The notes beneath the pieces were generated by a model, which was given only the letters and a program-made list of their open reading frames with translations, was not told where the DNA came from and searched no databases. This document shows positions 1-49,883 of a DNA stretch of 49,883 bases, piece by piece. Position numbers and translations under genes: made by a program. The stretch is taken from positions 1 through 49,883 of the IMG/VR virus record IMGVR_UViG_3300030419_001475; one strand, given 5' to 3'. Source of the stretch: a virus. Each line of letters starts with the position of its first letter. The first letter of the stretch is position 1.

Positions 1-72
1 TTCTGTATAAACTTTAATTTCTAAAGTTGTATCATCTATTGTAATAATTTCAGTAGTTGGTTTTTTATTCAT
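1..72 (-). CDS. 5' end of hypothetical protein (cut by window start)
   Basis: These are the first 24 codons (MNKKPTTEIITIDD...) of the gene that is complete at 49404-49829; the reading frame runs off base 1. It appears twice only because the window ends overlap, so it should be merged with the right-hand copy when the genome is closed. No function is recognised. Confidence 0.8.
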   Translation of the reverse strand, partial: MNKKPTTEIITIDDTTLEIKVYTE

Positions 73-125
73 TATATTAGTATGTGGTTTTGTTAAGTTA
101 CTCCAAATATGTGTAAAAAATAAGG
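1..125. repeat. Left copy of terminal redundancy
   Basis: This stretch is repeated almost exactly at the other end of the window (49758-49883). The two copies differ by T at 78 versus C at 49835 and by one extra A in the A-run near the right end. It shows that the contig closes on itself, either as a circular map or as terminally redundant DNA. The mismatches argue against a simple identical k-mer overlap left by an assembler. Confidence 0.9.
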
Positions 126-151
126 GTACATCAAAAGACATACCCTTATTT
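115..151 (-). terminator. Rho-independent terminator after the leftward gene at 166-597
   Basis: An 11-bp perfect stem (AAATAAGGGTA at 118-128 with TACCCTTATTT at 141-151) encloses a 12-base loop. Read leftward it ends in a run of T (the A-run at 115-120 on the top strand). It lies 14 bases after the stop of the leftward gene. The stem is symmetric in its A/T ends, so it could also act rightward. The window's right end stops inside the second copy of this hairpin. Confidence 0.85.
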
Positions 152-165
152 ACCGAGAAGTCTAA

Positions 166-597
166 TTACTTCGTAGACTTGTTTAATTCAGATTTACTTC
201 TAAGATACAACATCGGATAACGTTTCGTACCATTCTTATCAATAATATAATGTTTCTTAAGTCCTGTTTTAGTTACATCATGTCCATCACTTATTGATTC
301 TACAGAATTATCGAAATTACTTCTAAACTCTGTAATTTCAGGTGTATCATAAGAAGTTCCACCACCTTGACCATTGGTAACTTTACCCTTTTCTGACAAC
401 TTCTTGAATACATCTTGTATCTGTTGTTGTTCTTCTGAAGAAAATCCCTCCAAATTACTTAAAACGTTGTCAACTGACTTCTTAGAAAGTTTTAATTCCT
501 TATCAGATTTAACAACGTCCTTAATATCTGTTGATGTAGGTTCTACACTTACAGAATTATTAGTAACTTTGGAAGTTTTACGAGAATCTTTACTCAT
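166..597 (-). CDS. Hypothetical early protein, Ser/Lys-rich, 143 aa
   Basis: I do not recognise a family. The protein is hydrophilic, with a low-complexity Ser/Thr/Asp/Lys N-terminus (about residues 1-45), a predicted helical middle (VLSNLEGFSSEEQQQIQDVF) and a basic C-terminus. An upstream ATG at 651 exists, but I prefer 597: the sequence GGAAGGAG lies just before it and the extra 18 codons overlap the regulatory repeats. It is the only gene transcribed leftward out of the main control region (598-1191) and is followed by a strong terminator, so it is a single-gene unit, plausibly expressed early. Confidence 0.75.
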   Translation of the reverse strand: MSKDSRKTSKVTNNSVSVEPTSTDIKDVVKSDKELKLSKKSVDNVLSNLEGFSSEEQQQIQDVFKKLSEKGKVTNGQGGGTSYDTPEITEFRSNFDNSVESISDGHDVTKTGLKKHYIIDKNGTKRYPMLYLRSKSELNKSTK

Positions 598-655
598 AAG
601 ATTTACTCCTTCCGATTGATTATTAGTTATATTCACAAAAGAATCTAACAATACT

Positions 656-684
656 CAGTATTAAATAAAACAAGTATTAAATAA
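656..684. repeat. Tandem operator-like repeats
   Basis: Two adjacent near-identical units: CAGTATTAAATAA (656-668) and CAAGTATTAAATAA (671-684). A small palindrome ATACTCAGTAT (651-661) touches the first. The second unit recurs exactly, inverted, at 42808-42821 upstream of a ribbon-helix-helix-like gene. The repeats lie 59-87 bases before the start of the leftward gene at 597, where an operator or activator site would sit. Confidence 0.5.
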
Positions 685-752
685 ATATTTCACTTCATCA
701 ACAATCAAAACTTAATACTTGGGATAGTTTATCTTATTGGTGGTATTTCTTT

Positions 753-812
753 TTAACCTACGACCTTGACCACTTCTTCCTCGGACAAGATTTCACCAAA
801 AAAATTATTCAT
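753..812 (-). CDS. Possible 19-aa leaderless peptide
   Basis: ATG at 812 opens a 19-codon frame (MNNFFGEILSEEEVVKVVG) ending in TAA. There is no Shine-Dalgarno, but a TATAAT hexamer lies only 7 bases upstream, so a transcript from it would start at or almost at the ATG, as in leaderless mRNAs. The acidic, helix-like composition is protein-like, yet the frame is short enough to be chance. It might equally be a leader of the 166-597 transcript. Confidence 0.25.
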   Translation of the reverse strand: MNNFFGEILSEEEVVKVVG

Positions 813-819
813 AACATAT

Positions 820-846
820 ATTATAGCTCATTTTAAAATTTGTCGA
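820..846 (-). promoter_or_regulatory. Candidate leftward promoter
   Basis: Read leftward, TATAAT (820-825) is preceded by TCGACA (841-846), a 4/6 match or better to the -35 consensus. The 15-base spacer is shorter than the usual 17. The -35 hexamer overlaps the first stem of the candidate pseudoknot at 842-890. It would drive the leftward transcript carrying the gene at 166-597. Confidence 0.4.
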
Positions 847-890
847 ATAGTCATATGGTTTTCAACGAAATATGACCTCGACTGAAAACC
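842..890. other. Candidate H-type pseudoknot or nested cruciform
   Basis: Stem 1 pairs GTCGA (842-846) with TCGAC (878-882), continued by GTCATAT (850-856) with ATATGAC (870-876). The loop of stem 1 begins with GGTTTTC (857-863), which is exactly complementary to GAAAACC (884-890), one base beyond the 3' strand of stem 1. This geometry is that of an H-type pseudoknot with 12 + 7 pairs. It sits in AT-rich non-coding DNA; which strand, if any, is transcribed is not known. Confidence 0.45.
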
Positions 891-892
891 GA

Positions 893-925
893 CCACCCCG
901 ATACGGTGGGGGATAAAAGACCCAC
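893..925. other. Mutually exclusive GC-rich hairpins
   Basis: CCACC (893-897) can pair with GGTGG (905-909), while the overlapping GTGGG (906-910) can instead pair with CCCAC (921-925). Only one of the two can form at a time. They directly follow the candidate pseudoknot and are the most GC-rich stretch in the control region. Confidence 0.35.
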
Positions 926-1012
926 ACACAAAATCATTAAATTTTCAACATTTTTTTAAAAAATTTCCCCACCTCTCGAAAAATTGATAAATTCATTTTA
1001 CCAAAATTTTTG

Positions 1013-1045
1013 CCAGAATTTTTCTGGAAGCCTAGGCCTAGGCTT
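1013..1045. terminator. Adjacent hairpins incl. AAGCCTAGGCCTAGGCTT palindrome (boundary element copy A)
   Basis: A CCAGAA/TTCTGG hairpin (1013-1027) abuts a perfect 18-base palindrome AAGCCTAGGCCTAGGCTT (1028-1045) followed by TTAATAG. The palindrome belongs to the same family as those at 35213-35228 and 42875-42904. Rightward it resembles a weak intrinsic terminator or insulator between the leftward and rightward units. Confidence 0.5.
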
Positions 1046-1079
1046 TAATAGCTTTAGTTTAGTTTTTATTAAGCTTTAT

Positions 1080-1131
1080 ATTCTATATATTTAGCTTATA
1101 ATATATATATTATATATATATACTATATATA
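1080..1131 (+). promoter_or_regulatory. AT-dinucleotide tract upstream of the rightward operon
   Basis: An alternating AT tract containing AGCTTATAATATATATAT and ending TATACTATATATA. It includes TATAAT (1096-1101) and TATACT (1120-1125) hexamers usable as -10 boxes. The end of the tract closely matches the equivalent tract read leftward at about 42822-42862 (TTACTATATATA). It precedes the first rightward gene by about 60 bases, so it is a candidate promoter or DNA-unwinding element. Confidence 0.4.
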
Positions 1132-1191
1132 GGGAAGAAAAACGGAAACTTCTTGAAGCTTTTTGCCGTCTAATGTAAATTAGAGTAGAGA

Positions 1192-1389
1192 ATGACAAGC
1201 CAAATACCGATAGCAAGGAAACATTGTGCAAATTGGAACAACGGCAAGTGTTTAGGTTGTATGTTTAAAAGAGAAGATGATAAGCTGTATATCCATGTTG
1301 ACAAGAAATTTGCTGGTAAACCATGTGTTGTCGATGATGGTTGTCAATATTTTGAAGAAATCGTACTGAAAGGTAAAGTATGCACATAA
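1192..1389 (+). CDS. Small Cys-rich protein, 65 aa
   Basis: First gene of the rightward operon. Cysteines at 12, 20, 23, 45, 51 and 64 (NGKCLGC, KPCVVDDGCQYFEE) suggest a metal-binding or zinc-finger-like fold, but I do not recognise a named family. The start has GAGTAGAG just upstream. It overlaps the next gene by 10 bases, which suggests coupled translation. Confidence 0.7.
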   Translation: MTSQIPIARKHCANWNNGKCLGCMFKREDDKLYIHVDKKFAGKPCVVDDGCQYFEEIVLKGKVCT

Positions 1390-1646
1390 CAATGTTCGAT
1401 GATGAAACTCTACTTGTAGATGCAGAGTCATATTTTTATTTATGGTGCTGTGATTGTAGCCTTAGACATCTCGTTGTAATCGAAGCGGTGGGTAAGGGAG
1501 CTGATAAGTTCAAATCTGAAGATGGTAAAATAGCAATTGCTATGTCGAGAGACAACAAAGCAACTGAAATAGCTCGTAAAAGAGATAAAATAGTACTTTA
1601 CCAACGAAAGGACAAGAAAAAGGATGCCAAGACAAAAGAAGCATAG
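1380..1646 (+). CDS. Small CCxC-motif hypothetical protein, 88 aa
   Basis: Contains YLWCCDCSLRH around residues 20-30, then a region SRDNKATEIARKRD and a Lys-rich tail. The CCDC...H cluster could bind a metal. I do not know the function. It overlaps both neighbours (10 bases upstream, 23 bases downstream), so the three genes are almost surely one translated unit. Confidence 0.65.
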   Translation: MHITMFDDETLLVDAESYFYLWCCDCSLRHLVVIEAVGKGADKFKSEDGKIAIAMSRDNKATEIARKRDKIVLYQRKDKKKDAKTKEA

Positions 1647-2400
1647 ACGTGCAATAGTCATTCCTGACCAACACTTCCCTATTCATGACCAAGCGGCTGT
1701 AAATGTTGTTTTAAAAGCTATTGAACTTGTAAAACCCAATATTTTCATAAATCTAGGAGATGTTGGTGAGTGGGAATCCGTTTCAGCCTGGAAATACAAA
1801 AAAATTAAACAACCGCCATTGGAATATCAATTACCAATTATTGATAAAGAGATAGAAGATGTCAATAATGGACTTGATATGTTTGATAAAGTCCTAGATA
1901 AGATAAAATGTAAGGAACGGTACATATGTGCAGGTAATCATGATGAGTGGCTAGACGCTTTTGTGGAACGATATCCCTATATGAAGGATTATACCTTTAG
2001 AAAGGCTTGTAGGTGGGATGAACGAGGATATAAGTACCTACCATACAATTATCCACTTAGAATAGGTAAATTGACCTTTATTCATGGTGCCTTTGCTACG
2101 ATTAACCATGCTAAGAAACATTTAGATACTTATGGTGCTAATATCGTTTATGGACATACTCACGATATCCAAAGAATGACTGGCACAAAGTTGAATGGTA
2201 CGATTGGTTCTTGGAGTTTAGGTTGTTTAAAAGATATGTCAAGGGAACAAAATAAGTGGTTAAGAGGTAGATTACATAACTGGGCCCATTGTTTTGGGAT
2301 TATAGATTGGTTTAGTACAGGAGATTTTAGAATGGATGTGGTTGACATTCATAAGGGAAAGACTTTCGTCTGGGGGCAGACGATAGATGGAAACAAGTAG
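1624..2400 (+). CDS. Calcineurin-like metallophosphoesterase
   Basis: All motifs of the superfamily are present in order: D15-x-H17 (IPDQHFP), G45-D46 (NLGDVGEW), G104-N105-H106-D107-E108, H154-G155 (FIHG) and G177-H178-T179-H180. These residues bind a two-metal centre that hydrolyses phosphoesters. Length (258 aa) suits a stand-alone catalytic domain. In phages such enzymes are variously proposed to act on nucleotides, cyclic nucleotides or nucleic-acid ends; the substrate here is unknown. It sits just before the terminase genes, a placement compatible with late expression. Confidence 0.88.
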   Translation: MPRQKKHRRAIVIPDQHFPIHDQAAVNVVLKAIELVKPNIFINLGDVGEWESVSAWKYKKIKQPPLEYQLPIIDKEIEDVNNGLDMFDKVLDKIKCKERYICAGNHDEWLDAFVERYPYMKDYTFRKACRWDERGYKYLPYNYPLRIGKLTFIHGAFATINHAKKHLDTYGANIVYGHTHDIQRMTGTKLNGTIGSWSLGCLKDMSREQNKWLRGRLHNWAHCFGIIDWFSTGDFRMDVVDIHKGKTFVWGQTIDGNK

Positions 2401-2428
2401 GAGTTACTATGATTACTGTTTCCTTACT

Positions 2429-2489
2429 TGTCTACACTCGGAGGGGTGGCTTCGGGCACCTAATCAACAGGTTGGGAGCAGTGTAGATG
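2429..2489 (+). ncRNA. Candidate structured leader RNA over the terS-like start codon
   Basis: An 8-bp closing stem TCTACACT (2431-2438) / AGTGTAGA (2480-2487), extendable by two G-U pairs, includes the ATG of the next gene. Inside, GGTG (2445-2448) pairs with CACC (2457-2460) and C-G closes a UUCG tetraloop (2451-2454). GGAGG (2440-2444) and GGGAG (2474-2478) are two possible Shine-Dalgarno sequences within the fold. It is markedly more GC-rich than its surroundings. A translational control element is inferred; no known riboswitch class is recognised. Confidence 0.45.
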
Positions 2490-3257
2490 AGAACAAAGAC
2501 AATTTCCCGAAACCAAGAGGTGTTATACGAAAATGTAGAAGAATTTCGTAATTTTTACCCAGAAAAGGAATTAGTGTCTAATTGGAGAAATGGACAAGAA
2601 GGACAATGGGTAATGACGGATGATTTACAAGTATGTAAGATTTTAAGACGAAGTACTATGGATAACCGTAGGGGTAGGACTATAGACTACGTTAGAACGA
2701 TATTAGGAACATATACAACAAATCCTAATGTTGATATGGGAGGACTTCCTCCAAAAAATGTATATTCGTTCTCAAATAAGAAGTTTTCTAAGAAACTTCG
2801 TGAAGAACGAAAAGAACCAACAAATAATGAGTTCTTGTTTGCAAAGTATGTTGCAAAGGGAATGAGTCCCACAGAGGCTTATTTACGTGTTTTTCCTACA
2901 AATAAGAAAGAATACGCTAAAGAGACTGCTCGTGGACTGTTGAAAACTGAAAGGGTACAAAAATTGGTTACAGAAGAAATAGAAGTTATCTTAAGTGAGA
3001 TTGGAGCGTCTAAGCATTATCTACTTGAGATGACAAAGAATATCATTGATAATATAGATGGTAAAGATGGAGATAAACTAAGAGCAATCGAATTAATGAT
3101 GAAAATAGCTGGAATGTTCCCTAATGATAAGAAAACAGAATCATTGACTGTATTTCAAGGATTTAGTGAAGAACAGTTAAAAAAGATAAGCTCTGAAAAC
3201 GTAAAGGTGTTGGCTCATGCTGAAAAAAGAATCGATGACAAACCTGACTCTACATGA
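2487..3257 (+). CDS. terS: Terminase small subunit-like protein
   Basis: The C-terminal half matches the pattern of small terminases: NEFLFAKYVAKGMSPTEAYLRVF (helix-turn-helix-like, about residues 112-134) followed by ARGLLKTERVQKLV and a helical tail, then a region ending in MKIAGMFPNDKK. The first ~105 residues are an extension that I do not recognise. The product would recognise phage DNA and load the large terminase, whose gene lies 220 bases downstream. The start codon lies inside a predicted RNA stem. Confidence 0.65.
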   Translation: MRTKTISRNQEVLYENVEEFRNFYPEKELVSNWRNGQEGQWVMTDDLQVCKILRRSTMDNRRGRTIDYVRTILGTYTTNPNVDMGGLPPKNVYSFSNKKFSKKLREERKEPTNNEFLFAKYVAKGMSPTEAYLRVFPTNKKEYAKETARGLLKTERVQKLVTEEIEVILSEIGASKHYLLEMTKNIIDNIDGKDGDKLRAIELMMKIAGMFPNDKKTESLTVFQGFSEEQLKKISSENVKVLAHAEKRIDDKPDST

Positions 3258-3459
3258 TTTAGGAATTCATAGTGAACTTAGTTGTTGTATCGTATGTGAT
3301 AAACCATTGATTGATAGTCAAAAAGTGGTGTTGATGGATATATTCAAAGTTGTATCTGGTTGGTTATGTCCAAAATGTACATCATTATATGATTACGATG
3401 ATAATCTTATAGATATTGGAGATTTAGATGTTTACTCAGATATTAAAGGGTATGCTTAA
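3217..3459 (+). CDS. Small zinc-ribbon-like protein, 80 aa
   Basis: Two Cys pairs, CCIVC (23-27) and CPKC (51-54), spaced as in a zinc ribbon. I chose the ATG at 3217 because AAAGGTG lies 7 bases before it, giving a 41-base overlap with the upstream gene; the alternative ATG at 3235 has no such site. Function unknown; it lies between the two terminase genes. Confidence 0.6.
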   Translation: MLKKESMTNLTLHDLGIHSELSCCIVCDKPLIDSQKVVLMDIFKVVSGWLCPKCTSLYDYDDNLIDIGDLDVYSDIKGYA

Positions 3460-3476
3460 ATACCGTATAGAATTTA

Positions 3477-5060
3477 ATGGAAAACAAAGAAATAAATATT
3501 ATATCAGACCTAAAGGAAAAAGATGAGGTTCTTGCGCGTTCTTATAGTGACCTTCTTTATTTTGGTAGGGCTTTTCTACCCGCTGATTTCCTTAATAAAA
3601 GCTCTTCTCCCGCCTTTCATGAAGAGGTGGGTCAAAAACTTATTGACACTAGCCCTGGCGCCCGTATATGCAATATTCTACCGAGGGGCTTTGGAAAATC
3701 CATTTTATCAAAGGCTGCTATTCTACACAAGATTTGCTTCGCGCCGAAAGGACAACGACAATTCATTGCCTGGGTAGCTGAGGAACAAGGTCAGGCCATT
3801 GACCATCTTAAATATGTTAAAAGTCATTTAGAATATAATGAATCAATAAGATACTACTTTGGAAATCTAGCTGGGGATTCAGTTGGTAATAGATGGACTG
3901 AAAAGGATATTGTAACTACCAAAGGAGACAGGTTGATTGCTAAGGGTACTTCTCAAAGACTTCGTGGTAGAACTGAGATAGATGTTCGCTATACTGGTAT
4001 TATCTTAGATGACTTTGAATCTGAATTAAATACCAAAACTCCTGAAAGAAGAGATGAAATTAAAAAATGGATTGTATCTACTGTATTTCCTGCGTTAGAG
4101 GAATCTCCAGGAAAAGAAGGATGGATATGGTTATGTGGTACGATTGTTCATTATGATAGTTTCTTACAAATGGTTGTTGATGGTAGCAAATTAGCTAAGA
4201 GAGAAGAACGTAAATATCCTTGGGATGTTACATTCTACAGAGCATTACAAGATGGTCAGTCTATTTGGCCTGAACAATTTCCAATATCTAAGTTAGATTC
4301 TAAAAAACGAGAATTTATTGAAGCAGGTCTTGTAAACAAGTTTGCTCAGGAATATATGAATGATGCTCGTGATTTGTCATCAGCAGCATTTAAAACAGAT
4401 AGAATACAATATCATGATGGAGCATTTAAGTCTATTGATAATTATTCCTATTTAGTAATTAGAAATGAAGCAATTCCTATTAATGTTTATATTGGAGTTG
4501 ATATAGCAGCTACTGCAACACAAAATTCTGATTTTCAGGTTATAATGGTAATTGGGGTAGATTCAAATAAGAATCGATATGTATTAGAATATTATCGTGA
4601 ACGTATCCCTACTTTTGACTTACCTGAACAAATTATAAAATTAGCTAGAAAATATACTCCTGTTAGAAGAGTTACGATTGAAACGGTAGCTGCTCAGGAA
4701 ATGGTACGTGATATGGTTACTCGAATGGCTTCTGAGGATAGAAGATTGATACCAGGAATATTCAAAGGTGTTAAACCACCCGCAGGTATTAAAAAAGCAG
4801 ATAGATTAGAAACATCATTAGGGCCGATTGTAAATAGTAAGAAATTATATATTCGTAGAGAAATGACAGAATTGGTTGATGAGATGTTTGAGCACCCTGT
4901 TCCAAAGAATGATGACCTTATGGATGGATTATATTATGCAGACTATTATTCTAAAGCTCCATTAAGTACTGCTATATCTGTTGGAGAAATGAGAGCAGGG
5001 AAGAAAAAAAGAGGTAAATTAAGAGGATATTACAACTGGATGACAGGTGGCAGGCGATAA
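3477..5060 (+). CDS. terL: Terminase large subunit
   Basis: Packaging motor ATPase plus nuclease. The N-terminal half has a Walker A-like P-loop R70-G-F-G-K74-S75 and Walker B IILDD (175-179) followed by E181. The C-terminal half has an RNase H-like nuclease with D342 (IGVDIA), E402 (TIETVAAQ) and acidic residues D479/D480 and D483 (KNDDLMD). At 527 aa it is a normal length for the family. It couples ATP hydrolysis to DNA translocation into the prohead through the portal encoded next. Confidence 0.93.
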   Translation: MENKEINIISDLKEKDEVLARSYSDLLYFGRAFLPADFLNKSSSPAFHEEVGQKLIDTSPGARICNILPRGFGKSILSKAAILHKICFAPKGQRQFIAWVAEEQGQAIDHLKYVKSHLEYNESIRYYFGNLAGDSVGNRWTEKDIVTTKGDRLIAKGTSQRLRGRTEIDVRYTGIILDDFESELNTKTPERRDEIKKWIVSTVFPALEESPGKEGWIWLCGTIVHYDSFLQMVVDGSKLAKREERKYPWDVTFYRALQDGQSIWPEQFPISKLDSKKREFIEAGLVNKFAQEYMNDARDLSSAAFKTDRIQYHDGAFKSIDNYSYLVIRNEAIPINVYIGVDIAATATQNSDFQVIMVIGVDSNKNRYVLEYYRERIPTFDLPEQIIKLARKYTPVRRVTIETVAAQEMVRDMVTRMASEDRRLIPGIFKGVKPPAGIKKADRLETSLGPIVNSKKLYIRREMTELVDEMFEHPVPKNDDLMDGLYYADYYSKAPLSTAISVGEMRAGKKKRGKLRGYYNWMTGGRR

Positions 5061-5150
5061 TTTGGAACTTTTAGTCGATTTTAGCGTATTTCTCTTTGAC
5101 ATTATGCTATTTATACTTAACTTAACATCAAAGCGTAAGTCACATATATT

Positions 5151-7199
5151 ATGGCAATAGAACAACATCCATTAGCAAAAGAAAATCAAGAGCTACATAG
5201 AAGATGGCGTGATGCTCGAGCAGACTGGGAAATAGAAGCAAGAAATGATATTGACTTCTATCATGGTAATCATTTTACCAATGCTGAATCTGAGGAAATG
5301 CAATCACGTAATCAAGCTGATGTTCCTATGGATAGGATATCACCAGCTATTGAAAAGCTTAAAAGTGTATTAACTGCTAAACCTCCTGTATTCACAGCTG
5401 TTCCAAGAGAAGATTCTGATGTTAAAGTCGCATCGGCTTGGAGAACAATCTTAGGGTATGTATGGCAGATATCAAGTGGTGATGTTCATATGAAAGACGC
5501 CATTCATGATTATGCTGTAACAGGTTTGGGATATCTTTATGTTTATATCGATAATGAAGCAGATTTTGGTAAGGGTGAAGTTAAGTTTACTTCCGTTAAT
5601 CCATTTCGTGTTTATGTACCACCATCATCTCGTGATAGGTTTTTTCAGGATGCTGATTCAATTATCCTATCAACAATCTTGACTGGTGAGCAAATTGTAA
5701 ATCTATATCCCTTTTTAGGAGCTCAGATAGATGAAGAAACTGGAGAGGTCATTCCAGGAATAATTGAGGATATATCAACATATTCAGAAGAAGATTATCC
5801 AGATGCTCAAAATAAGAACAGTATGGTTATTAAAACTCCAGCGGAAGCGAAGGACTTAGACCATTTTAATCATGAAAAATACCAAATATTAGAAAGATTT
5901 TATAAGACCAAAGTACCATTCTACAGAGTAGTTGATTCTCGTAGCGGTGAGGAAATGGTCATGAATGAACAAGAATTTGCTGCATTTTTAGAAGAGAATC
6001 CAGGAGTGTTTGAGCGTGGATTGATGAACTTTGAAGAAGTATTACAAACACGTATTGGTGTAGTTGCGACAGTTGGTGAGGTTTTATTATATGAATCTGT
6101 TCTCAATACTGATGTATATCCTATTGTCCCCTTACCTAATGTATGGTCTGGAACACCATATCCAAAATCGGATGTGTCAAGAACAAGACCAATGCAAAGA
6201 CTACTCAATAAGTTGTGGTCGTTAGCTTTATCACACGCTCAGGCTTCTGCTGGTTTAAAACTATTAGTTCCTTTAGGAAGTGCTGTTAATGGATTAGAAC
6301 AATTAGAAAGAGATTGGGCCAATCCAAATGCGGTGATTGAGGTTGATACTTCTCAGGGAGAACCTCATTATCCTGCTCCTACACCACTTGCATCTGAATT
6401 TTATCGATTAATTGAACAAGCTGAATTTTATATAGATTTTATTTTTGGATTACCTGAGATGATGCATGGTTTTTCAGAAAAAGCTCCTGATACAGTTCGA
6501 GGGACTGAACGTATGATGATGCTTGGTTCTGAGCGTCCAAAGTCAAAATTAAGGGATATTGAGTTTGGTATTAATATTATTGGAAAATTATTATATGCAT
6601 TTTCTAAGGGACATTATACGTTTCAAAAGATATTTAGATTGATACAACCTAATAATAATATCAATGAAGTATCTGTTAATACTTTGTATAGTGATATGAA
6701 TCCGACTGTTATCGATATTGCGAAAGATAGGAACAATATTGGACAACATGATGTTAGAATTGAAGCAGGTTCTACTTTACCAACAAGCAAATGGGCTGAG
6801 TATGGAGTGTACTTTGAAGCCTATCAGGCTGGTTTAGTTGATAGAACAGAAGTATTAAAGAAAAACCCAGAGATATTCGACAAAGAAAGTATTTTATCAA
6901 GAATGAGTGAGATTGCTCAGTTGCAACAAGCTAATGAACAGTTGCAACAACAAGTCAAAGAATTGCGAGGAGACTTGCAAACGGCACAACGGGAGTCTGT
7001 CCAAGACAAGAAGAGAGTTGCGGTTGAGAAATTCAAACGTGATTTATCTGAAGTACGGGCAGACGCTAAAGCAGAAAAGAAAGTGCAAACAAATAAGTTT
7101 GCCGATACGGTGAAGTTCGAATTGGAGAAATTGAGGCCATTGACGGAAAATATGGGACAAGGCGTTGGTTCGGCTCCTGAAGATATCGAAACATCGTAG
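5151..7199 (+). CDS. Portal protein, 682 aa
   Basis: Position directly after the large terminase, length near 700 aa and features such as the N-terminal RRWRDARADWEIEARNDIDFYHGNHF, the central NVWSGTPYPKSDVSRTRPMQRLLNKLWS and FGLPEMMHGFSEKAPDTVRGTERM indicate a P22-like podovirus portal. The dodecameric portal forms the DNA entry and exit channel. The C-terminus (about residues 585-660) is a Gln/Lys/Glu-rich coiled coil. The start has no clear Shine-Dalgarno; a 90-base AT-rich gap lies upstream. Confidence 0.85.
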   Translation: MAIEQHPLAKENQELHRRWRDARADWEIEARNDIDFYHGNHFTNAESEEMQSRNQADVPMDRISPAIEKLKSVLTAKPPVFTAVPREDSDVKVASAWRTILGYVWQISSGDVHMKDAIHDYAVTGLGYLYVYIDNEADFGKGEVKFTSVNPFRVYVPPSSRDRFFQDADSIILSTILTGEQIVNLYPFLGAQIDEETGEVIPGIIEDISTYSEEDYPDAQNKNSMVIKTPAEAKDLDHFNHEKYQILERFYKTKVPFYRVVDSRSGEEMVMNEQEFAAFLEENPGVFERGLMNFEEVLQTRIGVVATVGEVLLYESVLNTDVYPIVPLPNVWSGTPYPKSDVSRTRPMQRLLNKLWSLALSHAQASAGLKLLVPLGSAVNGLEQLERDWANPNAVIEVDTSQGEPHYPAPTPLASEFYRLIEQAEFYIDFIFGLPEMMHGFSEKAPDTVRGTERMMMLGSERPKSKLRDIEFGINIIGKLLYAFSKGHYTFQKIFRLIQPNNNINEVSVNTLYSDMNPTVIDIAKDRNNIGQHDVRIEAGSTLPTSKWAEYGVYFEAYQAGLVDRTEVLKKNPEIFDKESILSRMSEIAQLQQANEQLQQQVKELRGDLQTAQRESVQDKKRVAVEKFKRDLSEVRADAKAEKKVQTNKFADTVKFELEKLRPLTENMGQGVGSAPEDIETS

Positions 7200-7210
7200 A
7201 AAGGAAAATC

Positions 7211-7984
7211 ATGGAAGATTATATAGCTGAAGCAAATGCCAGCGAAGGCGTCGTAGATGACGTTGTAGCTGGGACTGAGGAAACTAATCCTTTTGTTGAG
7301 GATAATAGTGCATTTACTGAGGAAGGATACGAAGGTGTCCCTCAACCTGAGATGCAATCTGAGACTTCACAGGTAGACTGGGAATCTGAGAGTAAGAAGT
7401 GGCAATCATTATATGATAAGTCACAGACGAATTTGACGAGACTTGAAGATGCCCTTGGAACTGCAGTGGAGATGCAACAGAACGCTCAGGGAGCAACTGT
7501 TAATCAACAAAAAGAACAAGTGCCTCAGGTATCCGAGGAAGAATTTAATCCTTGGGATGCCTATTACAAGCCGGATTCACCGTCTTATCAAATGAGAGTT
7601 GCTCAAGAGCAACAGTCGGTGTCACGTGCTATTGAAGGTCATATGTCTCAGATGAATGAGAATATTGCCTTGAATAACACAATTAATGAGTTGAAGAACG
7701 TACATAAGATGCCCGATGATGATGTTAAAGAATTCTTACAATTTGTTACCCAACCAAAAGAAAATGTTGGTTTGGATAACCTTGTAAAACTTTGGCAGGA
7801 TGTCAACGGTAAAAAAGCATCTCAAGGCGTTTACGACTCACTTGAAGCGGTAAGAGCTTCCAAGAAAGCTCCACCAAGTCCTGGAGCGATACAAGGGCAA
7901 GACCCTCGTACTCGACCTAAGAATGACGAAGATTCAGCTTGGGATGGGATTATGGGAGCGAATGTTCATGGAAGATTACCGTAA
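7211..7984 (+). CDS. Probable capsid scaffolding protein
   Basis: A 257-aa, strongly acidic, Gln/Glu-rich and largely helical protein between portal and major capsid genes, the classic place for a scaffold. The N-terminal 70 residues are almost all acidic or small, the centre contains coiled-coil-like heptads (residues about 55-95 and 130-165), and the C-terminus is more basic (RTRPKNDEDS). The start has AAAGGAA 5 bases upstream. Identification rests on position and composition rather than on a conserved motif. Confidence 0.7.
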   Translation: MEDYIAEANASEGVVDDVVAGTEETNPFVEDNSAFTEEGYEGVPQPEMQSETSQVDWESESKKWQSLYDKSQTNLTRLEDALGTAVEMQQNAQGATVNQQKEQVPQVSEEEFNPWDAYYKPDSPSYQMRVAQEQQSVSRAIEGHMSQMNENIALNNTINELKNVHKMPDDDVKEFLQFVTQPKENVGLDNLVKLWQDVNGKKASQGVYDSLEAVRASKKAPPSPGAIQGQDPRTRPKNDEDSAWDGIMGANVHGRLP

Positions 7985-8009
7985 ATCTTAAACAACAAAG
8001 GAGTGTAAA

Positions 8010-9416
8010 ATGGCAATTACTCAAGGTGGAGTAAAAACTACAGATGTCGTCCAAGCTTCGTCAAATAGTCACGCAAGTGCTCATGGTACTACGCCTGACG
8101 TTAGACGGTTATATAACTTTGGAGACAGAGTAGCAGACCTCTCACCAGAAGAATCGCCCTTTTTCGTATACTTAAGCAAAGTAAGTAAAGTACCTACTGA
8201 TGACTCAGTATTTCGTTACTTGGAAGACCGTTCTAAAATCGACTGGACTAGTCGTGATTTTAGCCTAGATGGAAATGTAAATGGAGGTTCTGCTGTTTCA
8301 GCTGGAACAACATATACAATGACAGTTGATGACGCTGCTAGCTCACCCGCTTCTATCGATTGGTTAATAAAAGGAATGGTTTTTGCAGTAGAGACTGCTG
8401 ATGGTAGCGCTGCGAGCTCAGCTGATAAAGCAGCTGCTCAAGTTATTGTTAGAGTTGAATCTGCGCCAGTAGATAATGGAGCTGATACTACCTTTACAGG
8501 TAAAGTTATTAGTGTTTCCCATTCTGATGGTGGTACAGATTATAATAAACTGCAAGACAATAATAGATGTCAAGTTATTGGTACTTCTTTTGCTGAAGGT
8601 ACTGGCTCTCCTGATGTTTGGTCAAGTGAAATAGACGACAACTACGGCTACACGCAGATTTTCAAAACTGCAGCTGAAATGACAAATACAGCAATTGCTA
8701 CAAAATATAGGGGTTATCCTAATGAGTGGCAGCGTATTTGGGCGCTTAAGCTTCGTGAGCATAAGGTCGATATTGAACGTGCCATGCTTTTTTCACAAAA
8801 AGCTCGTCAGGGAAGTATTCAGTATACAGAAGGGCTTGTTGGACACATATTAGTTAATACTGACGCTACAGATTCAGGCGATTTAAGTTATTCATCAGGT
8901 AAAGCATATTTGCGTTCTCTCGCATCTAGCTCTTTAACCTATGACCAACTTTTATCAGACCTTGAAGTTGTGTTCGACCCAGCTAGGGGTGGAAGTGGGG
9001 ACAGACTTGTTCTTGCTAGTCTACCAGTAATTACTTTCTTTAATAAACTCGGTGACGGTGCATTTATGGATGCTTCTATGGGTGGAATTAGTAACGGAAT
9101 TAATCGTTATAATTTTGAATCCAGTCAGGGAGCATTTGGACACAAGGTAATGACTATCGAGACCGTTCATGGAACATTGCATCTTGTAAAAGAACCTCTG
9201 TTCCGTGGCATTTCAAGTGGATTCATGCTATTCGCTGATATGACTAAAGTGGCATATCGTCCTCTTGTCGGTAATGGACTTAATCGTGATACTTATATTA
9301 CGACTAATGTTCAGTCTGATGACGAAGACTTACGTAAAGACATGATTCTTACAGAAGCTGGTCTTGAAGTGACATTACCAGAGTCTCATATGATGTATAA
9401 CATCGAAGACTTGTAA
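8010..9416 (+). CDS. Major capsid protein
   Basis: 468 aa, with a strong ribosome-binding site (AAAGGAG) and position after the scaffold. The N-terminal segment RLYNFGDRVADLSPEESPF is followed by FRYLEDRSKIDW and later AEMTNTAIATKYRGYPNEWQ, LKLREHKVDIERAMLF and AYRPLVGNGLNRDTY, a pattern I know from major capsid proteins of environmental phages. An Ala/Gly/Ser-rich segment (about residues 85-165) is a likely surface insertion. Forms the HK97-like icosahedral shell. Confidence 0.8.
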   Translation: MAITQGGVKTTDVVQASSNSHASAHGTTPDVRRLYNFGDRVADLSPEESPFFVYLSKVSKVPTDDSVFRYLEDRSKIDWTSRDFSLDGNVNGGSAVSAGTTYTMTVDDAASSPASIDWLIKGMVFAVETADGSAASSADKAAAQVIVRVESAPVDNGADTTFTGKVISVSHSDGGTDYNKLQDNNRCQVIGTSFAEGTGSPDVWSSEIDDNYGYTQIFKTAAEMTNTAIATKYRGYPNEWQRIWALKLREHKVDIERAMLFSQKARQGSIQYTEGLVGHILVNTDATDSGDLSYSSGKAYLRSLASSSLTYDQLLSDLEVVFDPARGGSGDRLVLASLPVITFFNKLGDGAFMDASMGGISNGINRYNFESSQGAFGHKVMTIETVHGTLHLVKEPLFRGISSGFMLFADMTKVAYRPLVGNGLNRDTYITTNVQSDDEDLRKDMILTEAGLEVTLPESHMMYNIEDL

Positions 9417-9427
9417 GGAGTTTAATT

Positions 9428-9859
9428 ATGAGAGCTGATTATTTGAATGAAAATAGTGGTGTTAGTGATTTAGCTAATAAATATGAGGTTATTACAGTTG
9501 CTCGTACGCTGACCGCTGCGGATTCAGGAAAGGTATTTGGTATCGACCAAGATAGTGGTGCATACGAAATTACTTTACCTTTAGCAGCTACAGCTGGAGC
9601 GGGTTGGAACGTAACATTTATTAATGTAGATGTTGGTTCTAATGCTGTAACCATCGCTAATAATACGGATGAAGATACTATCGTAGGATACACCTCTGGT
9701 GGTGATGGTGGAGCAGGTTCCTCAGCTGAGTCAGCTGTTGATGAAATCGTATTTATTAGTGGTTCTCAATTAGGCGACAAGGTTGACTTGTTTTGCGATG
9801 GTGTATATTTTTACGCCAATGCAACAGCTCATGACGTTGCTCATATCACTATAAGCTAA
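9428..9859 (+). CDS. Probable capsid decoration or head-fibre-like protein, 143 aa
   Basis: Beta-rich sequence with VARTLTAADSGKVFGID, YEITLPLAATAGAGWNVTFINV and NAVTIANNTDED, a pattern seen in small trimeric beta-structured virion proteins. It starts 11 bases after the major capsid gene with AAGGAG upstream and is followed by a double hairpin, so it is probably made in large amounts together with the capsid. Decoration is inferred from position; a fibre head is the alternative. Confidence 0.55.
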   Translation: MRADYLNENSGVSDLANKYEVITVARTLTAADSGKVFGIDQDSGAYEITLPLAATAGAGWNVTFINVDVGSNAVTIANNTDEDTIVGYTSGGDGGAGSSAESAVDEIVFISGSQLGDKVDLFCDGVYFYANATAHDVAHITIS

Positions 9860-9872
9860 CCTGTAAAGGTTG

Positions 9873-9918
9873 ACAGTTTTGTAGAACTGTGGGGTAGGTC
9901 GTATAAAGGGCTTACCCC
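9873..9918 (+). terminator. Tandem hairpins after the capsid genes
   Basis: ACAGTT/AACTGT (9873-9878 with 9885-9890) is immediately followed by GGGGTA/TACCCC (9891-9896 with 9913-9918). There is no clear U-tract after the second stem, so complete intrinsic termination is doubtful. An RNA 3'-end stabiliser or partial terminator that sets high capsid mRNA levels is plausible. Confidence 0.45.
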
Positions 9919-9951
9919 AAATCTACTAAGAATTTTAAAATTGGAGAAATT

Positions 9952-10155
9952 ATGGCTGTTTATGCAAATGTTAAATGTAAAGTATTTATTCATCCAGCTA
10001 ATCCTGGTATAGAAACTGGGGATGTTGGAACTATGGCGAGAGATATTAAAGATTATATTGATACTTTAGATTCTACAAATAATAAAGTTTTATCTATTAC
10101 CCATACGCAATTACGTGGTGATAGAGTTATGACTCTCGTTGTTGGTGGAGCTTAA
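9952..10155 (+). CDS. Hypothetical virion-region protein, 67 aa
   Basis: Unrecognised. Composition is beta-strand/helix mixed (VKCKVFIHPANPG..., DIKDYIDTLDSTNNKVLSI, RVMTLVVGGA). TTGGAG lies 6 bases before the start. Its stop overlaps the start of the next gene by one base (TAATG). It lies between the capsid genes and the connector genes, so a head-completion role is possible but not shown. Confidence 0.6.
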   Translation: MAVYANVKCKVFIHPANPGIETGDVGTMARDIKDYIDTLDSTNNKVLSITHTQLRGDRVMTLVVGGA

Positions 10156-10388
10156 TGTCTGAATGTCAACATTGTGACCATCCCAACGATGGGGGTTGGT
10201 TCTATTGTAGAAGTTGTGGAGAGAGAGCTCATCCACCAAGATTTACTACAAACTCTTGGATGAGAGGAGAACTTTCTAGTAGGACAGATGTTGAGGTAAG
10301 TTCAATGTCATTAGAGGAAAGTACAAATAAAATGGCTGGGGATTCAATGAATCAAAGATTAAACAAATTAGGAGTTAGGCCATTATGA
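10155..10388 (+). CDS. Zinc-ribbon protein, 77 aa
   Basis: Cysteines at 4, 7, 18 and 21 (CQHC...CRSC) form a typical zinc ribbon in the first 25 residues; the remainder is polar and Ser/Met-rich. Start overlaps the previous stop by one base, and its own stop overlaps the next ATG (ATGA). Function unknown. Confidence 0.65.
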   Translation: MSECQHCDHPNDGGWFYCRSCGERAHPPRFTTNSWMRGELSSRTDVEVSSMSLEESTNKMAGDSMNQRLNKLGVRPL

Positions 10389-10546
10389 GATGGGGTAAAG
10401 GTTTAAGTACATTTAAAAAGTGTACAATGACGGAAGGAAAACATAATAACGAAATGGAGGCTAATAATGCCCTACGGAAAAGGTACATACGGAAAGAAAC
10501 GTGGAAGACCACCGAAGAAAAAGAAAAAATCCAAAAACAAAAATAA
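10385..10546 (+). CDS. Possible 53-aa basic protein
   Basis: ATG overlaps the preceding TGA in the ATGA arrangement, and the frame (MRWGKGLSTFKKCTM...) is open for 53 codons. It has high Lys/Glu/Thr content. However its second half shares DNA, in another frame, with the better-supported mini-protein at 10467-10562, so one of the two may be a shadow. No independent ribosome-binding site is visible. Confidence 0.4.
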   Translation: MRWGKGLSTFKKCTMTEGKHNNEMEANNALRKRYIRKETWKTTEEKEKIQKQK

Positions 10547-10562
10547 GAAGAAGAAGAAGTAA
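10467..10562 (+). CDS. Lys-rich mini-protein, MPYGKGTYG family, 31 aa
   Basis: Starts MPYGKGTYGKKRGRPP and ends in an almost pure lysine tail. GRPP is an AT-hook-like core, consistent with minor-groove DNA binding. ATGGAGG sits 9 bases before the ATG. I associate this mini-protein with virion blocks of environmental phages; a role in DNA condensation or packaging is an inference. Below the length that most gene finders report. Confidence 0.65.
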   Translation: MPYGKGTYGKKRGRPPKKKKKSKNKNKKKKK

Positions 10563-10565
10563 TAT

Positions 10566-11918
10566 ATGCAATCATTTGAAGCACAGGTAGAAGCGTTAAC
10601 TAGTCTTTCAATAGATGGAAGTAGTGCTCCAACTCAAACAGAATTAAGTGATTTCTTATCTGATGGAGCTATGGAAGTTATTAACGCTATGCCTCAGAGA
10701 TTGAAATATCTTTGCGCAACTGAAGATACATTTAATAGTGCTGCCGTTGGTAGTGAGGCTAAAGTATTAAAATCAGGTCAAGTTCTTTCTGTGCAAAGAA
10801 CAGATGGAACTGTTCTCTACCCTTGTAGAGAAATACCTGCTAATTTAGCTGGTAGGGCTGCAGATAGTACATTTGCTACTGGTCATATGGAATCCGCTAC
10901 TCAGACCGACCCTGTATATTATATTTATAATGGAAAAATAAATTCACTTCCAGCTACTTTAGCTAATGGAGGCTCTGCTTCTAATAAATATTTAGAAATA
11001 AATAGACCTGCTGTTGCTTATACTCATGATTCTATGGATGATTCAGTTGCGTCATTTCCATTACAATACGAATATTTAGTTCCTTTATATGCAGCGATTA
11101 AATCATTACAAAATGCTATGGCTGCAAAAGCTGGAAATACAGATGTAAATAGTGCATTAAGTGCAATTACTTCTAAATTAACTGCAACAGCTACAAATAT
11201 TAGTAATGCAGCGACTGAGATTGGACTGGCTAAGGCAGAAGCTGCTGAAATAGCTGCATTTACTGATACCGCTTCTGGTTCAAGTAATATAAATACTGCT
11301 GTAGACGCTATTAATTCAGCGGTTGATAAATTTTCTGGAGCAGGAACAAGTGCTGACCCAGCTTTACTTGGACATGAAACTGTATATACAACTGGAGAAG
11401 GTTTAAAAAAGGTTAATGAGGCTTTAGATAGAGCAATTAGTTATATAAATGGTGATTTTCCTCACCAAGATTATGACCTAGCTCAAAACTTTGCTGATAT
11501 AGATGCAGAAATTACTAATGAAGATACTGAATTATCGTCAGCTAGAGTTCAACAAGCTCAAACAACAATGGCAGCTGTACAATCAAGTGTTAATATAGCT
11601 CAAGCTCATATTGCAGATTGGAATGCCGCTATTAGCGCTTTACAAGGTGAAATATCTGGATTTGCTTCTGAGGTTTCATCAAGAAGTTCAGTAGTAGGAG
11701 CAAAAGTACAATCTGTACAATCTTATATTAATACAGCAAATGCATATTTATCTGAAGCTCAAAATAATATTGGATTGGCTAATGCAAATGCAAGTGAAGT
11801 TCAGGCTAGATTATCTGTATTAACAACTGAATATACTTGGATGGAAAAACAACAAGCAAAATTACAAGCTGATTATGATAGAGGTATTCAACTTATGAGG
11901 GGAGGCCCTTCACAATAA
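10566..11918 (+). CDS. Virion structural protein with long helical C-terminus, 450 aa
   Basis: The N-terminus (FEAQVEALTSLSIDGSSAPTQTELSDFLSDGAMEVINAMPQ) resembles head-tail-connector-region proteins of environmental podovirus-like phages. From about residue 175 to the end the sequence is Ala/Ser/Gln-rich and helical with coiled-coil character, ending LQADYDRGIQLMRGG. Likely a neck or connector component; whether it is in mature particles is not shown. One-base overlap with the next gene. Confidence 0.6.
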   Translation: MQSFEAQVEALTSLSIDGSSAPTQTELSDFLSDGAMEVINAMPQRLKYLCATEDTFNSAAVGSEAKVLKSGQVLSVQRTDGTVLYPCREIPANLAGRAADSTFATGHMESATQTDPVYYIYNGKINSLPATLANGGSASNKYLEINRPAVAYTHDSMDDSVASFPLQYEYLVPLYAAIKSLQNAMAAKAGNTDVNSALSAITSKLTATATNISNAATEIGLAKAEAAEIAAFTDTASGSSNINTAVDAINSAVDKFSGAGTSADPALLGHETVYTTGEGLKKVNEALDRAISYINGDFPHQDYDLAQNFADIDAEITNEDTELSSARVQQAQTTMAAVQSSVNIAQAHIADWNAAISALQGEISGFASEVSSRSSVVGAKVQSVQSYINTANAYLSEAQNNIGLANANASEVQARLSVLTTEYTWMEKQQAKLQADYDRGIQLMRGGPSQ

Positions 11919-12139
11919 TGGCTGGTATTTGGGATAAGGTGACTACAATTACTACACCATCATGGACTAGTGTAAGTGAGATTACTACTCCATCTTGGTC
12001 TAGTGTAACAATTTTAAACTCCATTACTTATGAAGAAAGTTCTGGAGTAACTCCATCGATTGATTTAGTTAATGCATGGAACTTAATTAGTGATAAATGG
12101 GAACATTTCAATTATGATTATGAGGATTTAATTATATAA
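11918..12139 (+). CDS. Small protein with ITTPSW repeats, 73 aa
   Basis: Contains two copies of a short repeat, TTITTPSWTSVS and SEITTPSWSSVT (about residues 9-30), then a Trp-rich acidic C-terminus. Unrecognised. Start and stop overlap both neighbours by one base, so it is translated as part of the connector operon. The Trp/Asp-rich tail style is echoed in the 39-aa protein at 14378. Confidence 0.55.
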   Translation: MAGIWDKVTTITTPSWTSVSEITTPSWSSVTILNSITYEESSGVTPSIDLVNAWNLISDKWEHFNYDYEDLII

Positions 12140-12447
12140 TGGCTGTACATACTATAACTGCAAAACAAGTTTTATCAAGAGTTCGTCAGGTATTTCCTGA
12201 AGCTGGTGAAACTTATGTATTAAATATTATTAATGATGCTTTAGTAGAAGCTGGTATGTATCATACCAAAGTAGAATATGCTAAAACTGATTTAGTAGAA
12301 GACCAAATGTGGTATACTGTTAATGATGATAGCTCTGGTCAAAAGATTAATAAAGTATTTAGAGTATCTGTAAAAGACTCTGCAGGAGAATACATACGTG
12401 TTCCAAGATTGTTGGACGCTGAAACACTTAAAATGGATTTAGTATAA
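12139..12447 (+). CDS. Probable connector/adaptor protein, 102 aa
   Basis: TAKQVLSRVRQVFPEAGETYVLNIINDALVEAGMY forms a helical N-terminal half; the C-terminal half is beta-like and ends with RVPRLLDAETLKMDL. I have a sense of recurrent homologues next to portal/capsid genes in environmental phages, where a head-completion or adaptor role is assumed. One-base overlaps on both sides. Confidence 0.55.
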   Translation: MAVHTITAKQVLSRVRQVFPEAGETYVLNIINDALVEAGMYHTKVEYAKTDLVEDQMWYTVNDDSSGQKINKVFRVSVKDSAGEYIRVPRLLDAETLKMDLV

Positions 12448-13262
12448 TGGCATTAGCAGCAGAAGTAACAACAGTAACATGTGTAGCTAAATCGGCTATA
12501 GACGCAAGCGAGTATTTTTTATTATATGGTATGGGTACTGATTTTGAAGAAAATGCGTATCATGTTTGGTTTGATAAGGGTGGAAGTGATTCTGAACCAT
12601 CAGGATTATCATCTACTGGAATAGAATGTGATATTAGTTCCGCTACCACAGCTTCAGATGTTGGAGCGGTTGTTGCTACTCAAGTAGCAGCTAATGCTGA
12701 TTTTTCAGCTTCTAATGACTCTGGAACAGTTACGATAACAAATGCGGTTCGTGGTTCTGTAACAGATGCTGCTGATGGAAATATTGGTGGTAGTTTTGCT
12801 GTGACTACTTCAACGGCAGGAACAGGAACTAAAAATAGTAATCATAAGTATCCTGAAGATGATATTATGTGGTTTATGCAAGGAGATAATCTTGCAATAA
12901 CAACAACTAAAGGTACGGATTCAACAAGTGTTCACTCAAAACTTGGACATTTAAAAGCTATTGACGAATCAGTAATAGAAGGATTACTTCTTCATTATTA
13001 CGCTGAACCAACGGCTGTTGATGATATTACAGACTCATTAGATATAGATAATTCACTACATTTATTTGTAGTAGATTATGTTAAATCAAGATTATTTATG
13101 GATAAGGCAGCTCAGTCAACTGAGGCGGCTGTCGTATCCTCAAGTTTAAATTTAGCAAATGCTCATGAACGTAAGTGGAAAGATGCATTAGTTAAATTTG
13201 GTACACGTAAACGAGAGAAGGTTGGAGGTTCAAGAATACTTCGACCTTTTGATTTTAGATAA
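12447..13262 (+). CDS. Probable head-tail adaptor or tail protein, 271 aa
   Basis: The N-terminal ~140 residues are Thr/Ser/Gly-rich and beta-like; residues about 165-270 are helical (AIDESVIEGLLLHYY, FVVDYVKSRLFMDKA, ANAHERKWKDALVKFG) and end in RILRPFDFR. A basic ending with an RPxDxR pattern is common in connector-region proteins. It closes the overlapping connector gene set before a 39-base gap. Exact role not determined. Confidence 0.5.
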   Translation: MALAAEVTTVTCVAKSAIDASEYFLLYGMGTDFEENAYHVWFDKGGSDSEPSGLSSTGIECDISSATTASDVGAVVATQVAANADFSASNDSGTVTITNAVRGSVTDAADGNIGGSFAVTTSTAGTGTKNSNHKYPEDDIMWFMQGDNLAITTTKGTDSTSVHSKLGHLKAIDESVIEGLLLHYYAEPTAVDDITDSLDIDNSLHLFVVDYVKSRLFMDKAAQSTEAAVVSSSLNLANAHERKWKDALVKFGTRKREKVGGSRILRPFDFR

Positions 13263-13301
13263 TTGTCTTAGTGACGGTGGTGGAGGGTAAAGGAAAAAAA
13301 T

Positions 13302-14378
13302 ATGGCTTTTCCGAAATTTCAAACTAAAGAAGTTTTAAACAAGGTTTTAAACTCTGGCGAGGATGCGTTAAACGTAGACCTCTCTGATTCCGTAACCGTA
13401 ACTGTTGACAGTGAATTTCCTGCAGCAGCTGCGTTACAGGATGATTCAGCAAATCCAACTACAACATCAGTTGGTTCTCACTTATTAGGATATGATAGTG
13501 GTAATACTAATTGGAATAGAGTAGAGGTAGATGATGCGGGTCATTTACAAATAGATGTTTTATCAATTACCGCAGGTGATAATAATATAGGTAACGTAGA
13601 TATTGCGTCTATAGCTGCTGGCGACAACAATATTGGTAATGTTGACATAGCAAGCGCTTTACCTGCTGGTTCTAATACAATAGGAGTTGTTGACCTTGGT
13701 TCTACTGATAACGCAGTATTAGATGCTATTGCAGCTTCTCTCTCAGTATTAGATGATTGGGATGATAGTGATTATGCTAACGTAAATCTTAATATTGCAG
13801 GTTCAGATATAGCGGCTAACGCTGGAACTATGAGTGCAACCACACCTAGAGTTACAATAGCTACCGATGATACACATTTTGGAGCTGTCGGAGCTGCTGC
13901 GGATGTAGATGGTGTTGTACATGGACAATTAAGATATATAGGAGCTGGTCTTGATACATTAGAAACTACATTATCAAATATTGAAACGGCTGTTCAAATA
14001 ATTGATGACTGGGATGATTCAAATTATGCGAATGTAAATATGAATTTAGCTGGTAGCGATGCTCAGGCTGGCGAGGGTACGATTTCAGCTTCAACTCAAA
14101 GAGTAACTATCGCTACAGATGATGACGCTGTTACTCATCTTGGTAATTTATTTTATGATACAGCACTTGCTGTAACTCCTTCTGATGGGTCAGATTTAAG
14201 TGGTGAACCATATTATGCTGTTTGGGTAGGAACTGGTGGAAACTTAAAGGTTGTCATGGCTGATGGTGGCAGTGCTGTTACTTTAAACAACTGTGCTTCT
14301 GGACAACTTATACCTATAATGGTAGAAAGAATTTATTCAACAGGAACAACAGCTTCAGATATTATAGTGTTTAAATAA
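13302..14378 (+). CDS. Repeat-containing fibre/spike-like protein, 358 aa
   Basis: Good ribosome-binding site (GGAGGGTAAAGG upstream). Internal repeats are obvious: AGDNNIGNVDIAS occurs twice (about residues 91-120), and a larger module, DDWDDS(D/N)YANVN(L/M)N(I/L)AGSD...RVTIATDD, occurs twice (about 147-190 and 233-275). The C-terminus (EPYYAVWVGTGGNLKVVM...) is beta-rich. Such repeats are typical of trimeric surface structures, so a fibre, spike or baseplate-like decoration is likely. Confidence 0.6.
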   Translation: MAFPKFQTKEVLNKVLNSGEDALNVDLSDSVTVTVDSEFPAAAALQDDSANPTTTSVGSHLLGYDSGNTNWNRVEVDDAGHLQIDVLSITAGDNNIGNVDIASIAAGDNNIGNVDIASALPAGSNTIGVVDLGSTDNAVLDAIAASLSVLDDWDDSDYANVNLNIAGSDIAANAGTMSATTPRVTIATDDTHFGAVGAAADVDGVVHGQLRYIGAGLDTLETTLSNIETAVQIIDDWDDSNYANVNMNLAGSDAQAGEGTISASTQRVTIATDDDAVTHLGNLFYDTALAVTPSDGSDLSGEPYYAVWVGTGGNLKVVMADGGSAVTLNNCASGQLIPIMVERIYSTGTTASDIIVFK

Positions 14379-14497
14379 TGATTACATGGTTTAGAACAAG
14401 TGCAAATTTTTTAAGACAAATATATGATGTTATTTGGAACATATCTCAACTTGATTGGGATGAAAGTAATGTAAAATGGGAAGAGCATACAGGATGA
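14378..14497 (+). CDS. Small Trp-rich protein, 39 aa
   Basis: ATG overlaps the previous TAA by one base; the frame encodes MITWFRTSANFLRQIYD... with an ending LDWDESNVKWEEHTG. Five tryptophans in 39 residues. Unrecognised. The acidic Trp-rich ending resembles the end of the 73-aa protein at 11918. Confidence 0.5.
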   Translation: MITWFRTSANFLRQIYDVIWNISQLDWDESNVKWEEHTG

Positions 14498-14522
14498 AAA
14501 ATTTTAATATGAGGAAAATATA

Positions 14523-17330
14523 ATGGCAACTTTAGCGGGAACTAAAATAGCAGATACTTATGATTCGCTATTGCATGTTGAAGATAACACAGCTGGATTA
14601 GTAGCAACATCAACTGATTCACGAGTTATACAAGATGGTGTAGGTGCAAATAGCGCATTAGCACTTGCAACTGATAGTGTACGAATAACGAGTACAAATA
14701 AATTATACTTTAATGATGTTGGTGATGAACATATATCAGGTAGTGGAGCTGATTTAACTATTGCATCTGGTAATGATATTATATTAACAGTCGGTAGTGC
14801 TGGTTCTGTTTATCATACAGGAGATGGTGGTTCAAATAATACTATATATGGTTATGATGCTGGTGTCGCACTCGATAGTGGTGGAAATAACAATAGTTTT
14901 TTCGGGCACGATGCTGGAAAAGCAGTTACGACTGGTCTTGGTAATGTAGCTGTTGGGTATCAAGCTTTAGATGCCAACCAAACTTCTGATTACAATACAG
15001 CTGTTGGTCGAAGCGCTCTTGGAGCTCTTACAAATGATGGTGATACAGCAAATGTGGCTATAGGATTTTGGGCTGGATTGAATATTACAAGTGGTACAAA
15101 TAATACGATAGTGGGAAGTGTTGCTGGTGATGGATTTGATGCTGAATCAAATAATACTCTTATTGGTTATACTGCTGGAGGTCATACTAATTATGCAGCT
15201 GCTCAGGCTGTAGCTGTTGGGTCATTCGCTCTCGCTGGGGCTGCTGAAGATGATGGAACTGTTGCTATTGGATATCAAGCCCTTGAAGACTTAACAACTG
15301 GAGCGGGGAATGTAGCTATAGGTCAACAAGCTTTGTCAATAGTAACTGATGATAGTTATAGCACAGCTGTTGGTTTTCAAGCATTACAGCAGCAATTGAA
15401 TGTGTCAGGCGGTGGAGATGGAGATGCAAATACATCGGCAAATACAGCTTTAGGATATAGAGCATTGAGAAGTCTTAGTACATCTCATGGAAATACTGCT
15501 GTTGGTTATCAGGCTGGTGGTGGAGCCACTATGACTGGTAATGGCAATACTTTAATGGGTTATAATGCTGGCAAGCAAATCACATCAGCATCGAGTAATA
15601 TTATAATCGGTCAGGACGCTGGAGACGCATTAACATCTGGAGCTTCTAACGTAATTATTGGTCAAGCTGCTTTAGGTGCAGCTGATGGAGCAGAGCATAA
15701 TAATGTAATTATTGGTAAATCGGCTGGTGAATCTATAGACCATAATGACGCAGACAATAATGTTTTTATAGGAAAGGATGCTGGAGCAGGTGGAGCAGCT
15801 GCTATTACTCAAAATATTGGAATAGGCGTTCAATGTATGGATAGTTTTGGGGCTGAAGCTATGGAGGCTTGTGTTGCAGTAGGGTATCAAGCCCTAAGAG
15901 ACCCTGAAACTGAAGCTAATGGTACTGTAGCTCTTGGTCATCAAGCATTATCAGCTAATACAACTGGTGACAAAAATATTGCTATAGGATATCAAGCGTC
16001 ATACCAAACAACAAGTGGATATCATAATGTTGCAATAGGACACGGAGCATTGGATGCTGGAACAAGTGCAGAAAATCATAATATTGCAATAGGGGTAGAT
16101 GCTTTAGGAACTGCAAATACTCAACATCTATCAGCAAATATCGCTATAGGAACAAGGTCTATGGATTCAACTGGAACTCAAGCTGTGGGTGGATGTGTAG
16201 CTGTAGGATTTGAAACTCTTAGAAATGCAGAAGATGCAGCTGATGGAACTATTGCCATTGGGTATGAAGCTGGAGAAAGTATTACATCGGGGTCTGGTAA
16301 TGTCTTTATTGGATATCAAGCTGGAAAAGAAAATACAACTGGATATAGAAATACAGCTATTGGACATCAATCAATGTATAACCAAACTTCAGCTAATGGT
16401 ATAGCCTCTTATGACAATACATTTGTTGGGTATCAAGCTGGAGCAGGTCAATGGGGGAATACTGGAGTAAGTAAAAATAATGTAGCTATAGGTTCACTTG
16501 CTATGGATGCCAATTTAGATGCGGCTGAATCTAATGTTGCTGTAGGTAATGCTTCTTTGACAGATTTAACTGGAGGAGATGATAATACTTGTGTAGGGGC
16601 TGGCTCAGGAGCGCAAATTACGGATGGCGATTCTAATACTTGTATAGGGTATAATACAGCTGGTGATAGCTTACAAACAGGAAATGGTAATACATTAGTT
16701 GGCTATAAAGCTGGAGAGGATATTACTGGAAGTACAAATACGTTGATTGGATATCAAGCTGGTCTTGATTCAACAGCTCTGACAAGTGGCAGTACCAATA
16801 TTTGTATTGGGTTTAATACAAGAACTTCAGCTTCTGATAGCACACAGCAAGTAGTAATAGGTAATGATATTGATGGTGGTGGCGATAATACTTTTCGTGT
16901 TGGAAAAGCAAGTAATTATATAACTGGCTCTTTTTCAGGGACTACTACTTTTACAGTTTCATCTGATGAGCGTAAAAAGCGTAATATTAATGATAATAAT
17001 TTAGGATTAGATTTTATTAATGATATTAAAACCAAAACATTTCAATGGAAACCTGCAAATGAATTTCCTGAAGAATGGAAAGCTTTTCGTGAAGATTCAG
17101 ATGGAAATAGAACTTATGATGAAATGGATACAGAAACACTTCAATATGGGTTAATTGCTCAAGATGTAAAAAAATCAATGGATAAATTTAATGCTCCTGA
17201 ATTTCCCGGCTGGAGTGTTGATGATAAGGGAATACAAGAAGTTTCAAGAGAGTTATTTGTAATACCATTAATTAAAGCAGTTCAAGAATTAACTGCTAAA
17301 GTAGAAGAATTAGAAGCAAAATTAAAATAA
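14523..17330 (+). CDS. Tail fibre with YadA-like repeats and peptidase-S74 self-cleaving chaperone
   Basis: After an N-terminal ~100-residue attachment region comes a long array (about residues 105-790) of short Gly/Asn-rich repeats of the type GxxNxAIGYQAG, resembling the head domains of trimeric autotransporters. The last ~125 residues are an intramolecular chaperone of the endosialidase/S74 family: S814-D815-E-R-K-K-R-N, then GLDFINDIKTKTFQWKP and YGLIAQDV, ending in a coiled coil. Ser814 is the expected autocleavage residue after trimerisation. This is the likely host-receptor-binding fibre. Confidence 0.85.
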   Translation: MATLAGTKIADTYDSLLHVEDNTAGLVATSTDSRVIQDGVGANSALALATDSVRITSTNKLYFNDVGDEHISGSGADLTIASGNDIILTVGSAGSVYHTGDGGSNNTIYGYDAGVALDSGGNNNSFFGHDAGKAVTTGLGNVAVGYQALDANQTSDYNTAVGRSALGALTNDGDTANVAIGFWAGLNITSGTNNTIVGSVAGDGFDAESNNTLIGYTAGGHTNYAAAQAVAVGSFALAGAAEDDGTVAIGYQALEDLTTGAGNVAIGQQALSIVTDDSYSTAVGFQALQQQLNVSGGGDGDANTSANTALGYRALRSLSTSHGNTAVGYQAGGGATMTGNGNTLMGYNAGKQITSASSNIIIGQDAGDALTSGASNVIIGQAALGAADGAEHNNVIIGKSAGESIDHNDADNNVFIGKDAGAGGAAAITQNIGIGVQCMDSFGAEAMEACVAVGYQALRDPETEANGTVALGHQALSANTTGDKNIAIGYQASYQTTSGYHNVAIGHGALDAGTSAENHNIAIGVDALGTANTQHLSANIAIGTRSMDSTGTQAVGGCVAVGFETLRNAEDAADGTIAIGYEAGESITSGSGNVFIGYQAGKENTTGYRNTAIGHQSMYNQTSANGIASYDNTFVGYQAGAGQWGNTGVSKNNVAIGSLAMDANLDAAESNVAVGNASLTDLTGGDDNTCVGAGSGAQITDGDSNTCIGYNTAGDSLQTGNGNTLVGYKAGEDITGSTNTLIGYQAGLDSTALTSGSTNICIGFNTRTSASDSTQQVVIGNDIDGGGDNTFRVGKASNYITGSFSGTTTFTVSSDERKKRNINDNNLGLDFINDIKTKTFQWKPANEFPEEWKAFREDSDGNRTYDEMDTETLQYGLIAQDVKKSMDKFNAPEFPGWSVDDKGIQEVSRELFVIPLIKAVQELTAKVEELEAKLK

Positions 17331-17348
17331 CAATTAACAGGAGAAATA

Positions 17349-17645
17349 ATGCGAAATTACAAAGCACTAAAAGCAGCGAGTAAGGTTTCAGTTAGAAAGC
17401 AAGAAGCCGCTGACGCTGTGTACAATAATGATGGGTCTATAAAAACGAAAGCCCTTGTTGAAGAGTTGCAAGTCGTTTCCAAAAGATACGATTCTAAGAC
17501 TGGAGAATCTTTAGACGACTCTGTTCAGGCATTCAGTCTTAGTGATGTATCTAGAGAAATAGATAGATGTAAATCTGATATTTCAAAAATTCAAGCTCAA
17601 CAGGCTGAATGGGAGCAATTAGAAAAAGATTTAAAAGCTCTTTAA
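17349..17645 (+). CDS. Hypothetical helical protein, 98 aa
   Basis: Largely helical, with a C-terminal coiled-coil-like segment (VSREIDRCKSDISKIQAQQAEWEQLEKDLKAL). CAGGAGA lies just before the start. It follows the fibre gene and could be a fibre assembly factor or a virion accessory protein; nothing in the sequence decides this. One-base overlap with the next gene. Confidence 0.55.
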   Translation: MRNYKALKAASKVSVRKQEAADAVYNNDGSIKTKALVEELQVVSKRYDSKTGESLDDSVQAFSLSDVSREIDRCKSDISKIQAQQAEWEQLEKDLKAL

Positions 17646-17737
17646 TGAATCAGAAGTTCGGGAATTTATACGCTAGAGTTCTAGCTGTATTTGGATTATG
17701 GACAGCTATTGCTTTCATATTTGAGATAGGATACTAA
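17645..17737 (+). CDS. Single-span membrane peptide, 30 aa
   Basis: MNQKFGNLYARVLAVFGLWTAIAFIFEIGY: a short N-terminal polar segment followed by one hydrophobic span (about residues 11-27). The ATG and the stop both overlap neighbouring genes by one base, which supports real translation despite the length. First of a series of small membrane proteins leading to the endolysin, so a lysis role is possible. Confidence 0.55.
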   Translation: MNQKFGNLYARVLAVFGLWTAIAFIFEIGY

Positions 17738-17967
17738 TGGCATGGTTTTATACACATTGTGTGATTGCGATTGTGATTCTGATTGCGGATGCAAACGGAA
17801 CGCTTGAGCCTACTGTAAAGAAGATAGAACAGAAGTTAGGAATCCCAGTTTATTATGCACCTAGCGATTCGGTAGATATGGAAATAAGTAATCCTTATCC
17901 AATAGAAGATATTCCTCAACAAGATACATTTAATAGTCAGAGAGAAAATAATGAGAGTGGTACCTGA
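17737..17967 (+). CDS. Small exported or membrane-anchored protein, 76 aa
   Basis: Hydrophobic N-terminus (FYTHCVIAIVILIADANG, residues 4-21) looks like a signal peptide or anchor; the rest is polar and acidic with PYPIEDIPQQD. It overlaps the next gene by 17 bases in another frame. Nested or overlapping small secreted proteins before an endolysin recall spanin pairs, but the family is not recognised. Confidence 0.5.
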   Translation: MAWFYTHCVIAIVILIADANGTLEPTVKKIEQKLGIPVYYAPSDSVDMEISNPYPIEDIPQQDTFNSQRENNESGT

Positions 17968-18214
17968 TTGGAAAGAAATGACTAGCGTATTAAGAGTTAT
18001 AATAATGTCAAGTTTTATTGGATTTCTTTTAGCTCTTATTTTCGTATCTTGCGCTGATGAGTATTATTTTGGTAAAACAAGGGAAGAGTTAACAAGGGAA
18101 ATGTTTGAGGTTGATTCACTTATAATGGCAATCCAATATCAACTTGATAGTACAAGTATAGATTTTGAAAAGTTTTATATTGATGCCCAAAGAATTAATA
18201 ATGGACATGAGTAA
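17951..18214 (+). CDS. Putative lipoprotein/membrane protein, 87 aa
   Basis: One hydrophobic segment (about residues 13-33) ends in FVSC34, which approximates a lipobox, with basic residues before it. The following ~50 residues are polar and helical (TREELTREMFEVDSLIMAIQYQLD). This layout would suit an outer-membrane spanin or a small lipoprotein, though Phe at position -3 of the box is atypical. Unrecognised family. Confidence 0.5.
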   Translation: MRVVPDWKEMTSVLRVIIMSSFIGFLLALIFVSCADEYYFGKTREELTREMFEVDSLIMAIQYQLDSTSIDFEKFYIDAQRINNGHE

Positions 18215-18467
18215 AGGATTAAGTGCAGATTCTCAAGTCCATATAAGTGTGGCGTTTTTAATTAAAGCTATGATAGGTATTTCAATGTTAATTGCTACAT
18301 ACTATCAAGTTCAGATTAGATTTGCAGAACATGAAAATAGAATTAAAGAGTTAGAAAACAAAATAACTGTTCTTAATGCCTCTGTTGAGGGTATGGAAAC
18401 TCAACACATAGAGGAGCTGGAAGAACAAAACAGAAGTCTAATGCAAAGATTAGGCTTAAAACGATAA
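18201..18467 (+). CDS. Membrane-anchored coiled-coil protein, 88 aa
   Basis: Start chosen at 18201; 18207 (MSKGLSADS...) is equally possible and the first in-frame ATG at 18165 would lie deep in the upstream gene. One transmembrane span (ISVAFLIKAMIGISMLIATYY) is followed by a coiled coil (HENRIKELENKITVLNASVEG) to the C-terminus. An inner-membrane spanin-like or holin-accessory architecture is seen; function is inferred from the lysis context only. Confidence 0.55.
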   Translation: MDMSKGLSADSQVHISVAFLIKAMIGISMLIATYYQVQIRFAEHENRIKELENKITVLNASVEGMETQHIEELEEQNRSLMQRLGLKR

Positions 18468-18482
18468 AGATAAGGAAATGAA

Positions 18483-18722
18483 ATGGCAAAACAACAAAAT
18501 AAAAAAGAAAAGAAGCCCTTTCTTGACATTGACGGAGAGAAATACTCTGTTGATGAGCTTAGTGAAGACCAAAAACTGATGGTGCAACATCTATCAGATT
18601 TGAACAGAAAGATTGATGGGGCTACTTTTAATCTGCAACAATTACAATTTGGCAGACAAGCGTTTATAGATGCCTTAAAGGCTTCTTTAGATGAGAAAAG
18701 TAGCGACGACTCAGAAGAGTAG
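18483..18722 (+). CDS. DUF6447-like small protein, 79 aa
   Basis: FLDIDGEKYSVDELSEDQKLMVQHLSDLNRKI, followed by a helical QQLQFGRQAFIDALKASL, fits the small phage proteins I know as DUF6447. Function is unknown. AAGGAAATGAA precedes the ATG. Its end overlaps the next small gene by 32 bases. Confidence 0.55.
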   Translation: MAKQQNKKEKKPFLDIDGEKYSVDELSEDQKLMVQHLSDLNRKIDGATFNLQQLQFGRQAFIDALKASLDEKSSDDSEE

Positions 18723-18870
18723 TGCTTTAGATAAGGCCATAGCTTTGGCTGTGTTTGTTTTATCTATTGTTATTGCTTTTAGTATAAAGGAAGATATGTA
18801 CTTACCGGTGTCCCTTGTGGCTCTGGTTGTAATTGGATTAAGAGCAACTAAGAAAGTGATAGATGATTGA
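18691..18870 (+). CDS. Two-span membrane protein, candidate holin, 59 aa
   Basis: MRKVATTQKSSALDKAIALA... has a basic start, span one (about residues 16-31, ALAVFVLSIVIAF), a short acidic turn, span two (about 38-50, LPVSLVALVVIGL) and a short C-terminus ending in KKVIDD. Small two-span proteins with a charged tail next to an endolysin are the usual look of class II holins. It overlaps both neighbours (32 and 8 bases). It falls just below a 60-residue cutoff and is easily missed. Confidence 0.55.
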   Translation: MRKVATTQKSSALDKAIALAVFVLSIVIAFSIKEDMYLPVSLVALVVIGLRATKKVIDD

Positions 18871-19168
18871 AACATATGCTGAGTATGGTGCTATTGGAGT
18901 CATTGTATCTTTATTTGTAATGTTGATAATGAATCTCATTAAAAGTCAGAAAGAACAATCTGAAGACTTAGACCAGATTCGTCAGGCTATTGCAAAATCA
19001 GAGACTAAAATGGCTAATGTAGAAGGGATTATATTGAAGATGCTTGATAGATGGAATCGTTCAGATGAAACAAGTCAAAGACATAGAGAAGATATTGTAC
19101 GTGAATTAAATGATGTTACGGATGATTTAGCTTATTTAAAGGGTAGGATTAACGGTAAATCGAGATGA
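18863..19168 (+). CDS. N-terminal membrane anchor plus coiled coil, 101 aa
   Basis: One span near the N-terminus (YGAIGVIVSLFVMLIMNLI), then about 70 residues of charged helix (LDQIRQAIAKSETKMANVEGI...). This resembles BhlA-type holin accessory or spanin-like proteins. It overlaps the upstream candidate holin by 8 bases and the downstream gene by 4 (ATGA), pointing to a tightly coupled lysis cassette. Confidence 0.55.
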   Translation: MIETYAEYGAIGVIVSLFVMLIMNLIKSQKEQSEDLDQIRQAIAKSETKMANVEGIILKMLDRWNRSDETSQRHREDIVRELNDVTDDLAYLKGRINGKSR

Positions 19169-19392
19169 ATGTGAACGACTATAGGAATGAAACAACTGCA
19201 AAGCTTGTTAAATTGGATGAAAGGCAGATAAGTATCTTCAAGACCCTTCAGAGAATTGAAAAGCATTTAGAAAAATTGAATGGACAAACAGGTAAAAATA
19301 GCGATGCAATCATCATGTTTAAAACATGGGGTTCAGCTGCTTTATTTGTTGTCCCTATTATAGTAACATTATTAATGAGGTTAATACCATGA
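19165..19392 (+). CDS. XhlA-like membrane protein, 75 aa
   Basis: An N-terminal amphipathic helix (LVKLDERQISIFKTLQRIEKH) followed by a short linker and a C-terminal transmembrane span (WGSAALFVVPIIVTLLMRLIP). This is the topology of the XhlA/haemolysin family of holin partners. Coupled to both neighbours through ATGA overlaps. Confidence 0.55.
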   Translation: MNVNDYRNETTAKLVKLDERQISIFKTLQRIEKHLEKLNGQTGKNSDAIIMFKTWGSAALFVVPIIVTLLMRLIP

Positions 19393-19628
19393 TTGAATGG
19401 ATTCAGAGTAATTGGACAAGTGTTGTAGGTACAATCGCTGTAATTGGTGGCGGAATGTACATACCATTTGTAAGAGGTCTTGTTCTAACAGGACTTAAAA
19501 CTATGATTAGTGAAACTGTCTTAAAGAAGATTGCTATTCAAATAGTTGAAAAATTAGTTAAATCAACTAAGAATAAATTAGACGATGTTTGGTTTGCTGA
19601 ATTTAAAAAGAAAGTAGATAATGCCTAG
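19389..19628 (+). CDS. Small membrane protein, 79 aa
   Basis: Start placed at 19389, where ATG overlaps the preceding TGA; a longer frame from 19326 would lie inside the upstream gene. A hydrophobic stretch (VVGTIAVIGGGMYIPFVRGLVLTGL) is followed by an amphipathic basic helix. It overlaps the endolysin start by 8 bases. Possible holin or antiholin; not recognised. Confidence 0.5.
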   Translation: MIEWIQSNWTSVVGTIAVIGGGMYIPFVRGLVLTGLKTMISETVLKKIAIQIVEKLVKSTKNKLDDVWFAEFKKKVDNA

Positions 19629-20013
19629 ATTCAGTACAAGAAGTAGGTCAAGACTTCATACTTGCGATGAGAGACTTATTGAACTTTTTAACGAAGTGGT
19701 TAAAGGATTTGATTGTACTATTATAGAAGGACACAGAGGAAAGAAGGCTCAAAATGAAGCGTATAATAAAGGAAACAGTAAGGTTAAGTTCCCTAATGGT
19801 AAACATAATAAAAGTCCGAGTATCGCTGTGGATGTTGCGCCGTATCCAGTAGACTGGAGTGACCGTGACAGATTCCATTATTTTGGTGGTTATGTTCTTG
19901 GAATCGCTGCTAAAATGGGTTTAAAGATAAGGTGGGGTGGAGACTGGAATATGGATACAAAGACTAAAGATAATAAGTTTGATGACTTAGTACATTTTGA
20001 AATTAAAGAATAA
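19621..20013 (+). CDS. Endolysin, M15-type peptidase (L-Ala-D-Glu endopeptidase-like)
   Basis: A 130-aa protein with the zinc-peptidase pattern of phage M15 lysins: EGHRGKKAQNEAYNKGNS, KH62NKSPSIAVD71VAPYP, and D122-L-V-H125-FE near the C-terminus, giving His62, Asp71 and His125 as probable zinc ligands and Asp122 as the likely catalytic acid. It would cut the peptide stem of peptidoglycan at lysis. No signal peptide is present, so release should depend on a holin from the preceding cluster of small membrane proteins. Confidence 0.85.
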   Translation: MPRFSTRSRSRLHTCDERLIELFNEVVKGFDCTIIEGHRGKKAQNEAYNKGNSKVKFPNGKHNKSPSIAVDVAPYPVDWSDRDRFHYFGGYVLGIAAKMGLKIRWGGDWNMDTKTKDNKFDDLVHFEIKE

Positions 20014-22094
20014 TGCCTAAACAATTTTTACAATTATCTAATTTTTCAGGTGGATTGAATACGAAATTCGATGCTCGTGATATTAATGATGATGAAATTA
20101 CTAATGTTAGTAATTTACACGTTTATAAATCTGGTCAATTATTTTCATCTACCGCTTCAGCTACTGTAACTAGTAGAGGAGCCGGTTCTTTAGTATCTGG
20201 GTATGGTATGTTTTTATTTAAGTCTGATAATGATATTAGTAGTGCTAATAAAACAATAGATTTATTAGCCTTAGCTGATGTTGCAGATAGTTCAGTTGAT
20301 TTTATTGAAGACCCTTTTGGTTCACCTGATAATACAAACCATTTAGCGGAGATTGATATAGGAACTGAAACGTCTAATGGTAATTTTGTATATTATTATG
20401 TAGATGGAGCGTTAAGAGTTTGTGATTCTTATACAAGTGGGACTACTACTAATGAAAGCAATAGATGTTATTGGTATGGCCATGTAGATAAGGTTGGTAC
20501 TATACCTGGAGGAGCTGTTGATGGGTGGATAAAGACAACAAATAACTTAGCTGCTCCTACCGCAACAAATATAACAGCTGATGGAGCAGCTCGGTATGCT
20601 ACAGCTGGTCATGGATTTGATGTTGATATTACTGTAGAAGCAACAGATGACGATGGATTGTGGGAAGCTACTGCATATGAATTTGCTCAGTCTTTTGTAT
20701 ATGAAGGAAATCAAGAGTCATTATTAACCGCATATCCTGAATCTGTAACATTGCCTACCAATAATTATTTTGCAGGAATTATAGTTGGTATAACAAATAG
20801 CGGAGCTCAGTTCTCTGATAGGATTAAGGGAGGTAGAGTTTATATAAGAAAGAAAGATAGTAATGATTTATGGACTTTATTTCTTGACATGGACTTTGAA
20901 CGTGGTGTAAGAAAAGATGTTGGAGATAAATTTAGTGTATGGGCTTCTAATGTTTCAGGAGCTGGCACAGATAAGTGGAGAAATACAGATGCTATAGAAA
21001 TAAAAGGGCCTAGTATTGATACGTATGAATCACTTAATGGATATAGTCCTGATGTTGGTCACTTGTCTTTTGGGGAAGAAGATGGTTTGTTTTATAAAGA
21101 TGTAACTGTTTGTAATCAAAGAACATTTGTAGCTCATGTTAATTATTATACTCCAGTTGGAGGAGCTGAAACAAAGTTGATGCCAGATAGAATATTATAT
21201 ACTCCGATTGGTAGATATGATACATTCCCACCTAATCAATTTATTGATATTGGAATTAATGATGGAGAAGATTTTACAGCATTAGAATCATTTGGAACTA
21301 AGTTATTAGCATTTAAACAAGGAACATTATATATTATTGATGTAACATCTCCTAACGATATGGAGTGGGCTTTGGAATCAACTCACAATGGATTAGGCGT
21401 TGATAAACCATCTGCAGTTGTTAAAACTGAATTTGGTATTTGTTGGGCTAGAAAAACAGGTATTTATGCATGGTCTCCTAGTCAGGGAATAGTAGAATTA
21501 TCTTCAAAATTAGATAAAAATACTGCTCCTATGACAGGATTAGCCTCTCCTGTTGTTGGATATTATCCACCTGACTCACAATTACTTATTGTTCAAGACT
21601 GTACACAGTCGTCAGATGCATTGGTTTATGACTTTGCAACTAAATCTTTTACAGAACTTGGTACATATACAGACGCTGCAATTACTAATATGCAAAACAA
21701 CCAAGATAATTGTATATGGCTTGAGGGTAATAATGTAAAGAAGTATTCTTCAGCTCAAGGTTCGACATCTTGGATTTTAGAGACAAAAGATTTTGATTTT
21801 GGTAATCCTGCTTTATTAAAACGACCATTAAAGCTTGTTGTTAGTTATTCAACATCTTCAGGGGTTACTGTAACAACAAATATATATAAGGATGGAGATG
21901 GAACTCCAGACGGATTAGACTCATCAACGTGGGCAACAGCTGCAAATAGTGGGATAAAAGTTATAAGCTTAACTGGAATAGGGACTGTATCAAGTTTAAA
22001 ATTTAAGTTTTCAGCTAATGGCAATTATCAAATTAATGATATGACAATAGTCTATAGAACAACTAGAAAAAATCCTTCTACAGGTGTGAATTAG
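20013..22094 (+). CDS. Large tail protein (stabilisation/tail-hub-like), 693 aa
   Basis: Begins with LSNFSGGLNTKFDARDINDDE, a hallmark I associate with a widespread podovirus-type tail protein family, and continues as a long beta-rich chain (aromatic and Gly/Asp-rich strands, e.g. GIYAWSPSQGIVELSSK) suggesting a beta-propeller-like body. Likely part of the short tail nozzle or hub. It begins one base inside the endolysin stop. The family's precise structural role is not established by the sequence. Confidence 0.65.
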   Translation: MPKQFLQLSNFSGGLNTKFDARDINDDEITNVSNLHVYKSGQLFSSTASATVTSRGAGSLVSGYGMFLFKSDNDISSANKTIDLLALADVADSSVDFIEDPFGSPDNTNHLAEIDIGTETSNGNFVYYYVDGALRVCDSYTSGTTTNESNRCYWYGHVDKVGTIPGGAVDGWIKTTNNLAAPTATNITADGAARYATAGHGFDVDITVEATDDDGLWEATAYEFAQSFVYEGNQESLLTAYPESVTLPTNNYFAGIIVGITNSGAQFSDRIKGGRVYIRKKDSNDLWTLFLDMDFERGVRKDVGDKFSVWASNVSGAGTDKWRNTDAIEIKGPSIDTYESLNGYSPDVGHLSFGEEDGLFYKDVTVCNQRTFVAHVNYYTPVGGAETKLMPDRILYTPIGRYDTFPPNQFIDIGINDGEDFTALESFGTKLLAFKQGTLYIIDVTSPNDMEWALESTHNGLGVDKPSAVVKTEFGICWARKTGIYAWSPSQGIVELSSKLDKNTAPMTGLASPVVGYYPPDSQLLIVQDCTQSSDALVYDFATKSFTELGTYTDAAITNMQNNQDNCIWLEGNNVKKYSSAQGSTSWILETKDFDFGNPALLKRPLKLVVSYSTSSGVTVTTNIYKDGDGTPDGLDSSTWATAANSGIKVISLTGIGTVSSLKFKFSANGNYQINDMTIVYRTTRKNPSTGVN

Positions 22095-22095
22095 T

Positions 22096-23088
22096 ATGTC
22101 AATATTAAATACAAATCGTGAAGCCGCTAGAAGAAGGAGTGAAGATAAAAATACTTCGTATAATAGAACTCAAAAACGAGTAGGTGGATGGGAAACTACT
22201 CCTTCAGGATTAAAAACTAGAGGTATTGAAATATCAAGCTCTGAGTCTAATATTAAAGTTAGCAGCTCTGCAAATAAATTTAGTAAATTATCATCTGATA
22301 AATTGACATTTTCAATAGATGGAGGAGCAACAGAACATAATTATGCTAGACAAGTACAATTAATACCTTCTAATAAAGTAAATTTTGGAACATCTCTTGA
22401 TTTTACTGATTCTGGGTTTGCTGATTATGAAAATACTGAATATGATGTTTTGTTTATCCCTAAAAATATTCAAGTCTTTGATGCTGGTAATAGTGGTTCT
22501 GACCAAAACCTACAATTATCGGCTGAGAATAAAACAACTACAGGATTTTTACCAACCGCTAAATTATATGTAGGAAGTCTTGGAACTACGGCTGTTACAT
22601 CATCATTTACTGAAGATGAGATATCTGAAAGAAGTTCAGCTTTAGGGTCAACACCTGCCAATAGTGTTAATTATGATTCTAACGATGCTCGTCATGACAA
22701 AACTATATCTAATGTAGTTAGGTTATCAGTTACATTTACTATAACATTCTCATCTTTCGCTGGGGAAGGATTGTTAAGCGCTAATGGGTATGTAAGGGTT
22801 GGTACACAAAATAGTAATGCTTTTGATAGCTCTAATTATTTAGCTTCAGATTGGTCAACTGGCAGAGAGTCGAATGGAACAGAGACTATAACATTAGATT
22901 TCTTTTACGCATCTGCAATAGCAAATGATACTAGAGTTAATGTAATTTTAGATGATTTTACTCAAGAATTTGGGGCTACAGGTAGTGTATCTGGAGCTTT
23001 AACAAGTATAGTATATACCACAGAAAGTGGTACTACAGTAGACATAACAGGAACAGACAAGGCAGATGCTCTTGTAATGGCTCGATAA
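22096..23088 (+). CDS. Hypothetical virion protein, 330 aa
   Basis: The N-terminus is basic and polar (NREAARRRSEDKNTSYNRTQKRVGGWETTPSG), the rest Ser/Thr-rich and beta-like. It starts one base after the tail protein gene, so the two are co-translated. Likely a tail or virion accessory protein by position; family not recognised. Confidence 0.5.
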   Translation: MSILNTNREAARRRSEDKNTSYNRTQKRVGGWETTPSGLKTRGIEISSSESNIKVSSSANKFSKLSSDKLTFSIDGGATEHNYARQVQLIPSNKVNFGTSLDFTDSGFADYENTEYDVLFIPKNIQVFDAGNSGSDQNLQLSAENKTTTGFLPTAKLYVGSLGTTAVTSSFTEDEISERSSALGSTPANSVNYDSNDARHDKTISNVVRLSVTFTITFSSFAGEGLLSANGYVRVGTQNSNAFDSSNYLASDWSTGRESNGTETITLDFFYASAIANDTRVNVILDDFTQEFGATGSVSGALTSIVYTTESGTTVDITGTDKADALVMAR

Positions 23089-23098
23089 GGAGAATATT

Positions 23099-23959
23099 AT
23101 GGCAAACGGAGGATATAACCCATTTACATTCGCTACAGGATTGACTCAATTAGCAGGTCAACGTGGTTTACAAGGAATGGTAAGTGGAGTACAAGATAAA
23201 TATCAAGATTTAGAATCTATAAAAGACTATATACGTCAATCAGGAGCTAAAATTGGAGATGTATTAGCATATGGAGGGAGAACTGATGTACAAGCTAAAC
23301 TTGGTGGAATAGCGGGAACAGCTATTTTACAAAAGCTTGGTATGAAAGGAGCGACTTCTCCATTACTTGGATTTGCAGTTCCTCACGCTGCTTTATTGGC
23401 TGGATTAGGAGCTGGATTGTATAGTTACTTTAGAAAAAAAGGTAAACAAAAAGATATTAGTAATCTAGCTGCCTTAGCACCTAAAGTAAAATATGGGATG
23501 TCTAATTTAAAAGAAGCTGTTTCAGATATTGATGAAAGCGTCTCTTCTATAAGAGAAGGAATACTTCCATCAGCTTTAAGTACAGGAATAAATGTTCCAA
23601 TAGATGTATTAAAAATGCAGTTTCTTAAAGACCAATTTGGTAAATTATCAACTGGAGTAGGAGATGAAACTGGAGCGGATTTATTATCTCAAACTTCACC
23701 GGTGACTGGAGCGTACTCAGATGTTGTTAATCCTATGCAAACTTCCCCAGAGTTAATCGTATCAGAAGCGAGAAGACTGGCGGGTGGTAGATTAGCTGCT
23801 CAATCTGTGCAAGCTGCCCCTTCTTTGGGAGCTAGAGCTCGTGATTATTTAACTGGAGCTCCTCAGAATCGAAATTTAATTACAGCTCAACCAACATTAA
23901 GAGGTCAAGCTTCAAGTTTAATGGAATATTTAGGATTAAATAATCCATATTCAAGATAG
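23099..23959 (+). CDS. Probable internal virion protein with membrane segment, 286 aa
   Basis: Strong AAGGAG site before the start. Central hydrophobic Ala/Gly/Leu segment (SPLLGFAVPHAALLAGLGAGLYSYF, about residues 84-108) is flanked by helical regions. Such proteins upstream of a giant C-terminal virion gene are typical of podovirus ejection proteins that insert in the host envelope. Not recognised by family. Confidence 0.5.
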   Translation: MANGGYNPFTFATGLTQLAGQRGLQGMVSGVQDKYQDLESIKDYIRQSGAKIGDVLAYGGRTDVQAKLGGIAGTAILQKLGMKGATSPLLGFAVPHAALLAGLGAGLYSYFRKKGKQKDISNLAALAPKVKYGMSNLKEAVSDIDESVSSIREGILPSALSTGINVPIDVLKMQFLKDQFGKLSTGVGDETGADLLSQTSPVTGAYSDVVNPMQTSPELIVSEARRLAGGRLAAQSVQAAPSLGARARDYLTGAPQNRNLITAQPTLRGQASSLMEYLGLNNPYSR

Positions 23960-23971
23960 AGAAGGTATTAT

Positions 23972-24793
23972 ATGGCTATATATGATGATTTTTTAAGTAA
24001 CGATTTATATTCAAGACCATCTTCAATGGTATCTAATGTAAATAATTATCTTGGGGTAGACGCTAAATTACCACAGTCAGCTGATACTCTTGGAGGAATG
24101 GCTGGACTTACAAGTCAAAAAGCAACCACCGATTATACTAGGAGAACAATAGGGGGGCCAGCTCCTCCCGGCCCAGACATAGAAGGAATATCTGGAGATT
24201 CTGTTGGTAATTTTGTTAAGGATATATCTGTATTAAATGAAAAACAAAGAAATTTATTACTTAAGTTTATTAATAGTCCAGGTGGAGTAGAGCCATCTGA
24301 ATATGCTGAACTATTTAATGTTCCGAGTGAATATTCTAATAGATTCCAAGGTCTTCCTAATTTACTTAATTTATCAGACCAAATAGCTAATATAGAAGCT
24401 TATGGAGGTCAGCAAAGAGCATATGAAATGGATGCTGCTCAACAGGCTAATATTGCAGCTCAGACTTCAGGTAGAGGACAATTAGTTGGAAGAAGGGATG
24501 ATACTAGAAGAAGAAGTATGGTTAATACATTAACTCAAAGGATTGCTGGAATAGAGCAAGCAGAGGCTAATAAGTATAATCAATTATTACAAACCATTCA
24601 AAATGCGTTAAGTGGAGGATTTCAAACTCAAGCTGATATTTATGCTGGTGGAGCTCCTGAAAGAGACCCAACTGAACAGAGATTTAGACAGGGTGAAACT
24701 CAAGTGATAGGTGGAAAAACTTACTATTGGTATGATGGAGAATGGATAACTGAAGAAGCATGGGATGCTCTAGAAGAAACTATTGAAGGATAA
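23972..24793 (+). CDS. Probable internal virion protein, 273 aa
   Basis: Gln/Ala/Ser/Tyr-rich and largely helical (QRAYEMDAAQQANIAAQTSG, LTQRIAGIEQAEANKYNQLL), with a short folded C-terminus GGKTYYWYDGEWITEEAWDAL. That WYDGEW-type ending is also found in tail-region proteins of other phages. GAGAAGG precedes the ATG. Role inferred from position among ejection-protein-like genes. Confidence 0.5.
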   Translation: MAIYDDFLSNDLYSRPSSMVSNVNNYLGVDAKLPQSADTLGGMAGLTSQKATTDYTRRTIGGPAPPGPDIEGISGDSVGNFVKDISVLNEKQRNLLLKFINSPGGVEPSEYAELFNVPSEYSNRFQGLPNLLNLSDQIANIEAYGGQQRAYEMDAAQQANIAAQTSGRGQLVGRRDDTRRRSMVNTLTQRIAGIEQAEANKYNQLLQTIQNALSGGFQTQADIYAGGAPERDPTEQRFRQGETQVIGGKTYYWYDGEWITEEAWDALEETIEG

Positions 24794-24796
24794 AAT

Positions 24797-26293
24797 ATGG
24801 CTAGTATAACAAATGATTTAAAATACTTATCAAGATATGGATATAGAGACCCTTGGGCTGAAGCTGTAAAGAGTGTAAGCGATAACTTATTTTCTTTAGC
24901 TGATAGTAAGATGCGTAGAGATATGCTTATTGCTGACTTTCAAGATAAAAAACAGGCAAGAGCGGATTCTTTGGCTAATCAAGGAGTTAGAAATATGATA
25001 GATGTTTATCAGGCTACGCCAGATGAAGATAAACATTTTGTATTACCAAAATTAGAAAAGGTTTTCTCTGGAGTAGATGGAGGAGCTGAACTTTTTGATG
25101 GATTATCAAAAGCGTCAAAGTCTCGTCAAGAATATAGAACTGAATTTGACCAACTAAGTGAGGCTACAGGAGATATTCAAAAGGATTATGAGAACGCTAA
25201 GAGATTAGCTGAAATGGCTGAAAATCCTACAGATGTTGCTTTTGCTAATAATAAATTAAGACTGAGAGGAGCATCTTGGGCAGAGGAGGTTCAAAAAACA
25301 AATACAACCAATCTTATTAATGAACTTTCTACAGCTGGATGGATAAGTAAAGATAATGCGAACGAGTATCAAAAAAGAGTTGATGAAGGCGATTGGGAGG
25401 GAGCTAGAAATTGGGCAAATGCAGCTGCTACAAGAAGTGCAAATAAACAGAAGACAATACAAGCAAGGCACGAGCAACTAGTTAAAAATTATAATTCTAT
25501 GTTAAAAGAATTTGGGCCTAACGGAGCTTCAGCTATTATTGCGAATAATGAACTTAAGGCGTTTGAAAATTTATCAAGACCTCATTTTCCTACGAAGTAT
25601 CAATCTCCTAATATGACATATGATGATGCTTTATATAGATGGTCTGTTGGTGAACCTCCGTCTACAACTCCTCCATCAGCATCAACTACTACAAAGAAAG
25701 CAACTGACGCTAAAGATAAGACTCCTCCACCACCTAAATATGTTCCTATTAATGAAATATCTGATGAAAATATATCTCTACCAAAAACAGCTTTCGTATC
25801 TTTGATTAATCCAAAGACAAATAAAGTATATCCTCAAAAATTTACAGGAGACATAGCTCAAAGAATGATTGAGTCTGGTCAAGGTACATTAGCTAAAGAT
25901 TCAGCTATACTGAAATTTAGTTGGGGAACTTTAGACGATAATCTACTTGATAGAGGAATGTCGTATGAATCTCCTGAGAAACCTGGATTCTTTAGTGTGG
26001 CTAACCGTGAGAATAGGCATTCAAAAATTACTTTAAATTCTGGAGATGAGGTGACAGAAATAAAAACAGGTAAAAAATATAATGTTATTATTGATTCTCC
26101 AAGTATGACTAAAACTGTAGACCAAATAAGATATATTGTTAATGGAAAGTCATATAATTGGAAAGAATTTATTTCTAAATTTGGTAAATCTCTTTATGAT
26201 GTAAAGCCAGGAGATGATGCTATTGTTGATGAGTTTAATAGGAGGATTAGCAATATAATGAAAGTACATAGCGTTACAAAAGTAGTAGAATAA
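24797..26293 (+). CDS. Probable internal virion protein, 498 aa
   Basis: N-terminal ~250 residues are charged and helical (DLKYLSRYGYRDPWAEAVKSVSDNLFSLAD...), with a Pro/Thr-rich linker (TTPPSASTTTKKATDAKDKTPPPP, about residues 290-315) leading to a second, more beta-rich domain. Only one base separates its stop from the giant gene that follows. A two-domain ejection or tail-associated protein is likely; no family recognised. Confidence 0.5.
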   Translation: MASITNDLKYLSRYGYRDPWAEAVKSVSDNLFSLADSKMRRDMLIADFQDKKQARADSLANQGVRNMIDVYQATPDEDKHFVLPKLEKVFSGVDGGAELFDGLSKASKSRQEYRTEFDQLSEATGDIQKDYENAKRLAEMAENPTDVAFANNKLRLRGASWAEEVQKTNTTNLINELSTAGWISKDNANEYQKRVDEGDWEGARNWANAAATRSANKQKTIQARHEQLVKNYNSMLKEFGPNGASAIIANNELKAFENLSRPHFPTKYQSPNMTYDDALYRWSVGEPPSTTPPSASTTTKKATDAKDKTPPPPKYVPINEISDENISLPKTAFVSLINPKTNKVYPQKFTGDIAQRMIESGQGTLAKDSAILKFSWGTLDDNLLDRGMSYESPEKPGFFSVANRENRHSKITLNSGDEVTEIKTGKKYNVIIDSPSMTKTVDQIRYIVNGKSYNWKEFISKFGKSLYDVKPGDDAIVDEFNRRISNIMKVHSVTKVVE

Positions 26294-26294
26294 T

Positions 26295-29200
26295 ATGCCT
26301 CAACAACAATTATATCGTTATGACATAGAATATAATGGATATCGATTCTCAGTCGATGCCTATAATCAACCTTCACAAGAAGAAGTACACGGTCTGTGGG
26401 TAGATGCTGTTGCTAATAAAATAGATACAACTCAAGGATTACCTGGTATTGATGTTGGATTTGCAGAAACTGATTATGATAGAGCTGAAAGAAATTCTAA
26501 TGAGATAGGTAGTATGGAGCCAGATAGAGCATATAGAGATGCTACATTTTGGCAGAGATTTTGGGATAGTGCTAAATTATCAGCAGTTCCTCACTTTGGA
26601 ACAATGGAGTCCCAATATACCCCCGCTGATGAATCTTCTGAATTATGGGCTGAGGCTCTTGGGGGATTAGGTGGAGCTGTAGCTGGTATGTTACCATTCT
26701 CTTTCTTAACTGGTGGAGTTGGAGTTGCTGCTGGTGGAGCTAATGTTGTAAGAAAATATAATCAATTTTCAAAATTAATTAAACTTGCTAAAGCAGCTAA
26801 GAAGCGTGGAAGAACTGATTTAGCTGATAAAATCATGGATAGGGCGGGCCATTTTGCAAGAAAAAATGATGAGATATTTGCAAGTGCTATAGTGTCTAAA
26901 CAACTTCCTCAAGTAAGTGGTATACTGGGTAAAACAGCTCCATACCGTGAAAGAATATTAAAACTCGCTGAAAAGAATCCAAAACACGCAAGAGCCTTAA
27001 ATCTTTTTGCCAACAACGTTGGTACATTTGCCTTGTACGGACAAACCAAACTTCCATATGATAAATTAGAAGGTAGACTTGAGCAATTAGGAATGGATAC
27101 AGCTTCGAGTGTTGTATTCTCTGTAGCTGGTCTTCCAACTATGTTAGGATATGCGTCTAAGGGTGTTAAATATGGAGTAGAGCCTTTCTCTCTACTTGGA
27201 GCTGGTATGTATTCAGACCTTGGTCAAACTGATATGTCTTTTGAAGAAAGACTAATTCATGGAGCCGCTTTAGTAGGATTCCATTACGGGAGACAACAGC
27301 TTGGAAGATTACATTTAAAAGAAAAGATTGGAACTGCTCTTAGACTTGCTAACCCAAAACTTTCAGAAGCTAGGCTTAATTCTGTTATGGATACTAAAGG
27401 TATGGATAATATCATCACTGCTTCATTAAAAGAAGCTTTGAAATATCCTACTTATTCAGATAGAAGAAATCCAGATAGAAAGGTTCAGCTGATACGAGTT
27501 GAAGCTCCTGTTGAAGGAAAAACAGAAAAACATAGAGGTTTGGTTCAAGAATTAGATACTGGTGAGGTATTTGCTGTGACAGGGGATTCTAGACCAGATG
27601 TTATGAGAAATATAAATAAGAAGTTTAGTAAAAATATATCTCCACTAAGAGAACGTATTACTGGGAAAAATCTGACTCCAGAAGAAAAAGTTGAATTAAC
27701 TAGATTAAAAGCTCAAGAAAATATTATGAGAGACGCTATGGTCTCTTCAAGAGATAAAGAGGTTTACGAACTTCCTCAATCTTCTGTAACCGAAACTATC
27801 AAAACTCCATTTGAAAGAACTACTGGACTTGCAGATGTTAATCATTGGAGTGGAAGAGTTTCTAGGTTGCAAAATGATATTGTAAATTTAAAAGAAACCT
27901 ACAAACAGCAACTCTCAGAAGGTAAAATTAATCCAAATTATTTAAAAAATAAATATAATAAAGATATAACATCAGCTGAAGGAAGATTGCGTGATGCTGA
28001 ATTAAAGTTAGAGCAGGCTCGTCAAGAGGTTTCAGTTGATAAGGGCGATTTTGTAGTTCAACCTGCTGGAAATTTTGAAGTTGGAGAGATTGTAAAAATA
28101 CCTAAATATGATTCTACTCTTGGTAAATTAGACTATACTAAAGCTGGTGTAGGTAAATATATTGGACAATTAGGCCAATTTAGAAATAAAAAAGACATTA
28201 TTATGCCAGAATGGATGAAAAGAGAACCTAAAAAATATGGTAACTATTTTAGAGATATACCTGTATTTGAAATTAAGACTCACGGAGGCTCAAGAACTGC
28301 TAGGGTTGCTATAGGTGGAAAGATACCTAAAAAAGTATACGAAGCGATTGTAAAAGCTAATGAGGCTGATAGACCATTACTTGAATATGCTGAAAATAAT
28401 CCTAGATTTAAAGAGTTATCAGAAAATCCTATTATTAGAACAGAGTATATAGGAAGAGAACCAGTAAGTCGGTATAATCCAAAGAATCCAATATTTAAAG
28501 AATTATTCACAGATACCCCAAGGGGAGGAGCTAAGGAATTAAAAAGTGTAATTGTAGAAGAAACATCTACAAGAGGCCCAAGTTCATCTGAACTATCTCA
28601 ATCTGTAAAAGAAACAGGATTTAAGGATACAAGAAAATATACATATATTAAAGGTAAGGGTAAATTTGCAATCCAATCAAAGGATGTAATGGGTAATACA
28701 GCTGCGGAGAATTTTAGAAATACAGCTAGAGACGTTTCTTTTTATCAAAGAAGTTGGGAAGAAAATGTAGCTAGTTTTTATGGAGCTAAAACAAAAGACC
28801 CTTGGATGACTGCTAATTTTAAAAGAATACATGAAGATGCTGTTAAATCTGGATATAAAGGCTCAGTTAAAGAATTGTGGGATGGATTTAAGAGTGGAGG
28901 TAGGTATAATCGAATTGTTTTTGATAAAATTCCTGTTACAAAAGAAAAAGAATATTTTTTCTATGCTCCATCTAGATTAAAAAAGATAGAATTACCTGCA
29001 AGATATTCAGAAACAGAAGGAAAGATGGTTAAGTCAGGTGAAAAAGCTTTTCCTGAAGGAGAAGCTACTCCTGAATTAATTCAAAGATATCAGCGTGAAA
29101 AGATGGAGTCAATAGCAGAATCTTTGCAGGTTAAAAGAGAAAAAGAAAGACAAGAATTTAGTCAATTTCAAGGAGCTAGAGTTGAGAATTGGCCTGATAT

Positions 29201-32200
29201 GAATAAAATGGATAGAAAAGCTCTTATTGATAAAGAGATATATGATTCATATCCTGAACTTAACCCTCAAAATGACGCTCCTTGGGCGGTTAATTTTAAG
29301 TGGGATTCTAGAAAAGGAAGTAAGATAACAACCATAACTCGAAGAGGAATGAAAGATGGTAAAGTTGCTACGTTTAAAACAAGAGAAGAAGCTGAAAGAT
29401 TTGCAAATGATTATTGGATAAATTCCGAATCTGTTGAAAGTATTATTACAAATTTATCTCGTAAAATATCTAATCTAGAAGGCCCAGAAAAAAGATTATT
29501 TGAACAACAAAGAGGTGCATTAAAGAAAGCACAGAGAGAACAGGGTATACCTGATGAAGAATATAAATATTTATTAAGTGAATGGTTTCCTGAAAGTCGT
29601 GGCTCGTCAAAAAATATGACCTTTGAAGAAGCTCAAGTTGCAACTGCTTTATTGAGTAACGAAGGTAATACGAAAGTATATCAAGATAAAATGTCATCTA
29701 TGGTGCCCCCAGTAAGTATGGCGAGTAACACAAAATCTAAGTGGCAAAGGTTTAAGATGGGAGCTGCTAAAGCTGCTCTACCTGTGTATACAACTTTACA
29801 AATGGCAAGGTCACGTATTGCTAGTATGTGGGGAAGAAATATGATAAACCATGAATTAACACGTCAGTTAATTACTGGTGATTTTTCCCAATTTAAGATA
29901 AGTCTAAAGGAAGGATTTAATCTTACTACAAAACAATTTGATAATATTTCTACTATTATAGATAAAAAGTATAGTGATTGGTATAATCCTAAACTAATGG
30001 ATAAGCTTCCTACTGAGGAAATTATTAAGACATACACAGCTTTTCGAAATAAAGTTCTTGCAGAATATCTTATACCGAGTGGTGTTGAAGTTCGTAATGC
30101 GGCTACAAGAAATGCTAAATATGAGCCATTGTTTGAAGCGTATGATAGAAATGGAAAACGTATAGAACTTGCAAATGCATATGATGCAATTAGATTGGTT
30201 GAGGGAATAGAGTTTTTAGATAGTAATGGAAATTTAACTCGTCCTAAAAACGCTGAAACAGCAAAGATGGTAGATGGTAAAGTTGTTAATGTAGAAACTG
30301 ATGCATTTCCTTTTGAATATGTTAAAAGTTTAAGGAAGTTAGATAAAGATACTGGAAAATTTGACGGAGGATGGTACATAGAAGGTAATAATAGATATGT
30401 ATTTGAATGGAAAGATAGAAATACTGTTAAAACAATTATGTTGGGCAAGGGTACAGTAGAGAATAAAAACTTTAAATCAGCGTCCGATAAGTATGTTAAG
30501 GTTCACAATAAAGATGGAGAGTCTGGTAAATTTAATCACCATATAGAGAAAAATTTTCTTTCTCGTATTATTACAGATGAGTTTAGAGAGATGATGGCTT
30601 TTAATAAGCAGTTCAGAGAAGGAATGGCTTGGGTTGTTGCTTCAACAGACCCTCAGTTTAAGAATTTGAAAGCAACTCCATTGGAGAAATTAGAAGCTGC
30701 GAAAAGATATTTAAATAATGTTGATAAGTTTTGGAGAGACCAGGCTGGTGTTTTTGGAACTCAGTATACTAGGATTGCCAATCTTCCTCCTATTATTGCT
30801 TTAGAAGCAAATACAAATAAAATTATAAGCTTAAAAGGATTTAAAGATATCAATGGTAATCCTGTATCAAAGAAATCTACTGTTATAGACGCTAAGGGAG
30901 AGCGTAAATCTGTTGGTAAAGTGATTAATGTATATGAAAGAAGTTTTGATAAGATTATTTCAAGATATGGTCAAAAGGTTGCTCATATTGCTCCAACATT
31001 TCAGTTCTTTGGTAAGGGAGGAGCTGAGAGCGAAAAGATTTTAAAAGAAAGGGACAGGTTAGCTCTTGAAACTGATGAGTCATTTGCTGGATGGGCTCAT
31101 GAGTCATTGGCCTTACAACTTAATGCTGTCCAAAAGAATAAATGGTATGATAGCGCTATAAGAAACTTAACTATGACCACCGCCCAAATAGGATTATCTT
31201 CTCCATTTTCAGGATATAAGAACTTCCTATTAGGACAACAAAGTAATGCTACAGTATTTGGATTTAGACTCGCTGCTAATGGAATGTATAATGCCTTAGC
31301 TGATAGAAAAGCGATGTCTACTTTAACAGGTAGAATCGGTGGTAAAGAAGCAGGTGTCCATGAACTTATGACTGGTCGTATTGTTTATTCTAAATACAAT
31401 CCAGGTATGATGAGAATTACAGAGGTTATGAACCGTATTATTAGTACATCAATAGGAGAACCTGCATTAAGAACTCATATTGACAATCTTAATGGAATCA
31501 AAAATATTATGAATCGTGGTGTATCAGAAAATACATCTATGCGTACTTTAACAGATGTGTTTAAGTTTACTGACGCTGAGATAGCTTCTATGAAAAAACT
31601 AGGTAGTCACAGATTAGCTGAAAGACCTGATTATATTCAAAGAGCTCAACAAATGGCTCATTTAATAACTCAAGGTGGCCCAAGTTTACCATTTGTTCCT
31701 CAATGGATGGGTAAGAATTGGTCAAAACCACTTACATTGTTTTATAGGGTTGCTTATAGAATGACAGAAAATGTAGCTAACTCTGTTATTAAACCATTGG
31801 TAGCCGATGGAAATCCTGTTCCTCTTGTTAGATATGCTAGTTTATTACCTATAAGTGGGGCTGCTATATTTCATGCTCACTACGCAGCGTTTAATGAAGA
31901 ACAAAGAAATCAATTCAAAGCAAGTGGTGATAAATATTTTGAGTTAGCTTTAAAAGCTGAAGGACTTGCGTCTTTTAGTAATGCTTTTGATGACTATGGT
32001 AACGTAGTTGAATCATATAAACCAGCTGTTTACAGAACGGTTGAGTCGTTGGTTAAAAATTTATTCGCAACTCTTACTGGAAAGAAATTTATAGACCAAT
32101 CATTAAAAGATTTAGCTTCTGAGAATGTTGTATTATTTAATAGGTTGATAAAGCTATGGGAAAAATCAAATAGACCATTGAAAAAATCGTTGAATGATTC

Positions 32201-32681
32201 AAGACGTAGACAAAGACAGTTTACTGATGTATACTTTAGAGATAAGCCTTTTCTTGGAGGTGAGTTATCTACCTTAACAACTAAGAGCCCATATTACAGA
32301 GCGGTTAAAGAGGTATTTTGGTCAGATAATGAAGAAGAAAAAGCTCGTGTGTATTACGCTGCTAGAAATTATATTGCTCAGCATGAGATTAATAAAGACC
32401 CATCTTTAAAGAAAATTCCACATAAGGCAAAGAAACTTGCAAGAACAAATTTAAAGACTGTTGTTTCAGCTCAAAGACCTATACCAAGTTCATGGAGAAA
32501 AAGAACAACAGGAGCTAAAACAAGATATGAAATATATATGTCTAAACTTGACCCTAAATCAAGAAAAGATGAGATGTATATTGAAAATGAATATACCAAA
32601 CAACTAAGAGCTTGGAATGCTGCAATTAGCAAGTATGGCTCAAAATACGACTTAGACCCATTTCCTGGGCCATCAAGATAG
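26295..32681 (+). CDS. Giant internal virion (ejection-type) protein, 2128 aa
   Basis: By far the largest gene. The N-terminus (YRYDIEYNGYRFSVDAYN, DFWQRFWDSAKL-like region near residue 85) is followed by Gly/Ala-rich hydrophobic stretches (about residues 120-150, GGLGGAVAGMLPFSFLTGG) and another near residue 1850 (LLPISGAAIFHAHYAAF). Between them lie long charged helical regions. Size, position near the end of the virion operon and mixed hydrophobic/helical design match ejected inner-core proteins of podoviruses or 'large polyvalent protein'-type polypeptides. I see no clear lysozyme or polymerase active site. Confidence 0.6.
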   Translation: MPQQQLYRYDIEYNGYRFSVDAYNQPSQEEVHGLWVDAVANKIDTTQGLPGIDVGFAETDYDRAERNSNEIGSMEPDRAYRDATFWQRFWDSAKLSAVPHFGTMESQYTPADESSELWAEALGGLGGAVAGMLPFSFLTGGVGVAAGGANVVRKYNQFSKLIKLAKAAKKRGRTDLADKIMDRAGHFARKNDEIFASAIVSKQLPQVSGILGKTAPYRERILKLAEKNPKHARALNLFANNVGTFALYGQTKLPYDKLEGRLEQLGMDTASSVVFSVAGLPTMLGYASKGVKYGVEPFSLLGAGMYSDLGQTDMSFEERLIHGAALVGFHYGRQQLGRLHLKEKIGTALRLANPKLSEARLNSVMDTKGMDNIITASLKEALKYPTYSDRRNPDRKVQLIRVEAPVEGKTEKHRGLVQELDTGEVFAVTGDSRPDVMRNINKKFSKNISPLRERITGKNLTPEEKVELTRLKAQENIMRDAMVSSRDKEVYELPQSSVTETIKTPFERTTGLADVNHWSGRVSRLQNDIVNLKETYKQQLSEGKINPNYLKNKYNKDITSAEGRLRDAELKLEQARQEVSVDKGDFVVQPAGNFEVGEIVKIPKYDSTLGKLDYTKAGVGKYIGQLGQFRNKKDIIMPEWMKREPKKYGNYFRDIPVFEIKTHGGSRTARVAIGGKIPKKVYEAIVKANEADRPLLEYAENNPRFKELSENPIIRTEYIGREPVSRYNPKNPIFKELFTDTPRGGAKELKSVIVEETSTRGPSSSELSQSVKETGFKDTRKYTYIKGKGKFAIQSKDVMGNTAAENFRNTARDVSFYQRSWEENVASFYGAKTKDPWMTANFKRIHEDAVKSGYKGSVKELWDGFKSGGRYNRIVFDKIPVTKEKEYFFYAPSRLKKIELPARYSETEGKMVKSGEKAFPEGEATPELIQRYQREKMESIAESLQVKREKERQEFSQFQGARVENWPDMNKMDRKALIDKEIYDSYPELNPQNDAPWAVNFKWDSRKGSKITTITRRGMKDGKVATFKTREEAERFANDYWINSESVESIITNLSRKISNLEGPEKRLFEQQRGALKKAQREQGIPDEEYKYLLSEWFPESRGSSKNMTFEEAQVATALLSNEGNTKVYQDKMSSMVPPVSMASNTKSKWQRFKMGAAKAALPVYTTLQMARSRIASMWGRNMINHELTRQLITGDFSQFKISLKEGFNLTTKQFDNISTIIDKKYSDWYNPKLMDKLPTEEIIKTYTAFRNKVLAEYLIPSGVEVRNAATRNAKYEPLFEAYDRNGKRIELANAYDAIRLVEGIEFLDSNGNLTRPKNAETAKMVDGKVVNVETDAFPFEYVKSLRKLDKDTGKFDGGWYIEGNNRYVFEWKDRNTVKTIMLGKGTVENKNFKSASDKYVKVHNKDGESGKFNHHIEKNFLSRIITDEFREMMAFNKQFREGMAWVVASTDPQFKNLKATPLEKLEAAKRYLNNVDKFWRDQAGVFGTQYTRIANLPPIIALEANTNKIISLKGFKDINGNPVSKKSTVIDAKGERKSVGKVINVYERSFDKIISRYGQKVAHIAPTFQFFGKGGAESEKILKERDRLALETDESFAGWAHESLALQLNAVQKNKWYDSAIRNLTMTTAQIGLSSPFSGYKNFLLGQQSNATVFGFRLAANGMYNALADRKAMSTLTGRIGGKEAGVHELMTGRIVYSKYNPGMMRITEVMNRIISTSIGEPALRTHIDNLNGIKNIMNRGVSENTSMRTLTDVFKFTDAEIASMKKLGSHRLAERPDYIQRAQQMAHLITQGGPSLPFVPQWMGKNWSKPLTLFYRVAYRMTENVANSVIKPLVADGNPVPLVRYASLLPISGAAIFHAHYAAFNEEQRNQFKASGDKYFELALKAEGLASFSNAFDDYGNVVESYKPAVYRTVESLVKNLFATLTGKKFIDQSLKDLASENVVLFNRLIKLWEKSNRPLKKSLNDSRRRQRQFTDVYFRDKPFLGGELSTLTTKSPYYRAVKEVFWSDNEEEKARVYYAARNYIAQHEINKDPSLKKIPHKAKKLARTNLKTVVSAQRPIPSSWRKRTTGAKTRYEIYMSKLDPKSRKDEMYIENEYTKQLRAWNAAISKYGSKYDLDPFPGPSR

Positions 32682-32690
32682 GATTTAATT

Positions 32691-33221
32691 ATGAATGAAA
32701 ATACATTATTATCATTAATCACAGGTGGCAGATATCAAACATCTGCTGATTTGCCAACCTTTCGTGAAACAGCTCATAGTTTTATGGATGATTTAATGAT
32801 GAAACAAGAAGCTGAAATGTCAGAAGTTCTTTATCCTGCTGGTAAGAATATCTTCGGTCAACCTACAGAGCCAGTTACTCAAGAAGATTTATTAAGTTTA
32901 GTAATGGGAACATTAGGCCCTGGACAGGGAGCGAGAGGAGCTTTATTTGGTAAGGCTGGTAGAGCCGAAATGAAACCTTTAATTGATAAGCTGACTAAAG
33001 ATATTGAGAAAATGGAAAATGTAACAAAAGCAACTGAGAAAGCTGATGAATTTTATGAGGCAATGAATAATAAATTTATCTATCGTAGCTTGTTAAATTA
33101 TCTCAATAGGTATGGTGAAGGACTACCAAATCTCTCCCGCCCATCTGCAATACCTCACTATATTGATTCTATTTATAATCAGGGGAATTTAGTTGCAAGG
33201 AAGCTTAAAAAGCTAAAGTAA
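32691..33221 (+). CDS. Hypothetical virion-region protein, 176 aa
   Basis: Helical, charged protein; the middle is Gly-rich (MGTLGPGQGARGALFGKAGRAE) and the C-terminus basic (ARKLKKLK). AGGATT precedes the start. Its stop overlaps the next mini-gene by one base. Possibly another internal or packaged protein; unrecognised. Confidence 0.5.
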   Translation: MNENTLLSLITGGRYQTSADLPTFRETAHSFMDDLMMKQEAEMSEVLYPAGKNIFGQPTEPVTQEDLLSLVMGTLGPGQGARGALFGKAGRAEMKPLIDKLTKDIEKMENVTKATEKADEFYEAMNNKFIYRSLLNYLNRYGEGLPNLSRPSAIPHYIDSIYNQGNLVARKLKKLK

Positions 33222-33361
33222 TGAAATTTTCTACAACAGCAACAGGTTCACAGAAAAGAGGCCCAAAAAAGACTTCTATAGGTAATGGTAGAGGTTCTAA
33301 ATTTGGTATCAAAGGTAGCAAAAAAAGATACCGTAAAGCATATAGAGGACAAGGTAGATAA
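33221..33361 (+). CDS. Highly basic mini-protein, 46 aa
   Basis: MKFSTTATGSQKRGPKKTS... ending KGSKKRYRKAYRGQGR: about one third Lys/Arg, many Gly. Start and stop overlap neighbouring genes by one base each (TAATG both sides), strong evidence that it is translated. A nucleic-acid-binding role, for example DNA packing in the virion, is inferred from charge only. Confidence 0.6.
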   Translation: MKFSTTATGSQKRGPKKTSIGNGRGSKFGIKGSKKRYRKAYRGQGR

Positions 33362-33828
33362 TGCAAAATTTATTATCAATTACTCAAAATTCTCCACATT
33401 CAAATATAGATTCTTTAATTCATAAAGATTCTTTATATAATCTAACAATAAGAAATAGCTCTCCTGATGTGCCATTTAAAAAGATGGAGTATGTTGGCTC
33501 GGATAAAATTGATGACCTAATAGAATACATTAATTATTTATCTAAGTCTACAAAGGGTGGTTTTGGTCAAGATTTAAAACCTCTTAGTTATTGGGATATG
33601 CCAGAAGCTAGGAGATTTGATGAAGAAACAGCTGCTAAATTATACGAAAGAGGAAAACTGTCTGGTGAAGAATTGGATGAGTTATATGAGAATAGAGAGA
33701 TGGAAACTTCTACTAAAGCAGCTATTTTATATGATTTATTAGAAAGAAACCAGTACGATTACGGAACTGGTGGAGTAAATGTAAAGGATTTAAGAAGCGA
33801 TTATTTAAGTGACTACTTCCGAAAATAA
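33361..33828 (+). CDS. Hypothetical protein, 155 aa
   Basis: Mixed, acidic helical protein (DEETAAKLYERGKLSGEELDELYENREME). Overlaps the upstream mini-gene by one base and the downstream GTG gene by 20 bases. Unrecognised; placed among probable internal virion proteins. Confidence 0.5.
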   Translation: MQNLLSITQNSPHSNIDSLIHKDSLYNLTIRNSSPDVPFKKMEYVGSDKIDDLIEYINYLSKSTKGGFGQDLKPLSYWDMPEARRFDEETAAKLYERGKLSGEELDELYENREMETSTKAAILYDLLERNQYDYGTGGVNVKDLRSDYLSDYFRK

Positions 33829-33979
33829 CTTCATACAAAAACTATTAGCAATAGAATCTGAAGGTTTACCAACTAAAAAAAGAGCTCAGATATTTCAAGC
33901 TTTTAAAGATGGTAAAGTAAATTTTAACAATTTACAAGCCTGTTTAGATAGAATTAAGGCAATTAGAGATGAATGGTAA
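33809..33979 (+). CDS. Small GTG-start protein, 56 aa
   Basis: A TAA stop lies immediately before GTG at 33809, and the frame runs 56 codons: (M)TTSENNFIQKLLAIESEGLPTKKRAQIFQAF... A compact, helix-rich, lysine-containing sequence that looks authentic. It overlaps the upstream gene by 20 and the downstream gene by 11 bases. Without it a 140-base hole would remain in an otherwise gapless operon. Confidence 0.55.
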   Translation: MTTSENNFIQKLLAIESEGLPTKKRAQIFQAFKDGKVNFNNLQACLDRIKAIRDEW

Positions 33980-35057
33980 TTTATTTAACTTAATATTTCC
34001 ACAGATGAATCCAGCTGCCGCTGCGTCAACTGGAGTTGCACATGATAAGATAAATAGTTTGTTATCTCAACAAGGAGAGACCACTCAGACTTCTCTATTT
34101 CCAACTGGCAGTATATATCAAGCTCCTGAAGATAAAAGAAATATTATACAAAAATTAGCTGATGAATTTTATGAGTCTGGGCCTATTGGTTCTGTTGCCG
34201 CCGCTGCTGCTGATATATTACCTGGCATACCTTTTGTTGATATTATAGACCCACCACCTCAACTATCAGACCCTCAAATGCAAACATCTAGAAATTTATT
34301 ATCAGCTCTAGGAATTCCGTTATCAATGTCACAAGCTCCTAAAGCTGTCGGTAGAGTTGCTACTAATATAAAAGCTCCATATGGATATGACCTTAAAGAT
34401 ATAAGAAGTAATGTAATGTATGGAGCAAGGCCAGACGCAACAGGAGGTGTAGACCCATTAGGCATATTAAATTATGGTGAGGGATATAGGAAGTATTGGT
34501 CAGAACCAATCAAGTCTAAAAGAATTGCTGGAGCGATTGGTAGAGCTATACAATCTATATTAAAGGATAAACCTTTACACGGATTTGCAGGGGGAGCTAC
34601 AAAGGCAACTAATGACGCGAGGGAGTTTTTATATAGAAGGGCTTTTGGATTGAATCCAAGGAGAGGCACAAAGATTTTTAAAGAAAATAAAGATGGAACA
34701 TTAAGTTTTAACCCTAAGAGCAAAAGAGGAAAAGAGCTTATAGATGAGATTATTGTGGCAGATTTAAATAAAAATCTATTACAGCAAATAGCTGGGAGGG
34801 GGAAAATTCGTCATTCTGTTATGGGAGGATATACGAGAGAGGCTGGAAAGAAATCAATTAAATATAAGGATGTATGGGATTTTAAAATGAATCCTGGAGA
34901 GTGGTCACGAGTGCTGAGTCCCAATGAGCATTTATCGGGATTATCAAAATATTATCCGTACGCAGGGAAACGTAGAGATATAGGAATAGCTGGATTAAGG
35001 ACTTTAGTAGATATGATGATTACACCACCTGTCATAAAAGGTACAGTACCTTATTAA
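33969..35057 (+). CDS. Last virion-operon protein, probable internal protein, 362 aa
   Basis: Ala/Pro/Gly-rich N-terminal part (PAAAASTGVAHDK, SVAAAAADILPGIPFVD) followed by a basic helical C-terminal part (KSKRIAGAIGRAIQSILKD, GRGKIRHSVMGGYTREAGKKS). Final gene of the rightward operon; a hairpin follows its stop. Not recognised; possibly another ejected or membrane-active protein. Confidence 0.5.
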   Translation: MNGNLFNLIFPQMNPAAAASTGVAHDKINSLLSQQGETTQTSLFPTGSIYQAPEDKRNIIQKLADEFYESGPIGSVAAAAADILPGIPFVDIIDPPPQLSDPQMQTSRNLLSALGIPLSMSQAPKAVGRVATNIKAPYGYDLKDIRSNVMYGARPDATGGVDPLGILNYGEGYRKYWSEPIKSKRIAGAIGRAIQSILKDKPLHGFAGGATKATNDAREFLYRRAFGLNPRRGTKIFKENKDGTLSFNPKSKRGKELIDEIIVADLNKNLLQQIAGRGKIRHSVMGGYTREAGKKSIKYKDVWDFKMNPGEWSRVLSPNEHLSGLSKYYPYAGKRRDIGIAGLRTLVDMMITPPVIKGTVPY

Positions 35058-35070
35058 CCCCCCTAATAGA

Positions 35071-35087
35071 CCTCTGGCGAGGCTTTT
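35071..35087 (+). terminator. Weak hairpin plus T-run after the rightward operon
   Basis: CCTC (35071-35074) and GAGG (35079-35082) with a TGGC loop, then CTTTT. Only four base pairs, so termination here is uncertain; the stronger AGCCTAGGCT hairpin 130 bases further on may be the main stop. Confidence 0.3.
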
Positions 35088-35152
35088 ATATACTAACCCT
35101 TATACGACCCTACCTAAACAAAAAAACGTCCATATTCAACGAATTTGATATT

Positions 35153-35192
35153 GTTAGCTAATATATATAATATATATATATATTTAGCTAAC
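35153..35192. repeat. AT-dinucleotide palindrome (boundary element copy B)
   Basis: A 40-base imperfect palindrome: GTTAGCTAATATATATA... returns as ...TATATATTTAGCTAAC, with a one-base bulge. It could extrude as a cruciform. It lies between the converging rightward and leftward operons, 21 bases from the AGCCTAGGCT hairpin. Confidence 0.65.
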
Positions 35193-35212
35193 AACTATAA
35201 TAAGCCATTAAC

Positions 35213-35228
35213 AGCCTAGGCTTAGGCT
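35213..35228. terminator. Bidirectional AGCCTA-GGCT-TAGGCT terminator (boundary element copy B)
   Basis: AGCCTA (35213-35218) pairs with TAGGCT (35223-35228) over a 4-base loop; on the rightward strand it is followed by TTAATTATT, on the leftward strand by GTTAAT. It lies 8 bases beyond the stop of the last leftward gene and 156 bases beyond the last rightward gene, so it can stop both converging transcripts. Same family as 1028-1045 and 42875-42904. Confidence 0.6.
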
Positions 35229-35235
35229 TTAATTA

Positions 35236-35670
35236 TTAATTACATTCAATTTCAGACGCTTCAGCCATAGTTATTTCGTCTACCATTGTAAATTTTAAAG
35301 GGCTAGATGAACTAGTTACGCCAAACCAAGGCACTTTTTCATCAGCCTCTCTCTCATCCAACCCTTTTGATTCTAATATGATAGCGTGCAGAAGCATCAA
35401 ATAATTACGAGCATCTCGTATCCGCCCTGAAATACTCTCATCTGATGCCTCCACACCATTCAACACATAGTTTCGTATAGAATCCATATGCTTTAAGAGA
35501 TAGACCATAGCAACTTCGGAAGGAGTAGTTTCCAGTCTATCTGCTATCGATTTGAAATTCTTTAATTTATCTTCGTTACTAACTGTATATTCTTCACCTT
35601 TAACACGCATCAATTCCATTTCTATCTTGAACTCTTCGTCAGCCCACTTGAAAAAATCTTTAACTTTCAT
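35236..35670 (-). CDS. MazG/Nmad1 (DUF1599)-like nucleotide-metabolism protein
   Basis: Start chosen at 35670 (MKVKDFFKWADEEF). The sequence GEEYTVSNEDKLKNFKSIAD, VYLLKHMDSIRNYV and SISGRIRDARNYLMLLHAIILES follows the pattern of the small all-alpha 'nucleotide modification associated domain 1' family, relatives of MazG-type NTP pyrophosphohydrolases. In phages these adjust nucleotide pools or DNA modification. Last gene of the leftward operon, overlapping the gene before it by 11 bases. Confidence 0.65.
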   Translation of the reverse strand: MKVKDFFKWADEEFKIEMELMRVKGEEYTVSNEDKLKNFKSIADRLETTPSEVAMVYLLKHMDSIRNYVLNGVEASDESISGRIRDARNYLMLLHAIILESKGLDEREADEKVPWFGVTSSSSPLKFTMVDEITMAEASEIECN

Positions 35671-35866
35671 TTGATGTATCCAATACTTGCATTGCTTTGT
35701 CACAGTACGAGCAAGAAACAATCATAGTCTTATCGTTCTTTGTTATTACTTCTTGCTTGCTACTATCACAGCGTTTACATAATGGAGCCCCCATGTCCCA
35801 AGGAAAAGGGTCTGCCGTTAGATTCATTTCTTCCATTTCTATTATCATATTCTTTAGTTTGCCCAT
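35660..35866 (-). CDS. Small zinc-ribbon-like protein, 68 aa
   Basis: I start it at 35866 because AAGGAGAT lies 6 bases upstream, rather than at the first in-frame ATG (36013), which would overlap another gene. Two Cys pairs, CKRC (30-33) and CSYC (52-55), make a zinc ribbon. Function unknown. It sits between the methyltransferase-linked small gene and the Nmad1-like gene. Confidence 0.6.
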   Translation of the reverse strand: MGKLKNMIIEMEEMNLTADPFPWDMGAPLCKRCDSSKQEVITKNDKTMIVSCSYCDKAMQVLDTSNES

Positions 35867-35867
35867 A

Positions 35868-36038
35868 TTATATCTCCTTGCTAAGTAAATCCCAATCTGG
35901 CTCAGGGATGTCAAGTTCTGCTCCACAATCCTCACAACTGTAGGATTCTGCAACGTTAGTATCATATTCTTCAGGTTGATAGTGCCTATTCTGATGTTGA
36001 CACTCATCATCAATTTTATCTTTAATTATAGCTATCAT
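35868..36038 (-). CDS. Small Cys-containing protein, 56 aa
   Basis: MIAIIKDKIDDECQHQNRHY... with CEDC at residues 35-38 and C13/H15 as further potential zinc ligands; strongly acidic. The ATG overlaps the methyltransferase stop (ATGA), and the stop is one base from the next start, so it is part of the operon. Not recognised. Confidence 0.6.
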   Translation of the reverse strand: MIAIIKDKIDDECQHQNRHYQPEEYDTNVAESYSCEDCGAELDIPEPDWDLLSKEI

Positions 36039-36982
36039 ACAAATAACTCCTGTTGTTGAAATCTTTCTTTTGCTATTTTAACGTAGTCAGGATTTAGTTC
36101 AATACCTAACCATTTTCTTCCAAGTCTTTGAGCAACCCACCCTGTCGTGCCACTACCGAAGAATGGGTCTAATACAATGTCTCCCTTTTTAGAACCAGCT
36201 TTGATACATAGTTCAGGCAGTTTTGGAGGGAATGTGGCAAAATGTGCTCCTTTGAATGGTTGAACAGGAATTGTCCATACACTTCTCATATTTGCTCCAT
36301 CTTTCATTTCAAAGAAACCTTGTTCTGATTTCTGCAACTTGGTCTTCATTCCAAGTTCTGAGTTACCCTTCTTACCACCAAATTGGGAGCCTGGCTTGGT
36401 ATTCTCTTGGTATGGTTGCTTAATTGCATCCGCATCATAATAATAATTTTTAGACTTTGACATTAAGAATATATATTCATGAGCCTTAGTACATCTGTCA
36501 GTAACAGATTCAGGCATTGGATTAGGTTTGTTCCATATGATATCTTGCCTTAGATACCATCCATCCGCTTGTAATCCAAACGCTGAACGCCATGGTATAC
36601 CTACCATATCTTTTTGTTTTATAACACTATGAGAACCTCTGCCCATAGATATATCTTCTGAATCATGAGTACCTTTGTGAGCTTTTTGAATATCACCACT
36701 ATTATCATTTAGTTCGTAACCTCTCCATCCACCACCCCAATAGGTATCTCCTAGATTCAACCAAAATGTACCATCTTTACGCAATACACGTTTTAGCTCT
36801 TGACCAATCTCGACTAATTTTTCTACATACAGTTCAGGAGTAGATTCCAATCCGAACTGACCCTCTTCTCCATAGTCTCTTAAGGCCCAGTATGGCGGAC
36901 TTGTGCAAACCATCTGAACATAGTCATCAGGTATATCTTTTAATCTAGCGATTACATCGCCTTGTAATATTTCATTTTTCAT
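36035..36982 (-). CDS. Site-specific DNA methyltransferase (amino-methylating, beta-type order)
   Basis: Catalytic motif T27-S-P-P-Y-W32 lies near the N-terminus and the AdoMet-binding motif DPFFGSGTTG near the C-terminus (followed by GRKWLGIELNPDYVKIA), the permuted order of beta-class N4-cytosine/N6-adenine methyltransferases. SPPY rather than DPPY leans to N4-cytosine but does not settle it. The middle (about residues 75-215) holds the target-recognition region. No restriction enzyme gene is adjacent, so it probably protects phage DNA from host restriction or regulates it. Confidence 0.85.
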   Translation of the reverse strand: MKNEILQGDVIARLKDIPDDYVQMVCTSPPYWALRDYGEEGQFGLESTPELYVEKLVEIGQELKRVLRKDGTFWLNLGDTYWGGGWRGYELNDNSGDIQKAHKGTHDSEDISMGRGSHSVIKQKDMVGIPWRSAFGLQADGWYLRQDIIWNKPNPMPESVTDRCTKAHEYIFLMSKSKNYYYDADAIKQPYQENTKPGSQFGGKKGNSELGMKTKLQKSEQGFFEMKDGANMRSVWTIPVQPFKGAHFATFPPKLPELCIKAGSKKGDIVLDPFFGSGTTGWVAQRLGRKWLGIELNPDYVKIAKERFQQQELFV

Positions 36983-37049
36983 AATAAATCTTTGGCAGTT
37001 TTCAGATTATAGACTATTTAACTACCAAAAAAGTCTTTTTACACCCTAA

Positions 37050-37283
37050 TTAGAAAGGAACTTCTTCTTTAGTTCCGCCTCCTTCACCATCTGTAGGTTT
37101 AGCATCCTCAACCTTAACGGAAATATACCGTTTACCAGCTTTGGATGTATTCTTCCAACCCGCAAGACGATACTCAGTTCCATTGACATCTACGCTGCCA
37201 ACGAAATCTGGTCTAGAGTCACCATCTTCTTTGTAGTTGTTAGCAAACAACACACCTGAATTGGTATTATCATATTCACTCAT
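37050..37283 (-). CDS. DUF736-like protein, 77 aa
   Basis: DNTNSGVLFANNYKEDGDSRPDFVG and DVNGTEYRLAGWKNTSKAGKRYISVKVED follow the DUF736 pattern, small beta-rich proteins common in phages and plasmids. The tail is Gly/Glu-rich. A single-strand DNA-binding-like OB role has been suggested for similar folds, but this is not established. Good site GAGTAATACTC/AAGGAGTAA before the start. Confidence 0.6.
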   Translation of the reverse strand: MSEYDNTNSGVLFANNYKEDGDSRPDFVGSVDVNGTEYRLAGWKNTSKAGKRYISVKVEDAKPTDGEGGGTKEEVPF

Positions 37284-37299
37284 GAGTATTACTCCTTAT

Positions 37300-37674
37300 T
37301 TAAGTAACTTGTGAAAGTTTACTGATTGGAACAAGAACTATCTCGCTATCACTATTATCTCCACCCATAACAATACGAGCTTCTTTTCTTGATACCAATC
37401 TACGAATCTTCTTCCTTAGTTTATTAACCTTGAACATGAACGCAGTATCTATTTCTCCATTATCAGATAATATATGTATCCACCAATCTGCATTTGTACT
37501 CGATAACCCACTTGGATTACCTTTGTATCTTACTTCTATTGCAATATTACCTGTACGTTTCCACATATCACGTTCCGTTTTAACTTCGATACCGCCCTTA
37601 CCTTCAAATATATTTCTAATCTTTTCTTCGTATATTTGACCAAAGTCTAAATCTATATCAAAGTTACCGTTCAT
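37300..37674 (-). CDS. PD-(D/E)XK nuclease-like protein, 124 aa
   Basis: DFGQIYEEKIRNIFEG (Glu16/17), IEVKTERD (Glu30-x-Lys32) and TGNIAIEVRYKGNPSGLSSTNADWWIHIL form the pattern of a small phage PD-(D/E)XK endonuclease family. Such enzymes cut branched or specific DNA during recombination or packaging. It overlaps the start of the upstream small gene by 4 bases. Active-site assignment is tentative. Confidence 0.65.
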   Translation of the reverse strand: MNGNFDIDLDFGQIYEEKIRNIFEGKGGIEVKTERDMWKRTGNIAIEVRYKGNPSGLSSTNADWWIHILSDNGEIDTAFMFKVNKLRKKIRRLVSRKEARIVMGGDNSDSEIVLVPISKLSQVT

Positions 37675-37847
37675 TTATCAGCTTGTCCATTACTGTGAGA
37701 ACGGATTTTCATTTTTAATTTTGCAATCCTAGCTAAGGTATGAGCCGATGGTTCACGACCTTGAGCCCTAATATTTTCAACAGCTTCCTTATATGACCTA
37801 AGTATCACATAGTTATCAGCTCTCTTTTTAAAATTATCAAGTTCCAT
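37671..37847 (-). CDS. Hypothetical small helical protein, 58 aa
   Basis: MELDNFKKRADNYVILRSYK... a basic, helical sequence (LARIAKLKMKIR). Its stop overlaps the nuclease-like gene's start (4 bases) and its start overlaps the upstream resolvase-like stop by one base. Unrecognised, but the gapless fit in the operon supports it. Confidence 0.6.
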   Translation of the reverse strand: MELDNFKKRADNYVILRSYKEAVENIRAQGREPSAHTLARIAKLKMKIRSHSNGQADK

Positions 37848-38167
37848 TATTCTTCCATTTTTCCCATCTTCAAAAGGAAACAGAATGTATCATAAGGTAT
37901 TGCGATATAAGGAATATCTCTATCCATACGAAATACAACTCCATGTTCTTCCTTTTCAGGCAATACCCAAGCTGGAACTTTCTTACGTCTTTTACATCCA
38001 TAGAACTTGCCTTCTATCTCAATATCTCCTTGCTCATGTTGAGCTCCACCCCTATCTCTGTTATACGCTTCAAGTTCAAAATCCTTAGCTATCTTTACCG
38101 CTTGTCTTTGTAGTTCCGCTCCTCTTTGTCTGTTTCTTCTTCCCCTTCTTTGAGCCTTTGTCTTCAT
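37847..38167 (-). CDS. Holliday-junction-resolvase-like protein with altered active site
   Basis: RRGRRNRQRGAELQRQAVKIAKDFELEAYNRDRGGAQHEQGDIEIEG is the usual front of a VRR-NUC/Hjc-like resolvase, with D48 or nearby acidic residues. Where relatives carry Glu-x-Lys the sequence reads YGCKRRKK (about residues 57-64), so the catalytic Glu seems replaced by Gly. AAAGGTGAT precedes the start. It overlaps the upstream gene by 83 bases in another frame. Likely role is branched-DNA binding or processing. Confidence 0.55.
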   Translation of the reverse strand: MKTKAQRRGRRNRQRGAELQRQAVKIAKDFELEAYNRDRGGAQHEQGDIEIEGKFYGCKRRKKVPAWVLPEKEEHGVVFRMDRDIPYIAIPYDTFCFLLKMGKMEE

Positions 38168-38363
38168 TGTTTATCACCTTTTCTAAATGTTTAACAAATT
38201 TATCTGTGTCACCCTTCATGCTAATATATTCTTCAAATGTACTACCAAGAACACTAACCGCTCTAATTAATGATGCTATTGTGTCCATTCTCATATCATG
38301 AACAGAATCTTCAAGATTCTTTATACGTTCACGCATCTTTAATTTTCGTTTACTGATATTCAT
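38085..38363 (-). CDS. Hypothetical helical protein with basic tail, 92 aa
   Basis: N-terminal coiled-coil-like part (KLKMRERIKNLEDSVHDM), a conserved-looking middle (LIRAVSVLGSTFEEYISMKGDTDKFVKHLEKVI) and a Lys/Gly/Ser/Thr tail that is encoded over the start of the resolvase-like gene. That long overlap makes the low-complexity tail suspicious, but the body looks real. Unrecognised. Confidence 0.5.
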   Translation of the reverse strand: MNISKRKLKMRERIKNLEDSVHDMRMDTIASLIRAVSVLGSTFEEYISMKGDTDKFVKHLEKVINNEDKGSKKGKKKQTKRSGTTKTSGKDS

Positions 38364-38575
38364 ACTTCACACTCTTTACAATCTGGCAAAGCAGTTGTTG
38401 AGCCTGACTCTACTGTAGGTTCTTGTATTGTTTCCATATCTCTAATAATATTTTCAAGTCTCTGTAGGTCATCAGCACTATTCAAAGCATTTTTGTTCTT
38501 TAAGGACTTTAATCCAATTTTTAAAACACTTCTAATTAATATTGAATCACTTTCATTGTATACTATTTTAGCCAT
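38360..38575 (-). CDS. Hypothetical protein with C-terminal CxxC, 71 aa
   Basis: Helical (SVLKIGLKSLKNKNALNSADDLQRLENIIRDME) ending in PDCKECEV. It overlaps the downstream gene start by 4 bases and the helicase end by 8 bases. Small proteins directly after a DnaB-like helicase are sometimes loaders or partners; nothing here proves that. Confidence 0.5.
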   Translation of the reverse strand: MAKIVYNESDSILIRSVLKIGLKSLKNKNALNSADDLQRLENIIRDMETIQEPTVESGSTTALPDCKECEV

Positions 38576-39920
38576 TAAACACCTCCGTTAATGCTTCTTC
38601 TGATGATGAGTATATTTTACAACGGTCTCCTGCGACACCCATTTTAACTCTGCCACTCTTACCGTATCTATTCTTTCCAAGTATAATCTCAATTCCATAT
38701 TCTCCCATATCAGATTCTTGTAGATAATATCTCCATTCGTAATACATAAACAATATAATTTCAGCGTCCTGTTCAATAGAACCACTATCTCTTAAATCTC
38801 TAAGTAATGGTCTTTTGTTTGCTCTTGATTCACACTCACGATTAAGTTGTGATACCAATAGTACAGCCATATTGTTCTTTTTAGCTGCCCACTTATATTG
38901 TTTCATGATATTATCAATACGTAATCTATTGTCATCGACACCAGACACGCTTACCAATCCAATGTAATCATCTACAACAACATCAGGAGAATGTTTTCTT
39001 ATCTCACGCATTGAACCATCAATGTCAAATATGTTATCATACATAATGAGATTTCTGTACTTATCTCTAATATTTTTCTTTGATTCTTCGAGCATCTTAC
39101 TATCATTTTCATCTAATTCTCCAATACGTATCTTCTCATAAGATAACTTTTCAGACTCTAATACAATGAGCTTCTTCATCATTTCTACATTACTCATTTC
39201 TCGGTTCATCACTAAAACTTTATATCCACTATGTATAAGATTGCGAACAACATTTAACATAGTTGTTGATTTGAAATGGCCAGGTCTACCAGCAATAACT
39301 GTTATCTCTCCTCTTGTCATTCCACCAGTAAGTTCATCCAGCTCAGGATATCCAAACCTAACCAACGCATCTTCATCAAACATCTTTTCAAATGTTTCAT
39401 CCAATAGTCCATCAATATCAAAACCATTACCAATCTGCATATCAAGAACACTTTCAATTTCTCTATGTAGTTGTTCTAATACACCCCTAGCATCTGAGTT
39501 CTTTACATTGATAACACCCTTAACTTCCTCTGATTTTATGATTACATTTCTAAGCAACCACTTCTCATATAAAATTTTAGCATTGTTTTCATGGGTTGAT
39601 GTCGTTACCACTTCTATTAAACCAGTTAAATTATATGCTATTTCTTTTGTAGCTATTGATGGAGGTACTTCAGCTACAAGAGAGTTGATAGATATATCAT
39701 CTGTACCTTTTTTCCTTAAATCTAGTATACCTCTCCACACGCTACGATGAAAATCATTATAGAATACTGTTTCAGATGGTATGTAATGCATTATTTTATC
39801 AATAATAGAATTATCTAATATCATCTGACCAAGCAATTCCTTTTCTATTTCATAAGAATGTGGTAAAGATTGTGCCACTATTTTATTGTTTCCATGTAAT
39901 ATGTTGTTCTTCTGTTCCAT
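38568..39920 (-). CDS. dnaB: DnaB-like replicative helicase
   Basis: The N-terminal domain (residues about 20-100: SLPHSYEIEKELLGQMILDNSI..., VWRGILDLRKKG) matches DnaB-N. The RecA-type ATPase domain has Walker A G211-R-P-G-H-F-K217-S218, Walker B VVVDDY (314-319) and later LLVSQLNRECESRANKRPLLRDLRDSGSIEQDA, the DnaB4-type motif. 450 aa is a normal length. It would unwind phage DNA for replication; no separate primase or polymerase is seen nearby, so host enzymes are probably recruited. Confidence 0.92.
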   Translation of the reverse strand: MEQKNNILHGNNKIVAQSLPHSYEIEKELLGQMILDNSIIDKIMHYIPSETVFYNDFHRSVWRGILDLRKKGTDDISINSLVAEVPPSIATKEIAYNLTGLIEVVTTSTHENNAKILYEKWLLRNVIIKSEEVKGVINVKNSDARGVLEQLHREIESVLDMQIGNGFDIDGLLDETFEKMFDEDALVRFGYPELDELTGGMTRGEITVIAGRPGHFKSTTMLNVVRNLIHSGYKVLVMNREMSNVEMMKKLIVLESEKLSYEKIRIGELDENDSKMLEESKKNIRDKYRNLIMYDNIFDIDGSMREIRKHSPDVVVDDYIGLVSVSGVDDNRLRIDNIMKQYKWAAKKNNMAVLLVSQLNRECESRANKRPLLRDLRDSGSIEQDAEIILFMYYEWRYYLQESDMGEYGIEIILGKNRYGKSGRVKMGVAGDRCKIYSSSEEALTEVFNG

Positions 39921-40090
39921 AATACTCCACTATGTTTCTTTTTTATTTTGTATCCATATTTTAACGCTTCTCTAATTGTACTACTTATATTGTGAATACC
40001 TAACATATACACATCCAAGTCATTAGCTGATTCGTGTATAAGTAAGTATTGTACAACCCTATGAGTCTCCTTGTCCATCGACAGAACCAT
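39878..40090 (-). CDS. Small winged-helix/HTH domain protein, 70 aa
   Basis: Pattern STIREALKYGYKIKKKHSG...RTTYYM fits the small helix-turn-helix domain common upstream of phage helicase genes, with a recognition helix near residues 35-45. The start is uncertain: ATG at 40090 (used here) or 40078 (MDKETHRVV). It overlaps the helicase start by 43 bases and the upstream gene's end by 32. Possible replication-origin binder or helicase partner. Confidence 0.5.
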   Translation of the reverse strand: MVLSMDKETHRVVQYLLIHESANDLDVYMLGIHNISSTIREALKYGYKIKKKHSGVLWNRRTTYYMETIK

Positions 40091-40601
40091 TTCTTAATCG
40101 TACAAGTGTTGCTGTAGCGCTAATATTTCTATTTCCATTCATACCAGTCCATTCTTCATGAGCAACGCTAATTACAACTGATTTATTCAATATAAGGTCT
40201 GTTGTGATTGCGGGGAGCTTAAGTACTACTCTTGACTCCGCATCAGAGTTCCCATCTAATTCAAGTTTTTGTAATGGTATGTGCAATTTATCAAGAAAAC
40301 GTTTATATCCCGCATTACTACCCCCAGTAATTCTTCTTCCATCCTCATCTTTAGTTCCATAGAAACGCCATACACCAGCATCTTGAACATCCCTACCTTC
40401 ATATTTACCCGCATCTAATTTGTACTTTGGTTTGTATAACATTCCTCTTCCACCACGCTTAGTTGTAATCTTTTTACTGTATAAGCTAATTATTGTAGCT
40501 GGATAGGAGCCCTCTGGTATGATTGTGGACATTTCAGGGTCATAGTAAACATCTTCATCATCAAAGTCATCAAGAAGCTTATCTATATCACTCATATCCA
40601 C
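40059..40601 (-). CDS. DUF669-like single-strand-DNA-binding-type protein
   Basis: An acidic N-terminus (IDKLLDDFDDEDVYYDPE) followed by IPEGSYPATIISLYSKKIT and a beta-rich body with an inserted helix (SNAGYKRFLDKLHIP), ending VVISVAHEEWTG. This is the layout of phage DUF669/ssb-like proteins that accompany annealing recombinases. It overlaps the annealing protein's end by 10 bases, so they are likely partners. Confidence 0.6.
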   Translation of the reverse strand: MDMSDIDKLLDDFDDEDVYYDPEMSTIIPEGSYPATIISLYSKKITTKRGGRGMLYKPKYKLDAGKYEGRDVQDAGVWRFYGTKDEDGRRITGGSNAGYKRFLDKLHIPLQKLELDGNSDAESRVVLKLPAITTDLILNKSVVISVAHEEWTGMNGNRNISATATLVRLRNGSVDGQGDS

Positions 40602-41095
40602 TCATCCTTATTATCTGCATCTACTCCTGTATCTCCACCAAACTTTTGACCATTAGCATCAACATATTTATTACCATCAAACCTACCCATAAATACATCA
40701 GCGTTGAATCCAAGTCTTGATAGTCCTTTTGTAATTGCGTCTGTCTGTACCTTTTTGATACAATCGTCATCAAGTTTACTACCCATCATTACTCTGATAG
40801 AACTGCTAATAGGGAATTCTCCCTCTACATCACCAGCCTCATCTTCATATTTATAATAAAATGTTGCAGTATACACAATAAGTGTATCATTTAGTATTGG
40901 AGTGTACTGTTCGTCTTTAACTCCAAATCCATGACCAAAAGCACCAAACACTTCTGTTGCATTTTTAATTTGATACTGAGCTCCAATAGCGGTAAATCCA
41001 CCACGCTGGTTTACTTTGGTTGTAAACTCAGGGTCAGTAGTTTCAACCTGCTCCCATAAGAACAAGTTGTTGTTTTTATTCTTTTTTTCTGCCAT
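40592..41095 (-). CDS. Sak/ERF-like single-strand annealing protein
   Basis: LWEQVETTDPEFTTKVNQRGGFTAIGAQYQIK and especially VQTDAITKGLSRLGFNADVFMGRFDGNKY near the C-terminus are typical of the phage Rad52/ERF/Sak superfamily. Such proteins anneal complementary strands for recombination-dependent repair and genome circularisation. 167 aa, complete. It clusters with the DUF669-like protein, the RecB/Cas4-like nuclease and resolvase-like genes to form a recombination module. Confidence 0.75.
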   Translation of the reverse strand: MAEKKNKNNNLFLWEQVETTDPEFTTKVNQRGGFTAIGAQYQIKNATEVFGAFGHGFGVKDEQYTPILNDTLIVYTATFYYKYEDEAGDVEGEFPISSSIRVMMGSKLDDDCIKKVQTDAITKGLSRLGFNADVFMGRFDGNKYVDANGQKFGGDTGVDADNKDEWI

Positions 41096-41097
41096 AA

Positions 41098-41181
41098 TTA
41101 ATATCCCTTTCCGAAGATTCTTTTAAATCCTTTTATTACTTGCTTAAAAAATTTACTCTTTTCAGTCTTTCTTCTTGCCAT
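41098..41181 (-). CDS. Basic mini-protein, 27 aa
   Basis: MARRKTEKSKFFKQVIKGFK... has a strong AAAGGAG site before its ATG and ends two bases before the annealing protein's start. It overlaps the upstream gene by 20 bases. Strongly basic and helical. Probably real, given the ribosome-binding site, though its length makes it easy to miss. No function assigned. Confidence 0.5.
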   Translation of the reverse strand: MARRKTEKSKFFKQVIKGFKRIFGKGY

Positions 41182-41344
41182 CTTTACTCCTTTCTACTTG
41201 GTCTCTATAAAATGCTGGAGCCGCCCATCCAATTAATTCAAATAGTCTTTGTATATGACTATCGCTTAAAGAATCCAACAGCTCTGGGTATAATCCTAAC
41301 TCTAATAATTCTTTTGTCATTGTTTTTCTATCATGATTATCCAT
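41162..41344 (-). CDS. Hypothetical protein, 60 aa
   Basis: MDNHDRKTMTKELLELGLYP... a helical polar protein with a Trp-containing C-terminal part (LIGWAAPAFYRDQVERSKDG). Starts two bases beyond the upstream gene's stop region and overlaps the next mini-gene. Unrecognised. Confidence 0.55.
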   Translation of the reverse strand: MDNHDRKTMTKELLELGLYPELLDSLSDSHIQRLFELIGWAAPAFYRDQVERSKDGKKKD

Positions 41345-41345
41345 A

Positions 41346-41483
41346 CTAAATTCCTAAAACTTCGTTCTCAGCTATTAATATAATCTCCTCACGTTCCTTT
41401 TCTTCTAATTCCATCAGAGGTTTGTCATGGTGTACTAAAGCTAATTCCTCGGCTACATCAGTAATTGCATCTGCTATTTCCAT
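41346..41483 (-). CDS. Acidic small protein, 45 aa
   Basis: MEIADAITDVAEELALVHHD... is acidic and helical and is preceded by AAAGGAG 7 bases upstream. It is the first gene after the structured RNA candidate at 41514-41605, so it (and genes after it) would be the target of any control by that RNA. Unrecognised. Confidence 0.55.
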   Translation of the reverse strand: MEIADAITDVAEELALVHHDKPLMELEEKEREEIILIAENEVLGI

Positions 41484-41513
41484 ATCTTACTCCTTTGTTT
41501 TTTAATGAAAGGA

Positions 41514-41605
41514 TGGGCTTGGCACACAGGGAAAAACATAAACCTGCGGTGGCGTTTATACTCGCTGTTTAGGGTAATAATAAAAACCTAAATCAACCAA
41601 GCCCA
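41514..41605 (-). ncRNA. Candidate multi-stem structured RNA
   Basis: A 9-bp closing stem TGGGCTTGG (41514-41522) / CCAAGCCCA (41597-41605) encloses three smaller stems on the top-strand coordinates: CAGG/CCTG (41527-41530 with 41543-41546), GGCG/CGCT (41551-41554 with 41563-41566, one G-U) and TTTAGG/CCTAAA (41568-41573 with 41587-41592). This is a four-helix junction. It fills a 141-base gap between genes and lies 5' of a ribosome-binding site. It lacks the T-arm of a tRNA and I do not recognise a known riboswitch class. Confidence 0.5.
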
Positions 41606-41624
41606 CTATGAGCTCACCATTATG

Positions 41625-41840
41625 TCAAAACTTCTTTGTTTTTTCAATAGTGCTCTTTTCATTTTTATCTAATTTATTGCTTCGAAGAATATATCCATGA
41701 TAATACCACCATCCATTGCCATTCTTTTTAAAAAGCTCTGCTCTGTCTTTTTTCCACTTTTTATTTTGTGGAGCATCTGTACTATACTGCCATCCGCTCC
41801 TATAATATTTCCAATCTAAACTATTGCTTCTGCTGGCCAA
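41625..41840 (-). CDS. Hypothetical aromatic-rich basic protein, 71 aa
   Basis: MASRSNSLDWKYYRSGWQYST... rich in Trp, Tyr, Lys and Asn, with KNGNGWWYYHGYILRSNKLD. Overlaps the nuclease gene's end by 20 bases. Followed by the structured RNA candidate. Unrecognised. Confidence 0.5.
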   Translation of the reverse strand: MASRSNSLDWKYYRSGWQYSTDAPQNKKWKKDRAELFKKNGNGWWYYHGYILRSNKLDKNEKSTIEKTKKF

Positions 41841-42579
41841 TTAAACCTCCTCCACAAGCTTCGAAGTATGAACAATATTTATCATTACACTCCCATTTTA
41901 GAACAGGAGCAAAACCAAGTTCAATCGGAGGAGCTCCTTCTTTTACAGATTCATTTACTCTTTGCCAATACTCAACAGCCTCATCTATCATAGACATTGG
42001 AATTTCTAATTCTCGCATCTGAGAATCATTCTTGTTATAAAACAATAATGCCATTGATTTTATTTTTGGATAATCATTTAAGTAATGTTGAGCAGGATTA
42101 TTTATGTTATACCAATGAGCGTAGGTTGCTGTTTGCATCATATAATTTTTTACTGAATTTGGGTCATAATATGTTTTACCGAATATTGTTCGCCATTTCC
42201 AATAATTACAAGATTTTATATCGTAAAGCACACCATCATCTATCATAACTAAGTCAATAAATCCTCTGACATTTAAGTCATGTATATATAATTCTTTTTC
42301 TATAAAAATACGCGCTCCATTGTTTGATGCATACCATTGAATCGCGTCTTGTATGTCTGCGTGTATCACATCTCCAAGCCTAAACAATCGTAATGTATCA
42401 GCTTTTATTTCAGGAGTTTGTACCTTTTCTACAGACGAATAATAGTGTTTACGTGCACACATACCTGCTGATGAAGAATGAAACCATTCTTCTTTTCCAT
42501 CATATCTTTTGGATTTCTCAGCGTTTAGGTGAGCAACGTAATCATCATAGATTTGAGTGACTTTTGAGCTCTGTGCCAT
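41821..42579 (-). CDS. RecB/Cas4-like PD-(D/E)XK exonuclease with Cys cluster
   Basis: Catalytic core: H73 (VIHADIQ), D109 (GFIDLVMID), D120-I-K122 (YDIKS) and the QT-x-x-Y motif around 149. Cys41 near the N-terminus plus Cys231, Cys236 and Cys242 near the C-terminus have the spacing of a Cas4/AddB-type iron-sulfur cluster. It would degrade or resect DNA ends to feed the annealing protein downstream in the same operon. 252 aa, full length. Confidence 0.8.
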   Translation of the reverse strand: MAQSSKVTQIYDDYVAHLNAEKSKRYDGKEEWFHSSSAGMCARKHYYSSVEKVQTPEIKADTLRLFRLGDVIHADIQDAIQWYASNNGARIFIEKELYIHDLNVRGFIDLVMIDDGVLYDIKSCNYWKWRTIFGKTYYDPNSVKNYMMQTATYAHWYNINNPAQHYLNDYPKIKSMALLFYNKNDSQMRELEIPMSMIDEAVEYWQRVNESVKEGAPPIELGFAPVLKWECNDKYCSYFEACGGGLIGQQKQ

Positions 42580-42733
42580 TTGTCATCTTATCTGTGTTGA
42601 TTGATTTGCTTTTAACGAAATCCTCAACAAGGTTGCCAAGTTGTGTTTGCATAGATACATTTTGCATTGTGCAAAGTAACTTGAATTTACGCCAAGTCTC
42701 GTTATCGCATCTGAAAGTTCTCATGTTTCCCAT
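42545..42733 (-). CDS. Ribbon-helix-helix-like DNA-binding protein, 62 aa
   Basis: Start chosen at 42733 because GAGGAC lies 6 bases upstream. MRTFRCDNETWRKFKLLCTMQNVSMQTQLGNLVEDFVKSK has the short strand plus two helices typical of Arc/CopG/MetJ-type repressors, including the turn between helices (NVSMQ). The C-terminal tail is polar. First gene after boundary element copy C, beside a 14-base motif shared with the main control region, so it may be a transcriptional regulator. Confidence 0.55.
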   Translation of the reverse strand: MGNMRTFRCDNETWRKFKLLCTMQNVSMQTQLGNLVEDFVKSKSINTDKMTNGTELKSHSNL

Positions 42734-42807
42734 TTTTGTCCTCAATTAGTTAAAGAAATTATTACAATTATTATTTTAAACAAATACTTTTTTTATGTTT
42801 TTTTGTA

Positions 42808-42821
42808 TTATTTAATACTTG
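42808..42821. promoter_or_regulatory. Shared operator-like motif TTATTTAATACTTG
   Basis: Exact reverse complement of the repeat unit at 671-684. It lies 75-88 bases upstream of the ribbon-helix-helix-like gene and touches the AT palindrome. Recurrence at two transcription-unit heads supports a protein-binding site; autoregulation by the neighbouring gene is a hypothesis. Confidence 0.4.
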
Positions 42822-42862
42822 TATATATAGTAATATATATATATAAGTATAATAGCTTAACT
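42815..42862 (-). promoter_or_regulatory. AT-dinucleotide palindrome/promoter-like tract (boundary element copy C)
   Basis: ATACTT (42815-42820) returns as AAGTAT (42845-42850) around alternating TA runs. Read leftward it runs AGCTATTATACTTATATATATATATTACTATATATA, whose end matches the tract read rightward at 1088-1131. TATTATACT provides a possible -10. It precedes the leftward genes that begin at 42733. Confidence 0.45.
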
Positions 42863-42874
42863 ATTACTTTAACA

Positions 42875-42904
42875 AAGCCTAGGCTAAAGCTATAGCCTAG
42901 GCTT
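42875..42904. terminator. Double AGCCTAGGCT terminator hairpin (boundary element copy C)
   Basis: Two copies of the palindrome AGCCTAGGCT (42876-42885 and 42894-42903) form an 11-bp stem with an 8-base loop. Read leftward, the stem is followed by TTTGTTAAAG, a modest U-tract. It lies 17 bases beyond the stop of the gene at 42921 and would end that transcription unit. Confidence 0.65.
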
Positions 42905-42920
42905 ATGTTTAAGTAGTTAG

Positions 42921-43532
42921 TTAACAAATACGAAATCCGCCTGAATGTTCACAGAAATCTGCAAAGTTCATTACATTTTCTGAATCAAACGGATAATTTG
43001 ATTGCCAGTTTTTTACCATACCTTTGCCACTACAACCATTACATCCCTTACATTTATGCGCCCATTCATATCCTGTCGATTTATCATTTTCAAGAGATTT
43101 ATGATATTTTAGCCACTTTTCTTCTGATTGCCAACCTTCCCATTCTTTTCTTGTACCAGTTCCTTTGCATACGTTACATTTTTCAGTAGGCAAAGACCTT
43201 TGTTTATTTTTATAGGTACTAGCGTAAGATTCAATTTCGCCCTTTTTTTCTAAACTCCGCAATCTGCTAGCTATCTTTTTTGCTTTTGTTTTACTTATCT
43301 TATGTCCACCATTATTTCCGCCACCAGTTACATCTGCTACTGATAATATATCGCTACATTCTTTTATAACATAATCCCACAGAGGAGCCCACCACCATAC
43401 ATTATTTCTGAAATACGCTCCTTTTGTGTTATCTTGCCAAGCAAAATATGCTTTTGTAGTTTCTTCATCAGTAAAGTCGCAATCTGGTATTTTAGAGCTT
43501 GATGGATTAAGACCGTATAGGTCGTATCCCAT
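42921..43532 (-). CDS. Phage protein with partial DnaJ-type zinc finger, 203 aa
   Basis: Starts MGYDLYGLNP and contains GAYFRNNVWWWAPLWDYV, a combination I know from conserved phage proteins of unknown role. The second half carries CNVCKGTG (119-126), CKGC (161-164) and C167-SGKG, resembling the CxxCxGxG repeats of the DnaJ Cys-rich domain. Last gene before boundary element C, downstream of the AAA+/vWA genes; possibly their accessory protein. AAAGGAGTAA precedes the start. Confidence 0.6.
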   Translation of the reverse strand: MGYDLYGLNPSSSKIPDCDFTDEETTKAYFAWQDNTKGAYFRNNVWWWAPLWDYVIKECSDILSVADVTGGGNNGGHKISKTKAKKIASRLRSLEKKGEIESYASTYKNKQRSLPTEKCNVCKGTGTRKEWEGWQSEEKWLKYHKSLENDKSTGYEWAHKCKGCNGCSGKGMVKNWQSNYPFDSENVMNFADFCEHSGGFRIC

Positions 43533-43550
43533 TAAGATTACTCCTTTTGC

Positions 43551-44075
43551 TTAAGATTTTGCTTCTAAATGACTATCTACAGCTATATTTCCTTCATCTG
43601 TTCCAAAAACAGACGCTTCCATAGCATGTACATCAAATCTTTTACTGCAAAATTTATCAAAATCAAGCATCCTCTCTTTTGATTTAAGACCATCTCGAAG
43701 TTCTTTAATGCAACCTTGTAACTCTTCATCAGCTTGAAAATCTCCGCCACCCATCACAGTCTCCATTTGATTATTAAGAGCTACTGTCATTAAAGATACG
43801 ATAGTAGCATTCATAGACGCTTCTATCACTCCCATCATGCCTTTATGAGTTGATTTTATTGCCCTGTACAATCCCTTACGCTCAGATAAATAGAATTTTA
43901 CCATCATATAAAATTTAGCTGGTTGTCCTTTACTAGCGGTCATAAACTCAGCCAAATCATGACTTAAGCTCATATGTAGCTTATCATTTATCTCTACTTT
44001 TCGGAAATCGCCAGGTGGAATTCGTAAAGTAACTTCAACTGTTTGTTGAGCTACTCTATCTTTACTATTGTCCAT
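43551..44075 (-). CDS. Hypothetical protein linked to the AAA+/vWA pair, 174 aa
   Basis: Mixed alpha/beta protein: VEVTLRIPPGDFRKVEINDKLH, then a helical part with ASMNATIVSLMTVALNNQMETVMGGGDF and a charged end. Four bases separate its start from the vWA gene's stop. No family recognised; by position it could be the third component or substrate of the MoxR/vWA system. Confidence 0.5.
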   Translation of the reverse strand: MDNSKDRVAQQTVEVTLRIPPGDFRKVEINDKLHMSLSHDLAEFMTASKGQPAKFYMMVKFYLSERKGLYRAIKSTHKGMMGVIEASMNATIVSLMTVALNNQMETVMGGGDFQADEELQGCIKELRDGLKSKERMLDFDKFCSKRFDVHAMEASVFGTDEGNIAVDSHLEAKS

Positions 44076-44079
44076 TTGT

Positions 44080-45120
44080 TCACCTTAGCTTTCTTATTAC
44101 GTTAATTAAGTCTTTTCTATCATTCACTTGAAATACTGTGCCATTAAATTTTCTGTCGTACAAATGATTCTCATGCTCATATTCATCCTCATAATCATTG
44201 TTGAGCCAATATACTTCGTTATTGTGAGAAGCTAAACAAATCTGTCTAACTCCATCATAATCCCCAAAAAACAATATAACTCTATTGCGAAAAAAGTTAT
44301 GTAATGAATCCATCTGACAAGCAATTAAGTTCTTATCTTCTGGCATGCTAAATATATTCTCATATTCGTGTGTTTTAGCGTTCATCTTATGGGTTAACCT
44401 GGCGTTTGGGGCTAAGTATATGTCCAAATTACCTAACTTACAAGATAGATATGCTATTTGACCATAAAGTTTAGCAGACCTTTCACAACTTGGAGAGCTG
44501 TCTAATACCAATACTATGTTTTCACGCTCTCTTGACTGCATACAATGATAAATATTACGTCTTGTAATACTACGCATCATTAATTCTTGAACATCCCATT
44601 CGTCTTCGCCAATAATAGGCTCACCAGTCTTATCTTCAGCTAATTTAGATATTATTACAGCAAGAGATGATGAAAGTCTTCTGTCTCTTGTTGCATTAGC
44701 TTTGGTCATAATATTTGGAGCTCTGTCTTTGTTTCTCTTATACTCTGCTTTTTCAGCTCGAATTACATTATGCGACCAATCTCTATTTTGCTCATAACTA
44801 TCAAGCAAATACTCTAATCTGTCTTCAGACATATTTTGAGCTTTAAAATTAAAATTTTTGTTCTTTAAAGTTGACTTGTTGCCATATAATTTAGTTCTTG
44901 ATGCTTTTGATTTTGTAAAATTTTTATTCTTTATACTTTTTATTTGCAACTTGTCGTTTAACACCTTCTTTTTAGCTATCTTAGGTTTGACAGCCTTGGT
45001 GTTTTTATCACCGCCCCCACCCAAGCTTTGAAATGAATCAAAGCCTGGTGTTGGGCGTTTACCACTCGGAGTTTGCTGTGGTTTCCAATTTCTCCAATCT
45101 CGTTTAATAAGCTTAGACAT
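44080..45120 (-). CDS. vWA-domain protein (CobT/ViaA-like partner)
   Basis: A basic, disordered N-terminus (about residues 1-95, rich in Lys/Asn/Ser) precedes a helical linker and a von Willebrand A domain beginning NIVLVLDSSPSC. The MIDAS motif D207-x-S209-x-S211 is intact, and FFGDYDG (about residues 284-290) supplies the later metal-binding Asp. vWA proteins of this kind work with MoxR-family ATPases to remodel or insert metals into target proteins. Its start overlaps the ATPase stop by 8 bases. Confidence 0.7.
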   Translation of the reverse strand: MSKLIKRDWRNWKPQQTPSGKRPTPGFDSFQSLGGGGDKNTKAVKPKIAKKKVLNDKLQIKSIKNKNFTKSKASRTKLYGNKSTLKNKNFNFKAQNMSEDRLEYLLDSYEQNRDWSHNVIRAEKAEYKRNKDRAPNIMTKANATRDRRLSSSLAVIISKLAEDKTGEPIIGEDEWDVQELMMRSITRRNIYHCMQSRERENIVLVLDSSPSCERSAKLYGQIAYLSCKLGNLDIYLAPNARLTHKMNAKTHEYENIFSMPEDKNLIACQMDSLHNFFRNRVILFFGDYDGVRQICLASHNNEVYWLNNDYEDEYEHENHLYDRKFNGTVFQVNDRKDLINVIRKLR

Positions 45121-47191
45121 GAATTGAAGCAGCCTCCGCTAACTGTGACACAATACGCCTCATTCTTGAGAACGCTTGTGATTTATTTGCAACATTATTG
45201 TAGTTGTATCGAAATCCAAAGATAGCAAGATTTTCAAAAAGAAAGCAATAACACACGCTTGACGTGCTTTTATACATCTTGCCCATCATTCCCAATCTTA
45301 AACCTAAGAATCTCCATCCACGCTTCTTCAAATGTTTTGCTAATTTACGTTGATTTACCTTTACAGCTTTATAAACAGGAATACCCAATTCATTTCTCTC
45401 GCCACTAATAGAACATAAGTTCACCGTCAAAGCAAACAAACCTTCAAGGGCTTGTTTTGTGGGATTACCAGTTATATTAACTGATGCAATCGCATAGTCA
45501 GTTGAATCATTACCAAAGATGCCAACTTCGAATCCCTTACCAATATAGGTAGAAGATACGCTGTCTCTAATCATATCTGTTGATGATGAAGCAATTTGAG
45601 ATAATCCAAGCTCTCTTATTCTGTATACGTTCTCATTGATAATAGCAGAATATTCTATTCCATCGTGGTTTATAATATTGCGTATATTAAGTATACCATT
45701 ACCTCTACCATTATCTAACGCTTTAGAAAACAAGGCTAATGATGATTCATCAGTACCAAATTGACTAACATTCACAAACTGACCGGCATTAGAATTACGA
45801 CGCCAAAACTCTGTATTAGTAACAATGTTTTCAGCTGCAACAATAACAATAATTCCTTCATCCTTAGTCCATCGCATATCTATTGTCATAATTACGCTTC
45901 CATCTTGTTCCTTCATTGTATATCGAGCAACAACTTCATTTTTGGAATATCTACGTATTGTCCAAAGCTTCCAATTTGGTATGCGAGTTAAGTCTTTGAA
46001 GGTGCAGTTCTTGTCAACATAAGCAACTTCTGCAACTCCATCGAGTCTCCTAGCATATTGTGATTCGTTAATATCTGTAAGCTGATAAGGTTTTTTACGT
46101 ATTAATTTGCCGCGAATGACCTCAAAGTCATCCACGATTGCAACATCGTTATTAGCGATACGATTTTGCATATCTTGATGTGCCAGCATAGAGTAGTTTT
46201 CATCAGTATAGTCATAAATGCCATAGATTTCATCATCGCTAGGAATATCCTTAGCATCATCTATAGGCTTTGATTTAGTTAGGTAATCAATCTTAGTTGG
46301 CATAATCAGTTTCTTCTTCTCAACTTTCTTCTCAACTATCTCACCTGCGAATCGCTTACTGTCTAATTCAGCAATATTATCCTTCTCAGGTACATACTCG
46401 GATGTTTGAGCATCTTTTAATAAACTGTGGTTCTCAGGTGTTTTTGTAATAAACTGATAAACCAAGCTATTCCAATCTGCTCCCTTACCGAGAAAGCTAA
46501 TAGCGTCAAGAAGTTGTCTAATTTCCTGTATTGTTGCGGGTTTTGACATCCCGCTCATTACAGCCTTCTCATACAACTTGATTGCATTACCTAAATGCGG
46601 ATGACCATCGTGAGTTAACCTTAACGCTGACATAACAAGACTTGAATCAAGCGGATTAACATCAATCTTAGGAAATCTACGTAGCAAAGCTTCATGAAAT
46701 TCACGTTCATCATTTGCAGTGAAGAATATGAACATATTATCAAGATTTGCATTTATATCAGTTCCAGGGATTGATAAGCGCCCATACTGAAGAAAATCTA
46801 AAAAGAAACCATCAGCAGTTGGTCGTGTTTTATCCCACTCGTCAAGTACTAGCATCACTTTATTTTTATGTGATGCCTCAGCAGCTTGGAAAACGGTTGA
46901 TTTTTTAATCTCTACGCCACTTTTAGTTACTTCACTAGGAAGCATCTTAAGCACTAAGTCATCTTCTCTTGTTCCTGGAGCACATTGATAGAAAAACATT
47001 TCTACTCCGAGTGTCTTGCTAAGAACAATAGGAAGGTAACTTTTACCTGTACCTGCTGGGCCGTATAGAAATGCTCCACTAACTGGTTTAGTCTGTATCG
47101 CACTTGTAATACTAGCAGCAAAAGGTACACCGCAGATATATCCGTTTTCATTAAGCGACTTATGTATGCCCTTAACGGTTATTTCATGCAT
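45113..47191 (-). CDS. MoxR/CobS-type AAA+ ATPase with large C-terminal extension, 692 aa
   Basis: AAA+ core in residues 1-290: Walker A G44-P-A-G-T-G-K50-S, Walker B LVLDEWDK (114-121), sensor-1 N160 (FFTANDE) and an arginine-finger candidate at R171/R172 (LLRRFP). This is the MoxR/dynein-like ATPase look. About 400 further residues form a beta-rich and then helical C-terminal region that I do not recognise, much longer than usual for MoxR. The vWA partner is next in the operon. Likely a protein-remodelling machine. Confidence 0.75.
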   Translation of the reverse strand: MHEITVKGIHKSLNENGYICGVPFAASITSAIQTKPVSGAFLYGPAGTGKSYLPIVLSKTLGVEMFFYQCAPGTREDDLVLKMLPSEVTKSGVEIKKSTVFQAAEASHKNKVMLVLDEWDKTRPTADGFFLDFLQYGRLSIPGTDINANLDNMFIFFTANDEREFHEALLRRFPKIDVNPLDSSLVMSALRLTHDGHPHLGNAIKLYEKAVMSGMSKPATIQEIRQLLDAISFLGKGADWNSLVYQFITKTPENHSLLKDAQTSEYVPEKDNIAELDSKRFAGEIVEKKVEKKKLIMPTKIDYLTKSKPIDDAKDIPSDDEIYGIYDYTDENYSMLAHQDMQNRIANNDVAIVDDFEVIRGKLIRKKPYQLTDINESQYARRLDGVAEVAYVDKNCTFKDLTRIPNWKLWTIRRYSKNEVVARYTMKEQDGSVIMTIDMRWTKDEGIIVIVAAENIVTNTEFWRRNSNAGQFVNVSQFGTDESSLALFSKALDNGRGNGILNIRNIINHDGIEYSAIINENVYRIRELGLSQIASSSTDMIRDSVSSTYIGKGFEVGIFGNDSTDYAIASVNITGNPTKQALEGLFALTVNLCSISGERNELGIPVYKAVKVNQRKLAKHLKKRGWRFLGLRLGMMGKMYKSTSSVCYCFLFENLAIFGFRYNYNNVANKSQAFSRMRRIVSQLAEAASIHV

Positions 47192-47338
47192 TTAACGTAA
47201 CCTTAACTTTTGTATTTTGTTTTGTTTTTTAAGTTCGTTATTATTTTTACGCAGCTCGTCTATAATGCCGTGTAGGAATGTAATATACATTCCCATTATT
47301 GCAATTATAACTCCTGCGACTATTATTGTTTTTAACAT
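47192..47338 (-). CDS. Membrane-anchored coiled-coil mini-protein, 48 aa
   Basis: I start at 47338 (MLKTIIVAGVIIAIMGMYITF...), with GAAAGA upstream; the longer frame from 47374 adds 12 residues without a good site. One transmembrane span (residues 3-21) is followed by a charged coiled coil (IIDELRKNNNELKKQNKIQK). Its stop is directly next to the ATPase start, hinting that it may tether or assist that machine. Unrecognised. Confidence 0.5.
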   Translation of the reverse strand: MLKTIIVAGVIIAIMGMYITFLHGIIDELRKNNNELKKQNKIQKLRLR

Positions 47339-47461
47339 AGTTCTTTCATAAATCTTGCGAGGATAGAGAGCCATAGCACAATGTCTTACTTTAATACGGT
47401 AACTAAAGCGTCAAATTCTAGGCAATTTAACTCATTGCTGGCACTACCCCTATCCTCACTA

Positions 47462-47710
47462 TTAATCTAGCAATACTAAATATTCTTTTGGGTAATGTTG
47501 TTTGAACCAGTCCAATCCTTTACGTACAATCTTGTACATACCCAACATTTCCGCTCCCATAACTAAATCATATACTGCTACTGCTTCTGGCTCAAGTTCT
47601 ATCTCTTCGCCAGTAAATCTATTTGCTATAAATTCTTTTTCTTTAAATATAACGATATCTGGGAACAACTTAACCGCCTGTTCCCTTGGCGTAGGTGTCG
47701 GTGTGCTCAT
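47462..47710 (-). CDS. Hypothetical phage protein, 82 aa
   Basis: N-terminal Thr/Pro run (STPTPTPREQ) then KEKEFIANRFTGEEIELEPEAVAVYDLVMGAE and LDWFKQHYPKEYLVLLD. I recall similar short proteins in environmental phages, without known function. Overlaps the upstream gene by 4 bases. Confidence 0.55.
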   Translation of the reverse strand: MSTPTPTPREQAVKLFPDIVIFKEKEFIANRFTGEEIELEPEAVAVYDLVMGAEMLGMYKIVRKGLDWFKQHYPKEYLVLLD

Positions 47711-47964
47711 CTAAATCCAAACCTTTCCAATAATCTGTAAACCCACGAAGTTCTGCAGTAATTCACCCAAGCGGATAAAACAGTTTCTTTACGTTCAATC
47801 GCATGACTTTCCTCTGTGCTTAAATCCAGCATCTGTTGTAACTGTTGAATAAGTAATGGAGAAGCTTTATTTATTTTCGCTTCACAAATTATTGACATTA
47901 TCTCAGCAGGTGTCTTACCTACACACATATCAATAGCGTCTTCTTTGTGATTAGTCCTCTTCAT
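47707..47964 (-). CDS. Hypothetical protein, 85 aa
   Basis: Helical: DMCVGKTPAEIMSIICEAKINKASPLLIQQLQQMLDLSTEE, then WVNYCRTSWVYRLLERFGFR. Overlaps both neighbours (4 and 14 bases). Unrecognised; part of the small early-gene array. Confidence 0.5.
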   Translation of the reverse strand: MKRTNHKEDAIDMCVGKTPAEIMSIICEAKINKASPLLIQQLQQMLDLSTEESHAIERKETVLSAWVNYCRTSWVYRLLERFGFR

Positions 47965-48364
47965 TATTTAGCTTCCTTCCAACACCACCAAGTAATCCAC
48001 GACAATGTTCAGCTAATTTAAGAGCTTTCTTAAGTTTCGCATTAGCATCCTTAAGTTTCTGAGTACCATCTCTTACTTCAATTTCTGTAAGAGTAGCGGT
48101 ATCATAGTCTTCTGCAGCTTCTGTGGATAAATCGCCAATATCTTGTAGCTTACTACTTATTAGTTTCATCATACGAAATGGAACTATGATATTATTATTG
48201 CAATCACTACAACATCTGCCATCTGCAACAGGTTCAGCATTATGTCCTTTTGTCCATATTTCCTTACCAGTCTCAGGGTCAACCATTACATCTATCTTTT
48301 CATTACAGATACAACAAGGTTGCGTATTATCAGATGTGTAGTCTTTTATTACTAACTTGTCCAT
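47951..48364 (-). CDS. Zinc-finger-like protein with helical C-terminus, 137 aa
   Basis: Cysteine clusters CCIC (17-20) and CCSDC (51-55), with His41 between, form a likely zinc-binding module. The C-terminal ~75 residues are helical (LTEIEVRDGTQKLKDANAKLKKALKLAEHC). May bind nucleic acid or protein. Overlaps both neighbours (14 and 13 bases). Confidence 0.55.
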   Translation of the reverse strand: MDKLVIKDYTSDNTQPCCICNEKIDVMVDPETGKEIWTKGHNAEPVADGRCCSDCNNNIIVPFRMMKLISSKLQDIGDLSTEAAEDYDTATLTEIEVRDGTQKLKDANAKLKKALKLAEHCRGLLGGVGRKLNNEED

Positions 48365-48807
48365 CTTTCAATCTCCTCTGCTTTAATTCCTACCCTAGTA
48401 ATTAAATCCAATCGTTGCAATAATGATTCAGTATCCTTCTTTAAATTACCAGAATACCCATCATATGTGCGACGTTGTTTCATTAGTTCTAAAGCAAAGC
48501 TCAACGCCTTAATTGATAAGTACGTCTCTTCGAGCAATCGTTTTAGATACACTACATCATTAGGTGGAGCACTTGAAAATGACAACATTGTGTTATGTGC
48601 AGTAAGATGGTCTGCTTCAGATAATTCTGAGTACCATTCTTTATCTACATCTTCTAAGCAAAAAGGATTGTCATAATCTGCACTACCATCCTCAAACATA
48701 GGATAAAGCACTGCAATCTCTGTATCAAGTACAGAACCAACAGAATGTAGAGCTACTTGACTATTTGGCAACTCTTTATCTATTGTGTCTACTTTGTTTT
48801 TTTGCAT
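48352..48807 (-). CDS. Hypothetical acidic protein, 151 aa
   Basis: Start chosen at 48807, where AGGAAGG lies 8 bases upstream; the earlier ATG at 48843 would run into the structured RNA candidate. Acidic, helical C-terminal half (LKRLLEETYLSIKALSFALELMKQRR). Unrecognised. Translation would be directly affected by the structured element immediately 5' of it. Confidence 0.55.
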   Translation of the reverse strand: MQKNKVDTIDKELPNSQVALHSVGSVLDTEIAVLYPMFEDGSADYDNPFCLEDVDKEWYSELSEADHLTAHNTMLSFSSAPPNDVVYLKRLLEETYLSIKALSFALELMKQRRTYDGYSGNLKKDTESLLQRLDLITRVGIKAEEIERWTS

Positions 48808-48831
48808 TGTTATTTCCTTCCTATTAAGTCT

Positions 48832-48895
48832 GAGGTAGCACATCCTTGTTCCCTGCGGAAGGAGTGGAGGTCAGTTGTGGTTGACGCGCTACCTC
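48832..48895 (-). ncRNA. Candidate three-way-junction leader RNA
   Basis: An 8-bp closing stem GAGGTAGC (48832-48839) / GCTACCTC (48888-48895) encloses two hairpins: TCCTT/AAGGA (48843-48847 with 48859-48863) and GTCA/TGAC (48870-48873 with 48882-48885). Read leftward, the element ends about 20 bases before the ribosome-binding site of the 48807 gene. More GC-rich than neighbouring DNA. It shares the heptamer CCTGCGG (top strand) with the 41.5-kb candidate. No known class recognised. Confidence 0.5.
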
Positions 48896-48909
48896 TAAAT
48901 CTTTTGTAA

Positions 48910-48987
48910 TTAATTTTTTATCCTTCTATTTATATCTAATGCAATTATAATAAATACAAATAGGAGTATTATGTATCCATCAAACAT
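48910..48987 (-). CDS. 25-aa membrane peptide
   Basis: MFDGYIILLFVFIIIALDIN... is almost entirely one transmembrane span with a basic C-terminus (NRRIKN). Its ATG lies inside the last codons of the upstream 51-aa gene, so translation could be coupled. Hydrophobic single-span peptides are common phage toxins or modulators, but nothing here proves expression. Confidence 0.4.
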   Translation of the reverse strand: MFDGYIILLFVFIIIALDINRRIKN

Positions 48988-49135
48988 CTGTAACTAACTT
49001 ACTCAGCTCATTCTCAAACTCTTCTGCCATTGTTTCATAATCATATACTTTATTGCCATCATCATCTTCATAAAAACAAATTGGTACTTCTATAGAGGTT
49101 GCAATAACTTCGATATGTTTAAGTTCTTCTTCCAT
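48980..49135 (-). CDS. Small acidic protein, 51 aa (EVIATS family)
   Basis: MEEELKHIEVIATSIEVPIC... shares the segment EVIATS and the leader GGAAGTTACAATG with the 80-aa gene at 49146-49388. GGGAAG precedes the start. Very acidic. Probably a diverged, shortened duplicate of its neighbour. Unknown function. Confidence 0.6.
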   Translation of the reverse strand: MEEELKHIEVIATSIEVPICFYEDDDGNKVYDYETMAEEFENELSKLVTDV

Positions 49136-49145
49136 TGTAACTTCC

Positions 49146-49388
49146 CTAAAATATTAATTCGCCTGTGTGCAACAGTTTTTTACTTGTAACATCTGTTCCG
49201 TAATCATCAACTTTTGTTACCTGCTCAATATCACCAAGTACAACACCATTATCAAGCATAAAACCTATTAGTTCGTGTTTTTGATTAGGATTACCGCTAC
49301 CTTTGAGTATTAAGTAACCCTTATTTATTTTACTTAAATCATAAGAGGTTGCAATAACCTCGTATGATTCGTTGTTTTCTTCTTTCAT
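49146..49388 (-). CDS. Hypothetical protein, 80 aa (EVIATS family)
   Basis: MKEENNESYEVIATSYDLSK followed by a beta-like region (GYLILKGSGNPNQKHELIGFMLDNGVVLGD). The start region and ribosome-binding site are repeated in the 51-aa gene downstream. AGGAAG precedes the start. Unrecognised. Confidence 0.6.
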   Translation of the reverse strand: MKEENNESYEVIATSYDLSKINKGYLILKGSGNPNQKHELIGFMLDNGVVLGDIEQVTKVDDYGTDVTSKKLLHTGELIF

Positions 49389-49403
49389 TGTAACTTCCTT
49401 TGT

Positions 49404-49829
49404 TTACTTATCAAAGTATTTGTCTAATTTATGTTGAGCTTCTTTCATATCTCCAAATTGGATATCTCGCAATATTTCTTTTATACGTTCCTTTTTGATG
49501 TCTTTACTCGACTTCTCTACTTTTACCATAGTTTTAGGAATAAAGCGCAACTTATCACTCTTTTTAACTTGGTGATTTAAATCTTGTGTAACTTCTTCAC
49601 TTTGTTCAGTAATATTAAATTTTAACGTAATATTTCGTATTGTATCAATAATACTTAATGGAATATCTGTTTTATATAAATTTTTACGTAACCTATCAAT
49701 ATATTTTGTAAGTGATAATTTACTTGTAAATGTAATAATTTTTGAGGTTGTATTTTCTTCTGTATAAACTTTAATTTCTAAAGTTGTATCATCTATTGTA
49801 ATAATTTCAGTAGTTGGTTTTTTATTCAT
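49404..49829 (-). CDS. Hypothetical early protein, 141 aa
   Basis: Beta-like N-terminus (EIITIDDTTLEIKVYTEENTTSKIITFTS) and a helical, Lys-rich C-terminus (DIKKERIKEILRDIQFGDMKEAQHKLDKYF). Head gene of the leftward early block: the next thing upstream, across the contig junction, is the terminator at 115-151. The first 24 codons lie in the terminal repeat and reappear at 1-72. No clear Shine-Dalgarno; ATATAAT overlaps the start region. Function unknown. Confidence 0.65.
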   Translation of the reverse strand: MNKKPTTEIITIDDTTLEIKVYTEENTTSKIITFTSKLSLTKYIDRLRKNLYKTDIPLSIIDTIRNITLKFNITEQSEEVTQDLNHQVKKSDKLRFIPKTMVKVEKSSKDIKKERIKEILRDIQFGDMKEAQHKLDKYFDK

Positions 49830-49883
49830 TATATCAGTATGTGGTTTTGTTAAGTTACTCCAAATATGTGTAAAAAAATAAGG
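49758..49883. repeat. Right copy of terminal redundancy
   Basis: Near-perfect copy of bases 1-125, with C at 49835 (T at 78) and seven instead of six A residues near the end. It covers the start of the gene at 49404-49829 and ends inside the first strand of the terminator hairpin. Confidence 0.9.

Follow-up and report, generated by a model that had tools for sequence, protein, structure and literature searches.

A three-way-junction RNA family from the intergenic regions of phages, absent from Rfam 15

We describe a family of structured RNAs in phages, folded on the coding strand around a three-way junction. We class it as a new family, of the generally familiar sort of structured phage RNAs found between genes, and assign it to no named family. 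Traced from one sequence, a 49,883-nucleotide stretch of viral DNA (hereafter the window; positions 1 to 49,883 of the IMG/VR viral metagenome record IMGVR_UViG_3300030419_001475), the family now comprises 21 viral records including the window, with 20 distinct sequences and one copy per record. It is a well-supported phage RNA family that is missing from Rfam 15, and its covariation is confirmed across phages with SSB-like proteins as little as 23% identical.

Fold, covariation and strand

The window copy lies in a 141-nt gap separating two leftward ORFs of 71 and 45 amino acids (Table 1). The 92 nt of the minus strand from 41605 to 41514 fold at −29.6 kcal/mol, compared with a mean of −19.2 (s.d. 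2.9) for 200 dinucleotide-preserving shuffles, none of which folded equally well (0/200; z = −3.55). The closing stem P1, UGGGCUUGG/CCAAGCCCA, has nine Watson–Crick pairs and one U.G; P2 is UG-A-UUUAGG/CCUAAA-CA, with a conserved single-base bulge and a variable loop; P3 is GCG/CGC; and P4, of the type GCAGG/CCUGU, has six pairs. There is a single copy of the exact inverted repeat GGGCTTGG..CCAAGCCC in the window and none in any of 100 shuffles. The first-pass annotation, made from the window alone, had described a 9-bp perfect closing stem around three inner stems, 92 nt in all, between two leftward genes, and both fold and placement are as it described. Its term 'four-helix' suits the window copy, which has four stems, but the family conserves only P1, P2 and P3.

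Table 1 Positions of the RNA element, its parts and neighbouring genes in the window, and of the second module in related records
Feature	Position	Strand	Basis or remark
Whole RNA element	41514..41605	−	Fold z −3.55; model R3 57 bits, E 1.3e-12 (whole record)
P1 closing stem, 5′ arm UGGGCUUGGU	41596..41605	−	Fold; family covariation in 5/10 pairs
P1 closing stem, 3′ arm GCCAAGCCCA, with invariant U.G pair	41514..41523	−	P1 cells paired 99.5%
P2 hairpin UG-A-UUUAGG ... CCUAAACA	41566..41595	−	Both-sided changes in 5/8 pairs
P3 hairpin GCG-AGUAUAAA-CGC	41552..41565	−	Cells paired 100%
P4 hairpin, U-rich 12-nt loop; optional insertion, P3–P1 junction	41525..41548	−	Absent in most members
Upstream 71-aa ORF	41625..41840	−	Stop at 41625, 19 nt ahead of element
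Downstream 45-aa ORF (MEIADAITDV...)	41346..41483	−	Start 41483; in L002 not adjacent to element
Shine–Dalgarno AAAGGAG of 45-aa ORF	41490..41496	−	Outside element, 17 nt past its end
Cas4-like PD-(D/E)XK exonuclease gene, recombination module	41821..42579	−	Pfam PF12705; PHROG 1990/1706
Inferred Rad52-like single-strand annealing protein, same operon	40592..41095	−	tblastn
Inferred SSB-like protein (180 aa)	40059..40601	−	blastp 23–29% to L209/L217/L228/L232/L198 proteins
Second module, L162	1237–1365		
Second module, L176	553–690		
Second module, L160	1489–1575		
Second module, L180	1505–1590		
Second module, L183	395–505		
Second module, L210		−	Immediately past its element

The family was examined in an alignment of the 21 copies, 20 of them distinct. 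Standard pairs occupy 97.4% of pair cells (84.6% in shuffles), 17 of 27 pairs show changes on both sides, double-change cells number 70 against 21 in shuffles, and the covariation score of 0.363 (shuffles, 0.172) was reached by 0 of 500; these figures lean towards the structure because the alignment was fitted to it. Pairing is 34–45% once partners are shifted by 1–3 columns, and RNAalifold, to which the structure was not supplied, recovered P1, P2 and P3 from the same alignment. In P3, covariation is seen at two of the three pairs (GC/AU/GU; CG/UA). Mismatches, not counting the invariant U.G pair, comprise 27 G.U and 2 A.C, and it is therefore the coding strand, as RNA, that folds: G.U is tolerated on the transcribed strand and A.C is not, which separates a structured RNA from a DNA site.

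From the 5′ end, the consensus reads P1 (at least 10 bp, with an invariant U.G end), UG, a one-base bulge, P2, CA, P3 (RYG AAUUAA CRY), C, then either 2–4 nt or the P4 hairpin, and P1′. P1 and P2 abut without unpaired bases, as do P2 and P3, and the only open joint lies between P3 and P1. The conserved core is therefore the three-way junction of P1, P2 and P3, the last a 3-bp hairpin with the loop AAUUAA. P4 is an optional insertion in the P3–P1 junction, with letters in only four to five of the aligned sequences (the window and a few others). The window is a divergent member, with a P4 insertion, an A bulge and a P3 loop of 8 bases, 2 more than the family consensus.

Homologues and class membership

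With the neighbouring exonuclease gene as query, five relatives were obtained. The closest, L002, has an exonuclease that is 99% identical and carries the same 92 nt except for a single G to A substitution in P4 that converts a G.U pair into A-U. A covariance model built from the window and this near-twin only (R1) matched L003 (E = 1.5e-5), at a locus between a helix-turn-helix (HTH) gene and a small gene, and, over 80 further loci reached mostly via exonuclease alignment, L160 (E = 4.6e-5), L180 (E = 8e-5) and, more weakly, L179. L003, L160 and L180 were thus found without circularity. The closing stem in L160, L180 and L179 is GGACUCGG/CCGAGUCC, compared with GGGCUUGG/CCAAGCCC in the window. 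Model R2 gave the additional members L176, L162 and L173, and a pattern search of all of IMG/VR gave L198, L201, L204, L205, L209, L210, L211 and L217. A second pattern, in which only the strand around P3 was specified and P1 and P2 were left free save for GACA adjoining P3, added L228, L229, L230 and L232. In each of these, P1 is 10 bp long and new in sequence (for example, GGGCUCAG/CUGAGUCC and GGGGUCAG/CUGACUCC), with a chance frequency of 3–30 in 2,000 for random upstream DNA, and P1 of L230 contains a C-G to G-C flip.

Model R3 scored 46–73 bits in 20 members and 28 bits in L217, because the P4 insertion of the latter breaks the match; the top background score was 20.1 bits over 840 kb of unrelated viral DNA. 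In one class-wide sample of 274 bacterial genomes, searched without a positive control, R3 had no match. The first-pass annotation had proposed a covariance-model search of viral sequences, which has now yielded relatives (21 records in total), and had named an Rfam match, or an absence of covariation in the 9-bp stem among homologous intergenic regions, as what would speak against it. That covariation is strong, and an Rfam 15 search (4,227 models) of the window and its homologues gave, for the window also at permissive thresholds, only sub-threshold chance matches, in agreement with its description of the RNA as undescribed.

Several other candidates were set aside. The inverted-repeat pattern GGGCTTGG..GCCAAGCCCA retrieved 48 stretches from IMG/VR, all due to chance save the near-twin record, and two early core patterns likewise gave the near-twin as the sole real match, the others being within genes (L056) or without a closing stem. 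L227 was rejected as a core string inside a gene with no P1. At the corresponding gene slot, L059 and L004 show a P1-like stem without the core; at 15 bits they were not counted. BLAST searches of phages and plasmids with the element gave weak matches only, one of which, within an integron integrase gene of a Shewanella phage, raised the idea of an attC site; attC core boxes are absent. BLAST with a consensus-like 56-mer in named phages, and with the L162 and L176 regions, returned nothing real. L063 (BLAST E = 0.3), which has a 12-bp stem and a similar core string, was matched by neither R2 nor R3 and is not counted as a member. At its positions 945–1056, a stem-closed element lies between genes; it occurs in Enterococcus phage vB_Efs6_KEN16 and in 37 further phage records, is conserved among Enterococcus phages of the Kochikohdavirus type and contains the window-like short string CCCTAAACAGC..GTAAACGC.

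The element is not a tRNA, as the annotation had also stated: ARAGORN reported neither tRNA nor tmRNA in the window, and the T-loop motif is absent. The Rfam ribozyme models gave no match to the window at E values up to 10. A terminator scan gave no site at the 3′ end of the element (the single nearby match is on the 5′ side, at 41616–41598), and a run of seven T follows P1 in L209 only. With no conserved T-run and a loop that is far too large, the terminator reading is not supported. A literature search did not find the motif described, which is weak evidence as sequence motifs are unsearchable in text.

Gene context and adjacent modules

Across the phages, the element lies on the strand of its neighbouring genes, mostly 16–36 nt after a stop codon; where a start codon with a ribosome-binding site (RBS) was found nearby, it is 17–36 nt downstream of the element. 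The next gene varies between phages and is unrelated. In L002 the element is followed by a 75-aa HTH gene that the window lacks, and the element is therefore not tied to the 45-aa gene. Comparing the two records (window 41484–41497, L002 4067–4393), this excisionase- or HTH-like gene was either lost in the window or gained in L002, with a clean junction immediately after the element. The annotation had placed AAAGGAG about 20 bases past the element, and the site is indeed there, at 17 nt. Its proposal that the element regulates the specific small genes downstream in cis is not supported in that form, given that the next genes differ and that L002 has an extra HTH gene in between; in addition, the RBS is outside the structure and Shine–Dalgarno pairing is at shuffle level.

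In the window, L002, L003 and L198, the element is positioned between the exonuclease gene and the annealing-protein and SSB-like genes, and in L162, L176 and L210 it occurs in a different small-gene block, upstream of the exonuclease. The upstream gene in L230 encodes an SSB (PHROG 18154). In L209, L217, L228 and L232, the upstream protein is 23–26% identical to the 180-aa protein of the window and has an acidic SSB-type tip (..ELPF/DLPF). These SSB-like proteins form a family of 189–199 aa without a PHROG match, and tblastn of the L209 protein in named phages gave no match. The association with a recombination module (Cas4-like nuclease, annealing protein and SSB-like protein) suggested by the annotation holds for about half to two thirds of the copies. 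Many relatives with the same exonuclease lack the element, which indicates that it is frequently gained and lost.

The assignment of an annealing protein in the window comes from tblastn matches to a 'single strand-annealing protein' of Pelagibacter phage HTVC035P and to a RAD52-like protein of Pseudomonas phage PseuP_222, with the caveat that PHROG 7838 labels its family 'exonuclease'. For the SSB-like protein no PHROG match of its own was found; its relatives in element-bearing phages have the SSB-type tip ..ELPF. Genes of this leftward block mostly overlap, as the annotation had it, with the exception of another gap of about 175 nt at 42746–42920. The minus strand of this second gap folds with z = −4.78 and contains a 12-bp hairpin, AAGCCUAGGCUA..UAGCCUAGGCUU, within a longer stem. 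Elsewhere in the window, the structural gene region at 26295–32681 encodes a 2,128-aa protein without a PHROG match.

Other stem-closed RNA modules accompany the element in several phages. The second module, usually directly after the element, contains an inner hairpin of the CGGAG type (Table 1). Its stem covaries, being GAGCCUCU/AGAGGCUC in most records, GAGCUUCU/AGAAGCUC in L210 and GAGCCCCU/AGGGGCUC in L183, and the copies from L162, L176, L160 and L180 had no match in Rfam. In L160, a third module (1395–1487; AUGGGGCGGU/ACCGCCCCAU) is inserted between the element and the GAGCCUCU module. It is missing in L180, and the modules therefore appear to be gained and lost singly. In L201, L205 and L211, roughly 10–60 nt past the element, a start codon is enclosed by a closing stem some 15 bp long (UUGGGGGAGGACAA/UUGUCUUCCCCCAA).

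Possible roles and known systems

The constant feature of the family is its position between two genes on a transcript for replication or recombination. For this reason we tentatively favour, at somewhat less than even confidence, an intercistronic element that acts in cis on the operon mRNA, in processing or stability. The element would be transcribed within the polycistronic mRNA of the nuclease, annealing-protein and SSB operon; its rigid junction, which a protein or metal ions probably hold in place, would mark an intercistronic point of cutting or protection, with the conserved junction and P3 loop as recognition features. Cutting or protection there would then control both the stability and the relative yields of the surrounding early recombination genes, whichever gene comes next. 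The mode of action would resemble that of the T7 intercistronic processing hairpins. The location after a stop codon and before an RBS, and the indifference to the downstream gene, fit this role, as does the intercistronic position in an early operon ('early' being judged from gene content) that is typical of T7-type processing sites. Against it, P1 plus P2 falls below the length of a classical RNase III substrate, and strict sequence conservation, which T7-type RNase III sites do not need, points in the core of the element to a specific binder or a catalytic role. In L160, L162, L176, L179, L180 and L210, moreover, the element is found amid other stem-closed modules, a setting that resembles a small-RNA locus more closely than it does a processing site.

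A separate, stable small RNA that acts in trans or binds a protein and is released from the operon transcript in the manner of T4 RNAs C and D, is possible but rather unlikely. The absence of a fixed downstream gene, the single copy per genome and the tandem arrangement with other conserved stem-closed modules in L160, L162, L176 and L210 are consistent with such an RNA, but its flanking genes are tightly spaced, its conserved bases are in a closed junction and not in an open seed, and it has no convincing promoter or terminator of its own (a promoter scan gave one 10/12 promoter-like site just upstream, with sites rarer than in shuffles). We regard it as unlikely that the element represents a self-cleaving ribozyme of a new class, or a different kind of new RNA with a catalytic or protein-scaffold role, occurring once per genome in the recombination module of a group of uncultured phages and often joined with further undescribed stem-closed modules into a multi-domain phage noncoding RNA. 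Narrowed to small ribozymes that form a new class and cleave themselves within phage mRNA, the proposal is slightly more doubtful: the compact junction, strongly conserved core, variable outer loops, lack of a gene partner and phage setting would suit a ribozyme, but no described Rfam ribozyme class matches, few conserved bases are unpaired (the P2 bulge and the P3 loop) and the P3–P1 junction tolerates large insertions.

No likelier than a ribozyme is translational control of the next gene by a riboswitch or by a leader that binds a protein. The short distance from the element to an RBS-bearing start codon in most copies that have one nearby, and a possible 6-bp hairpin over the RBS directly past P1, would be expected of a leader, but that hairpin is found in the window only, and in all copies tested the P1 3′ arm pairs with the Shine–Dalgarno sequence at shuffle level (P = 0.25–0.92). 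There is neither conserved Shine–Dalgarno masking nor a conserved regulated gene downstream, and L002 has a different next gene. A single-stranded or cruciform DNA site, such as a replication or primosome site in a replication region, is very improbable; the single copy per genome and the proximity to DnaB, SSB and annealing-protein genes are countered by the excess of G.U over A.C mismatches, the consistent coding-strand placement and the varying position on the gene map. Finally, two readings are refuted for the whole family: a chance cluster of hairpins, and conservation imposed by a small protein whose frame overlaps the element (D-[NS]-E-[LIV]-T...). Covariation greatly exceeds that of the controls, and the open frame that crosses the element in L160, L179 and L180 is shifted in L198 (by 1 nt) and in the window (by a 2-nt loop insertion) and stopped in L209 (..ACG CCG TAG), with P2 loop lengths that vary by non-multiples of three.

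Structured-RNA families of such a kind have repeatedly proved to be ribozymes, riboswitches or phage takeover RNAs, and the short natural variants in L176 (51 nt), L198 (56 nt) and L204 (63 nt) make direct biochemical tests easy. The element resembles the candidates in PMC2864571 and later Rfam motifs, likewise intergenic, covarying motifs with no assigned function that came from comparative genomics, and differs from these in matching none of the 4,227 Rfam 15 models. With T4 RNAs C and D and the small RNA clusters of phages it shares small size, structure and possible tandem modules; unlike those RNAs, it is situated outside a tRNA cluster (the window has no tRNA) and closely spaced between protein genes. 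Hammerhead, twister-sister, pistol and hatchet ribozymes have a comparable small size, junction fold and conserved core with variable loops. A catalytic signature of the known multi-way-junction ribozymes is not recognized in the element, for which self-cleavage is only putative. The T7 RNase III signals are long imperfect hairpins with little sequence conservation, whereas the element is built as a three-way junction whose core is strongly conserved; by sequence it is not of the T7 type, and its cleavage is putative. What it has in common with the T7 intercistronic signals is its place between genes of an early phage operon and its indifference to the gene that follows.
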